Below are positions 1-64,000 of a stretch of DNA of 64,000 nucleotides, piece by piece. Numbering within the stretch: position 1 is the first letter of the stretch; each line of letters opens with the position of its first letter. The translations under genes and the position numbers were made by a program. Source of the stretch: Chloroflexota bacterium. GTDB taxonomy: Bacteria; Chloroflexota; Anaerolineae; Aggregatilineales; Phototrophicaceae. Where the stretch lies: assembly GCA_028875245.1 (NCBI GenBank), contig JAPPEU010000086.1, positions 1 through 64,000 of the forward strand, read 5' to 3'. A model generated the notes under the pieces. It saw nothing but the letters and a program-made list of their open reading frames with translations, did no database searches and was not told the DNA's origin.

Positions 1-55
1 CGTGACCAGAATGTTCACCGCCTACATCCATCTCTTCTATATCGAGGAGGACTAG
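1..55 (+). CDS. C-terminal end of a family 5 solute-binding protein (5' truncated by window edge)
   Basis: Only the last 17 complete codons and the TAG stop are inside the window. The encoded end, VTRMFTAYIHLFYIEED, matches 15 of 17 residues of the C-terminus of the complete binding protein ending at 1758 (VTRNFTEYIHLFYIEED). The DNA is also close, so this is the tail of a tandem paralogue of that gene. By family it would be a periplasmic or extracellular peptide/sugar-binding component of an Opp/Dpp-type ABC importer. The rest lies upstream of the window. Confidence 0.85.
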   Translation, partial: VTRMFTAYIHLFYIEED

Positions 56-65
56 CAGCGTTTTC

Positions 66-138
66 GGGCGAGCCACCGTCTCGCCCCTACAAGGTTTCAC
101 ATTAATTTTGGCTGTAGGGGTCAGACGGTGGCTGATCC
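66..138 (+). repeat. Dispersed palindromic repeat family 1, long inverted-repeat form
   Basis: The left arm at 66-91 has the core GGGCGAGCC...CTCGCCCCTACAA. The right arm at about 112-138 (TGTAGGGGTCAGACGGTGGC) is nearly its reverse complement, so the whole element could fold into a long imperfect hairpin. A second copy with the same two-arm structure and similar flanks (...TTTCCATAGC/TTTGCCATAGC) lies at 62687-62770. Single-arm versions are at 1900, 41455, 50529, 55349 and 56542. Confidence 0.8.
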
Positions 139-158
139 GTTTCCATAGCGGCCAAATT

Positions 159-186
159 TTGCAATCCCCCCCCCGCACGATATACT
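159..186 (+). promoter_or_regulatory. Putative sigma-70 type promoter of the binding protein gene
   Basis: TTGCAA at 159-164 and TATACT at 181-186 are separated by 16 bases, about 50 bases before the start codon at 235. The -35 box lies just past the repeat at 66-138. A purine-rich ribosome site (GAGGAAAAA) precedes the ATG. Prediction from sequence only. Confidence 0.45.
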
Positions 187-234
187 TATAGTCGGAAGAT
201 ATTTCCAAATAAAGTATAGAGAGGAAAAAGACTC

Positions 235-1758
235 ATGTACACACAATCCAGGACTCGCTCCATTTTGGCAGTGATCGTTCTTGTAGCGCTTGTGCTGGCG
301 CTGACGGCGACCGTCGGAGCGCAAGAAGACACCCGCGGCATATTGCGGCATTTGAAGGCCGGCACGACGCCCGCCAGTAATCTCGATCCTCATGGACCGA
401 ATGCAGAAGGACTCGTCCTGCAGTATGTCTGGAATCAGCTGACTCGCTTGGACACGGGCGCGACCTACGTCGTCCCCGACTTGGCCGCATCATGGGAATC
501 GGACGAAACGGGCCAGGTATGGACCTTCCATCTCGAACAGGGTGTGAAGTTTCATGACGGGTCGGATTTTACTTCGGCCGACGCCCTGTACAGCATTCGG
601 CGTGTCTTGGATCCGGCCACGGGCTCGCCTGTCAGGGACAAGTACCTGATCATCGACGAGGAGAATATGACGGCGCCGGACGACTATACCATCGTGATAC
701 CGCTGCATGAGGTTGACGTTGAATTCCCCACCAGAGTGTCTGAAAAGCGCCTGGTAATGATCCCCGAAGGCAGTGGCGACACCATTGCCGAAACCGGCAT
801 CGGCACGGACGCCTTCTATGTCGTGGAGCAGAATCCGGTAGGGCTGACGGTGTTGGCGGCTTTCGACGATTATTGGGAGGGACCGCCAGGTTTGGCCGGC
901 ATTGAACTCCACCACGTCTCTGGCTCAGCTGGCATTGCTCAGGCGCTGCTCACGGATCAACTTGATTACGTGGGAATCGGTCAGATTAAGGCTGAGAATT
1001 TCGCCCTATTCGAGGGGAACGATGATTTCACCTTCCTGATTCAGGACTCTGGCGGTTTTACCCAGATTGCGATGGATGTCACGCAGCCGCCCTTCGATGA
1101 CCTGCGCGTGCGCCAGGCGTTTAAACTGGCTCAGGATCGCCAGGAGACGCTTGAAGTGGTTTATAACGGACAAGGCGACATCGCCTGTGATACCTCCGTC
1201 TGGAAGAAAGACCCCTATTTCCTTGAGCAGGATTGCTCACGGGATGTCGAGAGAGCGGTGGAACTGCTGGCTGAAGCGGGTTACCCCGACGGCATAGATG
1301 TCGTGCTGACGGTTGGCGATGTCTATCCCACGGTGATCCCGCTGGCTGTCGCCTACAAGGAACAGGCGGCCGAAGCCGGCATCCGGATCGAGATCAACCA
1401 AGTGCCGGCCGACACCTACTACCCCGATCATTTTGGCAAGAACGCTTTCTACATTGATTGGTGGGGCCAGCGCCAGGCGTCATCCGGGATGAAAGAGCTC
1501 TTTGGCTGCGGGTCGGGCAACAACATGTCCAAATGGTGCAGCGAGGAATTCGAACAGCTGCTGCTCGACGCGGGCGCCGAGCTTGACTTTGACAAGCGCA
1601 AGGAGCTTTTGGGGCAGGCTCAGGTATTGGTCGCGCAAGAGAGCGGCACGATGAACCCGGTCTTTTTCACCGCCGTTGACGTATTCCGTTCCCGCGTCAA
1701 GGGCGTGACCAGGAACTTCACCGAGTACATTCATCTCTTCTATATCGAGGAAGACTAG
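235..1758 (+). CDS. ABC transporter substrate-binding protein, family 5 (transporter A)
   Basis: A 507-residue extracytoplasmic binding protein of the DppA/OppA type (SBP_bac_5), delivering peptides or oligosaccharides to the permeases encoded downstream. Residues 1-30 form a Sec signal peptide with a positively charged start, a hydrophobic core (LAVIVLVALVLALTATV) and a probable cut after VGA. No lipobox cysteine follows, so it is secreted rather than lipid-anchored. Typical family segments are visible: LAASWESDETGQVWTFHLEQ, a KFHDGS-like motif near residue 103 and LRVRQAFKLAQDR near residue 290. The length is usual for the family. It is a tandem paralogue of the gene ending at base 55. The cargo cannot be read from sequence, though the nearby DmpA peptidase would suit a peptide or acylated amino compound. 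Confidence 0.93.
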   Translation: MYTQSRTRSILAVIVLVALVLALTATVGAQEDTRGILRHLKAGTTPASNLDPHGPNAEGLVLQYVWNQLTRLDTGATYVVPDLAASWESDETGQVWTFHLEQGVKFHDGSDFTSADALYSIRRVLDPATGSPVRDKYLIIDEENMTAPDDYTIVIPLHEVDVEFPTRVSEKRLVMIPEGSGDTIAETGIGTDAFYVVEQNPVGLTVLAAFDDYWEGPPGLAGIELHHVSGSAGIAQALLTDQLDYVGIGQIKAENFALFEGNDDFTFLIQDSGGFTQIAMDVTQPPFDDLRVRQAFKLAQDRQETLEVVYNGQGDIACDTSVWKKDPYFLEQDCSRDVERAVELLAEAGYPDGIDVVLTVGDVYPTVIPLAVAYKEQAAEAGIRIEINQVPADTYYPDHFGKNAFYIDWWGQRQASSGMKELFGCGSGNNMSKWCSEEFEQLLLDAGAELDFDKRKELLGQAQVLVAQESGTMNPVFFTAVDVFRSRVKGVTRNFTEYIHLFYIEED

Positions 1759-1781
1759 AACCAGCGCTTGCTGGGCTGGTT
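1759..1781 (+). terminator. Hairpin directly after the binding protein gene
   Basis: AACCAGC at 1759-1765 can pair with GCTGGTT at 1775-1781, or more tightly CCAGC with GCTGG around a GCTT loop. It starts at the base after the stop codon. The following run is poor in T, so it may stabilise the upstream message rather than end it. Confidence 0.35.
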
Positions 1782-1899
1782 CCCATTTCTCATGCCCTTC
1801 GCCCCCAAGCACGCAAGCGGGAGCGAGGGGCAAGCGTTTCGCCCACAATCACATTAAAGCCCAACGCGCCTAGGGGCGGAGCAAACAGACTGTGTGTAC

Positions 1900-1948
1900 G
1901 GGCGAGCCGGCGGGTCGCGTAGACACTGACCGCCGCTCGCCCCTACAA
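1900..1948 (+). repeat. Dispersed palindromic repeat family 1, expanded copy
   Basis: GGGCGAGCC at 1900 and CGCTCGCCCCTACAA ending near 1948 form the two halves of the family core, here with a longer middle (about 25 bases, CGGGTCGCGTAGACACTGAC). It occupies the gap between the binding protein and the first permease gene. Confidence 0.65.
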
Positions 1949-1971
1949 CATTCAGTTAAAGTAGTGATGCG

Positions 1972-2922
1972 ATGCTCAAGCTCATTGTTCAGCGCTTATT
2001 ATTCTCCGTCATCACGTTGACAATCGTCGCGGTTGTCGTCTTTGCGATGACCGACCTTTTGCCGGGTGACTGGGCGACAGCCTACTTTGGCAAGTGGGCG
2101 ACGGAAGAAGGTTTGGCCGCCATGCGGGAAGAGTATGGCCTCAATCGTCCGGCGACGGAGCGCTTTGCCGAATGGGTCGGCAATGCCCTGCGCGGTGATT
2201 TTGGCGACTCGCTGACGCGCAAAAAGCCAGTTGTGGAGTTAATCAAATTTCGGCTGCGCAATTCCCTGCTCTTGGGCGGGCTGGCTTCACTGGTCACCAT
2301 ACCCTTGGCCACCCTGTTGGGCATCAGCGCCGGCTTACGGCGCGACCGGGCGCCGGATGCAATAATCTCGACCGGTTCGATCGTGGGGATGAGCACGCCG
2401 GAATTTGTTATCGGCACCCTGCTGATTTGGGCTCTGAGCGTTGGCTTGGGGCTCTTTCCCTCGATGACCCTGGGCAACCCGGACGCGCCGATCGTGGATT
2501 TGCTGCCCAACGTCGTGATGCCAACCATGACCCTGACGATCGCCTCGACCGCGTATCTCTTGCGCATGGTTCGCACGATCACGATCAACGTGCTGACCAG
2601 CGAATATGTCGAAATGGCGACTTTGAAGGGCTTGCCGCGCGCGCGCGTCGTATTCCGTCACGCGCTGCCAAATATTCTATTGCCGACGATCAACATCATG
2701 GCTTTGATGCTCAGCGGCCTGCTCGGCGGAACTTTCGTTGTCGAGGTCGTCTTTAACTATCCCGGCTTGGGACGGGCGCTGGTCGACGCGGTCAGTTTCC
2801 GCGACGTGCCGATGATTCAAGCCATCGCCTTGCTCTGGGCTGTCATGTATGTTTTCTTCAACCTGGGCGCGGACCTGATGACCACATTTCTGGATCCCCG
2901 CTTGCGCAGCCTGCGCGGCTAG
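1972..2922 (+). CDS. ABC transporter permease, DppB/OppB type (transporter A)
   Basis: A 316-residue inner-membrane permease of the binding-protein-dependent transport family. The N-terminal helix (about residues 9-30) is followed by a periplasmic segment with the PGD motif near 33 and EEYGLNRP near 60, then five hydrophobic segments. The cytoplasmic EAA loop that contacts the ATPase is seen around residues 215-235 (TLKGLPRARVVFRHALPN). The C-terminus DPRLRSLRG is typical of DppB/GsiC proteins. It pairs with the C-type permease at 3883, with an isomerase gene placed between them. The ribosome site is weak. Confidence 0.95.
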   Translation: MLKLIVQRLLFSVITLTIVAVVVFAMTDLLPGDWATAYFGKWATEEGLAAMREEYGLNRPATERFAEWVGNALRGDFGDSLTRKKPVVELIKFRLRNSLLLGGLASLVTIPLATLLGISAGLRRDRAPDAIISTGSIVGMSTPEFVIGTLLIWALSVGLGLFPSMTLGNPDAPIVDLLPNVVMPTMTLTIASTAYLLRMVRTITINVLTSEYVEMATLKGLPRARVVFRHALPNILLPTINIMALMLSGLLGGTFVVEVVFNYPGLGRALVDAVSFRDVPMIQAIALLWAVMYVFFNLGADLMTTFLDPRLRSLRG

Positions 2923-2979
2923 TCAATTTCGGGGTGAATCGTTAAGCAAGAAAATTAACATCAGCAAAGGAAGCGAAAC

Positions 2980-3870
2980 ATGCCTTTCAAAGGAATCGGT
3001 TACGCCGTCCCCATGGGATCGTCTCCGGAAGAATTGACGGCGAACTTACAGACACTTATTGATTGTGGTTATGAATTTGTTGAAATAGAACCGGATTCCT
3101 GGCGAATGTGGGTTGGCGGCCGCGTTGATCAGCGGCGATTGAAGCAATTGGCCGCCGTGCTGGACAAGTTCCGCGACCGATTGGGCTACACCTTGCATCT
3201 CCCCGGCGAGACCAACATGTTTGACGTCGCCGATCTTGACTATCATCAAGCGCTGTTGGAGGCCGGCCTTGAGGTGGGCAAAGCCCTTGGCGCGACAGCA
3301 ATGGCTTATCACGCCGGCTACCGCCTCACCCTGCCCGCTGGAACCTCGAAACCAATGCAGGAGCTGATGGCGCGCGAACGCGACATCTTGCTGAGCTACG
3401 CCGATGAGGTCGCCGGCTGGGGCGGGAACATCAGCATTGAAACACATGGCTTCATCGAAAATGCCAGTTACACCGCCTTCCCTGAGATGCACGCGCGGTT
3501 CGTGGAATCGCTTGACCATCCGGGGATTGGCGTCTGTATCGACTTTGGGCATACATTTCTGTCATCGCAGTGGAATGGATTCGACTATTTGGAGGGTATT
3601 GCGCGCCTGGCGCCACTGACCACGCATTTCCACGTTCAGGACAACATGGGGATCTCGGCCTATTCGGGCCGCACGAGTTTCGCCCTGGGTCGAGGGGATC
3701 TGCACATGGGGCCGGGCGAAGGCGCTATCCCATTTGACGAGGTATTCAGCGCCATCGACTTCCCCCGAAATCCCGTATTTATGCTGGAGGCGCTGCGCTA
3801 TGATCTGCATGACGGCGCGCCAACTCGCATGTATGCGGAAGCCAAACGCTTGGCTGGGCTGCGCGGCTAG
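2980..3870 (+). CDS. TIM-barrel sugar isomerase/epimerase (AP endonuclease 2 superfamily)
   Basis: A 296-residue protein of the xylose-isomerase-like TIM-barrel superfamily. Metal-ligand-type segments include EIEPDSW near residue 26, the ETHGF segment near 151, a CIDFGH segment near 186 and HFHVQDN near 218, with a late EAL segment near 270. Family members isomerise or epimerise sugars, keto-sugars or inositol derivatives using a divalent metal. The start is supported by AAGGAAGCG before the ATG. Its position between the two permease genes of transporter A suggests it acts on the imported compound. The exact substrate is unknown, and an endonuclease role is unlikely. Confidence 0.85.
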   Translation: MPFKGIGYAVPMGSSPEELTANLQTLIDCGYEFVEIEPDSWRMWVGGRVDQRRLKQLAAVLDKFRDRLGYTLHLPGETNMFDVADLDYHQALLEAGLEVGKALGATAMAYHAGYRLTLPAGTSKPMQELMARERDILLSYADEVAGWGGNISIETHGFIENASYTAFPEMHARFVESLDHPGIGVCIDFGHTFLSSQWNGFDYLEGIARLAPLTTHFHVQDNMGISAYSGRTSFALGRGDLHMGPGEGAIPFDEVFSAIDFPRNPVFMLEALRYDLHDGAPTRMYAEAKRLAGLRG

Positions 3871-3882
3871 GCAGGTGAAGCT

Positions 3883-4776
3883 ATGAGATCGCTGTCGGCT
3901 GTCCCGATGCGAGTCGCTCAATCGCTGCGCTGGTTTGCTCATATCTGGCGCAGCCTGCGTCGATCGCGGCAAGGCACAATTGGCCTGATGATCGTCATCG
4001 TGCACATGTTCATTGCCGTGGCATCGCCTTATATCGTCCCGTATGCTCACCATGATATTGACGGCAAAAACCGGCTGGCGGCGCCCTCCGCCGAACATCC
4101 ATTTGGCACCGATTCCTTCGGTCGCGATCTCTTTACGCGAGTCCTGCTCGGTGGGCGCGCGGCGATTGGCGTGGCTTTGTTGGCCGCCGCGATCGCGGTC
4201 TTGTGGGGCGGGCTGCTCGGCATTCTGCTCGCGTTTATCGGCGGGCGGGTTGACGAAGTGCTTATGCGCCTGGTTGACGCCTTGCTGGCCATACCCGGCT
4301 TGCTCGTGGTATTGCTCATTGTCGTGGCTCTCGGCACCGGATTCAGCGTGCTCATTCTAACCCTGGGCTACGCATACGGTGTAACGACTGTTCGCGTGGC
4401 GCGTGGCGCTGCCCTGGGTTATGTAGCGAGTGATTTCATCACGGCGGCGCGGGCGCGCGGTGAACGCAAGACCAATATCGTCCTGCGGGAATTGATACCC
4501 AACCTCTTGGATGTGCTCCTGGTCGAATACGTGATGCGGGCGTCCTGGGCCCTGACCGCCATCAGCTCGCTGTCCTACCTCGGCTTCGGGATCGCCCCGC
4601 CAACCCCGGACTGGGGGCGTATGGTTTTCGAGAACCAGGTCATGCTGGCAATCTCCCCCTGGGGAACCTTGTTCCCTGTCTTCGCCCTCGCCAGCCTGAT
4701 CATTGGCATCAACCTGGCGGGTGACGCCCTGTCCAAAGCGATCGGGCTGGACCGCAGCCAGGAAGCGCCGACATGA
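3883..4776 (+). CDS. ABC transporter permease, DppC/OppC type (transporter A)
   Basis: A 297-residue membrane permease. A basic N-terminus precedes the first membrane helix at about residues 30-52. The family motif HPFGTDSFGRDLFTRVL lies near residue 74, followed by several hydrophobic helices. The EAA loop is around residues 185-205 (ARARGERKTNIVLRELIPN). The end of the gene overlaps the start of the ATPase gene by four bases (ATGA), which indicates translational coupling. With the B-type permease it should form the heterodimeric channel. Confidence 0.95.
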   Translation: MRSLSAVPMRVAQSLRWFAHIWRSLRRSRQGTIGLMIVIVHMFIAVASPYIVPYAHHDIDGKNRLAAPSAEHPFGTDSFGRDLFTRVLLGGRAAIGVALLAAAIAVLWGGLLGILLAFIGGRVDEVLMRLVDALLAIPGLLVVLLIVVALGTGFSVLILTLGYAYGVTTVRVARGAALGYVASDFITAARARGERKTNIVLRELIPNLLDVLLVEYVMRASWALTAISSLSYLGFGIAPPTPDWGRMVFENQVMLAISPWGTLFPVFALASLIIGINLAGDALSKAIGLDRSQEAPT

Positions 4777-6872
4777 GCCAAAAGCTGCTAGAGGTTGAAG
4801 GCTTGACGACCGGTTTTCGCACGCAAGCGGGCCAAGTCCTGCAGGTGCTCCGCAATGTGTCGCTCGAGATGCAGCGGGGAGAGACACTCGGCCTGGTGGG
4901 TGAGTCCGGTTGTGGCAAGACCACCTTTGGCATGACCCTGCTGGGGCATCTTCGGCCCGGCGGCCAGGTGATGGCGGGCTCGGTGCGCTTCGAGGGCGTG
5001 GACCTATTTGGGCTGGGTCCAGACGAACTGGCAAAGATACGGGGGCAACGGGTGGCCGTAATCCCTCAAAGCGCCAGTTCCGCGCTGACGCCGACCATGC
5101 GCGTGGGCGAACAGATTGCCGAGGTCTTGACGCTGCATCTCGGTCTTGCTGGGGCTGAGTTGCAGGAACGTGTGCTGGAGCTGCTGACCCGGGTCCACTT
5201 GCCGCAAGTGGTCGAGCTCGTCCGCCGCTTTCCCCACGAGCTCTCGGGTGGTCAATTGCAACGGGTTGCCATCGCCATGGGCCTGGCCGGCAAGCCCGAA
5301 TTGCTTGTGCTCGACGAGCCGACGACAGGCCTCGATGTGACCACCCAGGCCCACATCCTCGACTTGCTGCGGGAAATCCAGGAGTCGACGGGTACGGCGA
5401 TGCTGTACATAAGCCACGACATGGGCGCGATCGCGCGCGTCTGCGATCGTCTGGCGGTGATGTACGCGGGCGAAATCGTTGAGGATGGGGCAATTGACGA
5501 TGTATTTGCCGATCCGGTGCATCCGTATACGCGCGGCCTGCTGGGTTCGGTGCCTCGTCTCTCATACGCTGGCCTGCCACAAGCGATGGCCGGTCGGCCG
5601 CCTGCTCCCGGCGAAGATGCGGTTGGCTGCGCCTTCGTCCCGCGCTGCGCCTTCGCCGATGAGACTTGCAAAACCATTGACCCGGCGCTCGAAGCAACGA
5701 GTCGCGCTGGGGCGATACCCCATCTGGTGCAATGCCATCATTGGCAGCGAGTCCTGGCAAGCGGGGCATCCGGCCAGATGCGCGACCTGAAGGCTCGGAT
5801 GGAACAGGACGCAGAAGCAGAACCGCTGCTCGAACTGACCGAGGTGGACATTACTTATGCCAAGCGTGGTCTGGCCGCGCTGGTGGCGCGCTGGCGAAAC
5901 GAGCCCGAGCCGCCGACGACCGTGAGCGGCTTTACCATCACGATCCACCGGGGCGAAACGTTGGCCCTCGTTGGCGAGAGCGGTTCCGGCAAATCTACCA
6001 TCGCCCGCACGATCGCTGGATTGCTGCCGCCCCGCGCCGGGCAGATTGACTTCGGGGGACAGGATCTCGCCTCAGCAGTCGAAGGCCGTCCGGCTGAGAT
6101 GCACCGCAAAATCCAGATCATCTTCCAAAACCCTGACGCGTCTCTCAATCCGCGCCATACCGTCAAGCAGATTCTCGATGCCCCGCTGCGCCTTTACTTC
6201 GAGATGGACGGTAAAGGGCGTCTGGACCGGTCTGGCGCGCTGCTGGAAGAGGTGCGGCTCACGCCACGATATCTGGAACGGCATCCCGGCCAAATGTCCG
6301 GCGGCGAAAAACAGCGGGTTGCCGTCGCGCGCGCCTTTGCCGCCGAGCCGGACCTGGTCTTGTGCGACGAGGTAACCTCCGCGCTTGATGTTTCGGTGCA
6401 GGCCGCTGTCCTGGAGCTGCTGGCGGGTCTCCAGGCTAACCGGGGCGCAGCCTATCTCTTTATCTCGCATGACCTGGCGGTAGTCCGCGCCATCGCCGAC
6501 CGGGTAGCCGTGCTCTATCAGGGCCGGATCTGCGAAGTGGGGCCAGTGGCGGAGATCTACGCGCCACCCTACCATCCCTATACCGAGACCTTGCTGGCGG
6601 CCGTGCCGGAGCCGGCGCCGGGCGCGCGGGCGCAGCTGCTGGCCAAGGACGTGCCAGAGGCGGAACCGCCGACGCGCGGTTGCTGTTTCCAGCGGCGCTG
6701 CCCCCGCCGCATCGGGTCCATCTGCGACGACGAGGCGCCCCCCAGCCAGTTTGTGGCTGAAGGGCATATCATTCGCTGCCACATCCCGCTTGCGGATTTG
6801 GGGGAGTCACAAGTGGATCTCATTAGCCCAGCCGAAATCGCAACGCAAGGCGCAGTGGTTGATGGCAAGTAA
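4773..6872 (+). CDS. Fused two-domain ABC transporter ATPase, DppD-DppF/GsiA type (transporter A)
   Basis: A 699-residue cytoplasmic protein with two nucleotide-binding domains in one chain. Domain 1 has Walker A GESGCGKT (43-50), signature LSGGQ (157-161) and Walker B LLVLDEP (177-183). Domain 2 has Walker A GESGSGKST (401-409), signature MSGGE (508-512) and LVLCDEV (528-534), where Val replaces the usual Pro after DE. Each half ends in the oligopeptide-transporter C-terminal region with four cysteines (first set at 286, 292, 299 and 321). In a mycobacterial DppD this pattern is reported to hold an iron-sulphur cluster. It powers the two permeases encoded just upstream. Confidence 0.95.
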   Translation: MSQKLLEVEGLTTGFRTQAGQVLQVLRNVSLEMQRGETLGLVGESGCGKTTFGMTLLGHLRPGGQVMAGSVRFEGVDLFGLGPDELAKIRGQRVAVIPQSASSALTPTMRVGEQIAEVLTLHLGLAGAELQERVLELLTRVHLPQVVELVRRFPHELSGGQLQRVAIAMGLAGKPELLVLDEPTTGLDVTTQAHILDLLREIQESTGTAMLYISHDMGAIARVCDRLAVMYAGEIVEDGAIDDVFADPVHPYTRGLLGSVPRLSYAGLPQAMAGRPPAPGEDAVGCAFVPRCAFADETCKTIDPALEATSRAGAIPHLVQCHHWQRVLASGASGQMRDLKARMEQDAEAEPLLELTEVDITYAKRGLAALVARWRNEPEPPTTVSGFTITIHRGETLALVGESGSGKSTIARTIAGLLPPRAGQIDFGGQDLASAVEGRPAEMHRKIQIIFQNPDASLNPRHTVKQILDAPLRLYFEMDGKGRLDRSGALLEEVRLTPRYLERHPGQMSGGEKQRVAVARAFAAEPDLVLCDEVTSALDVSVQAAVLELLAGLQANRGAAYLFISHDLAVVRAIADRVAVLYQGRICEVGPVAEIYAPPYHPYTETLLAAVPEPAPGARAQLLAKDVPEAEPPTRGCCFQRRCPRRIGSICDDEAPPSQFVAEGHIIRCHIPLADLGESQVDLISPAEIATQGAVVDGK

Positions 6873-7089
6873 GCTGACCCGGGGATGCCGCATCACGGTC
6901 GACTGGGATCGCTTGGCGAAAATCATTGCTGACTCCGCCTACAACAAGGAATATGTGACGATAGAGCTCGTCATGTCGCAGGAACCGGGGAATATCTATG
7001 CCGGCGATGAAGCGGGCTTCCTCGCGCAAGCGATGGAGAGCGGGCTGAAATTTCACGAAATGGTGGCGGATGCAAGGCTTGACTCATGA
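6862..7089 (+). CDS. Small hypothetical protein
   Basis: A 75-residue acidic soluble protein (MASKLTRGCRITVDWDRLAK...) that I do not recognise. The chosen ATG overlaps the end of the fused ATPase gene by 11 bases; a longer reading from 6751 would lie largely inside that gene. It has no signal peptide, membrane segment or cysteine pair. The segment VDWDRLAKIIADSAYNKEYV looks helical. It sits 30 bases before the DmpA-type peptidase and is in the same transcription direction, so it probably belongs to the transporter A operon. Function unknown. Confidence 0.55.
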   Translation: MASKLTRGCRITVDWDRLAKIIADSAYNKEYVTIELVMSQEPGNIYAGDEAGFLAQAMESGLKFHEMVADARLDS

Positions 7090-7119
7090 TGACGGAATAC
7101 TCCACAACCAGGTGAAAAT

Positions 7120-8184
7120 ATGCGAAAGCGATTGCGGGATTTGGGCATCACCATCGGTCGCTTGCCGCCGGGAAAACACAACGCTATCACTGATGTGCCT
7201 GCTGTGTTCGTTGGCCACAGCACCTTGATATTCGATGCGCCGCGAGTCGCTCGCACGGGCGTGACTGTCATACTGCCGCGCGAAGGCGCGATCTGGAAAG
7301 ACCACGCCTTTGCCGCCACCCACAGCCTCAACGGCAGCGGCGAGATGACCGGCGTCCTTTGGATCGCGGAGTCCGGGATGCTCACTTCGCCCATCGCCAT
7401 TACCAACACCGCCCAAGTGGGCACGGTGCATGAGGCCTTGAACAACTACGGCTACGATTTTGGCTGGACGGAGGTTTGGGATCTTCCCGTCGTCGCCGAA
7501 ACCTGGGACGGCTGGCTGAATGATATGGCTGCATTTCACGTCACGAAAGACCATGTGTACCAAGCCATTGAATCGGCTAGAAGCGGCCCGGTGGCGGAAG
7601 GCAACGTCGGCGGCGGAACCGGGATGATCTGTCACGAGTTCAAAGGCGGGATTGGAACGGCTTCGCGGATGGTCAGCTGCCCCAGCGGGACCTACACCGT
7701 CGGCGCATTGGTGCAAGCCAATTACGGGGCGCGTGAAGACCTGCGGGTGGACGGCGTCCCGGTCGGGCGGGAGATTTCGATTGACAAGGTCCCCTCCAGC
7801 CGGGCGGAATCCGCGGGCGGGGGTTCAATCATCGTCATCATCGCTACCGATGCGCCGCTCGTACATTCTCAGTGCAAACGCCTGGCACAACGCGCTACCA
7901 TTGGTTTGGCGCGCGTCGGGGGGATAGGACACCACGGCAGCGGCGACATCTTCCTGGCCTTCGCCACTGGCAACCAACTGCTGAACAAAACGCAAGCGCC
8001 TTATGCGCTTAAAATGCTGCCAAACGACCAGCTCAACGGTTTCTTCCTTGGCGTCGTGGAAGCGGTCGAAGAAGCGATTTTGAACGCCCTGACCGGGGCG
8101 GAGACAATGACGGGTTTCAGAGGGCGAACCGCCTACGAGCTCCCGCTCGACGAGTTAGAGCGGATTATGAAGCGGGGTCATTGA
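7120..8184 (+). CDS. P1-family (DmpA/BapA-type) aminopeptidase
   Basis: A 354-residue member of peptidase family P1, the self-processing N-terminal nucleophile hydrolases that release N-terminal D-, L- or beta-amino acids from peptides, amides or esters. The start (RLRDLGITIGRLPPGKHNAI) and the segment GNVGGGTGM near residue 162 are typical. The autoprocessing site is visible as AGGG|SIIVIIATDAP, with cleavage expected before Ser236, which becomes the nucleophile. No signal peptide is seen, so it should act in the cytoplasm on material brought in by transporter A. That link makes a peptide-like or N-acyl cargo plausible but not proven. Confidence 0.9.
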   Translation: MRKRLRDLGITIGRLPPGKHNAITDVPAVFVGHSTLIFDAPRVARTGVTVILPREGAIWKDHAFAATHSLNGSGEMTGVLWIAESGMLTSPIAITNTAQVGTVHEALNNYGYDFGWTEVWDLPVVAETWDGWLNDMAAFHVTKDHVYQAIESARSGPVAEGNVGGGTGMICHEFKGGIGTASRMVSCPSGTYTVGALVQANYGAREDLRVDGVPVGREISIDKVPSSRAESAGGGSIIVIIATDAPLVHSQCKRLAQRATIGLARVGGIGHHGSGDIFLAFATGNQLLNKTQAPYALKMLPNDQLNGFFLGVVEAVEEAILNALTGAETMTGFRGRTAYELPLDELERIMKRGH

Positions 8185-8205
8185 TCCAGTTGCATCTGCC
8201 GCCCC

Positions 8206-8319
8206 TGCGATTTCAGCGCCTGGGGCTTCGACAAGCTACCGGCCGAAGTCAACGATCGCTATTTGAAATACCTGGTAGCGCGCCTTGCTAATGACCAGAT
8301 CGAAAGAGAAATTGATTAA
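8206..8319 (+). pseudogene. Possible remnant of a TIM-barrel glycoside hydrolase-like gene
   Basis: In one frame the gap between the peptidase and the kinase reads as a protein-like segment, ending in WGFDKLPAEVNDRYLKYLVA then RLANDQIEREID and a stop. The pattern WGF...DxRYLxYxVARLA resembles a conserved stretch of DUF4038/DUF5605-type glycoside hydrolases, where it normally continues into a WSLANE catalytic segment. Here it runs straight into an unrelated tail and a stop codon. There is no start codon or upstream domain, so this is best read as a leftover fragment. The assignment is from memory of the family. Confidence 0.35.
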
Positions 8320-8340
8320 ATTCTACTTCGGAAATTCCTC

Positions 8341-9867
8341 ATGTCTTCGTTTCTGATTGGCATTGATGTCGGCAGTAGCGCGTGCAAATGCACAATCGTC
8401 GATGACAGTCTGCGCCCGGTCAGCCAAAACGCTCAACCGTATCCTACACGCCATCCGCAATACGCGGCCGCAGAGCAGGACCCCGAGGATTGGTACCGTA
8501 GCGCCTGTGAAGCGGTCCGCAATTGCTTGGACTCAGGCGGTATCAGGCCAGCGAACGTCATGGGCATCTCTATCGCGGGGCCGGCCCATAGCGTCGCCCT
8601 GTTGGATGGCGCAGGCGAAATTCTGCATCCGACGATTCATTGGTCAGACTTGCGCAGCGCGCCACAGGCCGAGCGCCTCGAAACCAACTGCGGCGACGCC
8701 ATATTCGCGGCCACCCTGTGCCGAGTCAATCCGGCGTGGACGCTGCCCCAATTGCTTTGGCTGCAAGAAAACAGACCGGCCGTTTATCGGCGATTGCGCC
8801 ACATTCTGGTGGTTAAAGATTATGTGCGTTATCGGCTCACCGGGCTGTACGAGACGGATGAGTATGATGCGATAGGCACGCAACTCTATGATGTACATGC
8901 CGGCGCCTGGTCGCCCGCGCTGCTCGAAATTGTCGATTTGGCCAAGGAAATGCTGCCGCAAGTGAGACCGGCGACCGACATCAGCGGTGAGTTGACTGAG
9001 AATGCCGCGCGAGATTGTGGCTTGCTCAAAGGCACGCCAGTGGCCGTTGGCAGCGGTGATTCCGTGGTGGAGGCAGCCGGCATTGGCGCAATCGTTCCAG
9101 GACATTGCGTACTCAAACTTGGCACGGCTGCCAACGTCAACCTGGTCATGCGCGATGCCAAGCCCTCTCCCGGCGCAATTCTTTACCGACATGTCGTAGA
9201 TCCGCATTGGTTCGCGATCACAGCGACCAATTCCGGAACCTCCACTTTGCAATGGTTCGCGGAGACGTTTTGTCGCGCTGCTACGGAGCATCCCGCCGGG
9301 CAGCCTGCGTACAAGCAGGTCGAGTCGCTTGCCGCGGATTCTGTGCCGGGCGCGCGCGGTCTGCTGTTTCATCCATATTTGCAGGGGGAAAGGTCTCCCT
9401 ATTGGGATCCGCATTTGAGAGGCGACTTTGTTGGTATCCACAGACGGCACCGCCTGGAGGACTTTGCACGCGCTATACTGGAAGGCGTGGCATATTCGCT
9501 GCGCGACTGCTTCGAGCTCGTAAGTGATTTCGGTGAGTCAATTAGCGAGCTTTATCTGCTCGGAGGCGGCGCGAAGAGCCAGCTCTGGAGTCAACTGATC
9601 TGCGATGTACTGGGTCGTCCGATGGTGAAGCCGGCTGAACAATCTGCTGCCTACGGCTCCGCGATATTGGCTGGCATTGCGACAGGCCTGTTCGACGACT
9701 GGGTGGATGCTCGACGGGTACGTACCCTGCCGGCCGAAGTATTGCAGCCTGCCGACGAATCGCGGCAGCTATACGATGGCAATTTTGAGGCCTACCAGGC
9801 GGTGGTGCAGGCGCTCCGGCCACATGTTCGGAGCTTGGAAGAGATTGCCGCAAGGGAGGAGCAATAA
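8341..9867 (+). CDS. xylB: FGGY-family carbohydrate kinase (xylulokinase-like)
   Basis: A 508-residue ATP-dependent sugar kinase of the FGGY family. The N-terminal phosphate-binding motif GIDVGSSACKCTIVDD is at residues 7-22. The segment GSGDSVVEAAG near 240 carries the expected catalytic Asp, QGERSPYWDPHLRGDFVGI is near 350 and the C-terminal adenosine motif LYLLGGGAKSQLWSQLICDV is near 400. The overall fit is closest to xylulokinase, but FGGY specificity cannot be fixed by motif (xylulose, ribulose or related ketoses). It is the first gene of a tight operon whose next start codon follows its stop directly. No good ribosome site is seen before the ATG. Confidence 0.88.
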   Translation: MSSFLIGIDVGSSACKCTIVDDSLRPVSQNAQPYPTRHPQYAAAEQDPEDWYRSACEAVRNCLDSGGIRPANVMGISIAGPAHSVALLDGAGEILHPTIHWSDLRSAPQAERLETNCGDAIFAATLCRVNPAWTLPQLLWLQENRPAVYRRLRHILVVKDYVRYRLTGLYETDEYDAIGTQLYDVHAGAWSPALLEIVDLAKEMLPQVRPATDISGELTENAARDCGLLKGTPVAVGSGDSVVEAAGIGAIVPGHCVLKLGTAANVNLVMRDAKPSPGAILYRHVVDPHWFAITATNSGTSTLQWFAETFCRAATEHPAGQPAYKQVESLAADSVPGARGLLFHPYLQGERSPYWDPHLRGDFVGIHRRHRLEDFARAILEGVAYSLRDCFELVSDFGESISELYLLGGGAKSQLWSQLICDVLGRPMVKPAEQSAAYGSAILAGIATGLFDDWVDARRVRTLPAEVLQPADESRQLYDGNFEAYQAVVQALRPHVRSLEEIAAREEQ

Positions 9868-10881
9868 ATGCAAGAACTGAGTATCCGCCTGCCCCAAATA
9901 CCCGACATCGCTCCGCTTGAACCATTCGATGCCGATTTGCTGAGGGCGATGTATCGACAAATGGTATTGATCCGGCAATTTGAATTAAAAGTCAATGAAC
10001 TGTTTCTGCAAGGCATCATGCCGGGAACCATTCATCTGTCGCTGGGCCAGGAAGCAAGTGTTGTTGGCGCTTGTATGGCGCTGGAAGCGGATGATGTCAT
10101 CACACTGACGCATCGCGGACACGGCCAAGCCTTGGCAAAAGGCCTCAGCGCCGATTCATTGATGGCGGAGCTGTTCGGCAAGGAGACGGGCTGCTGCCGC
10201 GGCAAAGGCGGCTCTTTGCATGTCGGCGATATGTCAGTGGGCGCACTGCCCGCGCTCGCCATTGTCGGCGCTTCCTCGCCAATTGCTGCTGGTATGGCAT
10301 TCGCCTTTAAGCGCCAGGAGACGGGCCAGGTTGCTCTTAACTTTTTCGGCGAAGGAACCGTTAATAAAGGCGACTGGCACGAGGCGCTGAATCTTGCGTC
10401 TGTTTGGAAGCTGCCGGTGGTCTTCCTCTGCGAAAACAATCTGTACGGCGTTTCGACGCACATTTCGGAGGTGATGGCGATCGAGTACGTAGCTGAACGC
10501 GCCTCCTCTTATGGCATGCCCGGCAGCACGATCTACGGTAACGACCCCATTATCGTCTTCCAGACGGTGATGGCTGCGGCGCAACGCGCGCGAAGTGGCG
10601 GCGGTCCGACACTCATCGAATGCCTGACCTATCGTCGCGGCGGACACAAACGCGATGACCCCGGCGCTTACCGGCCGCGGGAAGAAGTCGAGGCTTGGTT
10701 CAAAACCGATCCAATTCCAGCTTTTCGCGCAAGGCTGCTGAAGGATGAACGTTTCTCGCCGAGTGCGCTCGATGTGCTGGAAGAAGCTGTGACGGCTACC
10801 ATCGACGCGGCTGTAGACTTCGCGCTGGCGAGCGATACCCCCGCTCTCACGGCTGCGCTGGAGTTTGTCTATGCTGACTGA
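9868..10881 (+). CDS. 2-oxoacid dehydrogenase E1 component, alpha subunit (PDH/acetoin type)
   Basis: A 337-residue thiamine-diphosphate enzyme subunit. The ThDP/metal motif runs from GEG (near residue 166) to CENN (near 190), and GMPGSTIYGNDP and YRRGGHKRDDP follow as in pyruvate and acetoin dehydrogenase alpha subunits. It should decarboxylate a 2-keto substrate and load the acyl group on the lipoyl protein encoded two genes downstream. The ATG follows the kinase stop codon with no gap. A pyruvate, acetoin or branched-chain substrate cannot be distinguished. The setting with a sugar kinase and RpiB-like isomerase may mean an unusual keto substrate. Confidence 0.92.
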   Translation: MQELSIRLPQIPDIAPLEPFDADLLRAMYRQMVLIRQFELKVNELFLQGIMPGTIHLSLGQEASVVGACMALEADDVITLTHRGHGQALAKGLSADSLMAELFGKETGCCRGKGGSLHVGDMSVGALPALAIVGASSPIAAGMAFAFKRQETGQVALNFFGEGTVNKGDWHEALNLASVWKLPVVFLCENNLYGVSTHISEVMAIEYVAERASSYGMPGSTIYGNDPIIVFQTVMAAAQRARSGGGPTLIECLTYRRGGHKRDDPGAYRPREEVEAWFKTDPIPAFRARLLKDERFSPSALDVLEEAVTATIDAAVDFALASDTPALTAALEFVYAD

Positions 10882-11911
10882 CAGAACGGCGCCCGCCCAA
10901 TCTTCAAATCGTGAGCTCACAATTGTACAGGCCTTGCGCGAAGCGGTGCGGGAAGAAATGCGCCGTGACGAGCAGGTGTTCGTGCTGGGCGAGGACATCC
11001 GCATCGGCGGCTCATTTCTGTTCACGCTCGGGCTGCTCGATGAATTCGGTCCCGAGCGCGTTCTTAATACGCCGATATCAGAAGCCGGTTTTGTGGGATT
11101 GGCGATTGGCGCCGCCGTTCAAGGCATGCGCCCAATCATCGATTTCCAATACGGGGACTTCATTTTCACCGCATTTGATCAGATCATTCAGCAATGCGCC
11201 AAACTGCGCTATATGTCGGGCGGCCAAGTCAGTATCCCGCTGGTGTTTCAACTGCCAACTGGCGCTTCTGGACGTGGCGCACAACACGCGAATTCGGTGG
11301 AAACCATTTTCTTTGGCATTCCCGGGCTAAAGATCGTTACGCCGGCCACGCCTTATGACGCCAAAGGGTTGTTTAAGTCCGCCGTGCGTGACAACAACCC
11401 CGTGCTGTTCTGCGTGCATAAACATCTATACGGCAGCAAAGGACGCCAACTGGCTAAGAGCAGCATAAGCCGGGGTCACGTGCCCGAAACAGAATACCTT
11501 ATACCGCTGGGCAAAGGAGATATCAAAAAACGGGGCAGCGAAATCACCGTTGTGGCTAATGGACAGATGTTGCACCGCAGCTTGAATGTCGCCGAAGCTC
11601 TCGAGAGCGAAGGCCTGAGTGCAGAAGTCGTCGATCCACGTTGCCTGGTTCCTTTCGACACCGAACTGGTGATAGACTCGGTAGTGAGAACATCGCGCAT
11701 CGTTATCGTGGAGGAAGGCAATGAACGGGGCGGTTGGGGCGCGCAGTTGGCTGCGGAAATCGCTAACCGAGCAATCGGATACTTGGACGCTCCTGTCCTG
11801 CGCGTTGCATCGCCCAATGTCCCAATACCATTTTCACCCGTTTTGGAGAGTGCTGTCATTCCGGGTGAATCACGAATCCGCAGCGCAATCCTTGAACTGA
11901 TGGATCAATGA
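10871..11911 (+). CDS. 2-oxoacid dehydrogenase E1 component, beta subunit
   Basis: A 346-residue beta subunit completing the E1 heterotetramer. Transketolase-type pyrimidine-binding features are present: VLGEDIRIGG near residue 38, LNTPISEAGFVGLAIGAA near 62, and HSVET-like HANSVE near 138. The C-terminal transketolase domain starts near 215 (EITVVANGQM). ATG at 10871 is preferred over an in-frame TTG at 10865, and it overlaps the alpha gene by 11 bases. Both subunits are of normal length with intact motifs. Confidence 0.92.
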   Translation: MLTDRTAPAQSSNRELTIVQALREAVREEMRRDEQVFVLGEDIRIGGSFLFTLGLLDEFGPERVLNTPISEAGFVGLAIGAAVQGMRPIIDFQYGDFIFTAFDQIIQQCAKLRYMSGGQVSIPLVFQLPTGASGRGAQHANSVETIFFGIPGLKIVTPATPYDAKGLFKSAVRDNNPVLFCVHKHLYGSKGRQLAKSSISRGHVPETEYLIPLGKGDIKKRGSEITVVANGQMLHRSLNVAEALESEGLSAEVVDPRCLVPFDTELVIDSVVRTSRIVIVEEGNERGGWGAQLAAEIANRAIGYLDAPVLRVASPNVPIPFSPVLESAVIPGESRIRSAILELMDQ

Positions 11912-11912
11912 C

Positions 11913-12452
11913 ATGCGCGTAGAGATTTTGGTGCCACAGATTGGAGAAGCAGTCGCCGAATTGATATTAGTTGCCTGGCATAAGCATGTCGGCGACAAAA
12001 TTGAGAAGGGCGACCTGCTTTTTGAGATCGACTCGGACAAAGCAATTGTCGAGGTGGATGCCTTCGTCGACGGGACCTTAACCCAAATTATCGAGCCGGA
12101 CCAAAGCGCCGTCATGCCGCAACAGGTGGTCGCGATAATTGAAACGGCGGCGGACATTTCCCAGGTCGAAAGCCGAGGCTACAGAGCGGGTATCGCTGCG
12201 TCTCCGTATGCCGCTGCGGCGGAAAACAGGGGAGTCCTAATCGAGAAAAGCCATACAACCGAAGATGAAGCAAAAACACTCAATGATGAACACAGAAAAA
12301 CTGCAGGACCTAAGATCTCGCCAAAAGCGAGGCGCTTAGCAAAGCAGGCGAGCGTTGATTGGACAAGCATCACGGGCAGCGGTAGCAATGGCATGATCCT
12401 CGTCAGCGATATCGAACGAGCAATCGAAGCGAAATGCGGGAGGAATCCATAG
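11913..12452 (+). CDS. Lipoyl-domain and subunit-binding-domain protein lacking the E2 catalytic domain
   Basis: A 179-residue protein with a biotinyl/lipoyl domain at residues 1-80 and the lipoylation motif DSDKA (Lys43). A linker at about 81-132 is followed by a peripheral subunit-binding domain at about 134-172 (KISPKARRLAKQASVDW, GSGSNGMI). A normal dihydrolipoamide acyltransferase continues for another 220 or so residues with an HxxxDG active site; here the gene stops. The next start is the PhyH-family gene, and the bases between show no catalytic domain in any frame I read. It may act as a swinging-arm carrier that passes its acyl group to an E2 encoded elsewhere. Confidence 0.85.
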   Translation: MRVEILVPQIGEAVAELILVAWHKHVGDKIEKGDLLFEIDSDKAIVEVDAFVDGTLTQIIEPDQSAVMPQQVVAIIETAADISQVESRGYRAGIAASPYAAAAENRGVLIEKSHTTEDEAKTLNDEHRKTAGPKISPKARRLAKQASVDWTSITGSGSNGMILVSDIERAIEAKCGRNP

Positions 12453-12501
12453 ACCTATTGGGGAGACTCAAGATGCGGCAATCAACAAGGAGAAAATGCT
12501 A

Positions 12502-13254
12502 ATGTTGACAGAAGAACAGAAGTTTGCCTTTGACCTTAAGGGCTATGTTGTCCTGCCCGGTGTACTCGAGCCGGATCTTGTTGATCGCTTAAGATCCCGT
12601 ACGAAAATGCTGGAGAACGATCCGGAGTCGCTGCCTGCGCATGAACGGTCATTGCCCGGCGGCCCGTTCGCCGAACTGATCGATCATCCTGCCGTCATTG
12701 ATCTGCTGGAATTCACCATCTCCAGCAATCCGGAAAAGTGGCGGTTGGAAAGCACATTCGTCAGCGTGCGCAAACACGGCGATCAAGGCATAGGCCCCCA
12801 CGGTGGTGGACCGACGCTGAACCCCAATTACCATTATCATGCTTACAACAACAAGATCTATACCGGCATGCTGCGCGTGGTTTTCGAATTGAACGAAGTG
12901 GTGTATGACAAGGGTGGAACACTATTTATGGCTGGTTCGCATAAATCCAACTTCAAGGTTCCTAAAAGCATCTTTGATAAGAGCAGGCGCGAAGAAGTGA
13001 CCAAGTCTTTTCTCTTTGATCGCTATGCTTGCCCGCCGGGGTCTATCGTTGCCTTTGCCGAGGCGGTATGCCATTCCGGCAATACTTGGGAACTGAAGGA
13101 GCACAACCGCATTGCGGTTTTCTACGCCTACAATCATGTGAACGTGCGCCACCACAAACCCAGATTTGATCAAGCCGTGATCGATGGCTTAAGCACGGAA
13201 CGTCAGGCATTCTTCCGAGAAGTGTATCATCCGCTCTTTGATCGTCGTTACTAG
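12502..13254 (+). CDS. Phytanoyl-CoA dioxygenase (PhyH)-family protein
   Basis: A 250-residue member of the PhyH superfamily of non-haem iron, 2-oxoglutarate-dependent oxygenases. The family signatures GPHGGGPT near residue 97, GTLFMAGSHKSNF near 139 and CPPGSIVAFAEAVCHSGN near 178 are visible. Where classical members have His-x-Asp as iron ligands, this one reads His-Gly-Gly. The distal His is probably in AVCHSGN. ATG at 12502 is preferred over 12496 because the AAGGAG site at 12487-12492 then has a 9-base spacer instead of 3. Substrate unknown; hydroxylation of a small acid or sugar derivative is the usual guess. Confidence 0.85.
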   Translation: MLTEEQKFAFDLKGYVVLPGVLEPDLVDRLRSRTKMLENDPESLPAHERSLPGGPFAELIDHPAVIDLLEFTISSNPEKWRLESTFVSVRKHGDQGIGPHGGGPTLNPNYHYHAYNNKIYTGMLRVVFELNEVVYDKGGTLFMAGSHKSNFKVPKSIFDKSRREEVTKSFLFDRYACPPGSIVAFAEAVCHSGNTWELKEHNRIAVFYAYNHVNVRHHKPRFDQAVIDGLSTERQAFFREVYHPLFDRRY

Positions 13255-13286
13255 CTTTAGTGTGAGGCGGAAGGCGCCAATAACTG

Positions 13287-13694
13287 ATGATGCGCCAAAT
13301 AACTGTCGCAACTGAACTAAAGACTCAGGTAATAGACCTGACTGAACAATGCCAATCAATGATCGGCAATGTGAAAAACGGACTCGCCGTCTTTTACCTG
13401 ACGCATACCACCGCGGCGCTGATTCTCTGTGAAGATGACGCGGATCTGCGGGAAGATCTTGTCAAGATAGCGGAAAACTGGCTGCGCGAAATGCGGCCGT
13501 TTCGACACGCTCGGCGCAGCAATCCCAATGCTGAAGCGCATATTCTGAGCGCTTTTGCCGGCGCATCACTCGCGGTCCCGATCGTTAGCGGCAAGCTTGC
13601 CTTGGGCGTCTGGCAAAATATCCTGCTGCTAGAGCTGGACGGCCCGAATCAGCGTAAGATCACTTGTATGACTATTGAGACAGCTCAGCGCTAG
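13287..13694 (+). CDS. YjbQ/UPF0047-family protein
   Basis: A 135-residue protein of the YjbQ (UPF0047, YjbQ-type secondary thiamine-phosphate synthase) family. The family segments are clear: FYLTHTTAALILCEDDADLR near residue 36, and AHILSAFAGASLAVPIVSGK followed by LALGVWQNILLLELDGP in the second half. Family members have been linked to weak thiamine-phosphate synthase activity, and the true role is debated. It follows the oxygenase gene by 32 bases within the E1 operon, whose E1 enzyme needs thiamine diphosphate, so a cofactor link is possible. ATGATG gives two possible starts three bases apart. Confidence 0.88.
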   Translation: MMRQITVATELKTQVIDLTEQCQSMIGNVKNGLAVFYLTHTTAALILCEDDADLREDLVKIAENWLREMRPFRHARRSNPNAEAHILSAFAGASLAVPIVSGKLALGVWQNILLLELDGPNQRKITCMTIETAQR

Positions 13695-13734
13695 ACAGGG
13701 CTACGGCAATTCGGTGAGCGGAAAGAGAAAGCCT

Positions 13735-14205
13735 ATGAAGATTGCAATCGGCTGCGATGACGCGGGTGAATCGCTTCTTCAGGTTGTAGAAGAACTGCTG
13801 CGTGATCAGAGCGGCGTCGACATTATCAATCTCAGCGTTGTGGAAACCGACGCCGTTGAGCATTACCCTGATGTCGCCGAGCGCGTCGCTCTGGCTGTGG
13901 CCGAGGACAGCTGTGAACGCGGTATTCTTGTTTGTGGCACGGGCATCGGCATGGCGATCACCGCCTGCAAAGTTCCCGGAATCCGCGCCGCGCTCTGTCA
14001 CGACACATACTCAGCGGAGCGCTCCCGCAAGAGCAACAACGCGCAGATCTTGACCATGGGCGCGCGCGTGATTGGTCCCGAACTCGCCAAGTCCATCGTG
14101 GAAACGTGGCTTGTATCTGAGTTCGACGATCGCAGTCCTTCGGCTCCGAAGGTGCGGCGTATGGACGAGATTGATTCGAAGTACCTAAAGCCGCCCGGTA
14201 AATGA
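13735..14205 (+). CDS. rpiB: RpiB/LacAB-family sugar-phosphate isomerase
   Basis: A 156-residue aldose-ketose isomerase of the RpiB/LacA/LacB family. The N-terminus MKIAIGCDDAGE, the segment GILVCGTGIGM with the catalytic Cys near residue 64, and ALCHDTYSAERSRKSNNAQI with the substrate-binding His/Arg/Asn residues are all present. The ATG at 13735 fits the family start; an upstream reading from 13675 would add an unrelated N-terminus. In this operon, next to an FGGY kinase, it could interconvert ribose-5-phosphate/ribulose-5-phosphate or a tetrose or hexose phosphate. Members acting on erythrose phosphates are known. Confidence 0.9.
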   Translation: MKIAIGCDDAGESLLQVVEELLRDQSGVDIINLSVVETDAVEHYPDVAERVALAVAEDSCERGILVCGTGIGMAITACKVPGIRAALCHDTYSAERSRKSNNAQILTMGARVIGPELAKSIVETWLVSEFDDRSPSAPKVRRMDEIDSKYLKPPGK

Positions 14206-14206
14206 G

Positions 14207-14566
14207 CCCGCGATATTTCACAGCAGCGCGGCCTTGGGAGCATCGATAAAGGGGCTCAAACAGCTGGATATTGAAACGTTGATTTCGGGTCATGGGCCGG
14301 TGCTGCATGAGCAAGCGGTCATTCAAGATTGGCTGAACTGGACAAGCAGGTACGTAAGTGGCGTTCGAAGCGCCGTTAGGAGCATGATCGCGGCTGGCGA
14401 GCGTGACCGCGGGGCCATACTGGCGGCGATCAGCTACGACGAATACGTGGGCGATCGGCTGCCGGTGGACAAACACGGCATGCCCAAACGCCACCGCAAT
14501 GCCGTGGGGAAGATCGCGGATGAGGAGATGGCGGCGAGCACCGGCGCGAGGCGGCATCCGCCTTAA
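14207..14566 (+). pseudogene. C-terminal remnant of an MBL-fold metallo-hydrolase gene
   Basis: The frame is open from the end of the rpiB gene and reads EPAIFHSSAALGASIKGLKQ, then LDIETLISGHGPVLHEQAVI, which is the conserved last part of MBL-fold hydrolases (the GHGP segment), and continues to DEEMAASTGARRHPP. There is no N-terminal HxHxDH domain and no credible start codon (only a TTG at 14234). I read it as a truncated gene, abutting another decayed gene. Confidence 0.5.
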
Positions 14567-14571
14567 GCATC

Positions 14572-14927
14572 GAGACTGCGTATTCACGCCTGGACGATAT
14601 GCTGGCTGATCCCCGCATTCATGCCGTTTCGATTTGTCATAAGCCGATGGCGGTGGCAGCGGCGGGAGCATCCATGCAGGCGAAGATGGTTATGTGGTCT
14701 TTGGCAATGCTTCAAACGAGCCGCCTGCCCAACAAGCCTACCCCGTGCCGAGCTTGTCAGGTTACGCACTCGAATTGGCTGCCTTTGCCGACTACATAGA
14801 AGACGATAATGTCGTCCCGACCACAGGCGCGAGCGAACGGACTACGCTTAGTATTGTGCAGGCCGGTTACGAGTCCATCGAAAACGGCAAGCCGATTGAT
14901 CTCGACCAGTGTTTCGGCGCGCTCTGA
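14572..14927 (+). pseudogene. Decayed Gfo/Idh/MocA-family dehydrogenase gene (deletion and frameshift)
   Basis: Two pieces in different frames fit one protein family. The first (14572 to about 14660) reads ETAYSRLDDMLADPRIHAVS then ICHKPMAVAAAG, the N-terminal Rossmann part around the conserved MLADPxIDAVSI segment. The second (about 14660-14927) reads GEDGYVVFGNASNEPP, then ELAAFADYIEDD and TTGASERTTLSIVQAGYES to a stop, the typical C-terminus. The middle two thirds is missing. An intact 77-codon reading from GTG 14694 is unlikely to be functional. Confidence 0.6.
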
Positions 14928-14943
14928 GCACGAACGCAAATGA

Positions 14944-15771
14944 TTATTCCAGTCTCACACCTGCCTGGTCCGCTGCTTTCCGCAGATGGGACAGACTGGC
15001 TCGCGCTTCTTCGGGCGAAAACATGTGCTCCAAAATCAGCCAGCTGTCATCGGGCAGATGTGGCGCCATCAATCGAAGCATTTGTGACCAGTCGGTTGTA
15101 TCTTCTGTAATTGGCGCCAACTCTACATGTATGTGAAACCCTTCCTTAAGCGCGACGCCCTTGATGTGTCCCAAGCCGTAGTGACCGGCCAGCCCGTTAC
15201 AGATATGCTCGACTTTCGGCGCGGGATCCCAAAGGTCCTGATAGGTGTACAAACTGGTCACATCGATATTGCAGCGCAGGGCGTCCGATCCGCCAGCCAG
15301 TTCTTTCAGCCGCAGGAAACTCTCCGGCGAATTGACCGCCGTCTTCAAATAGGGCTCGATCGACAGTTTGGACTTGTGTCGCTCTGCTAATTCCAGCATT
15401 GGCTTCAGCGCTTCCGCCACCGCTGCCAACGATTCATCCATGAAATTGCGGGAATCGGCGGCGCCAAAGCCTGAAGGATGGTAGTTGCCGCCATTGATGA
15501 CGATATAGGCGCAGCCAGTATCCGCCGCCAATGGAATCGCACTGGCGAACATTTCTGTCTGTCGCGTTTGCGCCTCGCTATCGACCGACAGCGGATTGAA
15601 GCCGAATGCGCCAATCTGACAGACCTCCAAACCCCGCTCTCGCAACGGCGCGAGCGTCGCGTCCACGCCATCGTTGACTAACTGATCCGCTGAGATCGGA
15701 ACGCCTTTGATCCCGTGCTCGACGGCGACATCATGTGTGTGCTTGCCGACTTCTACACCCAATCGCATCAC
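14944..15771 (-). CDS. TIM-barrel sugar isomerase/epimerase
   Basis: A 275-residue xylose-isomerase-like TIM-barrel protein and the last gene of the long minus-strand operon that begins at 27868. Metal-site-type segments are seen at YIVINGGNYH near residue 90, KLSIEPYL near 135, CNIDVTSL near 165 and LILEHM near 250. It follows two Gfo/Idh/MocA dehydrogenases at a spacing of 7 bases, a combination common in catabolism of modified or keto sugars. The substrate is not identifiable. Confidence 0.85.
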   Translation of the reverse strand: MMRLGVEVGKHTHDVAVEHGIKGVPISADQLVNDGVDATLAPLRERGLEVCQIGAFGFNPLSVDSEAQTRQTEMFASAIPLAADTGCAYIVINGGNYHPSGFGAADSRNFMDESLAAVAEALKPMLELAERHKSKLSIEPYLKTAVNSPESFLRLKELAGGSDALRCNIDVTSLYTYQDLWDPAPKVEHICNGLAGHYGLGHIKGVALKEGFHIHVELAPITEDTTDWSQMLRLMAPHLPDDSWLILEHMFSPEEARASLSHLRKAADQAGVRLE

Positions 15772-15778
15772 TTTATCC

Positions 15779-16792
15779 TCACGCTATGTCCAACATGACT
15801 TTATTCCCGCTGCGCGCCGATCTGGTGACTGCATCGGCGATGGCGACAGACAGCATGCCGTCTTCAATGGTGGCCCGCGGCTGCTCGCCCTTGCTCAGGC
15901 ACTCGAAGAAATGGGTGAAGGCCTGCGTGTACCGCGTCGTGCCGAGGATCTCCGGCGGCTGCGTAAACGTGCTGACGGTATCTCCGCTGCGCTTCGCCCA
16001 AGTCAGCGAGTCCCACATATGATGGCGACCGCGCAAACGCGCTTGGCCATGCTCGGTGGTGATGTCAATCCGAGGGAAATCCCAGTGTCCATTTGCGCCA
16101 TAACCGCCGACTGTGAGCGCAGCGATGGCGCCGCTTTCGAATTTCAACGATATCGCGGCGGCTTCTTCCGCCGGGCGGCCAACGAATTGCGCCGCTTCCG
16201 CTGTCAAGGAAACCGGCTTGCCCATGAGATAGCAGACCGCGTCAAAGAGATGACAAGAGTTTTCATTGAACATGCCGTTGCCGTTTTCCGGATCCCAAAA
16301 CCAGCCGTTTGCCGATGGCAGGTAATCAAATACATATTCACCGTTGAGCATCCAGCATTCACCCAGTTCATCCGACATCAGTTGCTTCAGGCGCGCGATA
16401 GCGGGATGGAAGCGAAAGCTGAACCCGAGCATCACCGCAGCGTCATGCCGCCGACAAATGTCCTCCAGTTGCGCCGCATGAGTCGGGTTGCTCGCCCAGG
16501 GTTTCTCCACGAACATGGCAATGCCGCGCGCCGCCGCCTGCTCGATGATCTCGGCGCGCGACGTTGGCGCCGTGGCGATGACGACGGCGTCAAGCGTCTC
16601 GCTCGCGAACATTTCATCACTGGAGCGATAGGCTCTGGCGCCATAGCGGGCGGCGTATGTGTCCAGGCCTTCGGCGATGTTCGGGTTGCGGTCAGCCACC
16701 GCTACCAGCTGCGCGCACTCCAGATGCGCCAAGGCGCGCACTAGGAATTGCCCGAAGCGCAAGCCGACGACGCCTACTTTGAATCGCTTCAT
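15779..16792 (-). CDS. Gfo/Idh/MocA-family NAD(P)-dependent oxidoreductase
   Basis: A 337-residue dehydrogenase. The N-terminal Rossmann fold begins KVGVVGLRFGQFLVRAL, the segment DAVVIATAPTSRAEI near residue 70 is the usual second half, and the catalytic EKPWA motif lies near 96 (Lys of the EKP). The C-terminal domain spans about 125-330. Family members oxidise or reduce sugar, inositol or sugar-acid hydroxyls with NAD(P). The second of two adjacent ATG codons is chosen because it is 6 bases from AGGAG, which overlaps the stop codon of the upstream dehydrogenase. It probably forms a pathway with that gene. Confidence 0.9.
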   Translation of the reverse strand: MKRFKVGVVGLRFGQFLVRALAHLECAQLVAVADRNPNIAEGLDTYAARYGARAYRSSDEMFASETLDAVVIATAPTSRAEIIEQAAARGIAMFVEKPWASNPTHAAQLEDICRRHDAAVMLGFSFRFHPAIARLKQLMSDELGECWMLNGEYVFDYLPSANGWFWDPENGNGMFNENSCHLFDAVCYLMGKPVSLTAEAAQFVGRPAEEAAAISLKFESGAIAALTVGGYGANGHWDFPRIDITTEHGQARLRGRHHMWDSLTWAKRSGDTVSTFTQPPEILGTTRYTQAFTHFFECLSKGEQPRATIEDGMLSVAIADAVTRSARSGNKVMLDIA

Positions 16793-16801
16793 CATTCGCT
16801 C

Positions 16802-18022
16802 CTAGTAGTCCAAGCCGGTCGTCATGTGATAGAGCTCGCCCGTTTCCGATGATTTTAGCGCGCCAACCATCATTTCCGTGATGTGCAGGCCCCAATCCAC
16901 ATTGACCAGTGGCTCCTTGTCTTCCAGGATGCACTCTACCAGATGCCTCGACGATTCATGGTAATAATTGAAGGCGCCAGGCGCCGGAACGGGCCAGCGC
17001 GCCTTGCTCCGGTCGCCCCGCAAGGGAATATGGAACCAGCCATCCTCCGAGACTTCCGGCAACAGCTCTATGCGACTGCTGATGATTGACGCCTTGTAGC
17101 CAGCGCCGAACAACAGGTTGCCTTCCGTGCCGTAGACGCTGAGAGCGCCACCGCCAGCTCCTGGCAAGATCGGATGATAGATGCGACCGACATGGCAAGC
17201 GCCGTGCGAGCCGTCAGCCATTTCATAAAGCGAATAGGCTTGATCCACCGCTTCCATCTTCACCGGTTCGGTCCGCGGGAGGTTGACGACAACGTCCCAG
17301 TAATTGGCAGCCTGCGGATCGCTGATCTGCGCCATAAATTTGTCGAACTCCGACTCGGGCACGATGAAGTCATCCGCGACCGAAATCTTGGCGTGGGCGA
17401 AGACGGACTTGCACGGTCCGAGCACACCGACGATATTCGTCGGCGCGTAAGGCAGGTCAAATAAAAAACCCCCACTGTCCGCATCAAAGAAGGCAGCTTT
17501 GCCGTAGGGATTGCTGGCCAGCCCGGGCGCATACGTTGTGGGTCCGGTTGCGCCGAGCGAAAACCACAATATGTCGCCTAGTACGCCTTGTTTCACCAGA
17601 TCGCGAAGCACAAGAAAATCTGGATCGAGCGGCGTACTGGAGCTGGGCTCAATGATTGCCTTTAACCCGGCAGCGCGGACGCCATCGCGAATCTTGCGGG
17701 CGTCATCCAAGTCTGTCGCCATTGGCTTTTGAATGAGGATGTGCTTGCCCGCTTCGATCGCCGCCAAGGCGAAGGGGACATGCGTGCCAGGCGCGGTGAG
17801 AATGAAAACCGCATCAATGTCGGATTTCTCCAGCATGTCATAATAGTCGCCGTACTGCTCTTTCGCGCCGAAGACGCGGACGCATGCCTCGGTTCGCACC
17901 GTATGAAGATCGCATACTGCCGTGATCTCCGCATTATCCAAGGTCATGAGATAAGGCAGGTAATAGGCAGCGGCGACTACGCCGCAGCCAACTACGCCGA
18001 TCTTCACTTTTTCCTTTGCCAT
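16802..18022 (-). CDS. Gfo/Idh/MocA-family NAD(P)-dependent oxidoreductase
   Basis: A 406-residue dehydrogenase. It starts VKIGVVGCGVVAAAYYLPYL (Rossmann motif), has AVFILTAPGTHVPFALAAIE near residue 70 and the catalytic segment ILIQKPMATD near 95. EKP is replaced by QKP, but the Lys is kept. It is about 60 residues longer than its neighbour, mostly in the C-terminal domain. The gene begins 48 bases after the FG-GAP gene and ends 9 bases before the next dehydrogenase. Two different dehydrogenases of one family in a row suggest an oxidation/reduction pair, as in 3-keto-glycoside chemistry, but that is inference. Confidence 0.9.
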   Translation of the reverse strand: MAKEKVKIGVVGCGVVAAAYYLPYLMTLDNAEITAVCDLHTVRTEACVRVFGAKEQYGDYYDMLEKSDIDAVFILTAPGTHVPFALAAIEAGKHILIQKPMATDLDDARKIRDGVRAAGLKAIIEPSSSTPLDPDFLVLRDLVKQGVLGDILWFSLGATGPTTYAPGLASNPYGKAAFFDADSGGFLFDLPYAPTNIVGVLGPCKSVFAHAKISVADDFIVPESEFDKFMAQISDPQAANYWDVVVNLPRTEPVKMEAVDQAYSLYEMADGSHGACHVGRIYHPILPGAGGGALSVYGTEGNLLFGAGYKASIISSRIELLPEVSEDGWFHIPLRGDRSKARWPVPAPGAFNYYHESSRHLVECILEDKEPLVNVDWGLHITEMMVGALKSSETGELYHMTTGLDY

Positions 18023-18070
18023 ATTGTCACCTTTGCTCTGCTTGATTCAAATAAGTCCTTATTGGTCTGA

Positions 18071-19195
18071 TTAGGAGAGTCCAAGGTTTTCAAGAAACAG
18101 GATGAACATTCTACCGTCCAACGCGTTGTCAGGGTGCGGCTGCCAGGGTTTGGCGATGATATCGGGGGCACCGTTCCCGGTCACGTCGCCGACGACAGCT
18201 TCATGACCACCGAGGTTGCCATTGAAGATGACATGTTCCTTCCAGGCGCCTCCGACGCCATCCAGATTCTCCCAAATATAGAAACGCGGCCGCCCCTCGC
18301 CGCGCACATATTCCATCTCGCAGGAGAAGACATCCAGATCGCCATCGCCGTCCAGGTCGCCGACATATAAGCTGTGCAGTGCGCCGCGGCGGGGAACCTT
18401 TGACATGCAAATGTCGTGTCGCTTCCAATAGTGACCGGCGCCATCCAGGTTTTCCATCCACCAAACAGCCCCGCCCGGAATTTCGGCATCGCAGAAGACC
18501 ACATCATTCCGGCCGTTGCCGTTCATATCGCAGACGGCAGCGCGAACGCCATCAAAAGCGAAACGCGGACGAAAATCTGCGGGTGGATAGGTATTCGGAC
18601 CTATGGGGCGCACTTGCCATTTGCTGCCATCGCCATTGACATTTTCGAACCAGACGTTGGTGCGCACGATATCAATATCGCCATCGCCGTCCAGGTCGCC
18701 AACTGCAACGCCGGCATGCACGGCGGGACCGATAATTGTATGATGCCACCGCTGCTCCGGATCAGCCGCGATCTTGTACCAGCGCAGGTCGTTCAGGTCG
18801 GACATGGTTACGATTTCTGGAACGCCATCGCCATCAACATCGGCGGCGGCAATATCATGAACGCCAGCCAGGTCAGGGTCAAATTCGAAGCGTTCAAAGG
18901 GCTTGCTAAAATCTCCCGAATTGCGATACCAGACGCCGCCAGCGACGACATCCAGCCGCCCATCACCTGTGACGTCCAGCGCGATGCAGCCGACATCAGA
19001 AGGCGAATCGTGACCCACGATATGCTCGGTCCAGCGATCGGGCGCATGATATTTGTACCAGTAGAGCGTGCCGTAGCGCTCGCCGACGATGTACTCAAGC
19101 TGACCATCGCCATCCAAGTCGGCGAGGCAAGTTTGCGCCAGCATGGGCGGCACATCCAGGGCGATAAAGTGTTGGCGAAAACTGAACTTGGACAT
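18071..19195 (-). CDS. FG-GAP/VCBS-repeat beta-propeller protein without a visible signal peptide
   Basis: A 374-residue protein made almost wholly of FG-GAP-like repeats. Calcium-loop motifs recur: DLDGDGQLEYIVG, DVTGDGRLDVVAG, DVDGDGVPEIVT, DLDGDGDIDIVR, DMNGNGRNDVVF, DLDGDGDLDVFS and DVTGNGAPDIIA, giving about seven blades. Such propellers are normally extracellular. The start at 19195 (MSKFSFRQHFIALD), preceded by GGAGAG, shows no signal peptide, and the 18-residue extension to 19249 does not supply one. It lies between a GH4 glycosidase and a dehydrogenase in one operon, so it may be a cytoplasmic sugar-binding or scaffold protein, or be exported by another route. Confidence 0.85.
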   Translation of the reverse strand: MSKFSFRQHFIALDVPPMLAQTCLADLDGDGQLEYIVGERYGTLYWYKYHAPDRWTEHIVGHDSPSDVGCIALDVTGDGRLDVVAGGVWYRNSGDFSKPFERFEFDPDLAGVHDIAAADVDGDGVPEIVTMSDLNDLRWYKIAADPEQRWHHTIIGPAVHAGVAVGDLDGDGDIDIVRTNVWFENVNGDGSKWQVRPIGPNTYPPADFRPRFAFDGVRAAVCDMNGNGRNDVVFCDAEIPGGAVWWMENLDGAGHYWKRHDICMSKVPRRGALHSLYVGDLDGDGDLDVFSCEMEYVRGEGRPRFYIWENLDGVGGAWKEHVIFNGNLGGHEAVVGDVTGNGAPDIIAKPWQPHPDNALDGRMFILFLENLGLS

Positions 19196-19220
19196 GAGCT
19201 CTCCGGTTAATCGCCTTTGC

Positions 19221-20588
19221 TCAAGCGAATTGTGGCAGGTAGTCGGCATTCAGTCGCAGCATTTCGTCAACCATCGCTTCCACTTGGGTGACACTCTCGA
19301 CAACCGGATCCATAAGGGCAGCCTGCAAGACAAGATTTCGATCTCCGTGGACGGCGGCTTCGACAATTAGTTCGGCCTGGTCGATATCGCGCCGGTTGAA
19401 AGCGGCCAAGGGCTGCGGCAAATCGCCCATCGACACGGGGTAAATGCCGCCGCCATCGACGACCGCGGGCGCCTCAACAAAAACTCCACGCGGCAGATTA
19501 TTGATTTGGCCAGTATTGACCATATTGACAGCCGGCAGCCGATGGAACTCATTCGTGGTAGCAGCGGCAATGATTGGAAAGGCCAGCGTATCGGCCCAAC
19601 TGCGCGGCGCGAAAAATGGATCCAGCCGCAACTCAGCCGAGAGGGCGCTCTGATCGCCATAGGCCTGCTCGAATTTGTCCCATTCGGCGTCGTTGTTGGC
19701 GAGGTCGCGCAAGTACTGCCAGCGGTTTGCCTCCTGCGTCCGGTGCCCGGAAAAATCGATGCCTTTGACGCCGTAGAATTCCCAAGCAAAGGAAATGTAC
19801 TCGCCGGCATGGCTGTCGAGCGTGCCGGGGAAATAGCCATAGACCTCCAGCAGTTTGCGCGACAGCGCCTGTTCGTCATCGTCAATGCGGCTCAAGCGCT
19901 CTTTCATCAGCGGGAGCAAATCCTCGCCGGTGTCTTTGCGTCGCAGGTCAAGAATCCAGGTCAGGTGGTTTGTACCTGCGGCGGTGACCTCCATGTCATC
20001 ACCGTCTATCCCCATGACGCGATTGAGAAAAAGATAGAGCGCCATCTCAACGCCGTGGCACAAACCCAAGATCTGGCCCAAATCCGCATAGCGCTCCAAG
20101 GCGAGGCAAATGCGGTTTAGCGGATTCGAAGTCACCATCACCATGGCGTCGGGACAGAGTTCACTGATATCGCGCGCGATCTCAAGATGCAGTGGAATCT
20201 GACGCAGCGAATGGAAGAGCCCGCCCGGCCCGCCCAGCTCGCCCAATATCTGTCGACTGCCATACCTGACCGGCACACTGAAATCTTGCTGCCAGGTGCG
20301 GTAGTGTCCCGTATCCACCGTGATGATGACATAGTCGCTGCCAGAGAGGACTTCACGGCGATCGGTTGTCGAGACGATTTGGATCGGGACTTCGAGGTAA
20401 TCGTTGAGTTTCTGCGCAAGTTTGTCGTAGATAGCCAGGCGCTCTTCGTTGATATCCACAAAGCGCAGCGTACTGCCGCCAATTTGAGGGTGATTTAGGA
20501 TGTCGCGCAGCACCTTGGGCCCGAAGGTCGTGCTGGCGGCGCCGATGATGGCGACTGTCGGCCTGTCGTACATAGTCACACCGGTCAC
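19221..20588 (-). CDS. Glycoside hydrolase family 4 (NAD- and metal-dependent alpha-glycosidase)
   Basis: A 455-residue GH4 enzyme, which cleaves glycosides by NAD-assisted oxidation and elimination with a divalent metal. The NAD-binding N-terminus is VAIIGAASTTFGPKVLRDI, VTSNPLNRI near residue 152 is the conserved NP segment, the metal-binding Cys and His are in GLCHGVEM near 176, and TNHLTW near 209 completes the site. Members act on alpha-glucosides, galactosides, glucuronides or 6-phospho sugars. No phosphotransferase system is nearby, so an unphosphorylated substrate is more likely. The start ATGA overlaps the stop of the upstream gene. Confidence 0.92.
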   Translation of the reverse strand: MTGVTMYDRPTVAIIGAASTTFGPKVLRDILNHPQIGGSTLRFVDINEERLAIYDKLAQKLNDYLEVPIQIVSTTDRREVLSGSDYVIITVDTGHYRTWQQDFSVPVRYGSRQILGELGGPGGLFHSLRQIPLHLEIARDISELCPDAMVMVTSNPLNRICLALERYADLGQILGLCHGVEMALYLFLNRVMGIDGDDMEVTAAGTNHLTWILDLRRKDTGEDLLPLMKERLSRIDDDEQALSRKLLEVYGYFPGTLDSHAGEYISFAWEFYGVKGIDFSGHRTQEANRWQYLRDLANNDAEWDKFEQAYGDQSALSAELRLDPFFAPRSWADTLAFPIIAAATTNEFHRLPAVNMVNTGQINNLPRGVFVEAPAVVDGGGIYPVSMGDLPQPLAAFNRRDIDQAELIVEAAVHGDRNLVLQAALMDPVVESVTQVEAMVDEMLRLNADYLPQFA

Positions 20589-21622
20589 TGCGCAGCCGCG
20601 GAGATCAATACCGGCTGCGTAAGCGCGCCGATCAGGTTTTCGACAGCGTGGAACGCGTTGGTCTCAGCGAAACCTATGGTAAAGTGTGCCGGCGTCTCGG
20701 TCATAAATTTGGCCAGTCCGTCTCGGCCGAATCCAAACACGGTCATATTGCCTTCCATCGGCCAATAAGAATCAATATGTTGATCCGCTTCGTGATGCGC
20801 CAAGAAGAGCACACGGTTCAGGTTGGAAGCGCCGAAGTATATCCATTCCGGATGGGGCAGAGTGCCCGCCCAGCTCTCGGACAGCGCCCGCCGACTGCCA
20901 TCGGAAATCACACAATAGTCGCCCTGTTCGTCCAGCGCGCCCCCCGGCGTGCCTTCATAGAGAAACCAATAGGGATGATCAACTTTGAGCACGGTCAGCC
21001 GCGCGTGAGTGGGGAAAACCTCCCAGCGACAGGCCCATTTGCCATTCTTGGATTCGGACGCGATGGTAACCTTGAGCGGGCCTGCGTTCAGGATGCGGCT
21101 GCGACAGCCATCGCCGCCGGGGTGAAAATGATTCTCCGGGTGAGCCAGATTTGGGATTCCCCGATAGGCGCCATCAGAGCCGCCATGCGGGCGATAGCTT
21201 AACCAGTCCTTGCCTTCGCGGTCGATCATGCTAGCGAATCCCGCGCCGCGCACATGATAGAAATATGAGGCCGACGGGGTCGATATCAGATAGCTTTCTT
21301 GCTCCTGATACACAAGGCCTTGGCGACATTCAATCAGTTCTTTGCCGGGCGGCTCACCCTCGGATTGTTGAATGCGAAAGTAGCGGGCGCAAGCGGCGGC
21401 GGTTGCGTCCGCAAGCAGAAATACGGCTCTTGCCCCTCCGGCGTCCCGATCAAGCTGGCTGGGAACAAAGGGGTCAACAACGGCGCCGGCGGCATCCATT
21501 TCCGCCACCTGCAAATGTGGTCGCTGCGGATCGGGCAGAAAACGCTCGAGCCGATGCTCAATCACAAAATCCTTGGGCAGCGCGCAGTCGGATCGGACGA
21601 CGATATTCCAGCATTCAGGCAC
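20585..21622 (-). CDS. Uncharacterised protein, probably sugar-related
   Basis: A 345-residue protein that I do not recognise. The GTG at 21622 is chosen because GGAG lies 7 bases upstream and it overlaps the preceding ATPase gene by only 8 bases; a longer reading to 21793 would lie inside that gene. There is no signal peptide. The protein is rich in Trp, Tyr, His and Gly with alternating strand-like segments (SASYFYHVRGAGFASM, HPYWFLYEGTPGG, WPMEGNMTVFGFGRDG), suggestive of a beta-sandwich enzyme. It is translationally coupled to the GH4 gene downstream and to transporter B upstream, so a role in processing the imported glycoside is likely. Confidence 0.7.
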   Translation of the reverse strand: MPECWNIVVRSDCALPKDFVIEHRLERFLPDPQRPHLQVAEMDAAGAVVDPFVPSQLDRDAGGARAVFLLADATAAACARYFRIQQSEGEPPGKELIECRQGLVYQEQESYLISTPSASYFYHVRGAGFASMIDREGKDWLSYRPHGGSDGAYRGIPNLAHPENHFHPGGDGCRSRILNAGPLKVTIASESKNGKWACRWEVFPTHARLTVLKVDHPYWFLYEGTPGGALDEQGDYCVISDGSRRALSESWAGTLPHPEWIYFGASNLNRVLFLAHHEADQHIDSYWPMEGNMTVFGFGRDGLAKFMTETPAHFTIGFAETNAFHAVENLIGALTQPVLISAAAQ

Positions 21623-22685
21623 GATCCGGCTCCAGATCAGCGCGCTCTGCGGCCGTGTAATAGGGCGAAAGCGAAAGCTCATCGACCAAATGACAGGCGA
21701 CGCTGGTATAGGGATCCTTGGGCAGCGTCCGTAAGGGCGGTGTTTCGGTCTTGCAGATATCTTTTGCATATTGGCAGCGTGTATGAAAGACACAGCCCGC
21801 GGGTGGATTCACCGGGCTGGGAATATCACCCGTCAGCACAAAGCGCTTGCGATGACCGCCCCGTACCCGCTTGGGAATCGAATTGAGCAGGGCTTCGGTA
21901 TAGGGATGCGCCGGCCGCTCAAAGATTTTCCTGGTCGGCGCGGTTTCCATCAGCTTGCCGAGGTACATCACCATGACGCGATCGCTGATGTATTCCACGA
22001 CGCTCAGGTCATGGGCGATGAATACATAAGTCAGCCCCAATTCTTCTTGCAAATCCGCCAGCAGGTTGAGCACCTGCGCCTGCACTGACACATCCAGGGC
22101 GGAGACAGGCTCATCGCAGATGACCAGGCGCGGCTCTATGCTTAGCGCCCGCGCGACGCCAACCCGCTGGCGCTGACCGCCGCTCAATTGATGTGGATAG
22201 CGGTTGTACATCTCCGCGCCCAGGCCGACATGCTCTAGCAAGTCTTCAACCCGCGCCCGGCGCTCGTCAGCCGTGCCGATCGCATGGATTTCCAGCGGCT
22301 CGGCGATGATATCACCGACGCGCATCCGCGCATTTAGCGACGAATTGGGATCTTGAAACAGCATCTGTATATCGCGGCGTATCGGCTGTAATTCGCGCTT
22401 GTCGAGTTGGGCGATATCCACCAAGCCCGCTCCCGTCCGGAAATGCATACTGCCGGTGGTCGGCTTGTATAAGCGCACGATGCAGCGCCCAATGGTGGTC
22501 TTGCCCGAGCCGCTTTCACCGACCAGCCCCACAGTTTCGCCTGCATAAACGTCAAAGGATATGCCATCAACCGCCTTAACGTAGCCCACCGTCTTCTTGA
22601 GCAGACCGGCCTTGACCGGGAAATGCAGCCGCAGGTCCCGGATCTTGAGAATGGCGTCGGGGCCCGCTGCCTCAACTGGAGTCAT
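21615..22685 (-). CDS. ABC transporter ATPase, OppF/DppF type (transporter B)
   Basis: A 356-residue nucleotide-binding subunit. Walker [10 protein letters not shown], signature LSGGQRQRVGVARAL and Walker [13 protein letters not shown] are intact, followed by the switch His in FIAHDLSVV. The C-terminal region carries CVFHTRCQYAKDIC and a fourth Cys in SVACHLV. ATG at 22685 is supported by GGAG 7 bases upstream and overlaps the OppD gene by 14 bases; the longer reading from 22727 is rejected. It works as a heterodimer with the D-type ATPase encoded just upstream. Confidence 0.94.
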   Translation of the reverse strand: MTPVEAAGPDAILKIRDLRLHFPVKAGLLKKTVGYVKAVDGISFDVYAGETVGLVGESGSGKTTIGRCIVRLYKPTTGSMHFRTGAGLVDIAQLDKRELQPIRRDIQMLFQDPNSSLNARMRVGDIIAEPLEIHAIGTADERRARVEDLLEHVGLGAEMYNRYPHQLSGGQRQRVGVARALSIEPRLVICDEPVSALDVSVQAQVLNLLADLQEELGLTYVFIAHDLSVVEYISDRVMVMYLGKLMETAPTRKIFERPAHPYTEALLNSIPKRVRGGHRKRFVLTGDIPSPVNPPAGCVFHTRCQYAKDICKTETPPLRTLPKDPYTSVACHLVDELSLSPYYTAAERADLEPDRA

Positions 22686-23685
22686 GGCTAGGCTCCGCCG
22701 CCTCCTCATATAACCAGCAAGCCACATCGCTGGCTGGGCCCAGCACGAAGCTCGGCGGGTTTTCGGCGCGGCAGCGATCCATCACCTGCGGGCAACGCGG
22801 CGCGAACGGGCAGCCCCGAGGCCGTTCATGCGGGCCAGGGACGGAACCGGTGATTGGCTCGAGGCGGTCGCCGCGCCCGATCATGGGCAGCGAATTCAGC
22901 AAGCCCTGCGTATACGGATGCTTCGGTTGGTCGAAGATATCGTCGACCGGCGCGCTCTCCACCACCTGGCCCAAATACATCACGATGACGTGGTCGGCCA
23001 CTTCCCCGATCACATTCAGATCATGCGTGATCATGATCAATGCCATGTCGTTGTCTTGCTGAATCTGCTGGATTAGCTCGAGGATCTGCGCCTCAATCGT
23101 CACATCAAGCGCGGTGGTAGGCTCATCGGCGATGAGGATGCGCGGGTTGCAACTCAAGGCCATCGCGATCATGGCGCGCTGCCGCATCCCGCCGGAGAAC
23201 TCGTGCGGATACTGGTCGACGCGCTGTTCCGGCAGCGGTATGCCAACCAGGCGCAGCACGTCAATCGCCCGCGCCCGTGCCTCGTCCTTGCTGACATCCT
23301 GGTGCAGCAGAATCGCTTCCATGATCTGCTGGCCAATCGTGTAGACCGGGTTCAGCGAAGTCATCGGCTCCTGAAAGATCATGGCGATTTCGTTGCCGCG
23401 GATATCGCGAATCCGGTCGCCATAGGGGTCGACTTGCGTCAGCTCGACGGGCGGGCCGTCCGCGGGATAGTACTTGATCGAACCATCGACGATGCGCGCG
23501 AGGCTCGGCGAAAGCAGGCGCATGATCGTCCGCGATGTGACGCTCTTGCCGCAGCCACTTTCGCCGACGATACCCAGCGTTTTGCCAGCCTGCAGCGTGA
23601 AAGATACGCCGTCAACCGCCCGGACCACGCCCTGTTCGATGTAGAAATAAGTCTTGAGGTTGCTGACTTCCAGAACGGTGTCCAT
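22672..23685 (-). CDS. ABC transporter ATPase, OppD/DppD type (transporter B)
   Basis: A 337-residue nucleotide-binding subunit. The order is Walker A GESGCGKSV (Val in place of Thr at the last position, usual in OppD), Q-loop FQEPMTSLNP, signature [15 protein letters not shown], Walker [13 protein letters not shown] and switch ITHDLNVI. The C-terminal four-Cys region (CPFAPRCPQVMDRC and ACW) is present. It follows the C-type permease by 73 bases. Confidence 0.95.
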   Translation of the reverse strand: MDTVLEVSNLKTYFYIEQGVVRAVDGVSFTLQAGKTLGIVGESGCGKSVTSRTIMRLLSPSLARIVDGSIKYYPADGPPVELTQVDPYGDRIRDIRGNEIAMIFQEPMTSLNPVYTIGQQIMEAILLHQDVSKDEARARAIDVLRLVGIPLPEQRVDQYPHEFSGGMRQRAMIAMALSCNPRILIADEPTTALDVTIEAQILELIQQIQQDNDMALIMITHDLNVIGEVADHVIVMYLGQVVESAPVDDIFDQPKHPYTQGLLNSLPMIGRGDRLEPITGSVPGPHERPRGCPFAPRCPQVMDRCRAENPPSFVLGPASDVACWLYEEAAEPSHDSS

Positions 23686-23758
23686 GCCGAGCTTATGTCC
23701 TTGTCCTGGGCACGCTAAACGGCATATTCGCCTTCACATAGTCAAAGCGCTTGTGGCA

Positions 23759-24931
23759 CTAGCGCGAGAACGGATCTACCATATCACGCAACCCGTCGCC
23801 CAAGAAGTTGTAGGCGATGACCGCAACCAGAATGAATAGCCCCGGGAAGAGCGTCCAGGGATAGAGCACGATATTCTGAATCTTGATCGCGTCGTTGAGC
23901 AGCAAGCCCCAGCTGACCATCGGCGGGCGTACGCCGATGCCGAGAAAACTCAAGGCGCTCTCGCCCAAGATGGTCACCGGCACTGCCAATGTGGCCGTGA
24001 CGATGATGTGGCTCGCCATATTTGGTATCAGATGCTTCCGTACAATGCGCGCGGTCGAGGCGCCGGACGCTTCCGCGGCGTGTACGTAATCCCGTTCCTT
24101 CAGGGAAAGCACCAGCCCGCGCACCTCGCGCGATAACCCGGTCCAGTTGATAAATGCCAGCACGACTACGATGCCAGCATAGACCCATTCGGGCGGCCAC
24201 TGCGGCGGGATAGCGGCGGCCAAGGCCATCCACAGCGGCAACTGCGGGAAGGACCGAAGCGTTTCGATGACGCGCTGGACCACGTTGTCGAATACGCCGC
24301 CGTAGTAGCCGGATAGCGTCCCGATAACCGAACCGACCGCGATTGTGATCAATACGCCGAAAATGCCTACCGAAAGCGAGACCTGCCCGCCGTAGATGAT
24401 GCGCGAGAATAAGTCGCGCCCGCGCACATCCGAACCCATGATATGCAGCCGCTCTTCCGGATCGCTTGAACCGAATAGATGAACATCCCACGCGATGATT
24501 CCCAAAGCCTTGTAGGGCTCGCCTTTGACGAAAAACTGGATCGGTATACGCTTTTCGCGCTCCTCGACGTATTCGAGTTGAAAGGTCTCCATATTGCGTT
24601 TGCCGCGCAGTGGATAGAAGAAAGGCAGATGAAAATGCCCGGTTTCAGGGTCTTGCAGCCGGATAGTCATCGGCGGCGAATACGTCAATTTGGAGTCGGC
24701 GTCGCGTGCCGTGTAGGGCGCGAAGAAACCGGCGAAGAGCGTTACAAGATAGATGATGACCAACGCGATGAATGAGAGCAGCGCCATGCGATTGCGCAAG
24801 AACTTTCGGATCATCAGTTGCCGCACGGTCAACAGCTGATACTCATCCTGAATGCCCGACTCAATGTTTTTCTTTCGAACTCCGAAGAAACTGAATCGGC
24901 GCTCGCCTCCGCTTCCGCCCAGTTTATTCAT
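23759..24931 (-). CDS. ABC transporter permease, long OppC type (transporter B)
   Basis: A 390-residue permease, roughly 90 residues longer than an ordinary DppC. The extra length is a periplasmic insertion after the first helix, about residues 80-170 (around FHLPFFYPLRG, IPIQFFVKGEPYKALG and HLFGSSDPEERLHIMGSD). It is followed by the conserved GSDVRGRDLFSRIIYG and by five or so helices. The EAA loop is around ASGASTARIVRKHLIPN. The same long form occurs at 46125 in transporter E. The long form is common in Opp-type systems next to glycosidase genes, which are thought to carry oligosaccharides. It overlaps the B-type permease gene by 8 bases. Confidence 0.94.
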   Translation of the reverse strand: MNKLGGSGGERRFSFFGVRKKNIESGIQDEYQLLTVRQLMIRKFLRNRMALLSFIALVIIYLVTLFAGFFAPYTARDADSKLTYSPPMTIRLQDPETGHFHLPFFYPLRGKRNMETFQLEYVEEREKRIPIQFFVKGEPYKALGIIAWDVHLFGSSDPEERLHIMGSDVRGRDLFSRIIYGGQVSLSVGIFGVLITIAVGSVIGTLSGYYGGVFDNVVQRVIETLRSFPQLPLWMALAAAIPPQWPPEWVYAGIVVVLAFINWTGLSREVRGLVLSLKERDYVHAAEASGASTARIVRKHLIPNMASHIIVTATLAVPVTILGESALSFLGIGVRPPMVSWGLLLNDAIKIQNIVLYPWTLFPGLFILVAVIAYNFLGDGLRDMVDPFSR

Positions 24932-25916
24932 ACTGAATCCTCGGGTCGCTCCAGGCCAGGACGATATCGGCGATCAGATTGCCGATCAGCAAGATAATCG
25001 CGAGGATCATCAGCACCGTTCCGGCCAGGAACATATCCTGGCGATTCAAGGCGCGAATGAAAGGCGGTCCCAAGGTCGGCAAATCCAGCACGATAGAAAT
25101 GATGATCGTGCCGCTGATGAGCAACGGCAATTGCATGCCGACGCGGCTGATCAGCGGATTGACGGCAATGCGCGTGGCGTGCTTGTATATGACAATGCGC
25201 TCCTTTAGCCCCTTGGCGCGCGCCGCTTCGATAAACTGCTGGTCTAGGATATCCAGCAAGTTGGCGCGCATGATGCGAAAGGTGCCTGCCATGCCGCCCA
25301 AACCCAGTATCGCCAGCGGCACCGGCAAATGCTTGGCGAAATCCACGACGCGTTCCCAGGTCCAGGGCGCGTCTTTGAACTGCTGCGAGAAAAGCCCACC
25401 GGAGTAATCCGTCTTTAGCACAAACACGGCGATGAAGAGATAGATGACCGCGATCAGGAAATCCGGCGTCGATATGCCGATGAAGGACAGCGTGGACAAG
25501 AAATAATCCCAGCGCGAATTCTTGCGCGTGGCGGCGAAGATGCCAAATGGAATCGCCAAACCCCAGGAGATGAACAATGTCGCCACGCCCAGGAATACTG
25601 TCAAACCCGTTCGCTGCACCAGAATATCGGCGACTGGCGCGTTGCTGTATTCGATCGAGAAGCCGAAATCTCCGCTCGGGAATCCATCAATCCACTTGAA
25701 ATACTGAACGATGACGGGTTCATCGAAACCGTAAGTGCGGCGCAGGTTTTCAATGGTTTCCGGCGGCATCGGCTGGCCTGTCGATGCTTCCTGCTGCCGC
25801 ACCCAATTCGAGACCACATCGCCCGGCGGCAACTGAATCACCACAAAGCTGATTAGCGTGATGAGAAAAAACGTTATCGCCGCCGAAACCAGCCGCCGAA
25901 TAATGAAGGCAGTCAT
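24924..25916 (-). CDS. ABC transporter permease, OppB type (transporter B)
   Basis: A 330-residue permease. The first helix is at about residues 9-31, and the PPGD motif near residue 31 and RRTYGFDEPV near 60 are in the periplasmic segment. The EAA loop is near 230 (AARAKGLKERIVIYKHATR), and the DPRIQYE end is typical. The gene overlaps the C-type permease gene and follows the binding protein gene after a 116-base gap that contains a palindromic hairpin. Confidence 0.94.
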   Translation of the reverse strand: MTAFIIRRLVSAAITFFLITLISFVVIQLPPGDVVSNWVRQQEASTGQPMPPETIENLRRTYGFDEPVIVQYFKWIDGFPSGDFGFSIEYSNAPVADILVQRTGLTVFLGVATLFISWGLAIPFGIFAATRKNSRWDYFLSTLSFIGISTPDFLIAVIYLFIAVFVLKTDYSGGLFSQQFKDAPWTWERVVDFAKHLPVPLAILGLGGMAGTFRIMRANLLDILDQQFIEAARAKGLKERIVIYKHATRIAVNPLISRVGMQLPLLISGTIIISIVLDLPTLGPPFIRALNRQDMFLAGTVLMILAIILLIGNLIADIVLAWSDPRIQYE

Positions 25917-25974
25917 CTAGGCAAGTGCTCCATGAGGCGCAACGAACAGCATTATTTTGCTGCTTGAGGCGGGA

Positions 25975-26007
25975 TGGCGAGCCACTGAAAGGCGAGTGAC
26001 TCGCCAC
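25975..26007 (-). repeat. Palindromic hairpin related to repeat family 1
   Basis: TGGCGAGCCACT (from 25975) pairs with AGTGACTCGCCA (from 25995) at 11 of 12 positions, with the inner palindrome GGCGAGTGACTCGCC at 25991-26005. It lies between the stop of the transporter B binding protein and its first permease gene. It may protect the binding protein message from decay, as REP elements do between malE and malF in E. coli (analogy only). Confidence 0.6.
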
Positions 26008-26032
26008 CACAATTTACGGCATCTGCGAAAGC

Positions 26033-27868
26033 TTAGGAACCGCCTTCGCCAGGCTCGTACTTGGCGTATGCCGTCTCCATCTGATAAGCCGATGCGTCTT
26101 GCAACTGGCTGTTGCGCGAGATTCGATCCGCCATATTGCCCAGGCGCCTGTTCTTGATGAAGGGACGCTGCCAGAAGCCTGTCGAGATATACCACACATT
26201 GTCCGCGTGCAGATTCGATACCTCAAACATCAACTCGTTGCGTTCTTCGTCCGATGCGGTCAATGCCGCGCGCATCAACTCAACATTGCGAACGAAATCG
26301 TCATCGACCGGGTCTTCCTCCCAATTGCGATGGTAGAAAGGCGTATTCGGACCAGTCGGCGCCAGCCCGTGCATCTCCGCGCCGAAGGGATAACTCGCGC
26401 CATCGCGGTCCCAGGTATGGATCATGAAGTCGCCTGCGGTGAATCGCTCGCGCACCAGCGATTGGTCGTTGGCGTCCATGATCGCGTTGAGACCGATGTC
26501 CGCGAAGTATTCGGTCACGAGCTCGACAATCGGCGTGTAAAGATCGTGGATGCCCACCTCAATGACCAACTGCAGAGACTCGCCACCCGGCGCTTCACGG
26601 AAGCCATCGCCGTCCGCGTCCACATAGCCGGCTTCCTCCAACATGGCGCGCGCGCCATCTGGATCGTATTGCGCCCACAATCCGCCGTCGTCCGCGGTGT
26701 AGTAACCCGATTCGGGCGACAGCGATGAGCCGTTGGGATTGAACAGCCCGGCGTAGAAAAGGTCGCCGATTTCTTGACGGTTGATCCCGATTGAGACGGC
26801 GCGGCGGAAATTGACATCGCGGAAGGCGCTCTTGATCACCGGATCGGGATGATCCAGGTTGAAGTGGAAGGCGACTCCGTCAAAGTCGGCGAAGGTCAGG
26901 CTGATATCGCGGCCCTCTTGAATCGCTTCGCTGAATAGTTGAATATGCTGCACACCGACCCAGGTCGTATCGAAATCGAACTGCCCGGTGACATTGCCCA
27001 AGGCGACACCTTGACGATCCTCAACCAGCTCAATCGTTACGCGGTCGAAATAGGGCAGCTGGTTGCCTTCCGGGTCGACCTTCCAATAGTAAGGATTGCG
27101 CACCTGGTTATAGAATTCGCCGACTACAAAGTCTTCATACATCCAGGCTTGCAGGGTGTGACGTCCGCGTCCGTTCTCCAGCAATGTCTGCGCCTGATAA
27201 TCTTCGTAAGTGGCTTCCTCGTTGTAATCAGGGTGGAAAGTAGAGAGATAGTGCTTGGGCAAAGCGATGTTGCGCAGCGACGCCTGGGTCTCGGCAAAGA
27301 GCGGGTACGGGTCCTGATAGGTGAAGACCAGGGTATGATCATCGAGAGCTTCCAACGCTGGCGGCTCGCCATTCTGATATGTCACGCCAATGCCAAATCC
27401 GGTGACGCTTTCGTTGAGAGAATTGTCGTACCATAGGAAGAGCACATCCTCAGCGCTGAAGTCTTCTCCATCCGACCACTTGACCCCTTGACGCAGATTC
27501 ACCGTCCATACCGTTTGGTCATCATTGGATGACCAGCTTTCGGCGAGATTGGGCTGGATGGGGCCTTCACCGGAAACTGGCGTATTCCAGCGCACGAGCG
27601 GCTCATAAGTCATGTTGTATGTCATGTACGTAATGAGCGCGGCAGTACCGCGACGCAAGGTACCGCCGTAGGTACCGATTTCGTTGAGCGGCTCCACGAC
27701 CAGCGGATTGGGAGGCAGGCGATCTTCAACCGGCGACAGTTCCCCCGCGGCGACCTGCTCCGCCAACATCGGCGCTTCCTGATACATCATGTCCTGCGCG
27801 ACCCCAACGGCGCTGAACACAAGAAACGCAAGCAAAACGACAAGTGTTTTGTGCAGATTACGGCACAT
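26033..27868 (-). CDS. ABC transporter substrate-binding protein, long family 5 type (transporter B)
   Basis: A 611-residue secreted binding protein. The signal peptide is residues 1-25 (LVVLLAFLVFSAVGVAQ). The mature N-terminus reads MYQEAPMLAEQVAAGEL then LPPNPLVV, nearly the same as in the transporter E protein at 48538, which marks both as one subfamily of about 610-625 residues. Family 5 segments such as WTVNLRQGVKWSDGEDF near residue 117 are clear. Long proteins of this type beside glycosidases often bind oligosaccharides. The start has AAAGGAG 8 bases upstream. It is the first gene of an operon of eleven genes. Confidence 0.93.
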   Translation of the reverse strand: MCRNLHKTLVVLLAFLVFSAVGVAQDMMYQEAPMLAEQVAAGELSPVEDRLPPNPLVVEPLNEIGTYGGTLRRGTAALITYMTYNMTYEPLVRWNTPVSGEGPIQPNLAESWSSNDDQTVWTVNLRQGVKWSDGEDFSAEDVLFLWYDNSLNESVTGFGIGVTYQNGEPPALEALDDHTLVFTYQDPYPLFAETQASLRNIALPKHYLSTFHPDYNEEATYEDYQAQTLLENGRGRHTLQAWMYEDFVVGEFYNQVRNPYYWKVDPEGNQLPYFDRVTIELVEDRQGVALGNVTGQFDFDTTWVGVQHIQLFSEAIQEGRDISLTFADFDGVAFHFNLDHPDPVIKSAFRDVNFRRAVSIGINRQEIGDLFYAGLFNPNGSSLSPESGYYTADDGGLWAQYDPDGARAMLEEAGYVDADGDGFREAPGGESLQLVIEVGIHDLYTPIVELVTEYFADIGLNAIMDANDQSLVRERFTAGDFMIHTWDRDGASYPFGAEMHGLAPTGPNTPFYHRNWEEDPVDDDFVRNVELMRAALTASDEERNELMFEVSNLHADNVWYISTGFWQRPFIKNRRLGNMADRISRNSQLQDASAYQMETAYAKYEPGEGGS

Positions 27869-28218
27869 TTCAAAATCTCCTTTACTACTTTGCTTCTTGC
27901 AGCCGCGCGAGCAGTGAAACCTAACTTCGATCTGAGACCTTCAATGCTCCGCGCATATTTATCATAACAATTGTGTAGACACGATGCAAAGCATGGCCAT
28001 CATATCATTGCGCAGAGTGAAAGCGGAAGCGAGTGGTCTCAATCGCCCCTGTTCGGACCAAGCGCGCCCTGGAGCGCCTGCAATAATCCCAGTTCACTCT
28101 ATTTCGATGCAAATTCGAATCCACCACAGGAGGACGCAAGGCCAAGTGGCAGGCCGATGCGCCTGCTTCAGATAATGAAGCGCCCTGAACATCGTCATTT
28201 TCAAGCGTGAGGGCATCG
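27869..28218. other. Intergenic region upstream of the transporter B operon
   Basis: This 350-base gap holds the ribosome site and a putative promoter of the gene starting at 27868. In 28000-28218 I see only short open readings with no recognisable protein match. Decayed coding DNA is possible but cannot be supported. Confidence 0.5.
27961..27989 (-). promoter_or_regulatory. Putative promoter of the transporter B operon
   Basis: On the minus strand TTGCAT and TATGAT are separated by exactly 17 bases, about 92 bases before the start codon at 27868. The spacer holds the small inverted repeat GTGTCTACAC, a possible operator half-site pair. No repressor gene is nearby. Confidence 0.5.
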
Positions 28219-29241
28219 CTAATTCGGGATCTGATCGATCGTATCGCCGCGCCGAAAGGCCAGGGCGGTATCCACCATCTTGTCGAAGCTGAATTGTGGC
28301 TTGTACCCGAGCATCGAGCGCGCCTTTTCGTTGGAAACATGCGGTCCCCAATAGAAGGGCATTGCGACGTCGCGGTAGGGTCTGTCAGTATTATCCGCGA
28401 TCAAGCGCGCTGCCGCGGTGTAATTGACAGGAACGGGACCAACCATGTTAAAGGCTTCGCCAATCGCATTCTTGCTCTCCAATGCCAACAGCGTGCCAGC
28501 CACCACATCGCGCACATCGGTGAAGGCCAGCGCCCATGATTTTCCATTCGGGTCGGTGACCGCGCAGACGGCGTCCGGCGTTTGCAAGAGCTCATTGATA
28601 ATCGCCTGGGCTTCGTCCACATGCCGCGCGCCAAACCAGGGGATGCGGTTCTTCGCCACGGCAAGTTCGACAAAATAATTCAGCCAGACCGGGTTCAGCA
28701 CGCCAAGCACCTCATTCGCGGCCAGGATCGAACTGTAGCGCAGGATCGTCACCGGCAAGCCGTATTCAGCCATATAAGCTCGGCAAGCATTTTCGGAAAG
28801 CAGCTTGGTCAGCGCGTAGATATCGGCCGGCTGCTGCGGTGAATCTTCATGAAAGGTGACCTGATGGGTGACAAAGGGATTGTAGGTTTGGTCGGTGCTG
28901 GCGAGTATGAAGCGCTGCACCGGCGTAGAGGATGCCAAGGCGCCCTCCAGCAAACTGATCGTCGACTGCGTGTTGATTTCGAGCATGCGCTCAGACGGGT
29001 GGATGCCCTCCAGTATCTGCGCCGCCTGATGAATGACGATGTCGACGCCGTCGGCCGCCGCCCGCACGCGATCGGCATCGGCAATATCGGCTTCCACGAT
29101 CTCGACGCCGAGGCTCACCGCTTTGTTCGCTTTGGGGTCGCCGGGCATGACCAGCCCGCGCACACGATGACCCCGCATTATAAGCTGATGCACGAGGTTT
29201 GCGCCGACGCGTCCGGAGACGCCGGAAATAAGCACTTTCAT
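28219..29241 (-). CDS. NAD-dependent epimerase/dehydratase family protein
   Basis: A 340-residue extended short-chain dehydrogenase. The NAD-binding motif is GVSGRVGANLV at residues 7-17, followed by VDIVIHQAAQI near 70 and the catalytic Tyr-x-x-x-Lys in DIYALTKLL near 145. Such enzymes epimerise, dehydrate or oxidise nucleotide sugars, or oxidise free sugar derivatives. It is the last gene of the transporter C cluster, 50 bases after the C-type permease, and takes the place where ATPase genes would be expected. Substrate unknown. Confidence 0.88.
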   Translation of the reverse strand: MKVLISGVSGRVGANLVHQLIMRGHRVRGLVMPGDPKANKAVSLGVEIVEADIADADRVRAAADGVDIVIHQAAQILEGIHPSERMLEINTQSTISLLEGALASSTPVQRFILASTDQTYNPFVTHQVTFHEDSPQQPADIYALTKLLSENACRAYMAEYGLPVTILRYSSILAANEVLGVLNPVWLNYFVELAVAKNRIPWFGARHVDEAQAIINELLQTPDAVCAVTDPNGKSWALAFTDVRDVVAGTLLALESKNAIGEAFNMVGPVPVNYTAAARLIADNTDRPYRDVAMPFYWGPHVSNEKARSMLGYKPQFSFDKMVDTALAFRRGDTIDQIPN

Positions 29242-29291
29242 GAGTTATCGCTCCCATTGTTCAAATGGTTGAATTGCAAGATGTCCTGCCG

Positions 29292-30137
29292 CTATTGGCC
29301 GGCGCCGCGCGGGCGCGTCGTCGGGTCGATGAAATCGCGCAGGCCGTCGCCCAAAACGTTTAACGAGAATACGGCGAGAAAGATCGCCAGGCCAGGGAAG
29401 ACGGTAAACCACCAGAAGCCGGTAAAAACATAATCGCGGCCGGCGCTGAGGATGCCGCCCCAAGTCGGCGTCGGCGGGCGCACGCCGATGCCCAGAAAAC
29501 TCAACGACGCCTCGATCAGAATCGCGTCAGCCAGCAGCACGGTCACCTGCACCGCCAGCGGTGGAAAGGCGTTGACCAACAGATGCCGGCGCAACACGGA
29601 AGCGGTCGAGGCGCCCATCGCGCGCGCCGCCAGCACATAATCCTGGTTGCGTTCGCTGATGGCGACGCTGCGGGCGATGCGCGTGAACTGTGGAATCGTA
29701 ACGAGCGCGACCACGATGACCACATTGAGCAAGCTCGGCCCCAAGGTCGCCATCAAGAATATCGCCAGCACGATGGGCGGAAAGGCGAAGAATATATCGA
29801 TCACCCGCATGATGATTTCATCGACCCGCCCACCGATATAACCGGCGGCCAAGCCAATCGTCGTGCCCACCGTCACCGCCAGGATCACCGCCAGCGAACC
29901 CAAGCCGAGAGATATCCGCGTCCCGTGGATGACGCGGCTGAGAATGTCGCGCCCGAATTGATCAGTGCCGAAGCGATAGAGCTCGTTCGGCGCCTTGAGC
30001 ACGTCGGAAAGATGCTGTTCTGTGGGGTCGAAAGGCGCGATTTGCGCGGCGAATACGGCGCTGACGGCCAGAATGACCAAGACGATCAGCCCGATCAGAG
30101 CAAGAGGGTCGTTCCGCAGCCACCACAATCTGCCCAC
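29292..30137 (-). CDS. ABC transporter permease, DppC type (transporter C)
   Basis: A 281-residue permease of usual DppC length. The first helix is at about residues 12-34, then the conserved RFGTDQFGRDILSRVIHG near 55 and further helices. The EAA loop is around ARAMGASTASVLRRHLLVN and the sequence ends DFIDPTTRPRGAGQ. It follows the B-type permease by 11 bases. Confidence 0.94.
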   Translation of the reverse strand: MGRLWWLRNDPLALIGLIVLVILAVSAVFAAQIAPFDPTEQHLSDVLKAPNELYRFGTDQFGRDILSRVIHGTRISLGLGSLAVILAVTVGTTIGLAAGYIGGRVDEIIMRVIDIFFAFPPIVLAIFLMATLGPSLLNVVIVVALVTIPQFTRIARSVAISERNQDYVLAARAMGASTASVLRRHLLVNAFPPLAVQVTVLLADAILIEASLSFLGIGVRPPTPTWGGILSAGRDYVFTGFWWFTVFPGLAIFLAVFSLNVLGDGLRDFIDPTTRPRGAGQ

Positions 30138-30148
30138 TGCCCGCCCCT

Positions 30149-31096
30149 TTACTGAGCGTCCCGTATGCGCGGATCGATGAGCATATAGAGAAAATCGACC
30201 AGGACGTTGACGAGGATGAAGGCGACGGCGGATACCAGCGCCACGCCTTGCACAACCGAGTAATCCTGATCAATGCCGGCTTCAAGCAGCAGCCGCCCCA
30301 TACCCGGGAAGAAGAAGATGACCTCGACGATGATAGCGCCGCCCAGCAGATAGCCGACCTGCATGCCGATGATGGTCATGGGCGCCATCAGAGAATTGCG
30401 AAGCGCATGCCGCAGGACAATCCAGCGTTCTCGCTGCCCTTTGGCGCGCGCCGTTCGAATGTAATCTTTGCTCAGCACATCCAGCATGCTGGCGCGAACC
30501 ATGCGCGACAATGCCGACGCCGGCGCCGCCGCGATCGATAATGCCGGCAAAATCAAGGACTGGAGCCAGGGACCGAATCCCCGGTCAGGCGAGACATAGC
30601 CGCCGGGCGGAAACCAGCCCAGGCCGACGGCGATGAAGGTGATGAAGAGCAGGGCCAGCCAAAAGTTCGGCATGGAGATGCCCAGCAGGGAAAAGACGCG
30701 GCTCAGCATGTCGCTGGCGCTGTTGCGTTTGACGGCGGAGATGATGCCGGTGGGGAAGGCGATAAGCAGCACCATCACCATCGCCACCGCGGTCAATTGC
30801 AATGTGATCGAAAGGCTGTGCCCAATCAGCCTGCTGACGTACTCTTTCGTAATCAGCGAAACGCCGAAGTCGCCACGGACGATCTGCCCCAGCCAGCGCA
30901 CATACAGCACATAAATCGGCTTATCAAGATCCAACTGTTGCCGCAGCGTCTCAAGCTGTTGCGGCGTGGCATAAATGCCCAGGCTGGAAAGCGCTGGATC
31001 GCCCGGCGCGAACCAGAGCAACACATATATCAAAAGGGTGACGCCGAATAGAACCGGCAGCGAGAACAGCAGGCGCCGCGTGATGAATCGAGCCAT
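30149..31096 (-). CDS. ABC transporter permease, DppB type (transporter C)
   Basis: A 315-residue permease. The N-terminal helix covers residues 9-28 and is followed by the APGDPA motif near 31. The EAA loop is near 218 (ARAKGQRERWIVLRHALRN), and the sequence ends DPRIRDAQ. Together with the C-type permease it would form the channel for the Tat-exported binding protein encoded upstream. Confidence 0.94.
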   Translation of the reverse strand: MARFITRRLLFSLPVLFGVTLLIYVLLWFAPGDPALSSLGIYATPQQLETLRQQLDLDKPIYVLYVRWLGQIVRGDFGVSLITKEYVSRLIGHSLSITLQLTAVAMVMVLLIAFPTGIISAVKRNSASDMLSRVFSLLGISMPNFWLALLFITFIAVGLGWFPPGGYVSPDRGFGPWLQSLILPALSIAAAPASALSRMVRASMLDVLSKDYIRTARAKGQRERWIVLRHALRNSLMAPMTIIGMQVGYLLGGAIIVEVIFFFPGMGRLLLEAGIDQDYSVVQGVALVSAVAFILVNVLVDFLYMLIDPRIRDAQ

Positions 31097-31135
31097 ATCT
31101 CACATAGACACAATCAGCCATTTGGATGTGTAGAC

Positions 31136-31160
31136 GGGCGACGCCGCAAAAGCATCGCCC
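31136..31160 (-). repeat. Palindromic hairpin after the transporter C binding protein gene
   Basis: GGGCGA at 31136-31141 pairs with TCGCCC at 31155-31160, with a 13-base middle. The outer arms match those of repeat family 1 (GGGCGAG...CTCGCCC). It lies between the binding protein stop (31185) and the first permease start (31096). Confidence 0.5.
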
Positions 31161-31184
31161 GCCGCGGTGTTGGCTTAGCCTTGC

Positions 31185-32771
31185 TTAGCCCTTGGCGATT
31201 TCTGACGCGTCGATGACATCATCTAGCGGCGGAACATAACCGGAAATGCCATCGCGCCAGGCGCTCAGGTTGTCAGGCCAATACAGAACGAACTCGACGG
31301 CTTCGTCCACGACGGTCGCCTGCACCTGGTCATAACCGGCGCGGCGTTCATCGGCGTCAGCGCTGGCGGCGGCGGCGTTCATCGTTTGGTGCGTCTGCTC
31401 GAAGATTTCGCCATTGTGCGGTCCCCAGCCGAAGAGCGTATCGCCGCGGCCGATGAAGGGTCCGTAAATCCAGCGCGTATGAATATCGATGTCCGAGCCG
31501 AGCGCGCTGGTGTTGCCCCAGGTGGTGTAGGTATCGAAAGTGCGGTCAAAGACGAACTGATAACCCGCCTCCACCTCGATCAGGCGGATTTCCGCCTCAA
31601 TGCCGACCGCTTCCACCATCGGCTTGATCAAGGTGACCGTGTCGGCCAGGAACTTCAGCGAGCCAGCCATCAACTCCAGCTTGATGCCCTCGGCCCCCGC
31701 CTCGCTGAGCAGAGCCCGCGCCATATCCGGGTCGTAATTGTATTTGTCGGCATCGGCGTTGTAATTGTCCATCGACGGCGGAATGCTGGAGCCGTTTCCG
31801 GGCAGGCCCTTGCCGCTCAATACGGTGTCGATGATGGCTTGGCGGTCGATGGCGTAAGAGAGCGCCTGGCGCACACGCGCGTCATCGAGCGGCGGCTTGG
31901 TGCAGTTGTAGGCAATAAAAGCCCGGCGGGTGCTGGGGCCGGCACCGGCGACGATGCCGGGAGCGCGACCGAAGATATCAAAACTTTCGGGCGGCACCTG
32001 CTCCATGACATCGGATTGGCTGGCGACCAGGTTTGCCATGCGCACACTGGCTTCCGGCACCTCACGATAGGTCAGGCTGTCCAGCAGCGGCAAGCCTTCG
32101 ATAAAGTAATCGGCATTGCGCGTAAGCTCGACGCGGTCTTGCGCGATCATGTTTTGGAAGACGAAGGGACCCGTCCCGACCGGTTCCAAATTGAAGCGAT
32201 CCATGCCTTTGTCATTGAATGTCGCTTCGGGCAGCACGGACATGACAAAGAGGCGTTCCGGCAGCAGGCCAAAGGGCTCGCTGAGATGGATGGTGGCGGA
32301 GTAATCACCCGTCGCTTCCGCCCCGTCTACCGGCGTCAGGAAGTTAGCGAAGAGAGAGGCCGTATCCGGATTCTGAATCAAATTCAGCGTGAATGCAAAA
32401 TCAGACGCCTTCATCTCAGCGCCATCGTGGAACAGCACGCCCTGGCGGAAGTTCAGCGCCCAGGTCATGTCATCTATTTGCGTCGGCGGCTCACTCAACA
32501 GATCCGGCACTTTGTTGAAGACGGCGTTGTTGATGGTCAACTCACCGATGGCGGTGGACAGCACGGGGTTCAGGCGGCCAAAGCTGTTGGCGATATCGAT
32601 TGTTGCGGCCGAGCCGCCCTGCGCCACCACAGATGCCAGCGGGCTCGCCGAATAAACAAGCGCGCCGGCCCCGGTCGTCAGCATGGTCTGCAAAAAGCGC
32701 CTGCGCGAAAGCGAGTTGCCCGCTAACATCCTGGATGTATTACGAATGTCCTTCTCTTGTTTGCGGTTCAT
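31185..32771 (-). CDS. ABC transporter substrate-binding protein, family 5, with Tat signal (transporter C)
   Basis: A 528-residue binding protein. The N-terminus carries a twin-arginine signal, NSLSRRRFLQTM near residues 19-30, then the hydrophobic stretch LTTGAGALVYSASPLAS and a likely cut after VVAQ. It should therefore be exported folded through the Tat pathway, unlike the Sec-type proteins of transporters A, B and E. Family 5 features are seen in WALNFRQGVLFHDGAEM near 110 and DARVRQALSYAIDRQA near 295. GGAG 8 bases before the ATG supports the start. The cargo is unknown. Confidence 0.92.
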   Translation of the reverse strand: MNRKQEKDIRNTSRMLAGNSLSRRRFLQTMLTTGAGALVYSASPLASVVAQGGSAATIDIANSFGRLNPVLSTAIGELTINNAVFNKVPDLLSEPPTQIDDMTWALNFRQGVLFHDGAEMKASDFAFTLNLIQNPDTASLFANFLTPVDGAEATGDYSATIHLSEPFGLLPERLFVMSVLPEATFNDKGMDRFNLEPVGTGPFVFQNMIAQDRVELTRNADYFIEGLPLLDSLTYREVPEASVRMANLVASQSDVMEQVPPESFDIFGRAPGIVAGAGPSTRRAFIAYNCTKPPLDDARVRQALSYAIDRQAIIDTVLSGKGLPGNGSSIPPSMDNYNADADKYNYDPDMARALLSEAGAEGIKLELMAGSLKFLADTVTLIKPMVEAVGIEAEIRLIEVEAGYQFVFDRTFDTYTTWGNTSALGSDIDIHTRWIYGPFIGRGDTLFGWGPHNGEIFEQTHQTMNAAAASADADERRAGYDQVQATVVDEAVEFVLYWPDNLSAWRDGISGYVPPLDDVIDASEIAKG

Positions 32772-32875
32772 TCTGAAGTCTCCATTTACGATTTTATTGA
32801 TAAGTTTAGCGATTCCTCCTGCTTCAATGCGTCATAGGCAGGTCCTCCTGGGTTGCGCTCGTTGCCGACTGCAAA

Positions 32876-32925
32876 CCCCATCCCCCGGCCCCTTGCCCCA
32901 GCGAGCCAGGGAAGGGGCGCTGGGC
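32876..32925. repeat. GC-rich hairpin repeat family 2
   Basis: C-rich and G-rich runs pair: GCCCCTT at 32888-32894 with AAGGGGC at 32912-32918, continuing through CC/GG. It shares the CCCC-rich/GGGG-rich hairpin style of the copies at 36402, 38408 and 61437. It lies in the 225-base gap between the aminotransferase and the transporter C binding protein gene. Confidence 0.5.
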
Positions 32926-32996
32926 CTCACGAGTACATGATTCATCCAGTGTCCTGCTCACAAAGAGAGGCAAAGTCTGTCGCCTGGGCGGCGGCT

Positions 32997-34376
32997 TCAT
33001 CGCTCGCTCCAAATATCGGCGACCGTTTCCAGCGTATGCTGTATATCGGCTTCGGTATGCGCGGCCGAAAGATACCAAAGCCCGCGCGCGAGCAAACGAA
33101 TGCCCCGGTCCAACATCGCGCCCACGAATTCGCTGTTTCGAACCCCGTCGATATCCAGGCTGTCGCGGTAATCGACGATCTCATCGCGCTCGGTGAATGC
33201 CAAATGAAACACCGGCCCCAGCCCCTGGATCAGGACAGGCAGCCCAAAATCCGCCGCCAGCTTGCGCAAACCATTCATAAGCGTCTCGCCCAGTTGGTGG
33301 ATGTGTTGATAGTCAAGGCGTTCCAATTCAGCGATCGTGGCTTGAGCCGCGGCCGTGACCATGACATTGCTGTTGTAAGTGCCGGAGTGATTGACCTGCA
33401 GCCGGGCGATGCGCTCAAGCAATTCCCGCCGGCCGGCCAGGCAGGCGATGGGGAAGCCGTTGGCCATCGCTTTGCCAAAAGTCGCCAGATCCGGCGTGAC
33501 GCCGTAGAAGCTCTGCGCCCCGCCCAGGGCCAGTCGAAAGCCGGTGATGACCTCGTCAAAAATCAGAACGACGCCATACTGCGCGCATAACTCCCGCACC
33601 GTCTCCAGATAACCGGGCAGCGGCGGAATGCAGGCATTGTTGCACATCACCGGCTCCATGATGACAGCGGCCAGTTCATGTCCAAGACTCTGCATTGTCG
33701 CCCGCATGAGATCAGAATCGTTCCAGGGGAGTACGATGATGTTCTCGCCGGCGCTCGCCAGCTGGCCGCCGGAAGCGAGCGCAGGCCTTGGCGCTTGAGG
33801 TGGTCCCGCCTGATCCAAGCCCGGCGCGCTGCTGATCAGCGTTTCATCGTACCAGCCGTGATAATGCCCTTCAAACTTGAGGATTTTGTCGCGGCCGGTG
33901 TGGGCGCGCGCAACCCGTATCGCCGCGTGTACCGCCTCCGAGCCCGAATTGCAGAAACGCAGCAACTCGGCGCAGGGCGCCGCCCGCTGGATGCTTTCGG
34001 CTAGTTCGATTTCCAGCTCGTGCTGCGCGCCATAAAGCTGTCCATTTCGCATCGCCCGCTCGACAGCGTCAAGCAGGCCCGGCGGACTGTGACCCAGGAA
34101 CATCGGTCCCTGCGAGAGCGTGTAGTCAAGGTAGTGGTTCTCGTCAGCATCGATTATGCGGGCGCCTGTCGCGCTGCGGAAGTAAAGCGGCGGCTGGGCA
34201 AGCGCCCGCACGTTGCTGCTGACCCCGCCGGCCAGCGATCCCCGCGCTCGCTGGAACAGATCGATAGATCGCTGATATCGGGACAAGTTTCTCCTCGCCG
34301 TTTGCTCCGCCAGGGCCAAGAGATGCGGCGCCGGCATAAAACCCAAGCGCTTTGAGATTTGGCGCGCGCCCGCCAT
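32997..34376 (-). CDS. Class III aminotransferase, glutamate-1-semialdehyde aminomutase-like
   Basis: A 459-residue PLP enzyme of the class III fold close to HemL. Visible features are LAGGVSSNVRAL near residue 48, a LRFCNSGSEAVHAAIRVAR segment near 140, the PLP-contact segment LIFDEVITGFRLALGG near 272 and the PLP-binding Lys in TFGKAMANGFPIACLAGR near 300. The first ATG is kept, but Met14 is possible since the family similarity begins at LSRYQRSIDLFQRARG. The location between two peptide/sugar importers makes a catabolic transaminase or aminomutase more likely than haem synthesis. A putative promoter lies about 105 bases upstream. Confidence 0.88.
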   Translation of the reverse strand: MAGARQISKRLGFMPAPHLLALAEQTARRNLSRYQRSIDLFQRARGSLAGGVSSNVRALAQPPLYFRSATGARIIDADENHYLDYTLSQGPMFLGHSPPGLLDAVERAMRNGQLYGAQHELEIELAESIQRAAPCAELLRFCNSGSEAVHAAIRVARAHTGRDKILKFEGHYHGWYDETLISSAPGLDQAGPPQAPRPALASGGQLASAGENIIVLPWNDSDLMRATMQSLGHELAAVIMEPVMCNNACIPPLPGYLETVRELCAQYGVVLIFDEVITGFRLALGGAQSFYGVTPDLATFGKAMANGFPIACLAGRRELLERIARLQVNHSGTYNSNVMVTAAAQATIAELERLDYQHIHQLGETLMNGLRKLAADFGLPVLIQGLGPVFHLAFTERDEIVDYRDSLDIDGVRNSEFVGAMLDRGIRLLARGLWYLSAAHTEADIQHTLETVADIWSER

Positions 34377-34480
34377 GACCTGTGCCGCTACCCGGCGGCA
34401 ATCAGGCTCTGATGGAACTTGCCGTCTTCGGTGGCTCTATGTCGCAAGTGTTCAGCCAACTGACGCTGTTCACCTGGCGA

Positions 34481-34509
34481 ATTATAGTCAATTGATTCCG
34501 AGGGCGCAA
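34481..34509 (-). promoter_or_regulatory. Putative promoter for the aminotransferase gene
   Basis: On the minus strand TTGCGC and a perfect TATAAT are separated by 17 bases, about 105 bases before the start at 34376. Confidence 0.45.
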
Positions 34510-34631
34510 AAAGTCGCTCGGCGACCTCTGCGCTTGAATCTCGCGCGCTTATTCACCCTCCCATGCGTCATCACGCTCTGGCGATTGTTCTGAGCGTCCG
34601 CTTATTACATCTGCCAATCGCCGTGTTCCTG

Positions 34632-34640
34632 TGCGATAAT
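34632..34640 (+). promoter_or_regulatory. Putative extended -10 promoter element
   Basis: TGCGATAAT at 34632-34640 fits an extended -10 box. No convincing -35 box is at the usual distance. It could transcribe the transporter D operon with a leader of about 210 bases. Confidence 0.3.
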
Positions 34641-34854
34641 CGCCTCGCCTTGCCGGCTTGGCCGCTGCAAGGCGACCAGGGAGGGATGCCGATGACACAG
34701 AGTCGTGACTTAATCCGTCAGCGCCGCGAACGTTCACTGGCGCCGCCTCAGCGTTAGAGCCATTCGCCAGCGGCTGGCGGCGGGCTTCTCGATGCGTCCA
34801 TCCTTTCTCTCAGAGTTGACTTTTCTATATGCAGACATGAAGGAGTAAAGCATC

Positions 34855-36399
34855 GTGACCAAGAAAAACGCGCTCCCCGCGAGCGACCTGTCCCGCCGCG
34901 AGTTTCTGAACATATTCGCCGCCGGAACCGCCGCCGCAGTCGGTACGGTTTCGCTCTCCGGCCTGCGCGGCATCGCCAGCGCCCAGGACGGCGCCGCCTT
35001 GCGCATCGCCTGGTTGACGCCGGCGACGCTGGACCCGCGCTCAGCATCGGGCGATAGCGAAATCGCCATTTTGAACGCCCTCTATGACTACTTGATTGAA
35101 ACTGACGCGGCCGCCAATCTCGTGCCAAGGCTGGCCTCTTCATGGGCGCACAGCGATGACGGCCTCGTCTATACGCTGCAAATCCGCGATGACGCCAGAT
35201 TCCATGACGGCAGCCCGCTCACCGTTGACGATATTTTGTGGACGATAGCGTGGCATCAACAATCTGAGAGCACCGTCGCCAGCCTCTTGTCCTCAGTCCA
35301 GTCTGTGGCCGCGGCGGGGGACAACGCGATCGCTTTCACGCTGAGCGCGCCAAATCCGGATTTTCTCTATAATCTGACGGATAATAAATTCGTCATTCTC
35401 CAGGCGGGCGCGGAAAACATCGGGACAGAATTCAACGGGTCGGGACCCTTCGCGCTCGAGGAGCTGATCCCCGGCGACCGCGCCATCATGCGCGCCAACA
35501 GCGATTACTGGGGCGGCGCGCCCAGCATCGACCGCCTGGAATTCATCTTCTTTGATGACCAGCAGGCGGGCATCGCCGCCGTTCAGGGTGGCAGCGCCGA
35601 TGGCATCCTGCGGCTGGACAATTCCAGTTTCCTCGGCTTCGGCGCGGATGTGAGCTTCAACGCCACCGACATCCCCACCAGCGGCCACCACCTGACGCGG
35701 CTGCGCTCCGACCGCGCCCCCGGCTCGGATGTTCGCGTGCGCAAGGCATTCAAACTGGCGACCGATCGCGACGCGCTGTGGGAGCGCGTACAGCTGGGTT
35801 ATGGCGCTGTCGGGAAAGACTCGCCGATCGGGCCGGCTTTCGGCCAGTATTTCCTCGCCGAAGCGGAGGCGCCCGCGCGCGATCCCGAAGCCGCCGCCGC
35901 CCTGCTGGCGGAAGCGGGTTATCCCGACGGGCTCGACATGATCTTGCATACGCCCAACAGCGGCACCTGGCCCGACCTGGCGCAGGCTATAGCCGCCCAA
36001 TGGGAAGAAGCCGGCATCCGCGTCGAAGTGCAGCTTGAAGACGAGAATACCTACTGGGCGGAAGCCTGGATGGAAGTCGACCTCGGCGTAACCGGCTGGG
36101 GCGCCCGGCCCGTTCCGCAGCTCTACCTCGACCTCGCCTATCATTCGGAAGCGCCCTGGAACGAATCCCATTACAGCAACGCGCGCGTCGACGAACTGAT
36201 CGAGATCGCCCGCGCCGCGCTTGACCAGGACGAGCGCACGGCCGCCTACAAGGAGATACAGCAGATCCTGCTGGATGAAGGTCCGGTGGTTGTGCCTTAT
36301 TTCTTCGCGCAATTCATGGTGCTGGCGGGGAATGTATCCGGCGTGGAATTGCAGCCCTTCGGAGGCCGCACGAACTTCAACAAGGCGGTGGTCGGTTAG
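34855..36399 (+). CDS. ABC transporter substrate-binding protein, family 5, with Tat signal (transporter D)
   Basis: A 514-residue binding protein starting at GTG, with AGGAG at 34841-34845. The twin-arginine motif SRREFL near residue 13 is followed by a hydrophobic stretch (NIFAAGTAAAVGTVSLSGL) and a probable cut after ASA at about residue 43, so export by Tat is expected. Family 5 segments such as VYTLQIRDDARFHDGSPL near 105 and DVRVRKAFKLATDRDALW near 290 are clear. It heads the transporter D operon and is separated from the permease gene by a gap holding a strong GC-rich hairpin. Confidence 0.92.
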   Translation: MTKKNALPASDLSRREFLNIFAAGTAAAVGTVSLSGLRGIASAQDGAALRIAWLTPATLDPRSASGDSEIAILNALYDYLIETDAAANLVPRLASSWAHSDDGLVYTLQIRDDARFHDGSPLTVDDILWTIAWHQQSESTVASLLSSVQSVAAAGDNAIAFTLSAPNPDFLYNLTDNKFVILQAGAENIGTEFNGSGPFALEELIPGDRAIMRANSDYWGGAPSIDRLEFIFFDDQQAGIAAVQGGSADGILRLDNSSFLGFGADVSFNATDIPTSGHHLTRLRSDRAPGSDVRVRKAFKLATDRDALWERVQLGYGAVGKDSPIGPAFGQYFLAEAEAPARDPEAAAALLAEAGYPDGLDMILHTPNSGTWPDLAQAIAAQWEEAGIRVEVQLEDENTYWAEAWMEVDLGVTGWGARPVPQLYLDLAYHSEAPWNESHYSNARVDELIEIARAALDQDERTAAYKEIQQILLDEGPVVVPYFFAQFMVLAGNVSGVELQPFGGRTNFNKAVVG

Positions 36400-36401
36400 T
36401 C

Positions 36402-36449
36402 CTTTGCCCCCCACCCCTAGCCCCCTCCCCCATTAAGAGGGAGGGGGAA
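36402..36449 (+). repeat. GC-rich hairpin repeat family 2
   Basis: CCCCCTCCC at 36421-36429 pairs perfectly with GGGAGGGGG at 36439-36447 around a 9-base loop, preceded by another C-rich run. It fills the gap between the transporter D binding protein and permease genes, where it could act as an attenuator or mRNA-stabilising structure. Confidence 0.6.
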
Positions 36450-36471
36450 TTCGGACACGGCGGACAAGGAA

Positions 36472-37413
36472 ATGGCGGAGGACAAGCCCGGCCAAGCAGG
36501 CGACTTCAGCCGCGTCATCGTCGCCCTCCAGGGGATGATCAGCGCTCAGCTGCGTCACCCACAGTCAGCGGCTGGCACGCTGGCGGTCGCCTTTTTTCTG
36601 CTATTGGCGCTGTTCGGTCCCCAACTCGCGCCTTATCCCAAAGCCAATGATCAGAGACACGACCCGCGCGTCCCGCCGACGCTCGATATCGGCGCCTTTC
36701 AGCTGGGCGAGCATCCGTTCGGCACGGACAGGCTGGGGCGCGATGTATACAGCCGCGTCATCCTCGGCGCGGGCAGCATCTTTCGCATCGCCGGCCTGGG
36801 CACCTTGATCAGCGTCCTGGCTGGCTCCGCCCTGGGGCTGTTCATGGGTTATCAAGGCGGCTGGGTCGACGAGGTGCTCGGCCGCGTCATTGACGCCCTG
36901 CTGGCGATCCCCGCGCTTTTGCTGGCCCTGGTGCTCGTCGGCATCATTCGCAATCTCCAATTCGAGGCGGGCAGCTGGCAGGCGGCGCTGGCGGATAATG
37001 TCATTCTGCTGGTGATTTCGCTGCTTTACATCCCCATCGTGGCGCGCGTCGCCCGCAGCACGACGCTGGATATTAAGACCCGCGAATTTGTCGAAGCGGC
37101 AGAAATCCGCGGCGAGAGCAAATTCTATATTATCTTCCGAGAAATCCTGCCTTCGGTGGCGCCCTCGCTGGTTGTGGAAGCGTCGCTGCGCTTTTCCTAC
37201 GCCATCTTCCTGGTCGCTTCCCTGGGCTTTCTCGGCTTTGGCGCGCGCCCGCCATCGCCGGACTGGGGCTTGATGGTCAATGAAAACCGCGGCGGCTTTT
37301 ACCAATTGACACCCTGGGCGCTGGAGTTTCCCGCGCTTGCAATCGCCATCCTGGTCATCGCCGTCAACCTGATGTCGGACGGCATCCGCCGCGCCGTGCA
37401 GAAAGGCGCTTAG
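36472..37413 (+). CDS. ABC transporter permease, DppC type (transporter D)
   Basis: A 313-residue permease. The first helix is at about residues 33-50 (AGTLAVAFFLLLALFGPQL). The conserved HPFGTDRLGRDVYSRVILG is near 80, then helices and the EAA loop around AEIRGESKFYIIFREILPS near 205, ending in MSDGIRRAVQKGA. Its gene lies two bases before the fused ATPase start. In this operon the C-type gene comes before the ATPase and the B-type gene after it, an order unlike transporter A. Confidence 0.94.
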   Translation: MAEDKPGQAGDFSRVIVALQGMISAQLRHPQSAAGTLAVAFFLLLALFGPQLAPYPKANDQRHDPRVPPTLDIGAFQLGEHPFGTDRLGRDVYSRVILGAGSIFRIAGLGTLISVLAGSALGLFMGYQGGWVDEVLGRVIDALLAIPALLLALVLVGIIRNLQFEAGSWQAALADNVILLVISLLYIPIVARVARSTTLDIKTREFVEAAEIRGESKFYIIFREILPSVAPSLVVEASLRFSYAIFLVASLGFLGFGARPPSPDWGLMVNENRGGFYQLTPWALEFPALAIAILVIAVNLMSDGIRRAVQKGA

Positions 37414-37415
37414 GC

Positions 37416-39611
37416 GTGGCCATCACCACCCGCAGTCTGCTGGATGTTGAGCGCCTCACGATCAGCTACGAGGTCAATAAGCGCTGGATTCCGGCCGTGC
37501 GCGATTTTCACCTGCGGCTGCGGCCGGGGCAGATCGTCGGTCTGGTCGGTGAATCGGGCTCGGGCAAATCGACCATCGCTTTGGCGCTGATGCGTTATCT
37601 CAGCGGCAACGGGCGCGTCGAGAGCGGCGGCCTGCTGCGCTTCGCCGGCGAAGACCTGCTGCGAAAATCCGACGCGGAGATGCGTCGCCTCTGGGCGAAG
37701 CGCGTCAAGTTCGTGCCGCAAAACGCGGGCGCGGCGCTCAATCCATCGATCAAGATCGGGCCGCAAGTGGCTGAGGCGCTCAAGGCGGCCGACGCAATCG
37801 ACGGCGACGCCGCCTACGATACCATGATGCGGGTCTTTCACGACGTCCGCCTGGCGGACCCCGAACGCGTCGCCGAGCGTTACCCGCACGAATTGAGCGG
37901 CGGCATGCAGCAGCGCGTCACCATCGCCATGGCCCTCATCAGCAATCCCGAACTCCTGATCATGGATGAGCCGACCACCGGGCTGGATGTCACCACGGAG
38001 GCGGCCATCCTCGATCTGGTGCGCGGCCTGATCGCGGAACGAGGAACGGGCGTCATCTACATCAGCCACAACCTCGGCGTTATCGCGCAATTGTGCGAGC
38101 GCGTCGTCGTGCTCTATGCCGGCGAGATTATGGAAGAAGCGCCCGTCCTTGACCTGTTCCAGGCGCCCAGGCATCCCTACACGCTTGGGTTGATCAGCAG
38201 CGTGCCGAAACCGGGCCAAAGCAAGCGCGCCGCCCCGCTGCAATCGATCGCGGGCAATCCACCCGCGCTGACGCGGCTGCCCGGCGGCTGCGTCTTCGCG
38301 GAACGCTGCGCCTGGGCAATCGATATCTGCCGCGACAAACGACCGCCGCTGGAACAACTGGCCGACAAACGCGCCGTGCGCTGTCATCGTTGGGAAGAGC
38401 TTAGCCAACCCCACCCCCCGACCCCCTCCCCGAGGCATCAGATGCCCGCCATAGAGATAGCGGGAAGGGGAACGACCAAACCTATCCGAAGGCCGGCCCC
38501 TGACGCAAAGTCTGCAACTGAGCAGGCAAAGTCTCCCTCCATTGCAATGGGGGGAGATTTAGAGGGGGGTTGGCAGGCCGACGAAACCCTCCTGCGCGCC
38601 GACAACCTGAACAAAGCATTTCCCGTCCCGCGCAGCTTGCGCGAGCTGTTGGCGCGGACCGCGCCCTCGCCGATTCGCGCCGTCGATGGCGTAGACCTCC
38701 ACTTGCGCGCCGGGCGGACGCTCGGCCTGGTCGGCGAGAGCGGCAGCGGCAAGACGACGCTCGCGCGCCTCATCATCGGCTTGGAGGAGCGCAGCGGCGG
38801 CAAGTTGGAACTTCTGGGCATGGATGTGCGCAATCATGTGCGCGATCGCAGCCAGGATGTACTGTCAAAAATACAGATGGTGTTTCAGAACCCGCAAAAC
38901 TCGCTGAATCCTTATCTATCCGTGCGGCAAGCCATCCGCCGCCCGCTGATCAAGCTTCGCCGCTTTTCGCCCGCTGAAGCGGACGCCGAGGCCCTCGCTT
39001 TGCTAGCGCGCGTCAATCTGCGCCCGGAATACGCGGACCGCTACCCCGACGAATTGAGCGGGGGCGAGAAGCAGCGTGTCGCGATTGCGCGGGCCTTCGC
39101 TTCCGACCCCGACCTCATCATCTGCGACGAACCGGTGTCGGCGCTGGATGTGTCGGTGCAATCGGCCGTGCTGAACCTGCTGGCGGCGCTACAGGACGAA
39201 CATGGCAGCGCTTACCTCTTCATTTCGCACAACCTGTCGGTGGTCGGTTATTTGGCCGATACCATCGCCGTCATGTATCTGGGCCAGCTGGTTGAAGTGG
39301 GTGAAGCGCGGGAGCTCTTTCAAGCGCCCTACCACCCCTACAGCGAAGCGCTTGTTTCGGCGATACCAGTGGCGGACCCGCGGCATTCAACGGCGCGCAT
39401 CTTGCTCAGCGACGATCTGCCCAGCGCGCAAAACTTGCCGAGCGGCTGCCGCTTTCATACGCGCTGCCCGCGAAAAATCGGCGAAATCTGCGAGCGCGAA
39501 GAGCCGCCCTGGCGCCCGGGCGACCGCGGCCATCTCATCCGCTGCCATATCCCGCTGGAGGAGTTGACCAGCCTGCAGAGCGGATCGAACCCGCTGGAAA
39601 AGGCGGATTGA
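37416..39611 (+). CDS. Fused two-domain ABC transporter ATPase with a repeat-derived linker (transporter D)
   Basis: A 731-residue fused DppD-DppF protein starting at GTG two bases after the permease stop. Domain 1: Walker A GESGSGKST (45-53), signature LSGGMQQRV (160-168), Walker B LLIMDEPTTGLD (180-191). Domain 2: Walker [10 protein letters not shown] (440-448), signature LSGGEKQRV and [12 protein letters not shown]. Both halves end in the four-Cys oligopeptide-transporter region. The linker at residues 331-387 is rich in Pro, Arg and Gly and has no family similarity. It is encoded by two GC-rich hairpin repeats (38408-38470 and 38531-38571), so the repeat is translated in frame. The transporter A homologue lacks this segment. 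Confidence 0.95.
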   Translation: MAITTRSLLDVERLTISYEVNKRWIPAVRDFHLRLRPGQIVGLVGESGSGKSTIALALMRYLSGNGRVESGGLLRFAGEDLLRKSDAEMRRLWAKRVKFVPQNAGAALNPSIKIGPQVAEALKAADAIDGDAAYDTMMRVFHDVRLADPERVAERYPHELSGGMQQRVTIAMALISNPELLIMDEPTTGLDVTTEAAILDLVRGLIAERGTGVIYISHNLGVIAQLCERVVVLYAGEIMEEAPVLDLFQAPRHPYTLGLISSVPKPGQSKRAAPLQSIAGNPPALTRLPGGCVFAERCAWAIDICRDKRPPLEQLADKRAVRCHRWEELSQPHPPTPSPRHQMPAIEIAGRGTTKPIRRPAPDAKSATEQAKSPSIAMGGDLEGGWQADETLLRADNLNKAFPVPRSLRELLARTAPSPIRAVDGVDLHLRAGRTLGLVGESGSGKTTLARLIIGLEERSGGKLELLGMDVRNHVRDRSQDVLSKIQMVFQNPQNSLNPYLSVRQAIRRPLIKLRRFSPAEADAEALALLARVNLRPEYADRYPDELSGGEKQRVAIARAFASDPDLIICDEPVSALDVSVQSAVLNLLAALQDEHGSAYLFISHNLSVVGYLADTIAVMYLGQLVEVGEARELFQAPYHPYSEALVSAIPVADPRHSTARILLSDDLPSAQNLPSGCRFHTRCPRKIGEICEREEPPWRPGDRGHLIRCHIPLEELTSLQSGSNPLEKAD
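38408..38571 (+). repeat. Composite family 2 repeat inside the ATPase coding sequence
   Basis: The first part (38408-38470) pairs C-rich CCCCTCCCCGAGGCATCA with a downstream GGGAAGGGG run. The second part is a near-perfect palindrome at 38533-38556 (CTCCCTCCATTG/CAATGGGGGGAG), followed by AGAGGGGGGTT. The same two parts in the same order occur in non-conserved DNA at 61437-61553. Here they encode residues 331-387 without breaking the frame. Confidence 0.7.
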
Positions 39612-39618
39612 CAATCGA

Positions 39619-40599
39619 ATGCTGCTTTTTCTGCGCCGCCGATTTCTCTTTTTCTTCTTCACCTATCTGCTGAGTTCGCTGACGATATTTTTCTTGCTGC
39701 GCGTCCTGCCTGGCGACCCGGCGCGCGTCATCGCCGGCGGGCGAGAAGCGACCGAAGATCAAATCGCTGAAATCCGCGCCGAGCTGGGCTTGAACGCTTC
39801 GCTGCCCGAACAGTATGTGAACTGGCTGGGGAATTTTCTGGGCGGCCAATGGGGTGATACAATCGCCTTTCGCGGCGCGAACAACTACGACCTGATCATC
39901 GAACGCAGCGTGAATTCCGCCCGGCTCGCCGCCGTCGCCCTGTTGATGTCGGTCCCGCTCTCGCTGGCGCTGGGCGTGATCGCCGGCCTGTTTGAAAACA
40001 AATTGCCTGACATTCTCATCTCCCTGTTGACGCTTTCCGTCGTCAGCCTGCCTGAATTCGTCACCGGCTTGTTTCTGATCAATATCGTGTCCCTGCGCTG
40101 GGGACGGGGCGAACTGGCGCAATCGCTCGGCTGGTGGTTTCCGGCCAGCTCGGCCGTGCCCGCCAACGCTTCATTCGGCGAGATGCTGCCGGCGCTCTGG
40201 CTGCCCGCCGTTGCGGCGACGCTGACGCTGCTCGCTTACATTTCCCGCTTGACGCGCGCGGGCGTCATAGAAGAGCTCAAGCGCGATTATGTGCGCACCG
40301 CCGCGCTCAAGGGCATCCCCTGGCGCGCAGTAATCTGGCGGCATGTCTTGCGCAACGCCCTCCTGCCCACGATAACGGTCATCGCCATCAGCATCAGCTG
40401 GCTCATCAGCGGCTTGGTGGTGATCGAATATGTCTTCGGTTTTCCCGGGCTCGGCAGTCTGCTCATCGCGGCGATCGAGCGGCGCGACCTGCTGCTGGCG
40501 CAGGCCATCGCCATGGTCACCGTGACCGTCATTCTCTTCGCCAACCTTGCTGCCGATGTCGCTTACGCGCTGCTCAACCCGCGCGTCGAACTGGCTTAG
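39619..40599 (+). CDS. ABC transporter permease, DppB type (transporter D)
   Basis: A 326-residue permease. The first helix (about residues 9-28, FFFFTYLLSSLTIFFLLRVL) is followed by the PGDPARVI motif. The EAA loop is near residue 228 (AALKGIPWRAVIWRHVLRN), and the sequence ends NPRVELA. A loop near residues 165-190 (SASS-like WFPASSAVPANASF) is slightly longer than usual. It is the last gene of the operon and converges with the SDR gene of the next cluster. Confidence 0.94.
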   Translation: MLLFLRRRFLFFFFTYLLSSLTIFFLLRVLPGDPARVIAGGREATEDQIAEIRAELGLNASLPEQYVNWLGNFLGGQWGDTIAFRGANNYDLIIERSVNSARLAAVALLMSVPLSLALGVIAGLFENKLPDILISLLTLSVVSLPEFVTGLFLINIVSLRWGRGELAQSLGWWFPASSAVPANASFGEMLPALWLPAVAATLTLLAYISRLTRAGVIEELKRDYVRTAALKGIPWRAVIWRHVLRNALLPTITVIAISISWLISGLVVIEYVFGFPGLGSLLIAAIERRDLLLAQAIAMVTVTVILFANLAADVAYALLNPRVELA

Positions 40600-40648
40600 C
40601 GGGCGACTCACAGCGCCGCCTCAAAATACTTGCCTTCCGGCGGGCGCG

Positions 40649-41434
40649 TTAATAGCTCAGGAAACCGCCGTCGACGCGCCAGGTCGCGCCGGTCACAAAG
40701 CTCGCTTCATCGCTGGCCAGGAAGGCGACCACATCGCCAATCTCACCGACCTGACCTCGGCGCCCGAGCGGTGTATGGCGGAAGTACTTTCCGCTGCCGC
40801 CTGTTTCGGCCACCTGATCGGCAAAGTCGGCGCTGGATTCGGTGTAGATATCGCCGGGCGCCACCAAATTGACGCGGATCTTGTGCGGCGCCAGCTCAAT
40901 AGCCGCGCCTTTGCACAAGCCGTCCAAGCCCGATTTCGCCGCGCCATAGGGCGTCGCGTTCTCCTGAGCGGCAAACTGCGCCACCGACGAGATGGTAATG
41001 ATGCTGCCGCCCGCGCCCTGTTCGATCATGCTAAAGGCCGCTTCCTGCGTGCAGATGAACGCGCCGGTAAGATTAACATCAATCGTCCGGCGCCAGTGCT
41101 CGTCGGTCTCTTCGAGAAAGGGGCGCACATCGGCCGAAGCGCCCGTCAAGGCGGCGTTGTTGACCATCACATCGAGTCGCCCGAAGGCGGCAGCCGTCCG
41201 CTTAATCATGTCCCTGACCAGCTCGCGCCGCGTGATATCGCAGCCCACCGCCAGCGCCTTATGCCCGGCCGCCCGCAAGATGGCGACCTTCTCTTCGGCG
41301 ATCGCGATATCAGCCGGGCGCTGCGCCAGCGCCAGGGCCGCCCCTTCCCGCGCGCAGCTCCGCGCAATGCCCCAACCGATGCCGGTGGCGCCGCCGGTGA
41401 TGATGACGACTTTGTTCCGCAGACGTAAGCTCAT
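40649..41434 (-). CDS. Short-chain dehydrogenase/reductase (SDR)
   Basis: A 261-residue classical SDR. The NAD(P)-binding motif TGGATGIGWGIA is at residues 14-25, NNAA is near 91, the catalytic Ser is in ITISSVAQ near 145 and the Tyr-x-x-x-Lys motif is YGAAK near 160. The C-terminus GATWRVDGGFLSY is typical. It is the last gene of the transporter E operon, 48 bases after the F-type ATPase gene with a family 1 repeat between. It probably oxidises the monosaccharide or sugar acid released in this pathway. Confidence 0.92.
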   Translation of the reverse strand: MSLRLRNKVVIITGGATGIGWGIARSCAREGAALALAQRPADIAIAEEKVAILRAAGHKALAVGCDITRRELVRDMIKRTAAAFGRLDVMVNNAALTGASADVRPFLEETDEHWRRTIDVNLTGAFICTQEAAFSMIEQGAGGSIITISSVAQFAAQENATPYGAAKSGLDGLCKGAAIELAPHKIRVNLVAPGDIYTESSADFADQVAETGGSGKYFRHTPLGRRGQVGEIGDVVAFLASDEASFVTGATWRVDGGFLSY

Positions 41435-41454
41435 CGCAATCCTATCTTCACTCC

Positions 41455-41479
41455 GTAGGGGCGAGACGGCGGCTCGCCC
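41455..41479 (-). repeat. Dispersed palindromic repeat family 1, single arm
   Basis: Read on the minus strand this is GGGCGAGCCGCCGTCTCGCC then CCTAC, the family core. It lies in the 48-base gap between the F-type ATPase and SDR genes. Confidence 0.7.
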
Positions 41480-41482
41480 TTT

Positions 41483-42496
41483 CTAGCGGGGGGCGCCGAC
41501 CAGCTCAAGCTCCTCGGCGAAGTGACAGGAAGCCCACTGGCCCGGGTTGATCTCGCGCAGAAGCGGTTCTTCTTCCCGACAGCGCGCCTGGGCATATTGG
41601 CAGCGCGGATGAAAATAACAGCCGGCGGGCGGGTCGGCCGGGTTGGCGATTTCGCCCGGCAAGATAATGCGCTTCCTTTCAACATCGGGGTTCGGCGTCG
41701 GCACCGCCGACAGCAAGGCTTCCGTATAGGGATGCTTGGGAAAAAAGAAGAGTTGATCCTTCGGCGCGATTTCCACCAGCTTGCCCACATACATCACCGC
41801 CACGCGGTCGGAGATATGCTCCACCACGCTTAGATCGTGAGCGATGAAGAGATAGGCCAGGCCAAACTCGCTCTGCAGGTCGCTCAGCAGGTTGAGGATC
41901 TGCGCCTGGGTCGAGACATCAAGCGCCGACACCGGCTCATCGGCGATGATGAGGCGCGGGTTGGTCGCCAGCGCGCGCGCCACGCCGATACGCTGACGCT
42001 GCCCGCCGCTGAAGGCATGGGGATAACGCCGCAGGTGTTTCGCTTCCAAGCCCACCACTTCCATCAGATGGGCCACCCGTTCTTCCAATTCCGCCCCCGC
42101 CGCCAGCTTCGCCAATTTCAGCGGTTCGCCAACGATATCGAGGATGGTCCAACGCGGGTCCAGCGAGTAGAAAGGATCCTGAAATATCATATTGGCGTAA
42201 CGCCGCAGCGCGCGCAATTCACGCCGGTCGATGCGCGCCATATCCACCGTCAAGTCGTCGTCGATCTGAAACTGAATCGACCCCGCGGTCGGCTCCAGCG
42301 CACGCAGAATGCAGCGGCCGACGGTCGTCTTGCCCGAGCCCGATTCGCCGACCAGCCCCAGCGTTTCCCCCGCGCCAATCCGCAGGCTGACGTCATCAAC
42401 CGCCTTCACTTGCCCGACCACGCGGCGCAGAAATCCCTTCTCCAGCGGGAAGTATTTCTTCAAGCCCTCAACTTTAAGAATGGGCTCCGCCCTCAT
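41483..42496 (-). CDS. ABC transporter ATPase, OppF/DppF type (transporter E)
   Basis: A 337-residue nucleotide-binding subunit. Walker [10 protein letters not shown] near residue 52, signature [15 protein letters not shown], Walker [13 protein letters not shown] and switch [11 protein letters not shown] are intact. The four-Cys C-terminal region ([14 protein letters not shown] and ASCHF) is present. The gene overlaps the D-type ATPase gene by four bases (ATGA). Confidence 0.94.
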
Positions 42497-43542
42497 GATG
42501 CGGCTTCCTCCCGTTCGCTATGCAGGAAGCAGCGGACGCTGTGATTGCTTTCGACCTCCACCAGGGCGGGCACGGCGGCATCGCAAAGGCCGGCGACCCT
42601 GTCCGGGCAGCGCGAGCAGAAACCGCAGGCATGCGGCAGGCCAATCGGAATCGGAACGGTGCCTTCGATCGATTGCAGGCGCTCGGCATGCTGCCCGATT
42701 CGCGGCGTCGACGCCAGCAAGCGCCGCGTATACGGGTGCATCGGATTGTGGAAAATATCCCGCACCGAGCCCTGCTCGACGATTTTTCCCAAGTACATGA
42801 CGGCGACCTTGTCGCAGATCTCAGCGATGATGCCCAGATCATGCGTAATATACAAAACCGCCATTTGAAACTGCGATTGCGCGCGGGCGATGAGATCGAG
42901 AATCTGCGCCTGCACGGTTACATCAAGCGCCGTTGTCGGTTCATCGGCGATCAGCAGGCGGGGGCGGCAAGACAGCGCCATCGCGATCATCACCCGCTGG
43001 CGCATCCCGCCCGAAAAATGATGCGGATATTCCTCCATCCGCCGCGCCGGATTGGCGATGCCGACCAGATCAAGCATGTCGAGCGCGATTTTGTAGGCCT
43101 CGCGCTTGCTGCGCGTGATGTGCAGCAGAATCGCTTCCATCAATTGATTGCCGATGCTGTGGATGGGCGAGAGGCTCGACATCGGCTCCTGAAAGATCAT
43201 CGCGATCTCATTGCCGCGAATGCTGCGGACCGCCGGCCCAACGCCATCCACCGCCGCCAGATCAATCAAATCGCCTTTTTCCCTCCGATAGTTGATTTGG
43301 CCATTTATGATCTGCCCCGGCGTCGGCACCAGACGCATTAAGGACTGCGCAGTCACCGTTTTGCCGCAGCCGCTTTCGCCGATCAGACCGAATATCTGCC
43401 CCTCCTCGATAGCGAAGCTGACGTGATCGACCGCTTTCAGCGTGCCCTCGTCGAGTGTGAATTGCACGCTCAAATCTTGAACATCAATGACCGGCGCGGC
43501 GGCGGCTGTCATCTGATCGGTCCGTTGCGGCGCGTCCATCAT
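42493..43542 (-). CDS. ABC transporter ATPase, OppD/DppD type (transporter E)
   Basis: A 349-residue nucleotide-binding subunit. Walker [11 protein letters not shown]-loop [10 protein letters not shown], signature [15 protein letters not shown], Walker [13 protein letters not shown] and switch ITHDLGII are all present. The C-terminal cysteine cluster is a variant ([15 protein letters not shown]) with an extra Cys compared with the other ATPases in the window. The gene begins 4 bases after the beta-mannosidase-like gene ends. Confidence 0.94.
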
Positions 43543-43546
43543 GGCG

Positions 43547-46099
43547 CTAGAGCCTCACAGCCTCGGCGTTCCAGGCGGCGGCGCCAATGCCTTCTGCCTG
43601 ACTCACGCTGATCGGCCGCTGCTCGCCCGGCTCCAGCCAGAAGCAGCTGTCGCTGCAGGAAAAGCGGTCGGAGATCGCCGGACATTCAAAGTGAACGCCG
43701 ACGGCGGGCCGGTCGCCAATGTTGCTGATCAAAACAGAATCGGCGCCGCTCGCTTCGATGGCAAGCTGCGTCGGCGGCAGGTTGAACAGGCAGCCTTGAA
43801 CTGGCGCGTAATTCAGCCAATAAAAGACGCGATCCACAATCAAGTGCTTCGGCTGCAGCGCAATCTCCGCCACGATAAACAGAGGGCAATTCCAGGTTTG
43901 GTCCGCGTCCAGGCAGAAGTCCTGCAAGCGATTGACCGGCTCGCGCGAAGCAATGCCCGCGATTGACATCTGGTCAAGCAACCGCAAATCAGCCCCGAAG
44001 GCGCGGACATTGACCAGCCAGTTCTGCTGGTCCAGGTCGCCGCGGTCGTCCAACAGATAAACCGGGAAGCTCATGGGGACGCCGACGCAGGACAGTCGGT
44101 CGAACAGAACGCAGACATGAAGCGGACGATAAGCGCCGCGCAATACATGATAAGCGATCTTCGGCGCGCCGCGCCAATCCACCGTCGCCCAGGAGGCGGC
44201 CGGGTTGTTATCCGTCAGTTTGTAATAGCAGACGCCGGTCGCTTCCGGCCAGCGCGTCCGCGCCAGCTCGAGGGTATGACGCATACCGGTCGCCTGCGCC
44301 ATCTGCATGCCGAGGATGAAATTCTTCAGCGAGTCGTTGGGGACGAAATCAGCGACATACTGCGACATGATCGCCTGCTCGCGTTTGAGATTGAAGACGG
44401 GCATATGATGCGTGAAGCCGCTGTCGCTCGCCGGCGGCCAGGCATCCAGTTCCTCGGCCGGCAGGTAACGTTCGACTGTCTCGTAATTGGGCAGCGATGC
44501 CAGGCCAAACTCGCCGATAAAACTCGCTGATAGCGAAAGGTTGTAATCAAGCGGCTGGCGCTGCCAGAAGACATGGTAGCTATGGATGCTGCCGCCCCAG
44601 GGTTCGCCGCGGTGGAAGGGGCGCGTGCCATCCAGTTCGGCGCTGTAGCGGCCCATCATGTCGATGGACTCGCCAAATGGCTCGCCGGATTCGTTGCCCC
44701 CGCCCCACATCACCAGCGACGGGTGATTGCGCAGGCGCAGCGTGTTATGGCGGACGGTTTCCTCCAGGATGTCATAGGGCTGAATGCGGTGGCTGTTCCA
44801 GGCGGTCGGCCATTCTTGCAAAACCATGATGCCGCAGCGGTCGGCCAGGTCGTAGAATTCATCGGTCTCCGGCATGCCGCTGCCCCAGGCGCGCAGCAGC
44901 TGTATATGCGAATCTCTTGCCATCTGCAGAAAGCGCTCATAGCGCGCCGCTTCAAAGCGCAGCAGCGCGTCCAGCGTGCACCAATTCGCCCCCTTGACGA
45001 ATATCGGCTTCCCGTTGACCACGAAGGTCCAGTTGTAATGCTCGGGATTGGGGCCCGCCGGCGCCGGCTGCATCTCGATCGTGCGAATGCCGAAAGTAAA
45101 ACTCGCGTGATCGGGCGCGCCCGCCTCCGGCAAGAAGGACAGCTTCAAGCGATAGAGATTCGGCTCGCCATAATCGACGGGCCACCACAGGCGCGCGTGG
45201 GGCACGGTGAATTCAAACAGTTCAATCGCGTCCCGCTCGCTGGATTGCAGATCGCAGGCGAAGTGATGCGCCTCGCCGGCGAAATTCTCCGGTTCGACGC
45301 TGCCGACCAGACGACCGCGCCAACCCGCCGACTCGCCTTTGAGCGTGAGATGCAGGCGCAGCAAGCCGGCATTGGCATCCAGCGTCGCCAGAAACGGGTC
45401 GACAATCTCGACGGTTGGCCCTGGCTTCAGCGAAACCGGCCGCCAGATGCCGAGCGTGGGCAGGTTGATATAATGCCAGCCGTAGATGTTGTTGATGACG
45501 GCGCTATCGAGCCAGCCGACATTCATGCCGGTGAAGAAGTCATTAGGTTCGCCATCGCTGATGCGCTGCGGCGCCGGATCCAGCCGGACGATCAAGGTAT
45601 TCTCGCCATCAAGCAATAACGAAGCGACATCGTAGGTCAATTCGGCGAACATGCCTTTGTGCTCGCCCAGCTTCTCGCCATTCAGCCAGATGGCGCAGGC
45701 ATCACAGATGCCGCCGAAGACCAGCCGTTCACCGCCGCCGGGCGCCGGGCGCTCGAAGGTCTTTTTCAGCCACCAGGTCTTGAAGCTTTCCGCCCGGGCG
45801 ATCTCGTCATTGCGGCCGACATAGGGGTCGGGTAGCCGGCCGGCTTGGAGCAAGGCGGTCTGGATGCTGCCCGGCACGACCGCGGACAGCGCGGCGGCCC
45901 ATGCTTCCGTGAGCCGTTCCTGTGCCTCGCCGCCTTCGATCATCTCCCAGCCCTCATTCAACGGGAGAATCGGTGATCCGGGCGGATGCTCCACGGCGCC
46001 GGCGCGCAGTTCAATGTCTCGCGCGGCGCCCGAGATGGGCGATGGACCGGGCGCGAAGGATTCGCGGTCGATTTGGTCAAGGCTTTTCGCTTCCGCCAT
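43547..46099 (-). CDS. Glycoside hydrolase family 2, beta-mannosidase-like
   Basis: An 850-residue GH2 enzyme with the order sugar-binding jelly roll (about 30-225), immunoglobulin-like domain, TIM barrel (about 345-640) and C-terminal domains. The acid/base Glu is in WGGGNESGEPFG (Glu470) and the nucleophile Glu in FIGEFGLAS (Glu530). The WCTLDALLRF and AWGSGMPETDEFYDL segments match beta-mannosidases. No signal peptide is seen, so it acts in the cytoplasm on imported oligosaccharide. ATG at 46099, with GGAG 6 bases upstream, is preferred over the longer reading to 46162. A paralogue with an extra N-terminal domain lies at 50628. Confidence 0.92.
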   Translation of the reverse strand: MAEAKSLDQIDRESFAPGPSPISGAARDIELRAGAVEHPPGSPILPLNEGWEMIEGGEAQERLTEAWAAALSAVVPGSIQTALLQAGRLPDPYVGRNDEIARAESFKTWWLKKTFERPAPGGGERLVFGGICDACAIWLNGEKLGEHKGMFAELTYDVASLLLDGENTLIVRLDPAPQRISDGEPNDFFTGMNVGWLDSAVINNIYGWHYINLPTLGIWRPVSLKPGPTVEIVDPFLATLDANAGLLRLHLTLKGESAGWRGRLVGSVEPENFAGEAHHFACDLQSSERDAIELFEFTVPHARLWWPVDYGEPNLYRLKLSFLPEAGAPDHASFTFGIRTIEMQPAPAGPNPEHYNWTFVVNGKPIFVKGANWCTLDALLRFEAARYERFLQMARDSHIQLLRAWGSGMPETDEFYDLADRCGIMVLQEWPTAWNSHRIQPYDILEETVRHNTLRLRNHPSLVMWGGGNESGEPFGESIDMMGRYSAELDGTRPFHRGEPWGGSIHSYHVFWQRQPLDYNLSLSASFIGEFGLASLPNYETVERYLPAEELDAWPPASDSGFTHHMPVFNLKREQAIMSQYVADFVPNDSLKNFILGMQMAQATGMRHTLELARTRWPEATGVCYYKLTDNNPAASWATVDWRGAPKIAYHVLRGAYRPLHVCVLFDRLSCVGVPMSFPVYLLDDRGDLDQQNWLVNVRAFGADLRLLDQMSIAGIASREPVNRLQDFCLDADQTWNCPLFIVAEIALQPKHLIVDRVFYWLNYAPVQGCLFNLPPTQLAIEASGADSVLISNIGDRPAVGVHFECPAISDRFSCSDSCFWLEPGEQRPISVSQAEGIGAAAWNAEAVRL

Positions 46100-46124
46100 T
46101 AAGCGCTCCGGTCCCGCTGGTGAA

Positions 46125-47267
46125 TCACAGCGAATAGGGGTCGGCGGCGTCGCGCAGGCCATCGCCGACGAAGTTGAACATCAGGATCGTGACAATGATG
46201 AAGACGCCCGGTATGAGCTTCCAGGGCTGATGCACGAGCGCGCCGAAATTCATCGTATCTTGCAGAAGCACGCCCCAGCTGACGCCGGGCTCCAACATGC
46301 CAATGCCTATAAAGCTCAGCGCCGTCTCGCCCAGGATCATGCCCGGTATCGCCAGTGTCAACGTCACAATCAGATGACTGGCGAAATTAGGCAGCAAGTG
46401 GCGCGTGATGATATACAGGTCGGAGCCGCCGCATAATTTGGACGCGACCACGAAATCCAGATCGCGCAGCGACAGCAGCTTGCCGCGCACGACGCGCGCG
46501 AGCCCGGTCCAGCCCACAATCGACAAGACAATCGTGATCGCGAAAAAGGTATGCTCCACGGGCCATTCACGAGGAATGGCGGCTGAGAGCACCATCCAGA
46601 GCGGCAAGGTTGGGATAGCGATCAGCAGGTCGATGATGCGTTGAATGACTTCGTCAACGATGCCGCCAAGATAACCGGAGACGCCGCCGATGAGACAGCC
46701 GAGCACGAAGCTGATGGCGACGCCGCCCAAGCCGACAAACAGCGATACGCGCGCCGCGATCACCGTGCGTGAGAATAAATCGCGGCTTACCGAGTCAGTG
46801 CCGAAGAGCGTGATATTGGCGCCCTCATCGACGCCAAAGAGATGCAGATCAAGCTTGAACAAACCCAGAATTTCGTAACGCTCGCCCCGTACGAAGAAGT
46901 GAATCGGGAATTTTTCATCTTCCTGTTCGGTATAGATTTCGCGGAATGTCTCCGGATGGAAGCTGCGTTTGCGCGCGTAGACATAGGGCCGAAACGGATT
47001 GCCGTCCAGGCCGAAGTGGATGACGCTTGGCGGCGCGTCCTTGAAGCCTTTCAGCCGGGTGTGAGCCGGGTAAGGCGCGATGAAATCGGCGAATATCGCC
47101 ATCATGTACAGCGCAAGCAGCACGGGCAAGCCCAGCCGGGCCAGCCGATGCCGCCAGAAACGCCGCCGAATCAATTTGCCGCGCGACAAATACTCGATCG
47201 CGTCATCGTCGACGCCGGCGGTCGCCAGATCCGGCAGCTGCGCATTGACCTTTTCCGGAGATTCCAT
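46125..47267 (-). CDS. ABC transporter permease, long OppC type (transporter E)
   Basis: A 380-residue permease with the same long periplasmic insertion as the transporter B protein (about residues 75-165, with FPIHFFVRGERYEILGLF and HLFGVDEGANITLFGTD). It is followed by TDSVSRDLFSRTVIAARV and further helices. The EAA loop is around SKLCGGSDLYIITRHLLPN, where Cys and Gly replace the usual Ala-Arg. The sequence ends DAADPYSL. It follows the B-type permease gene by 43 bases. Confidence 0.94.
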   Translation of the reverse strand: MESPEKVNAQLPDLATAGVDDDAIEYLSRGKLIRRRFWRHRLARLGLPVLLALYMMAIFADFIAPYPAHTRLKGFKDAPPSVIHFGLDGNPFRPYVYARKRSFHPETFREIYTEQEDEKFPIHFFVRGERYEILGLFKLDLHLFGVDEGANITLFGTDSVSRDLFSRTVIAARVSLFVGLGGVAISFVLGCLIGGVSGYLGGIVDEVIQRIIDLLIAIPTLPLWMVLSAAIPREWPVEHTFFAITIVLSIVGWTGLARVVRGKLLSLRDLDFVVASKLCGGSDLYIITRHLLPNFASHLIVTLTLAIPGMILGETALSFIGIGMLEPGVSWGVLLQDTMNFGALVHQPWKLIPGVFIIVTILMFNFVGDGLRDAADPYSL

Positions 47268-47310
47268 TGGCTAATCCAAAACCCGCCTTGGCCCCAGGTT
47301 CCGCCGCCGC

Positions 47311-48315
47311 TCAGTCATAGCGAATCCGCGGATCGAGCCATACCAGCGCAATATCAGAAATCAGGGTGCCGATGAGCGTCAAAGCGCTGAGGATCATGAT
47401 GATGCTGCCGGCCAGGTACATATCCTGGCGCAGGACGGCCGTCAAAAGCACCGGACCAATCGTTTGCAGGTTGAGGATGATGGACACCAGCGCTTCCCCG
47501 CCGACCATCGCCGGCAGCAGCCAGCCGATCGTGCTGAAGATGGGGTTGAAAGCGATGCGCACCGGATACTTCCAGAGCAGGCGCCTCTCGCTCAGCCCCT
47601 TGGCCCGCGCCGTGACCACGTACTGCTTGTTCAGCTCATCGAGCAAGTTGGCGCGCATCACGCGAATCAAACCGGCCGTGCCCGCCGTCGCCAGCACCAG
47701 GACCGGCACCCAGACATTCTTCAACATGTCGATCACCTTGGCGATGGACCAGGGCGCGTGCTTGAATTCCAGCGAAAACAGCCCGGTGACCGCATGCCCG
47801 GTTTGGGCGAAGACGATCCACATGATGATGATGGCGAAGAGAAAATTGGGGATTGCCAGCCCGATAAAGCCGATGAAGATCGACAGATAATCCATCAGCG
47901 AATACTGGTGCGTCGCCGAATAGATGCCGATTGGGATGGCGACCGCCCAGACGACGATCGTCGAGACGATGGATATGATCATCGTCGCCGGCAGGCGCTC
48001 CATGATAATGTCGGACACCGGCTTGTTTTCGTAGCTGCTGCCATAAGAGCCGAAGGAGCGCCCCAAATCGCCATGGACGATGAAATTGCGCATCCAGCGG
48101 AAGTACTGCGTGTACAGCGGCTTGCCCAAGCCATAGCGCTGCTCGAGGCGCGCGATCTCGGCCTCGTCAACGACCAGGCCCTGGCTTTCCAGCCGCAAGA
48201 CATAGGTGCTCAAATAATCGCCGGGGGGGAGCTGGATGATGACGAAGGAGATCATCGACAGCAATATCAGCATGGGAATGAGGATAAAAATCCGGCGAAC
48301 AATTATACTTAGCAT
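47311..48315 (-). CDS. ABC transporter permease, OppB type (transporter E)
   Basis: A 334-residue permease. The first helix is at about residues 9-30 with the PPGD motif near 31, then EQRYGLGKPLYTQYFRW near 58. The EAA loop is near 232 (ARAKGLSERRLLWKYPVR), and the sequence ends DPRIRYD. It is the first gene of the minus-strand part of transporter E. Its binding protein is transcribed in the opposite direction from a shared 222-base intergenic region. Confidence 0.94.
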   Translation of the reverse strand: MLSIIVRRIFILIPMLILLSMISFVIIQLPPGDYLSTYVLRLESQGLVVDEAEIARLEQRYGLGKPLYTQYFRWMRNFIVHGDLGRSFGSYGSSYENKPVSDIIMERLPATMIISIVSTIVVWAVAIPIGIYSATHQYSLMDYLSIFIGFIGLAIPNFLFAIIIMWIVFAQTGHAVTGLFSLEFKHAPWSIAKVIDMLKNVWVPVLVLATAGTAGLIRVMRANLLDELNKQYVVTARAKGLSERRLLWKYPVRIAFNPIFSTIGWLLPAMVGGEALVSIILNLQTIGPVLLTAVLRQDMYLAGSIIMILSALTLIGTLISDIALVWLDPRIRYD

Positions 48316-48421
48316 CTAATTCTCCGGGCTGATGGCTCGCAAACGGCCTCAGACCAACCGCCGCAATAGTTAATTTCACCTCGGCGAGAAAACAAAGCCA
48401 AACTTAGCGCCGATACTATAT

Positions 48422-48450
48422 TTGACTTGCCGCGTACGATACAGGATAAT
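48422..48450 (+). promoter_or_regulatory. Strong sigma-70 type promoter of the transporter E binding protein gene
   Basis: TTGACT at 48422-48427 and GATAAT at 48445-48450 are separated by exactly 17 bases, each one base from consensus. The start codon lies at 48538 behind AGGAG, giving a leader of about 80 bases. It is the clearest promoter in the window. Confidence 0.72.
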
Positions 48451-48537
48451 AGCACACATGATTCGCAAAGGCACATTTGCGGGTCGGATGCGTTATCTTA
48501 TTTTAAGCGAACAGAGTTTCTGTTGAAGGAGAAGAAA

Positions 48538-50415
48538 ATGTTAATCCCATTTCGCAAACTGCTGCTCCTGTTGATCGCCAGCGCGCTGATCATCGGCCCG
48601 GGCGCGCTCATTGGCGGCGCGCAGGATTGCATGTACAACGAGGCGCCGATGCTGGCCGAGATGGTCGCCGCCGGCGATTTGCCGGGCGTCTGCGACCGCC
48701 TGCCGGATAATCCGTTGGTCGTCGCGAGCGGCGTCTATCTGCCGGAGTCAATCATCGTGCCGGAGGTCGGCCAGTATGGCGGTGAACTGCTCATGACCTG
48801 GCAGAACAACGTGGCCATGAAGGAGACGCTGTTCAACACCCTGAACCGGGACGACAACACGATCGCGCCGAATATCATCGAAGAATTCATCATCAGCGAC
48901 GATGCAAGCGAATACACCTTCAAGCTGCGCGCCGGGCACAAATGGTCGGATGGCGCTCCGGTGACCACTGAAGATGTGCGCTTCGCCTATGAAGATGTGC
49001 TGAGCAATGCGGAGCTGCGCCCCTCGGTACCGACCTATTTGAAGAGCGGCAACCTGCCCGACGGCGCCCCGGCAACGCTGACGATCGTGGATGACACCAC
49101 CTTCAAATTCAGCTTTGACGGAGCCTATCCCGGTTTCGCCGCCAGCCTGGTCTCCCTGGGCACCGGTTATCTGGACATCATCAAGCCGGCGCATTTCCTG
49201 GCGCAATTCCATAGCGGCTACGGCGATGCCGACGAGATCGCCGCCATGGTCGAAGAAGGCGGCCTGGAAAGCTGGGTCGAAGTCTTCAACGCCAAGGATG
49301 TATCCGGCTGGTGCGAGAATTGCCCGCAAGCCATCGGCTTCCCGCAGTTGGGGCCCTGGGTCCGCGTCGAAGGCCCGGAAGAAGAAGTGGTGACGAGCCG
49401 CAATCCCTACTACTTTGCGGTTGATGCGGACGGCAACCAACTGCCCTATCTTGACGGGCGCCGCGCCGTCATCAACCAATGGGGCATCATGGAAACGGCT
49501 GAATTGATGATGTTCGCCGGCGACGTGCACTACTTCTGGACGACCAGCCTGGCGAACTTGCCGCTCTTCATCGAAAACGAAGAGAACGGCAATTACACCA
49601 CGCACGTCTATCCCAACAAAGACTCGCGCATGTTCCACCTCAATCTGACCTTCGCCGACGAAACCTGGCGCGAAGTCACCTGGGACGCGCGCTTCCGCAA
49701 CGCCGTGATGCTGGCCTTTGACAGCGAAGAGCTGATCAATGCCATATATTATGGCCAGGCCAGCCTGCCGACGATCGCGCCCAGCGATTACGATGTCGAC
49801 GGCGCCAACGCGCTGCTGGACGAGATGGGCATGACCGAGCGCGATGCTGATGGCTATCGCCTGTCGCCCAGTGGCGCGCCCTTCTCGATCATGATTGAAG
49901 TTGGCGCTGGCGGCGGCGATTACTCCGACCCCGCGCCTTTCTTCGTCGATTACCTGGGCGATATCGGCGTCAAGGCCGACTTCCGCAATATCGACAGCGC
50001 CTTGCTCGGCGAACGCCGCGCCTCGAACGAGATGCAAGCCGGGATCAATTGGAACACGGCGCCGCTCTTTGCCGCGCACACCTTCCCGGATTACATTCCG
50101 AACAACAATTGGGGTCCGCTCTGGGGCCAATGGTATGCCGATAATTCAACGGGTGAAGAACCGCCCGATTGGATCAAAGATCTTTATGCGGTCCATGAAG
50201 ATCTGATCAGCCACCCGCCCGGCAGCGACGGCTTCATCGCCGCCTCCGCCGCTCGCGACGCCTGGCTCTATGACAACGTGCCCTTCTTCACCCATATAGA
50301 GCAGCCCGGCATCGTGCACATGTGGTCCAATTGCCTGGCCAACGTGCCCGATGGACCGTTCCATCACGGCTCCTGGTCAAGCCACAGGCTGATCTACTTC
50401 ACGGACGCTTGCTAG
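48538..50415 (+). CDS. ABC transporter substrate-binding protein, long family 5 type (transporter E)
   Basis: A 625-residue secreted binding protein. The signal peptide covers about residues 1-28 (KLLLLLIASALIIGPGALIGGAQ). The mature start MYNEAPMLAEMVAAGDL and LPDNPLVV closely match the transporter B protein. ATG at 48538, with AGGAG 6 bases upstream, is preferred; the longer reading from 48427 begins inside the promoter. The segment YTFKLRAGHKWSDGAPV near residue 125 is typical of family 5. With two GH2 beta-mannosidase-like enzymes on either side, a manno-oligosaccharide cargo is likely but inferred. Confidence 0.93.
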   Translation: MLIPFRKLLLLLIASALIIGPGALIGGAQDCMYNEAPMLAEMVAAGDLPGVCDRLPDNPLVVASGVYLPESIIVPEVGQYGGELLMTWQNNVAMKETLFNTLNRDDNTIAPNIIEEFIISDDASEYTFKLRAGHKWSDGAPVTTEDVRFAYEDVLSNAELRPSVPTYLKSGNLPDGAPATLTIVDDTTFKFSFDGAYPGFAASLVSLGTGYLDIIKPAHFLAQFHSGYGDADEIAAMVEEGGLESWVEVFNAKDVSGWCENCPQAIGFPQLGPWVRVEGPEEEVVTSRNPYYFAVDADGNQLPYLDGRRAVINQWGIMETAELMMFAGDVHYFWTTSLANLPLFIENEENGNYTTHVYPNKDSRMFHLNLTFADETWREVTWDARFRNAVMLAFDSEELINAIYYGQASLPTIAPSDYDVDGANALLDEMGMTERDADGYRLSPSGAPFSIMIEVGAGGGDYSDPAPFFVDYLGDIGVKADFRNIDSALLGERRASNEMQAGINWNTAPLFAAHTFPDYIPNNNWGPLWGQWYADNSTGEEPPDWIKDLYAVHEDLISHPPGSDGFIAASAARDAWLYDNVPFFTHIEQPGIVHMWSNCLANVPDGPFHHGSWSSHRLIYFTDAC

Positions 50416-50443
50416 GCAAGGGCGGCATTGGCTAAGTGATTTG

Positions 50444-50469
50444 GAGGGCTGAATATTGTTTCAGCCCTC
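50444..50469 (+). terminator. Hairpin after the transporter E binding protein gene
   Basis: GAGGGCTGAA at 50444-50453 pairs perfectly with TTCAGCCCTC at 50460-50469 around a 6-base loop, 29 bases after the stop codon. The following TCGTTCATG is only weakly T-rich. It could end or slow transcription before the second GH2 gene. Confidence 0.6.
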
Positions 50470-50477
50470 TCGTTCAT

Positions 50478-50603
50478 GTAGGTCCAAGTTAATCGCGTGA
50501 AATTGTAATCTATAGTGTTGGCGCGAGCGGGCGAGTCACCGCCTCGCCCCTACAACCTTCCGACTGTTTTCGCACTCTTGCTGCAGCTGTCGACATTGTT
50601 AAA
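50478..50603 (+). repeat. Degenerate copy of the family 1 MITE-like element
   Basis: It starts with GTAGGTCCAAGTTA, 10 of 11 bases of the terminal repeat seen at 56491, followed by AATCTATAG and the family core GGGCGAGTCACCGCCTCGCC then CCTACAACC at 50529-50556. The right end is degenerate. It occupies the gap before the second GH2 gene. Confidence 0.55.
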
Positions 50604-50627
50604 TTGGCATCATCTGGAATGGAAAAC

Positions 50628-53369
50628 ATGACGTTCACCCGTGACTCAACCCTCGCCGAGGTCATCGCGTCCGCCAAAGGGCGGGCCGTTCTCGTGACGC
50701 ATGTCCCCGAACTGCTGGAAAGCTCGCACGCGCTGCGGAACCCGGATCAAAGGCTTGCCGACCTGCCCTATCATTGGCGGTCTCGGCTGCCGGCGCTGCT
50801 GCGAGACTTGAACCGCCCGGCCCAAGCTGTTTGGCCCGAAGACGCCGAGCAGCTTTCCATGGATGAACTGGACCGCCAAGCCTTCGCGCCCCGCTTCACG
50901 CCCTGGGATAGCGAGCCGGAGGAGGTTGCGCTCAGCGCTGAAGCGGTCAGCCATCCGGCCGGCGCGCCGCATCTGTCGCTGGATGGCGAATGGCAGCTGG
51001 CGGAGGGCGGCAAGCTCTCAGAAAGACTGAACGGGGACTGGGACGATGCGATACCGGCGCGGGTCCCCGGCAGCGTGCACAGCGCCTTGGTCGACGCCGG
51101 GCGCATCCCGGAAACCACTTTCGGCCGCAACCAGGAAATCGCCCGTCAAGAGAGTTTTAAGACCTGGTGGATGCGCTGTGAATTCGCGCGTCCGGCGGAT
51201 ATGGTCGGCGAACAGCTCATGTTCGGCGGCGTCGCCAATCGCTGCACCGCCTGGCTGAACGGGCGCATGCTGGGCGGCCACGAGGGCATGTTCGGCGGTC
51301 CCGATTTTGATATCGCCGGCAAGCTGGGTGAGCGCAACACCTTGATCCTTCGGCTCGATCCGGTTCCCTTTGAGATTGACAAGGGACGCGCCTTCAATCC
51401 CGATAGCAACGACAGTTGGAAACGCACGGTCGTCTTCAACAACGTCTACGGCTGGCATTATTCCAACCTGCAGTCCCTGGGCATCTGGCGCTCCGTGCGG
51501 ATCCAGGGGCAAGCGACTGTCGCCTTGGTCAACCCCTTCATGCGCGCCGTCGACGCGCAAGCCGGCATCGCCGAACTGGCGCTGCAATTCGAGGGGCCCG
51601 CCGCCGGCTGGGGCGGGACACTCAAGGCGACGATCGCGCCGGAAAACTTCGAGGGACGGGCATATTCATTCTCGAAACGCATCGAATCAAGCGCGGCAAA
51701 TCTCAAGCGAAATCTGCGCTTTCAGATACCCGAGCCCAAAGTCTGGTGGCCGGTGGATATGGGCGATCAGCCTTTGTACCAGGTCACGCTCTCGTTCACG
51801 CCGGAGGCTGGCGGCGCCGCTGACGCGCACAGCTTCAACTTTGGCTTGCGCACAATCGAGATGGCGCCGCAGCCGGGCGGCCCGCGGCCGGACCGCTACA
51901 ACTGGACCTTCATCGTCAATGGGGTGCCGATGTTCATCAAGGGCACAAACTGGTGCACGTTGGACGCCAGCCTCGATTTCTCGCGCGAGCGCTATGAACG
52001 TTTCATCAAACTGGCGGCGATGCAGCATGTGCAGATGTTCCGCCCCTGGGGCAGCGGCATGCCGGAAACGGATGACTACTACGATCTCTGCGACCGCTAC
52101 GGCATCTTGAACATGCAGGAATGGCCGACCGCCTGGAACAGCCATGTGACGCAGCCCTACGATATGCTGGAAGAGACCGTGCGGCGCAATACGCTGCGCC
52201 TCCGCAATCATCCATCGCTGGCCATGTACGGCGCCGGCAACGAATCCGGCGAGCCCTTCGGCCCCGCCATCGACATGATGGGCCGCCTGAGCATTGAGCT
52301 TGACGACACCCGTCCTTTTCATCGCGCCGAGCCCTGGGGCGGCAGCACACATGACTACGGCACCTATTGGGGGCGCCAAAACCTCGATCACAGCCTGAAT
52401 ATGACCTCGGTGTTCTGGGGCGAGTTTGGCATGGCTTGCAGCCCGGTCTACGAGTCTGTGATGCGCTACCTGCCGGAGGCGGAGAAGGACCGCTGGCCGC
52501 CGCTTGAGAACGGCGCCTTCGCTTATCACACGCCGATTTTCGATACTTACGATGATGTCTCCCGCCTCAAGCAGAACGCCGGTTACTTCGTGCCGCAGGA
52601 TTGCACGCTGGAGCAGTACACGGTTGGCTCGCAGCTATCGCAGGCGGTCGGCATCCGGCATACGCTGGAGTTGGCGCGCTGCCGCTGGCCGCACAGCAGC
52701 GGCGCCCTCTACTACAAAATGACGGACAATTTTCCGGCCGCCTCTTGGGCTTGCATCGATTGGTACGGCGCGCCCAAAATCGGCCACTACTTCTTCCAGG
52801 ACGCCTTCGCGCCGCTGCATGCCTGTGTTCTCTTTTCCAGCGTGAACAATGTCGGCATTCCCCTGTCGCTGCCGGTTTTCCTGCTGGACGACGCCGACGC
52901 GCTCTCGGCTTCCAACTGGCAGGTCGCCACGCGCGCCTACAATGGCGACTTGCAGCTGATCAAAGGCGCTGAATACGCCGGTTGTGGGCGCATAAACAGC
53001 CCGCTGAAGCTCGGCGAATTCACGCTGACATTCGAAGAGACCGATACCGTTCCGCTATTTGTGGTGTCGGAAGTGCGGAAGGACGGCGAATTGGCCGATC
53101 GCACTTTCTACTTCGTGAACTTCGAGCCAGTCAAAGGCAGCCTGTTCCAATTGCCAAGGACGGAGTTGGCCTTCGAGTTTCAGGGAAACCGCGCCGCCGT
53201 CAGCAACATCGGCGCCTTGCCGGCCGCCGCGGTCGATGTCTCGCGACCGGGGCGCCTGGACAGCTTCACCGTCTCGGACAATTACTTCTGGCTTGAGGCC
53301 GGCGAGACGATGACCGTGGAAGTCAGCGATGTTGACGAACTGGTTGTCAGCGCTTGGAACGCAGGATAG
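50628..53369 (+). CDS. Glycoside hydrolase family 2, beta-mannosidase-like, with N-terminal helical domain
   Basis: A GH2 enzyme of about 913 residues, paralogous to the one at 43547-46099. The acid/base Glu is in YGAGNESGEPFG (about 539) and the nucleophile Glu in FWGEFGMAC (about 599). WCTLDASLDF and PWGSGMPETDDYYDL are conserved. It differs by about 65 extra N-terminal residues (FTRDSTLAEVIASAKGRAVL and a helical run to LLRDLNRP), a type of small helical module seen appended to sugar enzymes. Starts at TTG 50604 or ATG 50619 are also possible. No signal peptide is seen. It lies downstream of the binding protein gene and may be co-transcribed past the hairpin. Confidence 0.9.
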   Translation: MTFTRDSTLAEVIASAKGRAVLVTHVPELLESSHALRNPDQRLADLPYHWRSRLPALLRDLNRPAQAVWPEDAEQLSMDELDRQAFAPRFTPWDSEPEEVALSAEAVSHPAGAPHLSLDGEWQLAEGGKLSERLNGDWDDAIPARVPGSVHSALVDAGRIPETTFGRNQEIARQESFKTWWMRCEFARPADMVGEQLMFGGVANRCTAWLNGRMLGGHEGMFGGPDFDIAGKLGERNTLILRLDPVPFEIDKGRAFNPDSNDSWKRTVVFNNVYGWHYSNLQSLGIWRSVRIQGQATVALVNPFMRAVDAQAGIAELALQFEGPAAGWGGTLKATIAPENFEGRAYSFSKRIESSAANLKRNLRFQIPEPKVWWPVDMGDQPLYQVTLSFTPEAGGAADAHSFNFGLRTIEMAPQPGGPRPDRYNWTFIVNGVPMFIKGTNWCTLDASLDFSRERYERFIKLAAMQHVQMFRPWGSGMPETDDYYDLCDRYGILNMQEWPTAWNSHVTQPYDMLEETVRRNTLRLRNHPSLAMYGAGNESGEPFGPAIDMMGRLSIELDDTRPFHRAEPWGGSTHDYGTYWGRQNLDHSLNMTSVFWGEFGMACSPVYESVMRYLPEAEKDRWPPLENGAFAYHTPIFDTYDDVSRLKQNAGYFVPQDCTLEQYTVGSQLSQAVGIRHTLELARCRWPHSSGALYYKMTDNFPAASWACIDWYGAPKIGHYFFQDAFAPLHACVLFSSVNNVGIPLSLPVFLLDDADALSASNWQVATRAYNGDLQLIKGAEYAGCGRINSPLKLGEFTLTFEETDTVPLFVVSEVRKDGELADRTFYFVNFEPVKGSLFQLPRTELAFEFQGNRAAVSNIGALPAAAVDVSRPGRLDSFTVSDNYFWLEAGETMTVEVSDVDELVVSAWNAG

Positions 53370-53445
53370 GCGAAATGCCCGTTTGAAGCAATTGCGTTGC
53401 ATATTTGCTGGTGCAAACTAGCCGATTGCGGCGGCTGTCGCGGCC

Positions 53446-53865
53446 TTACTCTTCCCCAGCTCTCAGCAAATTTCTTGGCTCGGCTTCAGTGATGTTCTCA
53501 TTGGTGATGGCTAGTATCAGCACTTCTGCAACGAGATCAATTCTGGCTTCGAGTCTGGCTATGCTGCTAGCGTTTGCGGCAATAGCTTCGCGGTTACTGA
53601 CAATGGCGTCGCGATTATCGCTGATTAGGTCGCGCAATTCGGCAAATTGTGGATTTACCAGACCAGCAACGGCGAGATACACCAAGACGAGCGGTATCCC
53701 AACGGCGGCGAACAATTGCAGCCAGCGGACGACTGCGCTTTGGTTGGTCTTTTGTTCGCTCAATTTAGCCTCTTCGCCACTCTTGGGTCGAGGCTGTGCC
53801 TGGATTTTGGCGTCACAATCCGCGTTGACAGCTCGCAACGCATGACAGCAGGTGTACGATAACAT
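53446..53865 (-). CDS. Small single-pass membrane protein with coiled-coil-like repeats
   Basis: A 139-residue protein that I cannot assign. One membrane helix is at about residues 49-67 (LFAAVGIPLVLVYLAVAGLV). It is followed by a repetitive helical tail with a near 7-residue period (LISDNRDAIVSNREAIAANA then SSIARLEARIDLV), suggesting a coiled coil. The first 35 residues are polar and Cys-containing (SYTCCHALRAV). A shorter start at the TTG before SEQKTNQSA, preceded by GAAGAGG, is plausible and would give a cleaner protein. It ends 76 bases from the convergent GH2 gene and has no clear operon partner. Confidence 0.6.
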   Translation of the reverse strand: MLSYTCCHALRAVNADCDAKIQAQPRPKSGEEAKLSEQKTNQSAVVRWLQLFAAVGIPLVLVYLAVAGLVNPQFAELRDLISDNRDAIVSNREAIAANASSIARLEARIDLVAEVLILAITNENITEAEPRNLLRAGEE

Positions 53866-54013
53866 ACGCCGCTCTTATCTTGCATCCCCGCGTTCTTATT
53901 GCGATTCTGAAACTCGTCATCAGTCTAGACCGTCAACAGCGTCCCTAACATAGCTGCCGCATCACGCTTTTGCCGCTAAGCCGGGCGGAAAACCTCAATC
54001 GGAAATCGGAGCG

Positions 54014-55330
54014 TCAGGCTTCGGCCGCATTCGTGATTTTCAGCACCAACGGATTCGGCCACTTGCGATTGTTGTAGAGGCGCTGCACCCGGCAGAAGGT
54101 GATGCGCAGTTCATCGCCCTCCTGCCGCCAGCGCGCCTTCGGGGCGACATCCGGCTGATATTCCAGCACCGTGCCCGCTTGCCCTAGCACTTCGACTTCG
54201 GTCTCTTCTGTGGCGCGCACGCTTTTCAAGCTGATCCTGCGCCATTCGCCCATCTCCAGCGGCGGCAGCGTATCAAAAGCGTAGACCGTTCGCGCAGGCG
54301 CGTCCCAGGTGAAGTAGATTCCGGCTTCATGCCTGGCATGCCAGGGGCGCACGGCGCGGGTCGCTTCGCCGTTGACGAAGTTCCAAAGCCCGATCTCGCG
54401 CACGCGGTCGTCCATATTGCGCGGCAGCCGCCCGTCAGCGTCGGGCCCGCCCACCGCCAGCAGCAGCGCCCCGCCGCGCGACCGGATGTCGATCAGCAGC
54501 TCGATCAACTCGCGTCCGCTTTTCAGGTCATCGTTGCCGGCTTTATATTGCCATTGGGTGCCGATGGTGTAATGCGCTTCGAATGGACCGCGCAGGTCGC
54601 CCCGCCGTTCCTGCTCCGGGGTGATGATGCCGCCGCGTGTGATCATGATGTCGCGCTTTAGGCTCCAGGTGTATTCCACCAGCGAGCGCGTGGCGTCGCG
54701 GTAGCCGTCAAAGCAGATGATGTCCGGCTCATAACGCTCCACCAGTTCGCGGATTTGCGCTTTGTCATATTCCAGCAATTCGGCGTTATGTTCCGGATTG
54801 GCGTAATCGCGGGCGCGGGCCGGCGTCTTGCCGCGCTGCCATTGAAAGTAGGCATCGTCGGGCGAAAAGTACATGCCCACCGGCAGGTCCTTCGCGCGCA
54901 GGGCATGCGCATATTGGCGTAAAATGTCCTCCCCGTAGGGCGTATTCATGACGTTGAATTCGGTTGTCTCGGTATCCCACAGGCAGAAGCCATTGTGATT
55001 TTTGGCCGCGACAGTCACATAATCAAAGCCGCAGAGCTTCGCCAGCCGCGCGTACCAGCCGGCGTCGAATTGGCGCGGGTCAAAATAGGCCGGCAGCTGC
55101 GAGAAATAACGCCGCAGATAATCGGCCGAGGCGCCTATGACGGAGTGAGCATTGACCATGCCGAAGGGCGCGTCAACCGTCCAGTAGAGGTACATGCCCA
55201 GCGCCATATTCTGATACCAGTCCAGGCGTTCCGGCAGATTGCGCATCTGCGTATACACGCCCTGCGAGGCGCGATCTTGTTCTTGGTTGTTCGTCTGAGT
55301 CACCTTTTCGCCTTTCCGTAATCGTATCAT
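54014..55330 (-). CDS. Divergent GH29 alpha-L-fucosidase-like protein
   Basis: A 438-residue protein with the GH29 barrel layout. The N-terminal WYQNMALGMYLYW segment is near 38, FDAGWYARLAKLCGFDYV near 88, and the nucleophile-type Asp is in ICFDGYRD (Asp208). The substrate-contact motif, usually KHHDGF, reads KNHNGF (110-115), with the first His and the Asp both replaced by Asn. The active site is therefore altered and the substrate may not be plain L-fucoside. A beta-sandwich-like C-terminus follows. No signal peptide is seen. A GTG at 55303 (VTQTNNQ) is an alternative start. A family 1 repeat lies directly upstream. Confidence 0.8.
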   Translation of the reverse strand: MIRLRKGEKVTQTNNQEQDRASQGVYTQMRNLPERLDWYQNMALGMYLYWTVDAPFGMVNAHSVIGASADYLRRYFSQLPAYFDPRQFDAGWYARLAKLCGFDYVTVAAKNHNGFCLWDTETTEFNVMNTPYGEDILRQYAHALRAKDLPVGMYFSPDDAYFQWQRGKTPARARDYANPEHNAELLEYDKAQIRELVERYEPDIICFDGYRDATRSLVEYTWSLKRDIMITRGGIITPEQERRGDLRGPFEAHYTIGTQWQYKAGNDDLKSGRELIELLIDIRSRGGALLLAVGGPDADGRLPRNMDDRVREIGLWNFVNGEATRAVRPWHARHEAGIYFTWDAPARTVYAFDTLPPLEMGEWRRISLKSVRATEETEVEVLGQAGTVLEYQPDVAPKARWRQEGDELRITFCRVQRLYNNRKWPNPLVLKITNAAEA

Positions 55331-55348
55331 CTTTGGCAGCCATAAATC

Positions 55349-55436
55349 GGGCGACTCAATGGCTCGCCCCTACAAGGCAATCTTCTGTCGTGGCAATTTC
55401 CTTCTTATGTCATTTACGATGATTGCGTACTTGGAA
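55349..55436 (+). repeat. Partial family 1 MITE-like element (core and right half)
   Basis: The core GGGCGACTCAATGGCTCGCC then CCTACAAGG lies at 55349-55378. TGGCAATTTCC follows at 55391-55401 and CTTGGAA at 55430-55436, spaced as in the complete element at 56491-56633. The left half is absent. It ends next to the stop codon of the amidohydrolase gene. Confidence 0.6.
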
Positions 55437-55440
55437 TCGC

Positions 55441-56376
55441 TTAGACACCCGCGCGCCAATACACCCGCAGCGCGTTCAGCCCGAGGACATCGGCCATTTC
55501 CTGAGCCGACAGAAAATCGCAATGCCGCTTGACATAGTTGAGCAGCTGCCGATAACTGCCGCTGGTCAGCAGTCCGGGCGCATCCGTTCCCCACATGATC
55601 TTCTCCGCGCCGATCAGCTCCGCCGCGCGCTGAATATACTCATGCGCCGCCGCGTAAGGATATTCATCATAAACGGGCAAATACGCGGGCAGCGCGGACA
55701 GATCAAAGTGCACATTCGCCTTCTGACCCAGCTGCATCTGCGCGGTCCATTTTTCATTCAGTTGCCGGTTGTCGCTGTCGCTTAGGGGCGGCTGCGCCAG
55801 ATGGGCGATGACCAGCGGCAGATCGGGGTAGCGCTCGGCGATGGCGGCGAGGGCATCGGTCTGATAGGCTCGGCCTCCAATCCCCCCCAGATCAAATGTG
55901 ACGACAAGCCCGTCCCGCAGCGCCGCTTCAAAGAGCCAACTGAATGCAGGCGCGTCAAGGCGCAGGTCGGGGTAGCGGCCGGTCAAGCCGGTCGGCTCGG
56001 TCAGTTCAAGCTTGAGGACGCGCAAGCCGTACTCTTCGACGCATTGCCTGTACAGCTGCCGGGCAGCGGGCGCGAGTGGATCGGGCGCGAAGGCGCCGAT
56101 GAAGCGATCGGGCCATTTGGCGACGGCGGAAGCGAGATAGGCGTTCGCCTCGCCGTAGAAAGGACCTTGGAGCAGAACGGCGCGTTCGACGCCGGCCCAA
56201 TCCATCTGCGCCAACAGGGCCTCGGCTGGAAAGGCGGTCGCTTCAGAAAAAGGCGGCAGCAGCTGAATCGTCTCGCCGCCCCAGCGCGCCCGGCCCCAGG
56301 TCAGAGAGCGCGTCGGCCCGCGCCCCGTCATCCCGCGCAGCGACGTCATAATGTGGGCATGGGCGTCGATGATCAA
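55441..56376 (-). CDS. Amidohydrolase family 2 protein
   Basis: A 311-residue TIM-barrel hydrolase of the Amidohydro-rel (amidohydrolase_2) family. The N-terminal metal motif DAHAH is at residues 4-8, LPLVIAHLAQPPL near 205 gives a further His, and IMWGTDAPGL near 272 carries the late Asp. Members include sugar-acid lactonases and decarboxylases acting on small carboxylates. In this cluster, with fucosidase-like, dehydrogenase and HpaI-type genes, a lactonase step in sugar-acid catabolism is a reasonable guess. A transposon-like repeat lies between it and the upstream BKACE gene. Confidence 0.85.
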   Translation of the reverse strand: MIIDAHAHIMTSLRGMTGRGPTRSLTWGRARWGGETIQLLPPFSEATAFPAEALLAQMDWAGVERAVLLQGPFYGEANAYLASAVAKWPDRFIGAFAPDPLAPAARQLYRQCVEEYGLRVLKLELTEPTGLTGRYPDLRLDAPAFSWLFEAALRDGLVVTFDLGGIGGRAYQTDALAAIAERYPDLPLVIAHLAQPPLSDSDNRQLNEKWTAQMQLGQKANVHFDLSALPAYLPVYDEYPYAAAHEYIQRAAELIGAEKIMWGTDAPGLLTSGSYRQLLNYVKRHCDFLSAQEMADVLGLNALRVYWRAGV

Positions 56377-56490
56377 AGTTTCAGCCCTTGGTTACCTGGC
56401 GGTCGCTCCATGAGGCTCTTTCCGGCTTGCATAACCAGTCGCCAGACGTTGACGTCGGTCATGCAAGCGTTCCGCCCTCCGACCATAGAA

Positions 56491-56633
56491 GTAGTTCCAA
56501 GTTAGTCATGCGAAAACTGACCAGCAATCTATAGACAAAGTGGGCGAGCCACCGTCTCGCCCCTACAACCTTTCAATTGTTATGGCAATTTCCGTTTGTT
56601 CTGCGATCATTCTCATTAATTTCTTGGAACTAC
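56491..56633 (+). mobile_element. MITE-like element with 11-bp terminal inverted repeats
   Basis: GTAGTTCCAAG at 56491-56501 and CTTGGAACTAC at 56623-56633 are perfect inverted repeats. Between them lie AATCTATAG, the family 1 core GGGCGAGCCACCGTCTCGCC then CCTACAACC at 56542-56570, and TGGCAATTTCC at 56583-56593. No open frame fits inside 143 bases, so it would be non-autonomous. No clear target duplication is seen. Partial copies at 50478 and 55349 share the left and right halves. Confidence 0.65.
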
Positions 56634-56657
56634 TGAGATGGCGGTAGAGGCCGGGGG

Positions 56658-57575
56658 TTATCCCGACAATCCCGTGATCTGACGCGCTTCTTCGGGGCTG
56701 GCGATCTCGCGGCCGACTTCCCGGGCGATGCGGGCGGCGCGTTCCACCAGCTCGGCATTGCTCCTGGCATAGACACCATGCTCGATATAGGGGCAGTCTT
56801 CCATGCCGACCCGCACATGGCCGCCGATAGCGATGCCATGGGCGATGACCGACCAATAGACGTCGGGCGCCATGCAGCTCATGCTCCAATTCATATCCGC
56901 GGGCAGGTGATCGACCATGAACTGAATGCCCTTGGCCGAGGGCGGCGTCCAGCTCTGGCCCGGCCAGCCGAAGAACAGCGTCCCCCAAAGTGGGCCGGGC
57001 AGCAGATCCAACTCATCCTCGCGCCGGTCCCCCACCCAGAATTCGCCGGCGCGAACCTTTTCTATCGCCCAGAAAGCGCCGGTGCTGAAGCATTCAATCT
57101 CCAGCTTGACATCGTTTTCATTCGCCAGGCGGGCGTACTCCCGCAGCTCGGATATGGGATGGATAGAGTAACAGTAACCGGCCGGCGGATGTTCCGGCAC
57201 GGGCTGAAAATACTCGTCATGCGAATCGAAATTGATCGAGCTCATATCGGGTTTCAGCGCGCGCCAGAGCTCGATTTTTTCTTCCAGGCGAATACTGGCC
57301 AAGCCAAATTGCAGGACGGCCCGGCCGGTCCCGCGGATGCGCTCGCTGATCTCGGCCCAGCCTTCCATGATGGGAATCTGCAGCAGCCGCCCATCGGGCT
57401 GTATCTCCGTATCGCTGACATAGGAGCCGTGCACATGACAGATGGACGCGCCCGCGTTGATGGCGCGGACGTATTCGTCGGCGACGCCCGCCGGGTTATC
57501 GGGCTTCGGCCCGTGCGGATTATGCGGGTAGGTCAAGGTCGTATCGCAGGTGACGGTGATAATCAGCTTTTCCAT
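56658..57575 (-). CDS. DUF849/BKACE-family protein (beta-keto acid cleavage enzyme-like)
   Basis: A 305-residue TIM-barrel protein of the DUF849 family, whose characterised members use zinc to condense a beta-keto acid with acetyl-CoA and split it. The start LIITVTCDTTLTYPHNPHGP, the zinc-type motif CHVHGS near residue 47 and the C-terminal GGHVRVGMEDCPYIEHGVYA near 252 fit the family. The usual HxHxRDP stretch is changed to HVHGSYVSD, so substrate handling probably differs from 3-keto-5-aminohexanoate cleavage. It is separated from the downstream amidohydrolase by the MITE-like element. Confidence 0.88.
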   Translation of the reverse strand: MEKLIITVTCDTTLTYPHNPHGPKPDNPAGVADEYVRAINAGASICHVHGSYVSDTEIQPDGRLLQIPIMEGWAEISERIRGTGRAVLQFGLASIRLEEKIELWRALKPDMSSINFDSHDEYFQPVPEHPPAGYCYSIHPISELREYARLANENDVKLEIECFSTGAFWAIEKVRAGEFWVGDRREDELDLLPGPLWGTLFFGWPGQSWTPPSAKGIQFMVDHLPADMNWSMSCMAPDVYWSVIAHGIAIGGHVRVGMEDCPYIEHGVYARSNAELVERAARIAREVGREIASPEEARQITGLSG

Positions 57576-57730
57576 AATGCCTTCTCCTGGAAATAGGTAA
57601 ATTTGCGAGCTTGTTTTATAGCGCGAAAATGCAGTTGTTCACCACAGCCCCTCGCAAGTCACGACTTGGCTCACACAAAATTATGAACCCGCGAAAGCAA
57701 TCATTTGTAGGGGTGTTTCGCCATCGCTGT

Positions 57731-58750
57731 TCAGTCGAAGGTCAAGACGATGCGCCCGCGGACGCCCGCGCGCAAATGCGCCAGCGCCTCGTTGACGGCA
57801 TCGAGGGCATAGGTCTGGCGCACAATCGAGCGCAGCGCCCCGCTGGCATAGAGCTCGAGGCAGCGCCTGAGATCATCGCGCCGGCCCGCGCGCGCGCCGA
57901 CGACTTCTTTTTCATTCTGCGCCAATTCTTTGCCCGACAGCGGAAAGGGCTCCGGCGTATAACCGACCACCACCATGCGTCCGCCGCGCCGCAGCGAGGC
58001 GAAACCGGCTGCCATCGTGCTCTCCAGGCCGACCACATCAATCACGCGATCGACGCCGATGCCCGCGCTCAGGTCTTGCACCCGCGTTACCAGGTCATCG
58101 CCTGCTTCGCTTAAGAAGATGCCAGCGCCCTGCCTCAGCGCCCATTCCGCTTTCGCCGCATCAATATCGGCCGCCAGCGCCTCGACGCCAGCCGCCGCCA
58201 GCAGCTGCGTCACGATGGAGCCGACGCCGCCGATGCCGATGACCAGGACTCGGTCGCCCAGGCGCGCGCCGGAGCGTTCGACGGCGTGGATGGCGGTCAT
58301 GCCCGCGTCGCAGCAAGTGGCGCCATCAACGAAACTGACGCCCTCGGGCAAGGCGATCAACTGCCGCGCCGGCAGGCAGACGCACTCGGCATAACCGCCG
58401 GCTACATCCAGCACGCCAACGATGCCGCGCATCCGCAGGCAGAGCTGTTCGCGGAAGGTCCGGCAGAAGACGCAGCCCCCGCAAGTGAGGAAGTTGTAAA
58501 CGGCGACGCGATCGCCCGGCGCAAAGTCGCTGACGCCAGCGCCAACAGCGGCGACCTCGCCGGCGATCTCGTGGCCCATGATGAAGGGCAACTCGGGCGC
58601 ATAGCCAAAGCCGTCCAAGAGCTTCAGATCGGTGCCGTCGATGCCGCAAGCGCGAACCCGCACCAGCACTTCGCCGGCGGAGGGCCGCGGCTGTGGCCGG
58701 TCCTCAATCGCCAGCGGCCCGCCGAGTTCATGCAAGAGCGCCGCTTTCAT
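57731..58750 (-). CDS. Zinc-dependent medium-chain alcohol/polyol dehydrogenase
   Basis: A 339-residue MDR-family dehydrogenase. Catalytic zinc ligands are expected at Cys in RACGIDGTDL (about 35) and in MGHEIAGEV (about 58). The structural zinc set CGGCVFCRTFREQLC is intact near 91-105. The NAD-binding motif is GIGGVGSIV near 172. The usual CGICGTD motif reads CGIDGTD. It would oxidise a sugar, polyol or sugar-acid hydroxyl with NAD(P). The start codon overlaps the stop of the upstream TIM-barrel gene by one base. Confidence 0.92.
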   Translation of the reverse strand: MKAALLHELGGPLAIEDRPQPRPSAGEVLVRVRACGIDGTDLKLLDGFGYAPELPFIMGHEIAGEVAAVGAGVSDFAPGDRVAVYNFLTCGGCVFCRTFREQLCLRMRGIVGVLDVAGGYAECVCLPARQLIALPEGVSFVDGATCCDAGMTAIHAVERSGARLGDRVLVIGIGGVGSIVTQLLAAAGVEALAADIDAAKAEWALRQGAGIFLSEAGDDLVTRVQDLSAGIGVDRVIDVVGLESTMAAGFASLRRGGRMVVVGYTPEPFPLSGKELAQNEKEVVGARAGRRDDLRRCLELYASGALRSIVRQTYALDAVNEALAHLRAGVRGRIVLTFD

Positions 58751-59577
58751 CAGCCGCCCTCGCCGCCGAGCCCGATTTCAATCAGCGCTTGGCGGTAAAT
58801 CGGCAGGCCCCAGCGGTAGCCTTGTTCCGGCACGGGATAACCATACATATCCAGGGTCGAGGTGCCGGCGAAGCCGATATCGAGCAGCGCTTGATTCATC
58901 GCTTTCAGATTGAGCCGGCCTAAACCGGGCGGATAATGCAGCTCGCTGGTCTGGCCATCGGTATCGGAATAATGCAGGTGCTGGATGCGCGAGCCCAGGT
59001 CGTAAATCGCCTCAACATAGGTCTCGGGCTGGCCGACGCCGTAGTGACAGAAATCGAAAAGCACGCCAAAATAATCGCGATCCAAAGCGTCGCAAAGCGC
59101 CTTCATAAAGGCGTTGTCCATGCCCAGGGTGAAGGGATGCGGCTCGGCGGTGAAGCGGACGCCTTTCGGCCGGGCGTAATTGATCGCTTCCGTGAAGAGG
59201 TCGACCAGCACCGCCAGCAGATCGGCAGCGGGCGCGTCGCTCTCCGGCGGCCGCCGGCCCTCCCAGACCATGACATCTTCGACGCCCAGTTCCAGCGCAT
59301 AATCCACATCCGCTTTCAAGCCCGCCAGGGTTCGGTCGTAATTTTCGCGCGCGCCAAAGGGCTGAAAATAATCAGCGCCGACAGCGTTCAAGCCCCACAA
59401 CTCCAGGCCGAGCTCGGCGGCGAAGTCGCGAAATTGCTGCAAGAGCGAGGGCGTTCGGCAGCCAGCCAGGTGAGGCGGCCAGATCTCAACGGCGTTACAG
59501 CCGGCCGCCGCCAGACGCTGGCAGGCTTCTTCCACCGTGTAATCCTGAAAGGTGATCGAGTTGCCGCAGATGCGCAT
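58750..59577 (-). CDS. TIM-barrel sugar isomerase/epimerase
   Basis: A 275-residue xylose-isomerase-like barrel. It starts MRICGNSITFQDYTVEEACQ, has NAVEIWPPHL near residue 34, VMVWEGRRPP near 103, RFTAEPHPF near 143, GVLFDFCHYG near 170 and the HLHYSDTDG metal-site segment near 205. It lies 3 bases after the Ldh-type gene and 1 base over the dehydrogenase gene, so the three are co-translated. The substrate is not identifiable, probably a keto-sugar or sugar acid of the same pathway. Confidence 0.87.
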   Translation of the reverse strand: MRICGNSITFQDYTVEEACQRLAAAGCNAVEIWPPHLAGCRTPSLLQQFRDFAAELGLELWGLNAVGADYFQPFGARENYDRTLAGLKADVDYALELGVEDVMVWEGRRPPESDAPAADLLAVLVDLFTEAINYARPKGVRFTAEPHPFTLGMDNAFMKALCDALDRDYFGVLFDFCHYGVGQPETYVEAIYDLGSRIQHLHYSDTDGQTSELHYPPGLGRLNLKAMNQALLDIGFAGTSTLDMYGYPVPEQGYRWGLPIYRQALIEIGLGGEGG

Positions 59578-59580
59578 CGT

Positions 59581-60636
59581 TCAGCCTCCGCCCGCGTCCA
59601 CGCCGAGTTCGGCCGCCAGTTCACATATCGCCGTCCACAGACTGTCCGGAAGGCTGATGCCTTCTCGCTGACGGCGCAGGGTCAAGCGATATTCCGGCTC
59701 GCCCGGGAAGAGCACCTCGTCGACGCCCGCCCGCGGCCGCGCTGATTTGACATGGGCGACGAGGGCCCGCGTGCGCCGTTTGAAATCGGCGATGTCTTCC
59801 ATGGCGGCGATATTCATCACTTGAAACAAGACGCCATTGCCATGCGTGACCGCCGCTTCGCTGACGTAACCGGCGCCGCTCAAGCCGCCAGCCAGCATCT
59901 CGATCATCACGCCGAGCGCATAGCCTTTGTGCCCGGCCGGCCCGCCCAAAGGCAGGAGGCCGCCCGCCGGCGGTCCATAGAAATCGGCCGCGTCGCGCGT
60001 CGGGTTGCCGTCGGCGTCGATAATCACATTTTCCGGCAGTTGCGCGCCGCGAAAGAGATGATCGCGCACTTTGCCTTCGGGCATGACCGAGGCGGTGATA
60101 TCCACCAGCACCGGCCAGTCGTAGCCGCTGGGCGCGGCGAAAGCCAGCGGCGTCGGCGTGAAGCGGCCGTCGATCCCGCCCCAGGGCACGACGCTGCCGT
60201 CGCCCCCCGTTTGCGAGTTGACATAAGCCAGCCCGATCATGTCGCGCTCGGCCGCCATCACGACGTATTCGCCCAGCCGACCGATATGCGGGCAATTCAC
60301 CAATGCCACCATGCTGATGCCAGCCGAGGCCGCCATCTCAATCGCCCGCTCCATGCCCGCGCGCGCCGCCACTTGCCCCCAGGCCCGCCCCGCATCCAGA
60401 ACGGCGATGCTCGCCCGCTCGCGCAGGGTCAGGACATCGGCCGCCGGTTTGATGTAACCGTCGCGCAAGAATTCTACATATTGCAGCAGGCGCATAATTC
60501 CATGCGAATCATGCCCGGCCAGGTTGGCGCGCAGCAGCGTCTCGGCAACCCAGGCCGAGCGCTCCGGCGGCGAGCCCAGCGCATTCAGAATCGCCGCGCC
60601 CAAATGCCGCAGTCGCTCCGGTTTCATCGTGGGCAT
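59581..60636 (-). CDS. Malate/L-lactate (Ldh2)-family dehydrogenase
   Basis: A 351-residue NAD(P)-dependent 2-hydroxyacid or imine dehydrogenase of the LDH2/MDH2 family. The hallmark GHDSHGIMRL is near residue 41, VALVNCPHIGRLGEYV near 110 carries the active-site His, and GGPAGHKGYALGVMIEMLAG is near 236. ATG at 60636 overlaps the aldolase gene stop by one base; the longer reading to 60762 is inside that gene. Members act on lactate, malate, ureidoglycolate, 2,3-diketogulonate or sugar 2-keto acids. The last class would suit this cluster. Confidence 0.9.
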   Translation of the reverse strand: MPTMKPERLRHLGAAILNALGSPPERSAWVAETLLRANLAGHDSHGIMRLLQYVEFLRDGYIKPAADVLTLRERASIAVLDAGRAWGQVAARAGMERAIEMAASAGISMVALVNCPHIGRLGEYVVMAAERDMIGLAYVNSQTGGDGSVVPWGGIDGRFTPTPLAFAAPSGYDWPVLVDITASVMPEGKVRDHLFRGAQLPENVIIDADGNPTRDAADFYGPPAGGLLPLGGPAGHKGYALGVMIEMLAGGLSGAGYVSEAAVTHGNGVLFQVMNIAAMEDIADFKRRTRALVAHVKSARPRAGVDEVLFPGEPEYRLTLRRQREGISLPDSLWTAICELAAELGVDAGGG

Positions 60637-61427
60637 CAGAGACCTCCGTTCGCTGCGGCAGCCCGAAAGCGGTCCATCATCGCGCGCGCGCCCGTGAGTA
60701 TCAGTCCTTGATCGGATGCGATCGGGATGATGCGCAAGCCTTGCTTCAGCAGGTTCTCCCAACTAAAGGGGCTGCTCGCGTCGGCGTCGGGCGAGCGGCC
60801 GGACATCAGCGGCATGCCGGCGGCGCGCGCTTTGGCCGCTACCGCGTCAATCGTCGCTATGACGCGCGGATCGTCAAAATCGGGCAGCAGGCCCATGCTC
60901 GCGCTCAAATCAACCGCGCCAATCATGCAGGCGTCCAGCCCTTCGACTTCCAGCAAGGCCTCAAAGTCCTCGACGCCGCTGACGGTCTCGATCATGATGG
61001 CGACGATGGTCGATTCATTCGCCGCCGCCAGGTATGCTTTCTCGTCAAGTCCGTAACGGCTGGGCCGGCGTGGCCCGGTGCCGCGGATGCCCAATGGCGG
61101 ATACTTGCAAGCGGCCACCGCCCGACGCGCTTCGTCGGCGCTGTCAATTTGCGGCACGATGACGCCGTCCGCCCCCATATCCAGCAGGCGCTTGATGTGG
61201 TCTGGGTCCTTGCCCGGGGCGCGCGCCAAGGTCGGCGTATCGCCCAGCGCGATGAGCAGATTCTGCAGCGTCTGAAGGTCGATCGCCGTGTGCTCGGTGT
61301 CTATGGCGACCCAGTCCAGGCCGACATCACCAATCATCTCGGCGACGGTGATGTCCGTCAGGCTCATCCACATGCCCGGGCTGGCTTCGCCGCGCCGCCA
61401 TTTCGCTTTCAATTCGATTGCGTTCAC
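60636..61427 (-). CDS. HpcH/HpaI-family class II pyruvate aldolase
   Basis: A 263-residue metal-dependent aldolase that splits 2-keto-3-deoxy or 4-hydroxy-2-keto acids into pyruvate and an aldehyde. Features are WVAIDTEHTAID near residue 38 (catalytic His region), GADGVIVPQIDSADEARRAV near 85, and the metal ligand Glu in IMIETVSGVED near 137 and Asp in GAVDLSASMG near 160. GTG at 61427 is chosen, since upstream codons to 61466 fall in a GC-rich repeat. 2-keto-3-deoxy-L-rhamnonate aldolase of this family makes a deoxysugar-acid substrate plausible. Confidence 0.9.
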   Translation of the reverse strand: MNAIELKAKWRRGEASPGMWMSLTDITVAEMIGDVGLDWVAIDTEHTAIDLQTLQNLLIALGDTPTLARAPGKDPDHIKRLLDMGADGVIVPQIDSADEARRAVAACKYPPLGIRGTGPRRPSRYGLDEKAYLAAANESTIVAIMIETVSGVEDFEALLEVEGLDACMIGAVDLSASMGLLPDFDDPRVIATIDAVAAKARAAGMPLMSGRSPDADASSPFSWENLLKQGLRIIPIASDQGLILTGARAMMDRFRAAAANGGL

Positions 61428-61436
61428 TTTTTTCCA

Positions 61437-61553
61437 CCCTCTCCCCTCGGCCCCTCCCCGAAGCATCAGGGAGGGGAGTTTGTCGCAATCCGATGGATAT
61501 CACCGTCTTTGCACAGCCTCCCCCCATCCCGATGGGGGGACTGAGGGGGTTTA
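61437..61553. repeat. Composite family 2 repeat at the end of the MalK-type gene
   Basis: Part one (61437-61480) pairs CCCCTCCC with GGGAGGGG around GAAGCATCA. Part two pairs TCCCCCCATC (61519-61528) with GATGGGGGGA (61531-61540), followed by CTGAGGGGGTTT. Order and motifs match the composite repeat at 38408-38571. The minus-strand reading through 61466-61558 supplies the last 30 residues and stop codon of the MalK-type protein. Confidence 0.7.
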
Positions 61554-62647
61554 TCATTCAGCAATGAGCGCTCGCTTGCGGCGTCAAAGAGATGCATCTG
61601 CTCGCCGGCGAAATGCAAGTGACAGGGCGCGCCGACAGGGACAGATTCTTGCGCGTCGACGATCACGCCGAAAAGCTGCTCGGCGGCGCGCGCGAAAATC
61701 AGGTCGCGGCTGCCCAGCGCTTCCACCAGCTCCACTTGGCCGCTGACCGTGTTCTCGCCCGGCGCCGATACCAGCTTGATCGCTTCCGGCCGAATGCCCC
61801 AGATGACGCCGTCGCTCTTCATTTTCCCCAGGCCGTCGGCGAAGCGCGCCGGCAGCGACAGCTCGAACCCGGGCAGCCGCAGACGATAGCCGCCCTCGTC
61901 CGCGACTATCCGGCCGCTAAGCATATTCATACTGGGCGTGCCGACGAAGTTGGCGACGAAGGCGTTCCGCGGCCCGAAGAAGACCTCATGCGGTGTGCCC
62001 ACCTGCTGAATGTCGCCATTGTTCATCACGATGATCTTGTCGCCGAGCGTCATCGCTTCTTCCTGATCATGGGTGACAAAGATGAAGGTCGCGCCGGTAT
62101 CCTGATGCAGGCGTTTGATTTCGGTGCGCAGTTGGACGCGCAGCTTCGCGTCCAGATTGCTCAGGGGCTCGTCCATCAAGAAGACTTCCGGCCGGCGGAC
62201 CATCGCCCGCGCCAGCGCCACCCGCTGCGCCTCGCCGCCACTGACCTGGCGCAGGCTTCGTTCCAAGAGATGATCGATATTGACCAGGCGCGCCACCTCG
62301 CGCACGGTGCGGTCGATCTCTTTGCGCTTCATCTTGATCGCGTGCAGCGGGAAGGCGATGTTCTCATAAACATTCATGGTCGGGTACATGCTGAAGTTTT
62401 GGAAGACCATGGCCAGACGGCGATCTTTCGGCGCCAGGTCGGTGATGTCGCGCTCGGCAATCGTGATGCGGCCGCTGTCCGGCTGCTCCAGGCCGGCGAT
62501 CATCCGCAGAGTGGTCGTCTTGCCGCAGCCCGAGGGACCCAGTAATACCGCCAGCTCGCCTTTCTCGATGACCAGATTGATTTTGTTGACCGCGGCGCGT
62601 TCCGCATTGGCGAACCGCTTGAGCAGGTCTTTCAATACAACTTTCAT
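61466..62647 (-). CDS. ABC transporter ATPase, MalK/UgpC/MsmX type, with repeat-derived C-terminal tail
   Basis: A 393-residue nucleotide-binding subunit for carbohydrate importers. Walker A GPSGCGKTTT is near residue 37, signature VSGGEAQRVALARAM near 135, Walker B VFLMDEPLSNLD near 155 and the switch VTHDQEEAM near 190. The C-terminal regulatory TOBE-type domain spans about 235-360 and normally ends near QMHLFDA. Here another 30 residues (from NDKPPQSPHRDGG to the stop) are encoded by the GC-rich composite repeat. It serves the MalF/MalG permeases encoded upstream and may also serve other importers, as MsmX-type proteins do. Confidence 0.94.
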   Translation of the reverse strand: MKVVLKDLLKRFANAERAAVNKINLVIEKGELAVLLGPSGCGKTTTLRMIAGLEQPDSGRITIAERDITDLAPKDRRLAMVFQNFSMYPTMNVYENIAFPLHAIKMKRKEIDRTVREVARLVNIDHLLERSLRQVSGGEAQRVALARAMVRRPEVFLMDEPLSNLDAKLRVQLRTEIKRLHQDTGATFIFVTHDQEEAMTLGDKIIVMNNGDIQQVGTPHEVFFGPRNAFVANFVGTPSMNMLSGRIVADEGGYRLRLPGFELSLPARFADGLGKMKSDGVIWGIRPEAIKLVSAPGENTVSGQVELVEALGSRDLIFARAAEQLFGVIVDAQESVPVGAPCHLHFAGEQMHLFDAASERSLLNDKPPQSPHRDGGRLCKDGDIHRIATNSPP

Positions 62648-62686
62648 TTCAGTTCAACCATTTCCCGCCCGCTACCACTGGCCTGC

Positions 62687-62770
62687 GGGCGAGCCACCGT
62701 CCCGCCCCTACAGCGGCTTATAGCTAATGTTGCCTGTAGAGGTCAGACGGTGGCTGACCCTTTGCCATAG
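62687..62770 (+). repeat. Dispersed palindromic repeat family 1, long inverted-repeat form
   Basis: The left arm GGGCGAGCCACCGTCCCGCC then CCTACA begins at 62687. The right arm (about 62735-62758, TGTAGAGGTCAGACGGTGGC) is nearly its reverse complement. Same architecture as 66-138. It fills the gap between the MalG-type and MalK-type genes. Confidence 0.8.
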
Positions 62771-62825
62771 CTAAATTGTTTCAAACCTGTCCTGTCCTTA
62801 TATGACACATCGCTGTGGGGTTTCC

Positions 62826-63665
62826 CTACTCCAATATCCCGAAAGTGAGGCCCTTGACAAGCTGCCGGCGCAGGATGACCGTCAGCACAATCACCGGCGC
62901 CATGATGAGCAAATTCACAGCGAACAGATTGCCCCATTCGACGCGGGTGCGCACGATGTAGGTCCCGGCGGTCATCGGCAAGGTGCTGGTGCGGTTGCCC
63001 GCCAAAATCAGCGCCAGGAAGAATTCGTTCCAGGCGAATATGAAATTGAGAATCGCGGTCGCGACGATGCCGGGCCAGACCACCGGCAGCACGACGCGCA
63101 GGAGGGCGCCCATGCGCGTATAGCCCTCAACCATCGCGCTTTCTTCCATCGCGGCGGGCAATTCGGCGAAATAACCGCGCATCATCCAGATGACCAGCGG
63201 CAAGAGAAATGTCTGATAGGTGATGATGAGGCCGGGAAATGTATCGCGCAGGCCGATGCCCAAGCCTCGCTCGAGGTAGAGGAACATGGCGTAGAATGGC
63301 AAGCCGACGACGATGGGCGGGATCATGCGCAGCGAGATCAGCCATTGCATCAGCGCCTTCGACCCGCGGAAGCGGAAGCGCGCGAAAGCGTATGCGGCCG
63401 GCACGCCCAGCATGAGCGCCATAGCCACCGAACCGAATGAGATAATCAAACTGTTGCGCAAATACTGCCAGCCCTTGCGCGTGAAGAATACAAATTCAAA
63501 GTTCTCCAGCGTCGGCTCAAAGATCCAGGTCGGCGGGCTCGAGACCCAGATGATCTGCGGCTTGAAGGCGGTGATGCTGCCCGCCAGCACCGGCGCCAGG
63601 ACCAGCGCCGCCATCGCGATGAGGATGACATAAGCCAGCAGTCGCTCCGAGGTGGGTACAGGCAT
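62826..63665 (-). CDS. Carbohydrate ABC transporter permease, MalG type
   Basis: A 279-residue permease of the CUT1 sugar importer family. The first helix is at about residues 9-30, then NFEFVFFTRKGWQYLRNSLI near 55 and further helices. The EAA loop is near 172-195 (EESAMVEGYTRMGALLRVVL), where Gln-like variation in the EAA residues is seen but the Gly is kept. The C-terminus ends in RQLVKGLTFGILE, close to the classical MalG end. It is coupled to the MalF-type gene (6-base gap). The binding protein is not in the window and may lie beyond its right end. Confidence 0.94.
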   Translation of the reverse strand: MPVPTSERLLAYVILIAMAALVLAPVLAGSITAFKPQIIWVSSPPTWIFEPTLENFEFVFFTRKGWQYLRNSLIISFGSVAMALMLGVPAAYAFARFRFRGSKALMQWLISLRMIPPIVVGLPFYAMFLYLERGLGIGLRDTFPGLIITYQTFLLPLVIWMMRGYFAELPAAMEESAMVEGYTRMGALLRVVLPVVWPGIVATAILNFIFAWNEFFLALILAGNRTSTLPMTAGTYIVRTRVEWGNLFAVNLLIMAPVIVLTVILRRQLVKGLTFGILE

Positions 63666-63671
63666 CGCCGC

Positions 63672-64000
63672 TTACCCTACTTCGACATCGCGATACAAAT
63701 AGCGGAACATCAGCGCGGATATCAATCCAATCACCAATAACATCAGTATCGAGCCGGCCGCCGCCCGACTCAGTTTATTGAAGGTGAAGGCGGTGCGATA
63801 AAGATAGAGGCTCAGCGTTTCGGTGGTGAGCGCCGGCCCGCCATCGGTCATGACGCGCACGATATCGAAGGTGCGGAAGGCGTCGACCGTGCGCAGCAGC
63901 AGCGCCACCAATATCACCGGGCGCAGCATCGGCAGGGTGAGGCGGCGGAATATCATCCAGGAGGATACGCCTTCCAGGCGCGCCGACTCGAAAGGCGCCC
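63672..64000 (-). CDS. Carbohydrate ABC transporter permease, MalF type (partial, 5' end outside window)
   Basis: The last 109 codons, including the stop, are in the window and the frame stays open to the edge. The visible part starts inside the EAA loop (APFESARLEGVSSWMIFRRL) and continues with helices and the MalF/UgpA-type DIVRVMTDGGPALTTETL segment. The in-frame ATG at 63956 is internal, not the start. It forms the CUT1 permease pair with the MalG-type protein. Confidence 0.92.
   Translation of the reverse strand, partial: APFESARLEGVSSWMIFRRLTLPMLRPVILVALLLRTVDAFRTFDIVRVMTDGGPALTTETLSLYLYRTAFTFNKLSRAAAGSILMLLVIGLISALMFRYLYRDVEVG

Follow-up and report, generated by a model that had tools for sequence, protein, structure and literature searches.

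In the window, the 64,000-nucleotide stretch of Chloroflexota DNA analysed here, a sugar-kinase operon encodes both subunits of a pyruvate dehydrogenase (PDH)-like E1 and, directly behind them, a lipoyl carrier that lacks the acyltransferase core of an E2. The components are ordinary; their arrangement is unusual, conserved and recurrent. In textbook complexes the lipoyl arm and the acyltransferase belong to one E2 chain, and this conserved operon dispenses with the acyltransferase half. On balance, we favor the view that it supplies an alpha2beta2 E1 with a dedicated lipoyl carrier acting in trans. The genes, all on the forward strand, are as follows.

8341..9867, + strand: FGGY carbohydrate kinase, xylulokinase-like (FGGY_N, E 5.1e-52; FGGY_C, E 1.2e-35)
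9868..10881, + strand: E1-alpha, ThDP-dependent dehydrogenase subunit (E1_dh, E 1.6e-74; PDH E1-alpha in the PDB, E 1e-58)
10871..11911, + strand: E1-beta (Transket_pyr, E 1.4e-38; Transketolase_C, E 5.1e-35; PDH E1-beta in the PDB, E 1.7e-82)
11913..12452, + strand: stand-alone lipoyl carrier, 179 aa (lipoyl domain, linker and subunit-binding domain, PSBD; acyltransferase core absent)
12496..13254, + strand: PhyH-type dioxygenase (PhyH, E 9.6e-6; top PDB match 4xcb, labeled 'oxidase/hydroxylase', E 9.7e-8)
13287..13694, + strand: YjbQ/UPF0047 protein, an optional neighbor (UPF0047, E 2.4e-28)
13735..14205, + strand: RpiB-type isomerase, an optional neighbor (LacAB_rpiB, E 3.9e-47)

The first-pass annotation had described the carrier as a lipoyl domain with Lys43 followed by a PSBD and ending short of the acyltransferase core, and Pfam agrees: residues 4–76 match Biotin_lipoyl (E 1.7e-14), residues 133–168 match E3_binding, the PSBD (E 1.1e-9), and 2-oxoacid_dh, the E2 core, is not found within the 179 residues. 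A home-made E2-core HMM likewise returned zero matches across positions 4001–18000 of the window. The PhyH-type gene begins 44 bases past the carrier's stop, so no frameshifted core is hidden behind it. PDB matches of the carrier are the lipoyl–PSBD portions of many E2s, and its C terminus falls at the point where an E2 core would start. The AcoC-type model PRK14875 covers only residues 3–165, with 57.7 of 307 bits, and the structure model of the carrier has a mean pLDDT of 53.6 (about 80–91 in the PSBD, low in the remainder). Lys43 is part of a DKA motif shared without change by 8/8 relatives. The Pfam family Biotin_lipoyl spans both cofactors, so that biotin rather than lipoate might be attached here, but the DKA motif (biotin domains usually carry MKM), the PSBD in the same chain, the E1 neighbors and the presence of LipA in the genome make this scarcely credible. 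At the PSBD position that we take to be the basic Arg of the Bacillus stearothermophilus PSBD, all 8 of 8 carriers have Met. This residue was considered as a sign of binding specificity and dropped, because other PSBDs vary there too; 59 other PSBD hits (loci L105, L107, and L108 excluded) have R in 29, K in 10, A in 17, V and P in 1 each, and a gap in 1.

The neighbors that had been named beside the carrier (FGGY kinase, E1-alpha, E1-beta, YjbQ, and RpiB) all proved to hold the expected Pfam domains. For the kinase, the XylB model gave 378.7 bits against a cut-off of 380.25, and the top PDB match is xylulose kinase 2itm (E 1.6e-67). E1-beta is listed from its ATG at 10871, the ORF tool having chosen a TTG at 10865; against the NCBIfam dxs model it reaches 76.5 of 465.95 bits, far below the cut-off. 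The columns for the catalytic Glu and His of E1-beta are invariant in 52/52 alignment rows, and we take this His to be the residue needed for lipoyl acylation. The PhyH-type protein, which was absent from the first-pass gene list, is 89–94% identical across 6 relatives; its structure model (mean pLDDT 42.4) was set aside. The best NCBIfam match of the RpiB-type protein is NF051858, D-erythrulose-4-phosphate isomerase, at 205.4 bits and below the cut-off of 240. No E3 gene was found among the operon ORFs scanned, as had been claimed; nor was an acyl carrier protein (ACP) among ten operon ORFs scanned, or a CoA-using or thioesterase partner.

For conservation, genome contigs were scanned, which gave 7 further loci with carriers of 168–182 aa and 63–72% identity, all from metagenome-assembled genomes labeled Chloroflexi, Chloroflexota, or Anaerolineae. 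Across the 34 genomes of the genus surveyed, an intact short carrier was found in 8, a broken remnant in 1 (G397), and neither in 25; intact copies are open frames of 172–186 aa scoring at least 284 bits, the G397 remnant scores 107 bits, and all others score 86 bits or less. A class sample of 396 genomes yielded four matches above 300 bits, all within this genus, the next being below 100 bits. Wherever the contig extends, the carrier sits behind the FGGY kinase, E1-alpha, and E1-beta. The tally over the 8 loci is kinase 7, E1-beta 8, carrier 8, PhyH 7, YjbQ 5, and RpiB 4, the locus without a visible kinase being on a contig that starts inside E1-alpha. An orthologue of the FGGY kinase (E ≤ 1e-150) is present in 7/8 carrier genomes and in 0/26 other genomes of the genus, an exclusive tie between the carrier and one kinase orthologue. 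The suggestion that the whole gene set forms an unusual assembly therefore has to be narrowed: the kinase, E1-alpha, E1-beta, and carrier are constant and the PhyH-type gene is nearly so (7/8), whereas YjbQ and RpiB, with 5/8 and 4/8 loci, are optional and were rejected as core parts of the operon.

Relatives were checked for a full-length E2 in the carrier's position, and the core proved to be missing from 8/8 orthologues, which speaks against a truncated copy; the carrier gene is intact in 8/34 genus genomes. A recent truncation, frameshift, or assembly error was rejected on these grounds (the same short gene in 8/34 genomes, the next gene 44 bases on). Median pairwise dN/dS is 0.066 for the lipoyl domain (23 of 28 pairs usable) and 0.162 for the PSBD (28 pairs), with 0.080 for E1-beta (28 pairs) and 0.692 for the linker (26 pairs). 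Purifying selection holds the lipoyl domain and the PSBD and not the linker, and the carrier therefore looks functional. That the gene is a relic, a decayed E2, is accordingly very improbable: decay does occur, in the broken G397 copy beside intact YjbQ and RpiB and in the window itself at 14207–14918, but the frame is intact in 8/34 genomes and both domains are under purifying selection as the linker drifts. The G397 remnant (L071 2204–3440, G397:C70) contains stops, and no kinase, E1, or PhyH turned up in 16 kb of its surroundings. The decayed pair in the window comprises a metallo-beta-lactamase-fold gene and a Gfo/Idh-type gene; both are intact in L017, and the sugar ABC transporter genes that precede them there were not found in the window.

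Full E2 and E3 genes were then sought genome-wide in the source assembly, a draft of 4.2 Mb, 96.4% complete, in 88 contigs. PF00198, the E2 core, occurs in two places only, neither on the window's contig: a 408-aa E2 on C30, preceded by an E1-alpha and an E1-beta of its own, and a 440-aa E2 on C62 that adjoins a fused E1. Matches to PF02852 (Pyr_redox_dim) lie on C9, in a 465-aa protein whose start looks Lpd-like by eye and which is the candidate E3, and on C53; LipA is located on C49. A separate core-only E2 in the source genome was rejected, as PF00198 yields just the two full-length E2s, and in 7 further genus genomes E2 matches are confined to frames of at least 391 aa. As the assembly is a draft, a separate core gene could have gone undetected. 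Each of the 8 carrier-bearing genomes of the genus has at least two full E2s elsewhere, and at least one is present elsewhere in 11/11 other genomes with core-less carriers (the 7 of the genus, G690, G559, G036, and G553). A shared acyltransferase thus fits, with E2s, a candidate E3, and LipA all encoded elsewhere. Judged from these gene inventories, the operon is best read as encoding a carrier served by a shared E2 and a shared E3, and this reading has, we estimate, somewhat better than an even chance of being right.

For this shared-E2 reading, we infer lipoylation of the carrier, the partner of its PSBD, the acyl acceptor, and the substrate as follows. After import of a sugar, the FGGY kinase would phosphorylate it. 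E1 would then form an acyl-anion equivalent on thiamine diphosphate, in our preferred version by cleaving a ketose phosphate, or alternatively by decarboxylating a 2-oxo acid derived from the sugar phosphate. The acyl group would be loaded onto Lys43-lipoate, with the PSBD tethering the carrier to E1, E3, or both. Transfer of the acyl group to CoA would fall to the shared E2 core (C30 or C62), and the shared E3 (C9) would reoxidize the dihydrolipoyl arm. If a housekeeping E2 truly serves this arm, several E1s per cell compete for one core.

Core-less carriers also occur beyond the genus. A phylum survey of 400 genomes gave 36 E1-beta matches at E ≤ 1e-105, including the window. Their surroundings, searched with home-made HMMs, contain an E2 core in 25 cases, a core-less lipoyl protein in 5 (the window, G036, G690, G559, and G553) and neither in 6, some E1-beta loci without a lipoyl or E2 gene sitting at contig ends. 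Neither a lipoyl nor an E2-core gene lies beside E1-beta in the fetched stretches of L113, L117, L129, L136, L138, and L147. In G690 and G559 the carrier (179–185 aa) is flanked by E1-beta on one side and an aldolase/SDR gene on the other. G712 belongs to the same family (f64) and has this operon's aldolase/SDR, kinase, and regulator, but a full E2 with DHRVVDG takes the carrier's place there; that a full E2 and a carrier alone alternate within one sugar operon supports sharing. The lipoyl–PSBD protein of G036 (L105) is longer (349 aa), and a Pfam search at E ≤ 0.05 detects no core in it. Its C-terminal part was rejected as a decayed E2 core, having no E2 similarity at E ≤ 10, no Pfam core, and no DHRxxDG.

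Shorter lipoyl proteins were found as well. The source genome itself holds a second E2-less set on C65 (E1-alpha, E1-beta, an 80-aa lipoyl protein, and two SDRs), and a comparable arrangement, here with a lipoyl ORF of 100 aa, was seen in G553, which is from a different family of the phylum. Both stretches (L022 6003–13778, G000:C65; L148 163–9169, G553:C72) also contain genes that by eye appear RidA-like, M20-peptidase-like, SDR, and amidohydrolase-like. An Arthrobacter plasmid encodes a class II aldolase, a fused E1, an 85-aa lipoyl protein, FGGY kinase (two in this locus), and a sugar transporter; a Thermus thermophilus plasmid (L158 6992–9179) encodes E1-alpha, E1-beta, an 82-aa lipoyl protein, and a TRAP transporter. 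No E2 core lies beside either E1 in the annotated stretch, and T. thermophilus is an experimentally tractable host. That core-less carriers recur, and that the 82- and 85-residue proteins of Thermus and Arthrobacter lack a PSBD, would suit a system in which the acyl group never reaches CoA, the carrier being a redox shuttle with thioester hydrolysis or donating to another acceptor such as ACP. According to the available text of PMC5384830 and PMC6335953, the pepteridine and scleric acid pathways do hand an acyl group to a carrier protein, but they retain an acyltransferase domain or E2-like subunit, and since neither a thioesterase nor a carrier protein appears among the operon ORFs scanned, we consider a route of this kind decidedly unlikely.

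To place the E1s, a 50-row tree of joined E1-alpha and E1-beta (LG+G4, bootstrap and SH-aLRT) was built. The label 'carrier without core' changes four times on this tree, gains and losses counted alike, and all four changes are forced by starred branches. One is the C65 type and the others lie inside a 13-row group that holds the window (support 100/97; 11 carriers and 2 E2 loci). Sister to this group are 9 loci from the window's genus with a full E2 (frames of 388–432 aa), the resulting 22 rows having support of 100/99; four plasmid PTS loci join next with weak support (83/74). An earlier 52-row mixture-model tree, a quick search only, gave the same 13-row make-up plus an outgroup row and left the placement of the PTS loci unsettled. 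Both trees leave out near-duplicates with E2 (L144, L150, L146, L130, L151, L134, and L149), L015 (E1-alpha cut), L117 and L136 (no E1-alpha found), and L158–L162; the 50-row tree further omits L023 and L024, which have very long branches. The E2 label of L124 is from its annotation (acetoin type), the home-made core HMM giving no match. The tree indicates that the core-less state probably arose more than once around sugar genes, presumably by loss of the E2 core rather than by its gain.

The E1 group that includes the window occurs mostly in sugar operons. L105 (G036) encodes a rhamnulokinase-like FGGY kinase, Aldolase_II, a xylose-isomerase-like TIM barrel, and a RuBisCO-like protein; the G690 operon has an FBP-type aldolase, the aldolase/SDR, and a PfkB kinase; and a sister operon in the genus (G371) has a ROK kinase, a cupin-type glucose-6-phosphate isomerase, a sugar-binding regulator, and a periplasmic sugar-type binding protein. 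Glucitol-type PTS genes are found in four plasmid loci and likewise in Pseudoroseomonas. Against a sugar link, the 7.4-kb contig L106 (G532) contains no nameable sugar gene, and RpiB and YjbQ are only optional neighbors. In L105 the RuBisCO-like gene (5250–6605, G036:C10) lies directly upstream of E1-alpha, and its best NCBIfam match is 2,3-diketo-5-methylthiopentyl-1-phosphate enolase, at 274.5 of 409 bits. The sugar argument rests largely on this gene neighborhood and is to be read as suggestive. An ordinary route would have E1 decarboxylate pyruvate, hydroxypyruvate, or another late 2-oxo acid, only E2 being shared, which places kinase and E1 at opposite ends of a pathway. E1-alpha and E1-beta do score highest against PDH models and PDH entries of the PDB, and products of the operon aldolases in L107–L109 could yield 2-oxo acids. 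However, E1-alpha misses the cut-off of the PDH E1-alpha equivalog (317.9 of 393.85 bits), operons composed of PTS, one oxidoreductase, E1, and E2 have no obvious 2-oxo acid step, and the group has a basic loop residue near the active-site His that is absent from the other E1s of the tree; we regard this route as possible though unlikely.

Clues to the preferred substrate, a ketose phosphate, come from an oxidoreductase of 439–441 aa encoded just before E1-alpha in 3/4 PTS loci (not Priestia), Pseudoroseomonas, Aminobacter, and Sinorhizobium meliloti. These proteins are mutually 55–90% identical, and the Terrarubrum member matches only 3upl/3upy in the PDB (E 2.5e-148; PDB label 'Oxidoreductase'), which we take to be the Brucella DXR-II (DRL) structures. 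DXR-II converts 1-deoxyxylulose 5-phosphate (DXP) to methylerythritol phosphate (MEP), and in the available text of PMC3847144 its relatives DLO1 and DLO2 are uncharacterized, for which reason the oxidoreductases stay putative DXR-II. In the window and 12 further loci tested, the search for a DXR-II-like gene came up empty. Plasmid operons in L122, L123, L124, L159, L160, and L162 combine PTS/ABC transport, the DXR-II-like oxidoreductase, E1-alpha, E1-beta, and E2, and the S. meliloti operon with DXR-II-like, E1, and E2 genes additionally has lpdA and lipA. Methylerythritol or polyol catabolism is a possible role for the plasmid DXR-II-like operons.

According to PMC3424233, purified PDH makes 1-deoxyxylulose out of pyruvate plus glyceraldehyde, XylB phosphorylates 1-deoxyxylulose to DXP, and a mutant aceE lifts DXP about 20-fold; QncN/QncL-type proteins are proposed, in PMC6335953, to take a glycolic unit from a ketose phosphate. 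With the DXR-II-like neighbors, these chemistries lend plausibility to an E1 that cleaves a (1-deoxy)ketose phosphate onto lipoyl, and an E1 with a XylB-like kinase neighbor may act in this way. In the E1-alpha of the window family, Lys261-Arg262 follow the conserved His260 in 7/7 members. Lys one place past the loop His is confined to this family (7/52 rows), and Arg or Lys two places past it occurs in 26/52 rows, as one change on the 50-row tree that marks exactly a 26-row group. The basic loop residue weakly backs the phosphate-sugar reading; being spotted after the fact and following descent, it is a lead for mutagenesis only. The fullest form of the argument, that the E1 group consists of ketose-phosphate lyases running DXP-synthase-like chemistry in reverse, fed in the plasmid-borne operons from methylerythritol phosphate by DXR-II-like enzymes, and repeatedly losing a dedicated core, is speculative and in our estimate rather improbable as a whole. 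If it holds, a kinase or PTS would supply a (1-deoxy)ketose phosphate such as DXP, whose cleavage would put the C2 unit on the lipoyl arm as an acetyl or glycolyl group and release an aldose phosphate, for instance glyceraldehyde 3-phosphate, to glycolysis; a dedicated E2 core would be dispensable because acetyl-lipoyl is a normal substrate of PDH E2. Ketose phosphate cleavage by these E1s would mean an oxidative sugar route, and possibly a methylerythritol catabolic route, masked by 'pyruvate dehydrogenase' annotations. A literature search, conducted mostly without subscription papers, turned up no description of a core-less carrier encoded together with an E1 and an FGGY kinase, and none of catabolic DXP cleavage.

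Compared with 2-oxo acid dehydrogenase complexes (PDH and acetoin dehydrogenase), the window has the same E1-alpha/E1-beta, DKA lipoyl domain, and PSBD, whereas its carrier and operon have no acyltransferase core and the setting is a sugar-kinase operon. By sequence, a ThDP-dependent E1 with catalytic residues and a lipoyl Lys with PSBD were found, and an acyltransferase core on the lipoyl protein was not; the system should work like an E1 with a lipoyl arm from which the defining E2 core is absent. AcoC of acetoin dehydrogenase has a C-terminal enzyme domain, whereas the carrier stops after the PSBD. The E3-binding protein, or protein X (1zy8 and 6h60 are among the PDB kin), shares the accessory arm of lipoyl domain and PSBD, and has an inactive core domain and joins a full E2 core, whereas the carrier is without any core. 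LbpA of the sHdr sulfur-oxidation system is likewise a stand-alone lipoyl protein, linked to hdr-like genes; none of these was noticed among the operon ORFs scanned. QncN/QncL/QncM and SclQ1-4 similarly combine a PDH-like E1 with a lipoyl arm, with a C2 unit proposed to derive from a ketose phosphate such as xylulose 5-phosphate; from the available text (PMC6335953), these antibiotic-synthesis systems retain both an acyltransferase domain and an ACP, neither of which is present in the catabolic-looking operon of the window. Both DXP synthase and PDH in its side reaction (PMC3424233) use ThDP chemistry to join an acetyl unit and glyceraldehyde (phosphate) into 1-deoxyxylulose (phosphate), whereas the direction proposed here is cleavage with lipoyl as acceptor, and the dxs cut-off is not reached.

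Another parallel is a split E2 on Phaeobacter plasmids (L120 9001–12622; L125 8989–12619), in which a two-lipoyl protein and a core-only E2 are encoded beside E1 and lpdA. A core-less lipoyl chain beside E1 is common to both systems; unlike the window, the Phaeobacter operon also holds the core-only chain and lpdA, and its E1 falls in another part of the tree. With lipoyl carrier and core there on separate chains, a carrier acting in trans is conceivable. At 3883–8184, upstream of the operon, the window encodes Opp-type transporter components (permease and ATPase) together with an S58 peptidase; of the 7 relatives, only L016 has the peptidase.

Follow-up and report, generated by a model that had tools for sequence, protein, structure and literature searches.

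Dispersed palindromic repeats encode the interdomain linker of a fused DppD-DppF-type ABC ATPase in a Chloroflexota bacterium and probably entered an already fused gene

The two domains of a fused DppD-DppF-type ABC ATPase of a Chloroflexota bacterium are joined by a linker whose DNA consists of short palindromic repeats. It is very probable that the gene was already a fusion when these repeats (an element E1 with a nested unit N1, followed by an element E2) entered the segment between its domains. The gene lies in the stretch of DNA that we analyzed (64,000 nucleotides of contig JAPPEU010000086.1, hereafter the window), and Table 1 gives the coordinates of its features.

Pfam analysis of the 731-aa protein found ABC_tran and oligo_HPY in two stretches each, arranged as a DppD-like half and then a DppF-like half. 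The NCBIfam dipeptide ABC ATPase subfamily NF008453 matched the protein above the model cut-off. Permease genes flank the gene on both sides and a substrate-binding protein gene is found upstream (neighbors named by reading). With two ABC_tran and two oligo_HPY stretches in one ORF and permease/binding-protein neighbors, it is a fused DppD-DppF ABC ATPase gene. Its product is predicted to hydrolyze ATP, most likely as an ordinary fused subunit of an ABC importer of the dipeptide/oligopeptide type, in which the repeat peptide serves as a passive tether. The AlphaFold model (18 sequences) had a mean pLDDT of 85.1 and a pTM of 0.85. The 10-residue blocks of domain 1 were at 83-96 pLDDT, the first block excepted, and residues 334-388 formed the sole internal segment with pLDDT <50. 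Such a low modeled pLDDT fits a disordered tether and falls short of proof. The fused ATPase of transporter A in the same window has a short linker of a different kind; a preliminary description of the window was correct that this homolog lacks the repeat between its domains.

The linker DNA is composed of E1 with nested N1, a spacer, and then E2. The E2 palindrome spans 38529-38560, its arms (38529-38547 and 38542-38560) being 89% complementary, and the G-rich tail reaches 38572. This agrees with the near-perfect palindrome that had been placed at 38533-38556. A recurrence of the two-part unit and single hairpins at 32876 and 36402, all described earlier, were found again. The second two-part unit runs into an ABC ATPase ORF on the minus strand (61466-62647), for which it encodes the C-terminal tail and the stop codon; this copy is therefore not purely intergenic. 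The stop codon that it supplies shares bases with the first ATG of the following ORF (60636-61466). Both this ORF overlap and the nested third unit N1 had been missed in the preliminary description. A further dispersed palindrome of the GTAG type, E3 (GGGCGAGCCACCGTCTCGCCCCTACA), is also present in the window; elsewhere in the genome it is often split by another nested unit, N3.

Table 1. Fused ATPase genes and repeat elements located in the window
Feature	Position	Strand	Basis
Fused DppD-DppF-type ABC ATPase gene, 731 aa, GTG start	37416..39611	+	open frame; Pfam; NCBIfam
Domain 1 (DppD-like ATPase and oligo_HPY region), residues 1-329	37416..38402	+	Pfam; AlphaFold
Repeat-encoded linker, residues 331-387 (codon 331 begins at the first position, codon 387 ends at the last)	38406..38576	+	matches dispersed DNA; low pLDDT
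Element E1: C-rich arm and hairpin, split by N1	38405..38475	+	nhmmer matches elsewhere in own genome
Nested unit N1: 24-nt pattern match, ~21 nt inserted, read MPAIEIAG	38441..38464	+	copies; L032/L062 comparison; covariation
Element E2: near-perfect palindrome and G-rich tail, read as KSPSIAMGGDLEGG	38529..38572	+	palindrome and nhmmer searches
Domain 2 (DppF-like ATPase), residues 388-731	38577..39608	+	Pfam; ortholog alignment
Second E1 and E2 unit; overlaps 3' end of minus-strand ABC ATPase ORF	61435..61549	+	window sequence
Single E1-type hairpin, between two genes	32876..32925	+	nhmmer
Single E1-type hairpin, between substrate-binding protein and permease genes	36402..36455	+	nhmmer
E3 copies	65-91, 41455-41479, 50528-50554, 55348-55374, 56541-56567, 62686-62712		search
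Transporter A fused ATPase, 699 aa, without repeat linker	4773..6872	+	ORF reading

A search of the organism's own 4.2 Mb genome with the linker DNA gave at least 56 matches at E<=1. Merging of matches within 200 bases left 40 clusters, the query included, so that at least 39 other places match pieces of the linker; with 40 of 78 first-look candidates scored, these counts are a lower bound. The earlier claim that residues 331-387 derive from a dispersed two-part hairpin repeat is borne out by these matches. In 464 kb of sequence from this genome, with palindromic cores counted on both strands, the cores of the E1 arm, E1 hairpin, E2, N1, and N3 gave 17, 4, 10, 12, and 16 hits, compared with 0, 0, 0, 1, and 1 hits after one simple base shuffle per stretch; since 17 of the 21 stretches were picked near known matches, the core counts are no estimate of density. 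N1 occurs at 29 places in the genome (<=3 mismatches; backward control, 0) and N3 at 81 places (control, 0). Long ORFs (>=200 aa, with 60 codons on each side) spanned 6 of 30 loci from the linker search and 6 of the 29 N1 copies, the window's own locus being included in both counts, and 6 of the 30 N3 copies examined out of 81. Most copies examined fall outside long ORFs. Among candidate genes crossed by repeats, the ORFs at L007, L022, L185, L219, and L232 were rejected as antisense or upstream extensions (by reading).

N1 was located within an E1-like hairpin in 28 of 29 copies under a loose flank rule (C-rich left, G-rich right) vs. 305 of 20,000 random positions, and in 20 of 29 copies under a strict rule vs. 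6 of 20,000. Compared with the plain element, the deletion that gave the best match was 21 nt long in 17 of the 29 copies, 20 nt in 4, and 22 nt in 3; lengths of 16, 17, 19, 24, and 26 nt were found in one copy each. The N1 stem is 8 bp long. Among 19 distinct forms from the own genome, three of the eight pairs have changed on both sides (6 cells); of 500 shuffles, 4 attained this number of pairs and none this number of cells or the covariation score, although related copies inflate such counts. Sliding the pairing lowers the score. The measure "further pair types" was non-significant for the same 19 forms (reached by 55 of 500 shuffles). An earlier count (22 forms, double changes in 5 of 8 pairs) was dropped: three of its forms had been picked from other genomes, and because two of these three favor the N1 stem, we rely on the recount with own-genome forms.

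Turnover of the linker was examined among orthologs. Linkers were labeled by BLAST against the 464 kb of the window genome with its two fused genes masked, and these labels replaced those assigned by eye. Of 34 genes in the tree, 16 are repeat-bearing (L033 passes the rule only at E 0.001), 14 are repeat-free, and 4 are unlabeled (L042, L045, L068, and L070). The tree was built without the linker columns and rooted on seven repeat-free outgroup genes. A first tree, which included a paralog on contig C33 and L048, was poorly supported, with some extremely long branches, and was rebuilt without both. On strict labels the repeat state changes five times, all forced by well supported branches; the number is seven if the four unclear linkers are taken as repeats and five if none is. 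The repeat has been gained or lost repeatedly. L035 (with repeat) and L063 (without) are sisters at 100/100 support and both are fused. Median linker length, anchors included, was 63.5 aa for the 16 repeat-bearing genes and 42.5 aa for the 14 repeat-free genes. The coding frame is open in 17 of 17 repeat linkers; of the two remaining frames on that strand, one is open in none of the 17 and one in a single linker. Because loci were kept only with both Walker A motifs in one ORF, the open linker frames are partly so by construction.

Nested units are present in some orthologous linkers and absent from others. By reading, L031 has an extra N1 relative to L032, L032 carries an N3-like unit, L062 has N1 twice, and L072 has an L035-type linker plus one 21-nt N1. 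In-frame differences of 21 or 24 nt are found between L035 and L072 and among L031, L032, and L062. With MITEs in mind, whose hallmarks are terminal inverted repeats and target-site duplications, several linkers were seen by reading to hold E1 pairs of opposite orientation; no target-site duplication could be shown at the insert flanks, which are runs of C or G. The contigs of L047 (G011:C3) and L052 (G001:C51) end inside the linker, as expected of repeat DNA, and most of the genomes are drafts. L049 (G004:C245:5-2081) has E2 in the linker region; its matching pieces overlap and are non-colinear near residue 275 in domain 1, possibly as a result of a frame break in this domain or an assembly error.

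The linkers of L035, L041, L042, and L072 are similar, yet these genes form no clade on the gene tree. One genome (G019) holds two copies of the fused gene, L037 and L072, with different repeat linkers. Since linker type is incongruent with the gene tree, recombination may spread linkers alongside fresh insertion. Similar linkers in non-sister genes and the two copies in G019 would be accounted for if linkers spread mainly by homologous recombination between strains or gene copies, and not by mobility of the elements. We consider this unlikely as the main route: L035 resembles its sister L063 just outside the insert (by reading), the presence or absence of nested units needs insertion or deletion, and the copies are dispersed genome-wide.

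Alternatively, the repeat linker or its mRNA hairpin might be kept for a function such as domain spacing, pausing between the domains, or regulation. RNA of 38400-38580 folds better than 200 of 200 shuffles (z -3.6), and repeats recur at the same sites, as such a function would suggest; tolerance, however, equally predicts recurrence at one site. Close relatives differ in linker sequence, length, and repeat type, and some have no repeat. The same repeat is also read in several frames. N1 is open in five of six frames, of which at least four are read in different genes and genomes; this argues against a selected peptide. Maintenance for a function is in our estimate quite improbable.

The age of the fusion was judged from more distant genes. 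Seven fused orthologs from families f2, f3, f6, and f8 of the same order are repeat-free, and short linkers also occur inside the genus (e.g., L063, L067, L069, and L071). At a threshold of E<=0.001, none of these short linkers from the outgroups and the genus had a counterpart in the window genome's dispersed DNA; the nearest to the threshold was that of outgroup L078, which just fails at E 0.002. Fifteen further fused relatives, chosen among 80 loci for a match spanning both domains, have linkers of 28-33 residues with no stops and, by reading, no repeats; according to the database record, 13 of the 15 belong to other phyla. A single ORF with two Walker A motifs was present in 36 of 38 loci read, partial loci such as L049 and L052-L054 having been left out; the exceptions, L047 and L075, are on cut or short contigs. 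On the basis of these sequence comparisons the fusion is older than the repeats, which appear to have entered an already fused gene, and more than once.

The preliminary description had further proposed that a repeat-bearing intergenic D-F spacer was read through to become the linker, making one gene of dppD and dppF. The hairpin repeat as translated linker holds, and the captured spacer as a route to fusion does not. Capture predicts many dispersed hits and absence from other orthologous linkers, as was found here (the seven outgroup linkers have no match), and insertion after fusion predicts the same. The mechanism itself is possible: in this genome a repeat joins an S9 peptidase frame to RmlC, and G011 keeps the stop. 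As the route to fusion of the ATPase gene it fails, because repeat-free fused genes exist in four other families and in other phyla and because the repeat state changes at least five times among genes already fused; the sisters L035 and L063 likewise differ in the repeat, both being fused. Capture is refuted here unless the outgroup fusions arose independently, and we regard it as highly improbable.

The chance that low-complexity GC-rich DNA simply looks repetitive is negligible: backward (mirror-image) searches found matches for 6 of 36 linkers, namely those with E2 or a GTAG-type repeat, and for 1 of 52 inserts, but shuffled and backward controls were otherwise at or near zero and the N1 stem shows compensatory changes. 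The best reading remains insertion after fusion, by elements that resemble Rickettsia palindromes and would be tolerated in disordered loops. E1 with its nested N1 of ~21 nt, and then E2, would have inserted between the domains of a pre-existing fusion. Inserts that are in frame and in a disordered segment would survive and others would be lost. The repeats would thus be mobile and their inserts nearly neutral, with selection removing frame-breaking copies.

The same process appears, again from sequence, at four further sites in three other proteins. The linker of the paralogous fused ATPase on contig C33 contains E2 with nested N3, which adds 8 codons within E2 vs. the usual E2 reading, and E1 with nested N1. 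This second fused ATPase (the own gene and 20 fetched relatives) is one ORF in 20 of 21 cases and every linker is different; the window genome's dispersed DNA is matched by 18 of these 20 linkers, L311 and L316 being the exceptions. In glycine dehydrogenase subunit 2 (GcvPB, L166:7099-8823), one loop varies from 39 residues (three empty sites) to 88 residues, anchors included. Inserts matching dispersed DNA were found at 10 of 14 readable GcvPB loci, and the three empty sites and L254 had no match. A sortilin-like propeller (L178:8278-11874) has two inserts. At its site 2, 6 of 18 readable loci have 52-69 residues and 6 of 6 match dispersed DNA, and the 12 empty loci have 29-30 residues and 0 of 12 match, bearing in mind that longer inserts have more chance of matching. 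The readable loci are those read by regular expressions (14 of 30 for GcvPB and 18 of 30 for propeller site 2, own included); the 16 and 12 unread loci count as neither state. In-frame units were also found in a GT4 glycosyltransferase, an acyl-CoA dehydrogenase, and an iron alcohol dehydrogenase (filled sites only).

On contig C34 (L180:11431-13890, corresponding to G000:C34:26431-28890), a single ORF of 820 codons holds both an S9 peptidase and an RmlC-type epimerase, the peptidase frame being carried across an N3 unit. In all 20 other loci that were read (34 genomes searched), the peptidase ends at a stop of its own. Compared with G011, the junction in the own genome is 22 nt longer, adjoining bases are substituted, and the ancestral stop has fallen out of frame. 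On account of these 22 nt, nested units can no longer be regarded as codon multiples throughout. Since RmlC keeps its own ATG, the S9-RmlC fusion protein is a candidate only. The joining of two genes by a repeat, as first suggested for the fused ATPase, may operate at this locus and not in the ATPase gene.

N1 (<=2 mismatches) was found in 23 of 34 genomes of the genus, at 1 to 77 copies each, and E2 (<=3 mismatches) also in 23 of 34; neither was found in 120 other genomes of the order. Within the order searched and at this stringency, the repeats are genus-specific. RAYT-like matches are present in 27 of the 34 genus genomes. Of three RAYT matches in the own genome, the one inspected (a RAYT-like gene at L161:1456-2115, G000:C36) lies between binding-protein and permease genes and is flanked by GTAG-type palindromes (by reading). 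It scored 69.2 bits with the NCBIfam RAYT model, below the cut-off of 80, and 24.4 with Pfam Y1_Tnp, just above the cut-off of 23. In the 3.2 kb around this gene, no E1, E2, E3, N1, or N3 core was found within the mismatch limits. N1 copies and RAYT matches showed no clear correlation (Spearman 0.22, p 0.22, n=34; without G033, 0.29, p 0.10). A role of RAYT as N1 mobilizer was unsupported: G001 and G024 carry 26 and 40 N1 copies and no RAYT, and G033 has 10 RAYT matches and no N1. RAYT is a candidate mobilizer for the GTAG-type E3 only.

In-frame palindromes in genes are already known. Rickettsia palindromic elements (RPEs) are described as palindromic dispersed repeats of 105-150 bp, found in frame in unrelated conserved protein genes and between genes, and are thought to be neutral or slightly harmful (PMC10969869, PMC2229807). 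The Chloroflexota repeats resemble this description in being palindromic, genome-dispersed, in frame in unrelated conserved genes, and absent from some orthologs. They differ from it in phylum and in nesting, and perhaps in size: single units are ~21-45 nt, E1 with N1 is ~70 nt, and whole two-part stretches are 115-171 nt, set against 100-150 bp for RPEs, element ends being loosely defined. Intragenic GTAG/CGTC REPs were reported in several species, where dimers or clusters encode 20-82 residues (Di Nocera et al., 2013, PMC3733652). The same paper describes REPs at about the same site of Xanthomonas recB, suggested to be neutral in flexible regions, GTAG repeats in Chloroflexi, and REPs that supply stop codons (PMC3733652). 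The repeats studied here likewise lie inside ORFs, recur at a site, and supply a stop codon. No GTAG or CGTC tag was seen by reading on E1, E2, or N1, whose ends are loosely defined; E3 (TGTAGGGGCGAG...) carries GTAG and is absent from the linker of the 731-aa ATPase. Genus-wide turnover with empty sites and nested units distinguishes the present case from intragenic REPs as described there. REPINs are inverted pairs of short palindromes associated with RAYT transposases (Bertels and Rainey, 2011, PMC3116915). The likeness to that system is the presence of RAYT-like genes, one with GTAG-type palindromes at its flanks; the difference is that N1 copy number has no clear link to RAYT matches across the 34 genomes. 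The small dispersed repeats of Nostoc, said to have been described by Elhai et al. in 2008, are reportedly ~20-nt units nested inside other repeats. Among titles and opening lines of abstracts retrieved from the open-license literature, none reports in-frame palindromes in Chloroflexota proteins. As far as this literature goes, what is new is the occurrence of in-frame inserts in this phylum, their turnover at the same loops across a genus, and the presence or absence of nested units in orthologous coding DNA.

A broader view, which we put forward as speculative, is that the genus harbors its own mobile micro-palindromes shaped for life inside genes. N1, at ~21 nt a multiple of the codon length and placed in the hairpin loops of larger repeats, could be one of them, and such units might repeatedly rewrite the same loops of core enzymes; its cousin N3, untied to codon length, could shift the frame and put neighbors into one ORF, as at the S9 peptidase-RmlC locus. 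The gene in the window is one instance of genus-wide in-frame repeat insertion. The variable linkers of fused transporters in these genomes should be taken as repeat DNA and not as functional domains. Palindromes that encode protein are familiar chiefly from Rickettsia and certain genomes rich in REPs. In this genus, 34 genomes can be searched, and the same loops of several core proteins are filled in some of them and empty in others; one can therefore ask directly whether the inserts ride along neutrally or furnish raw material for proteins, and what moves a unit of 21 nt.
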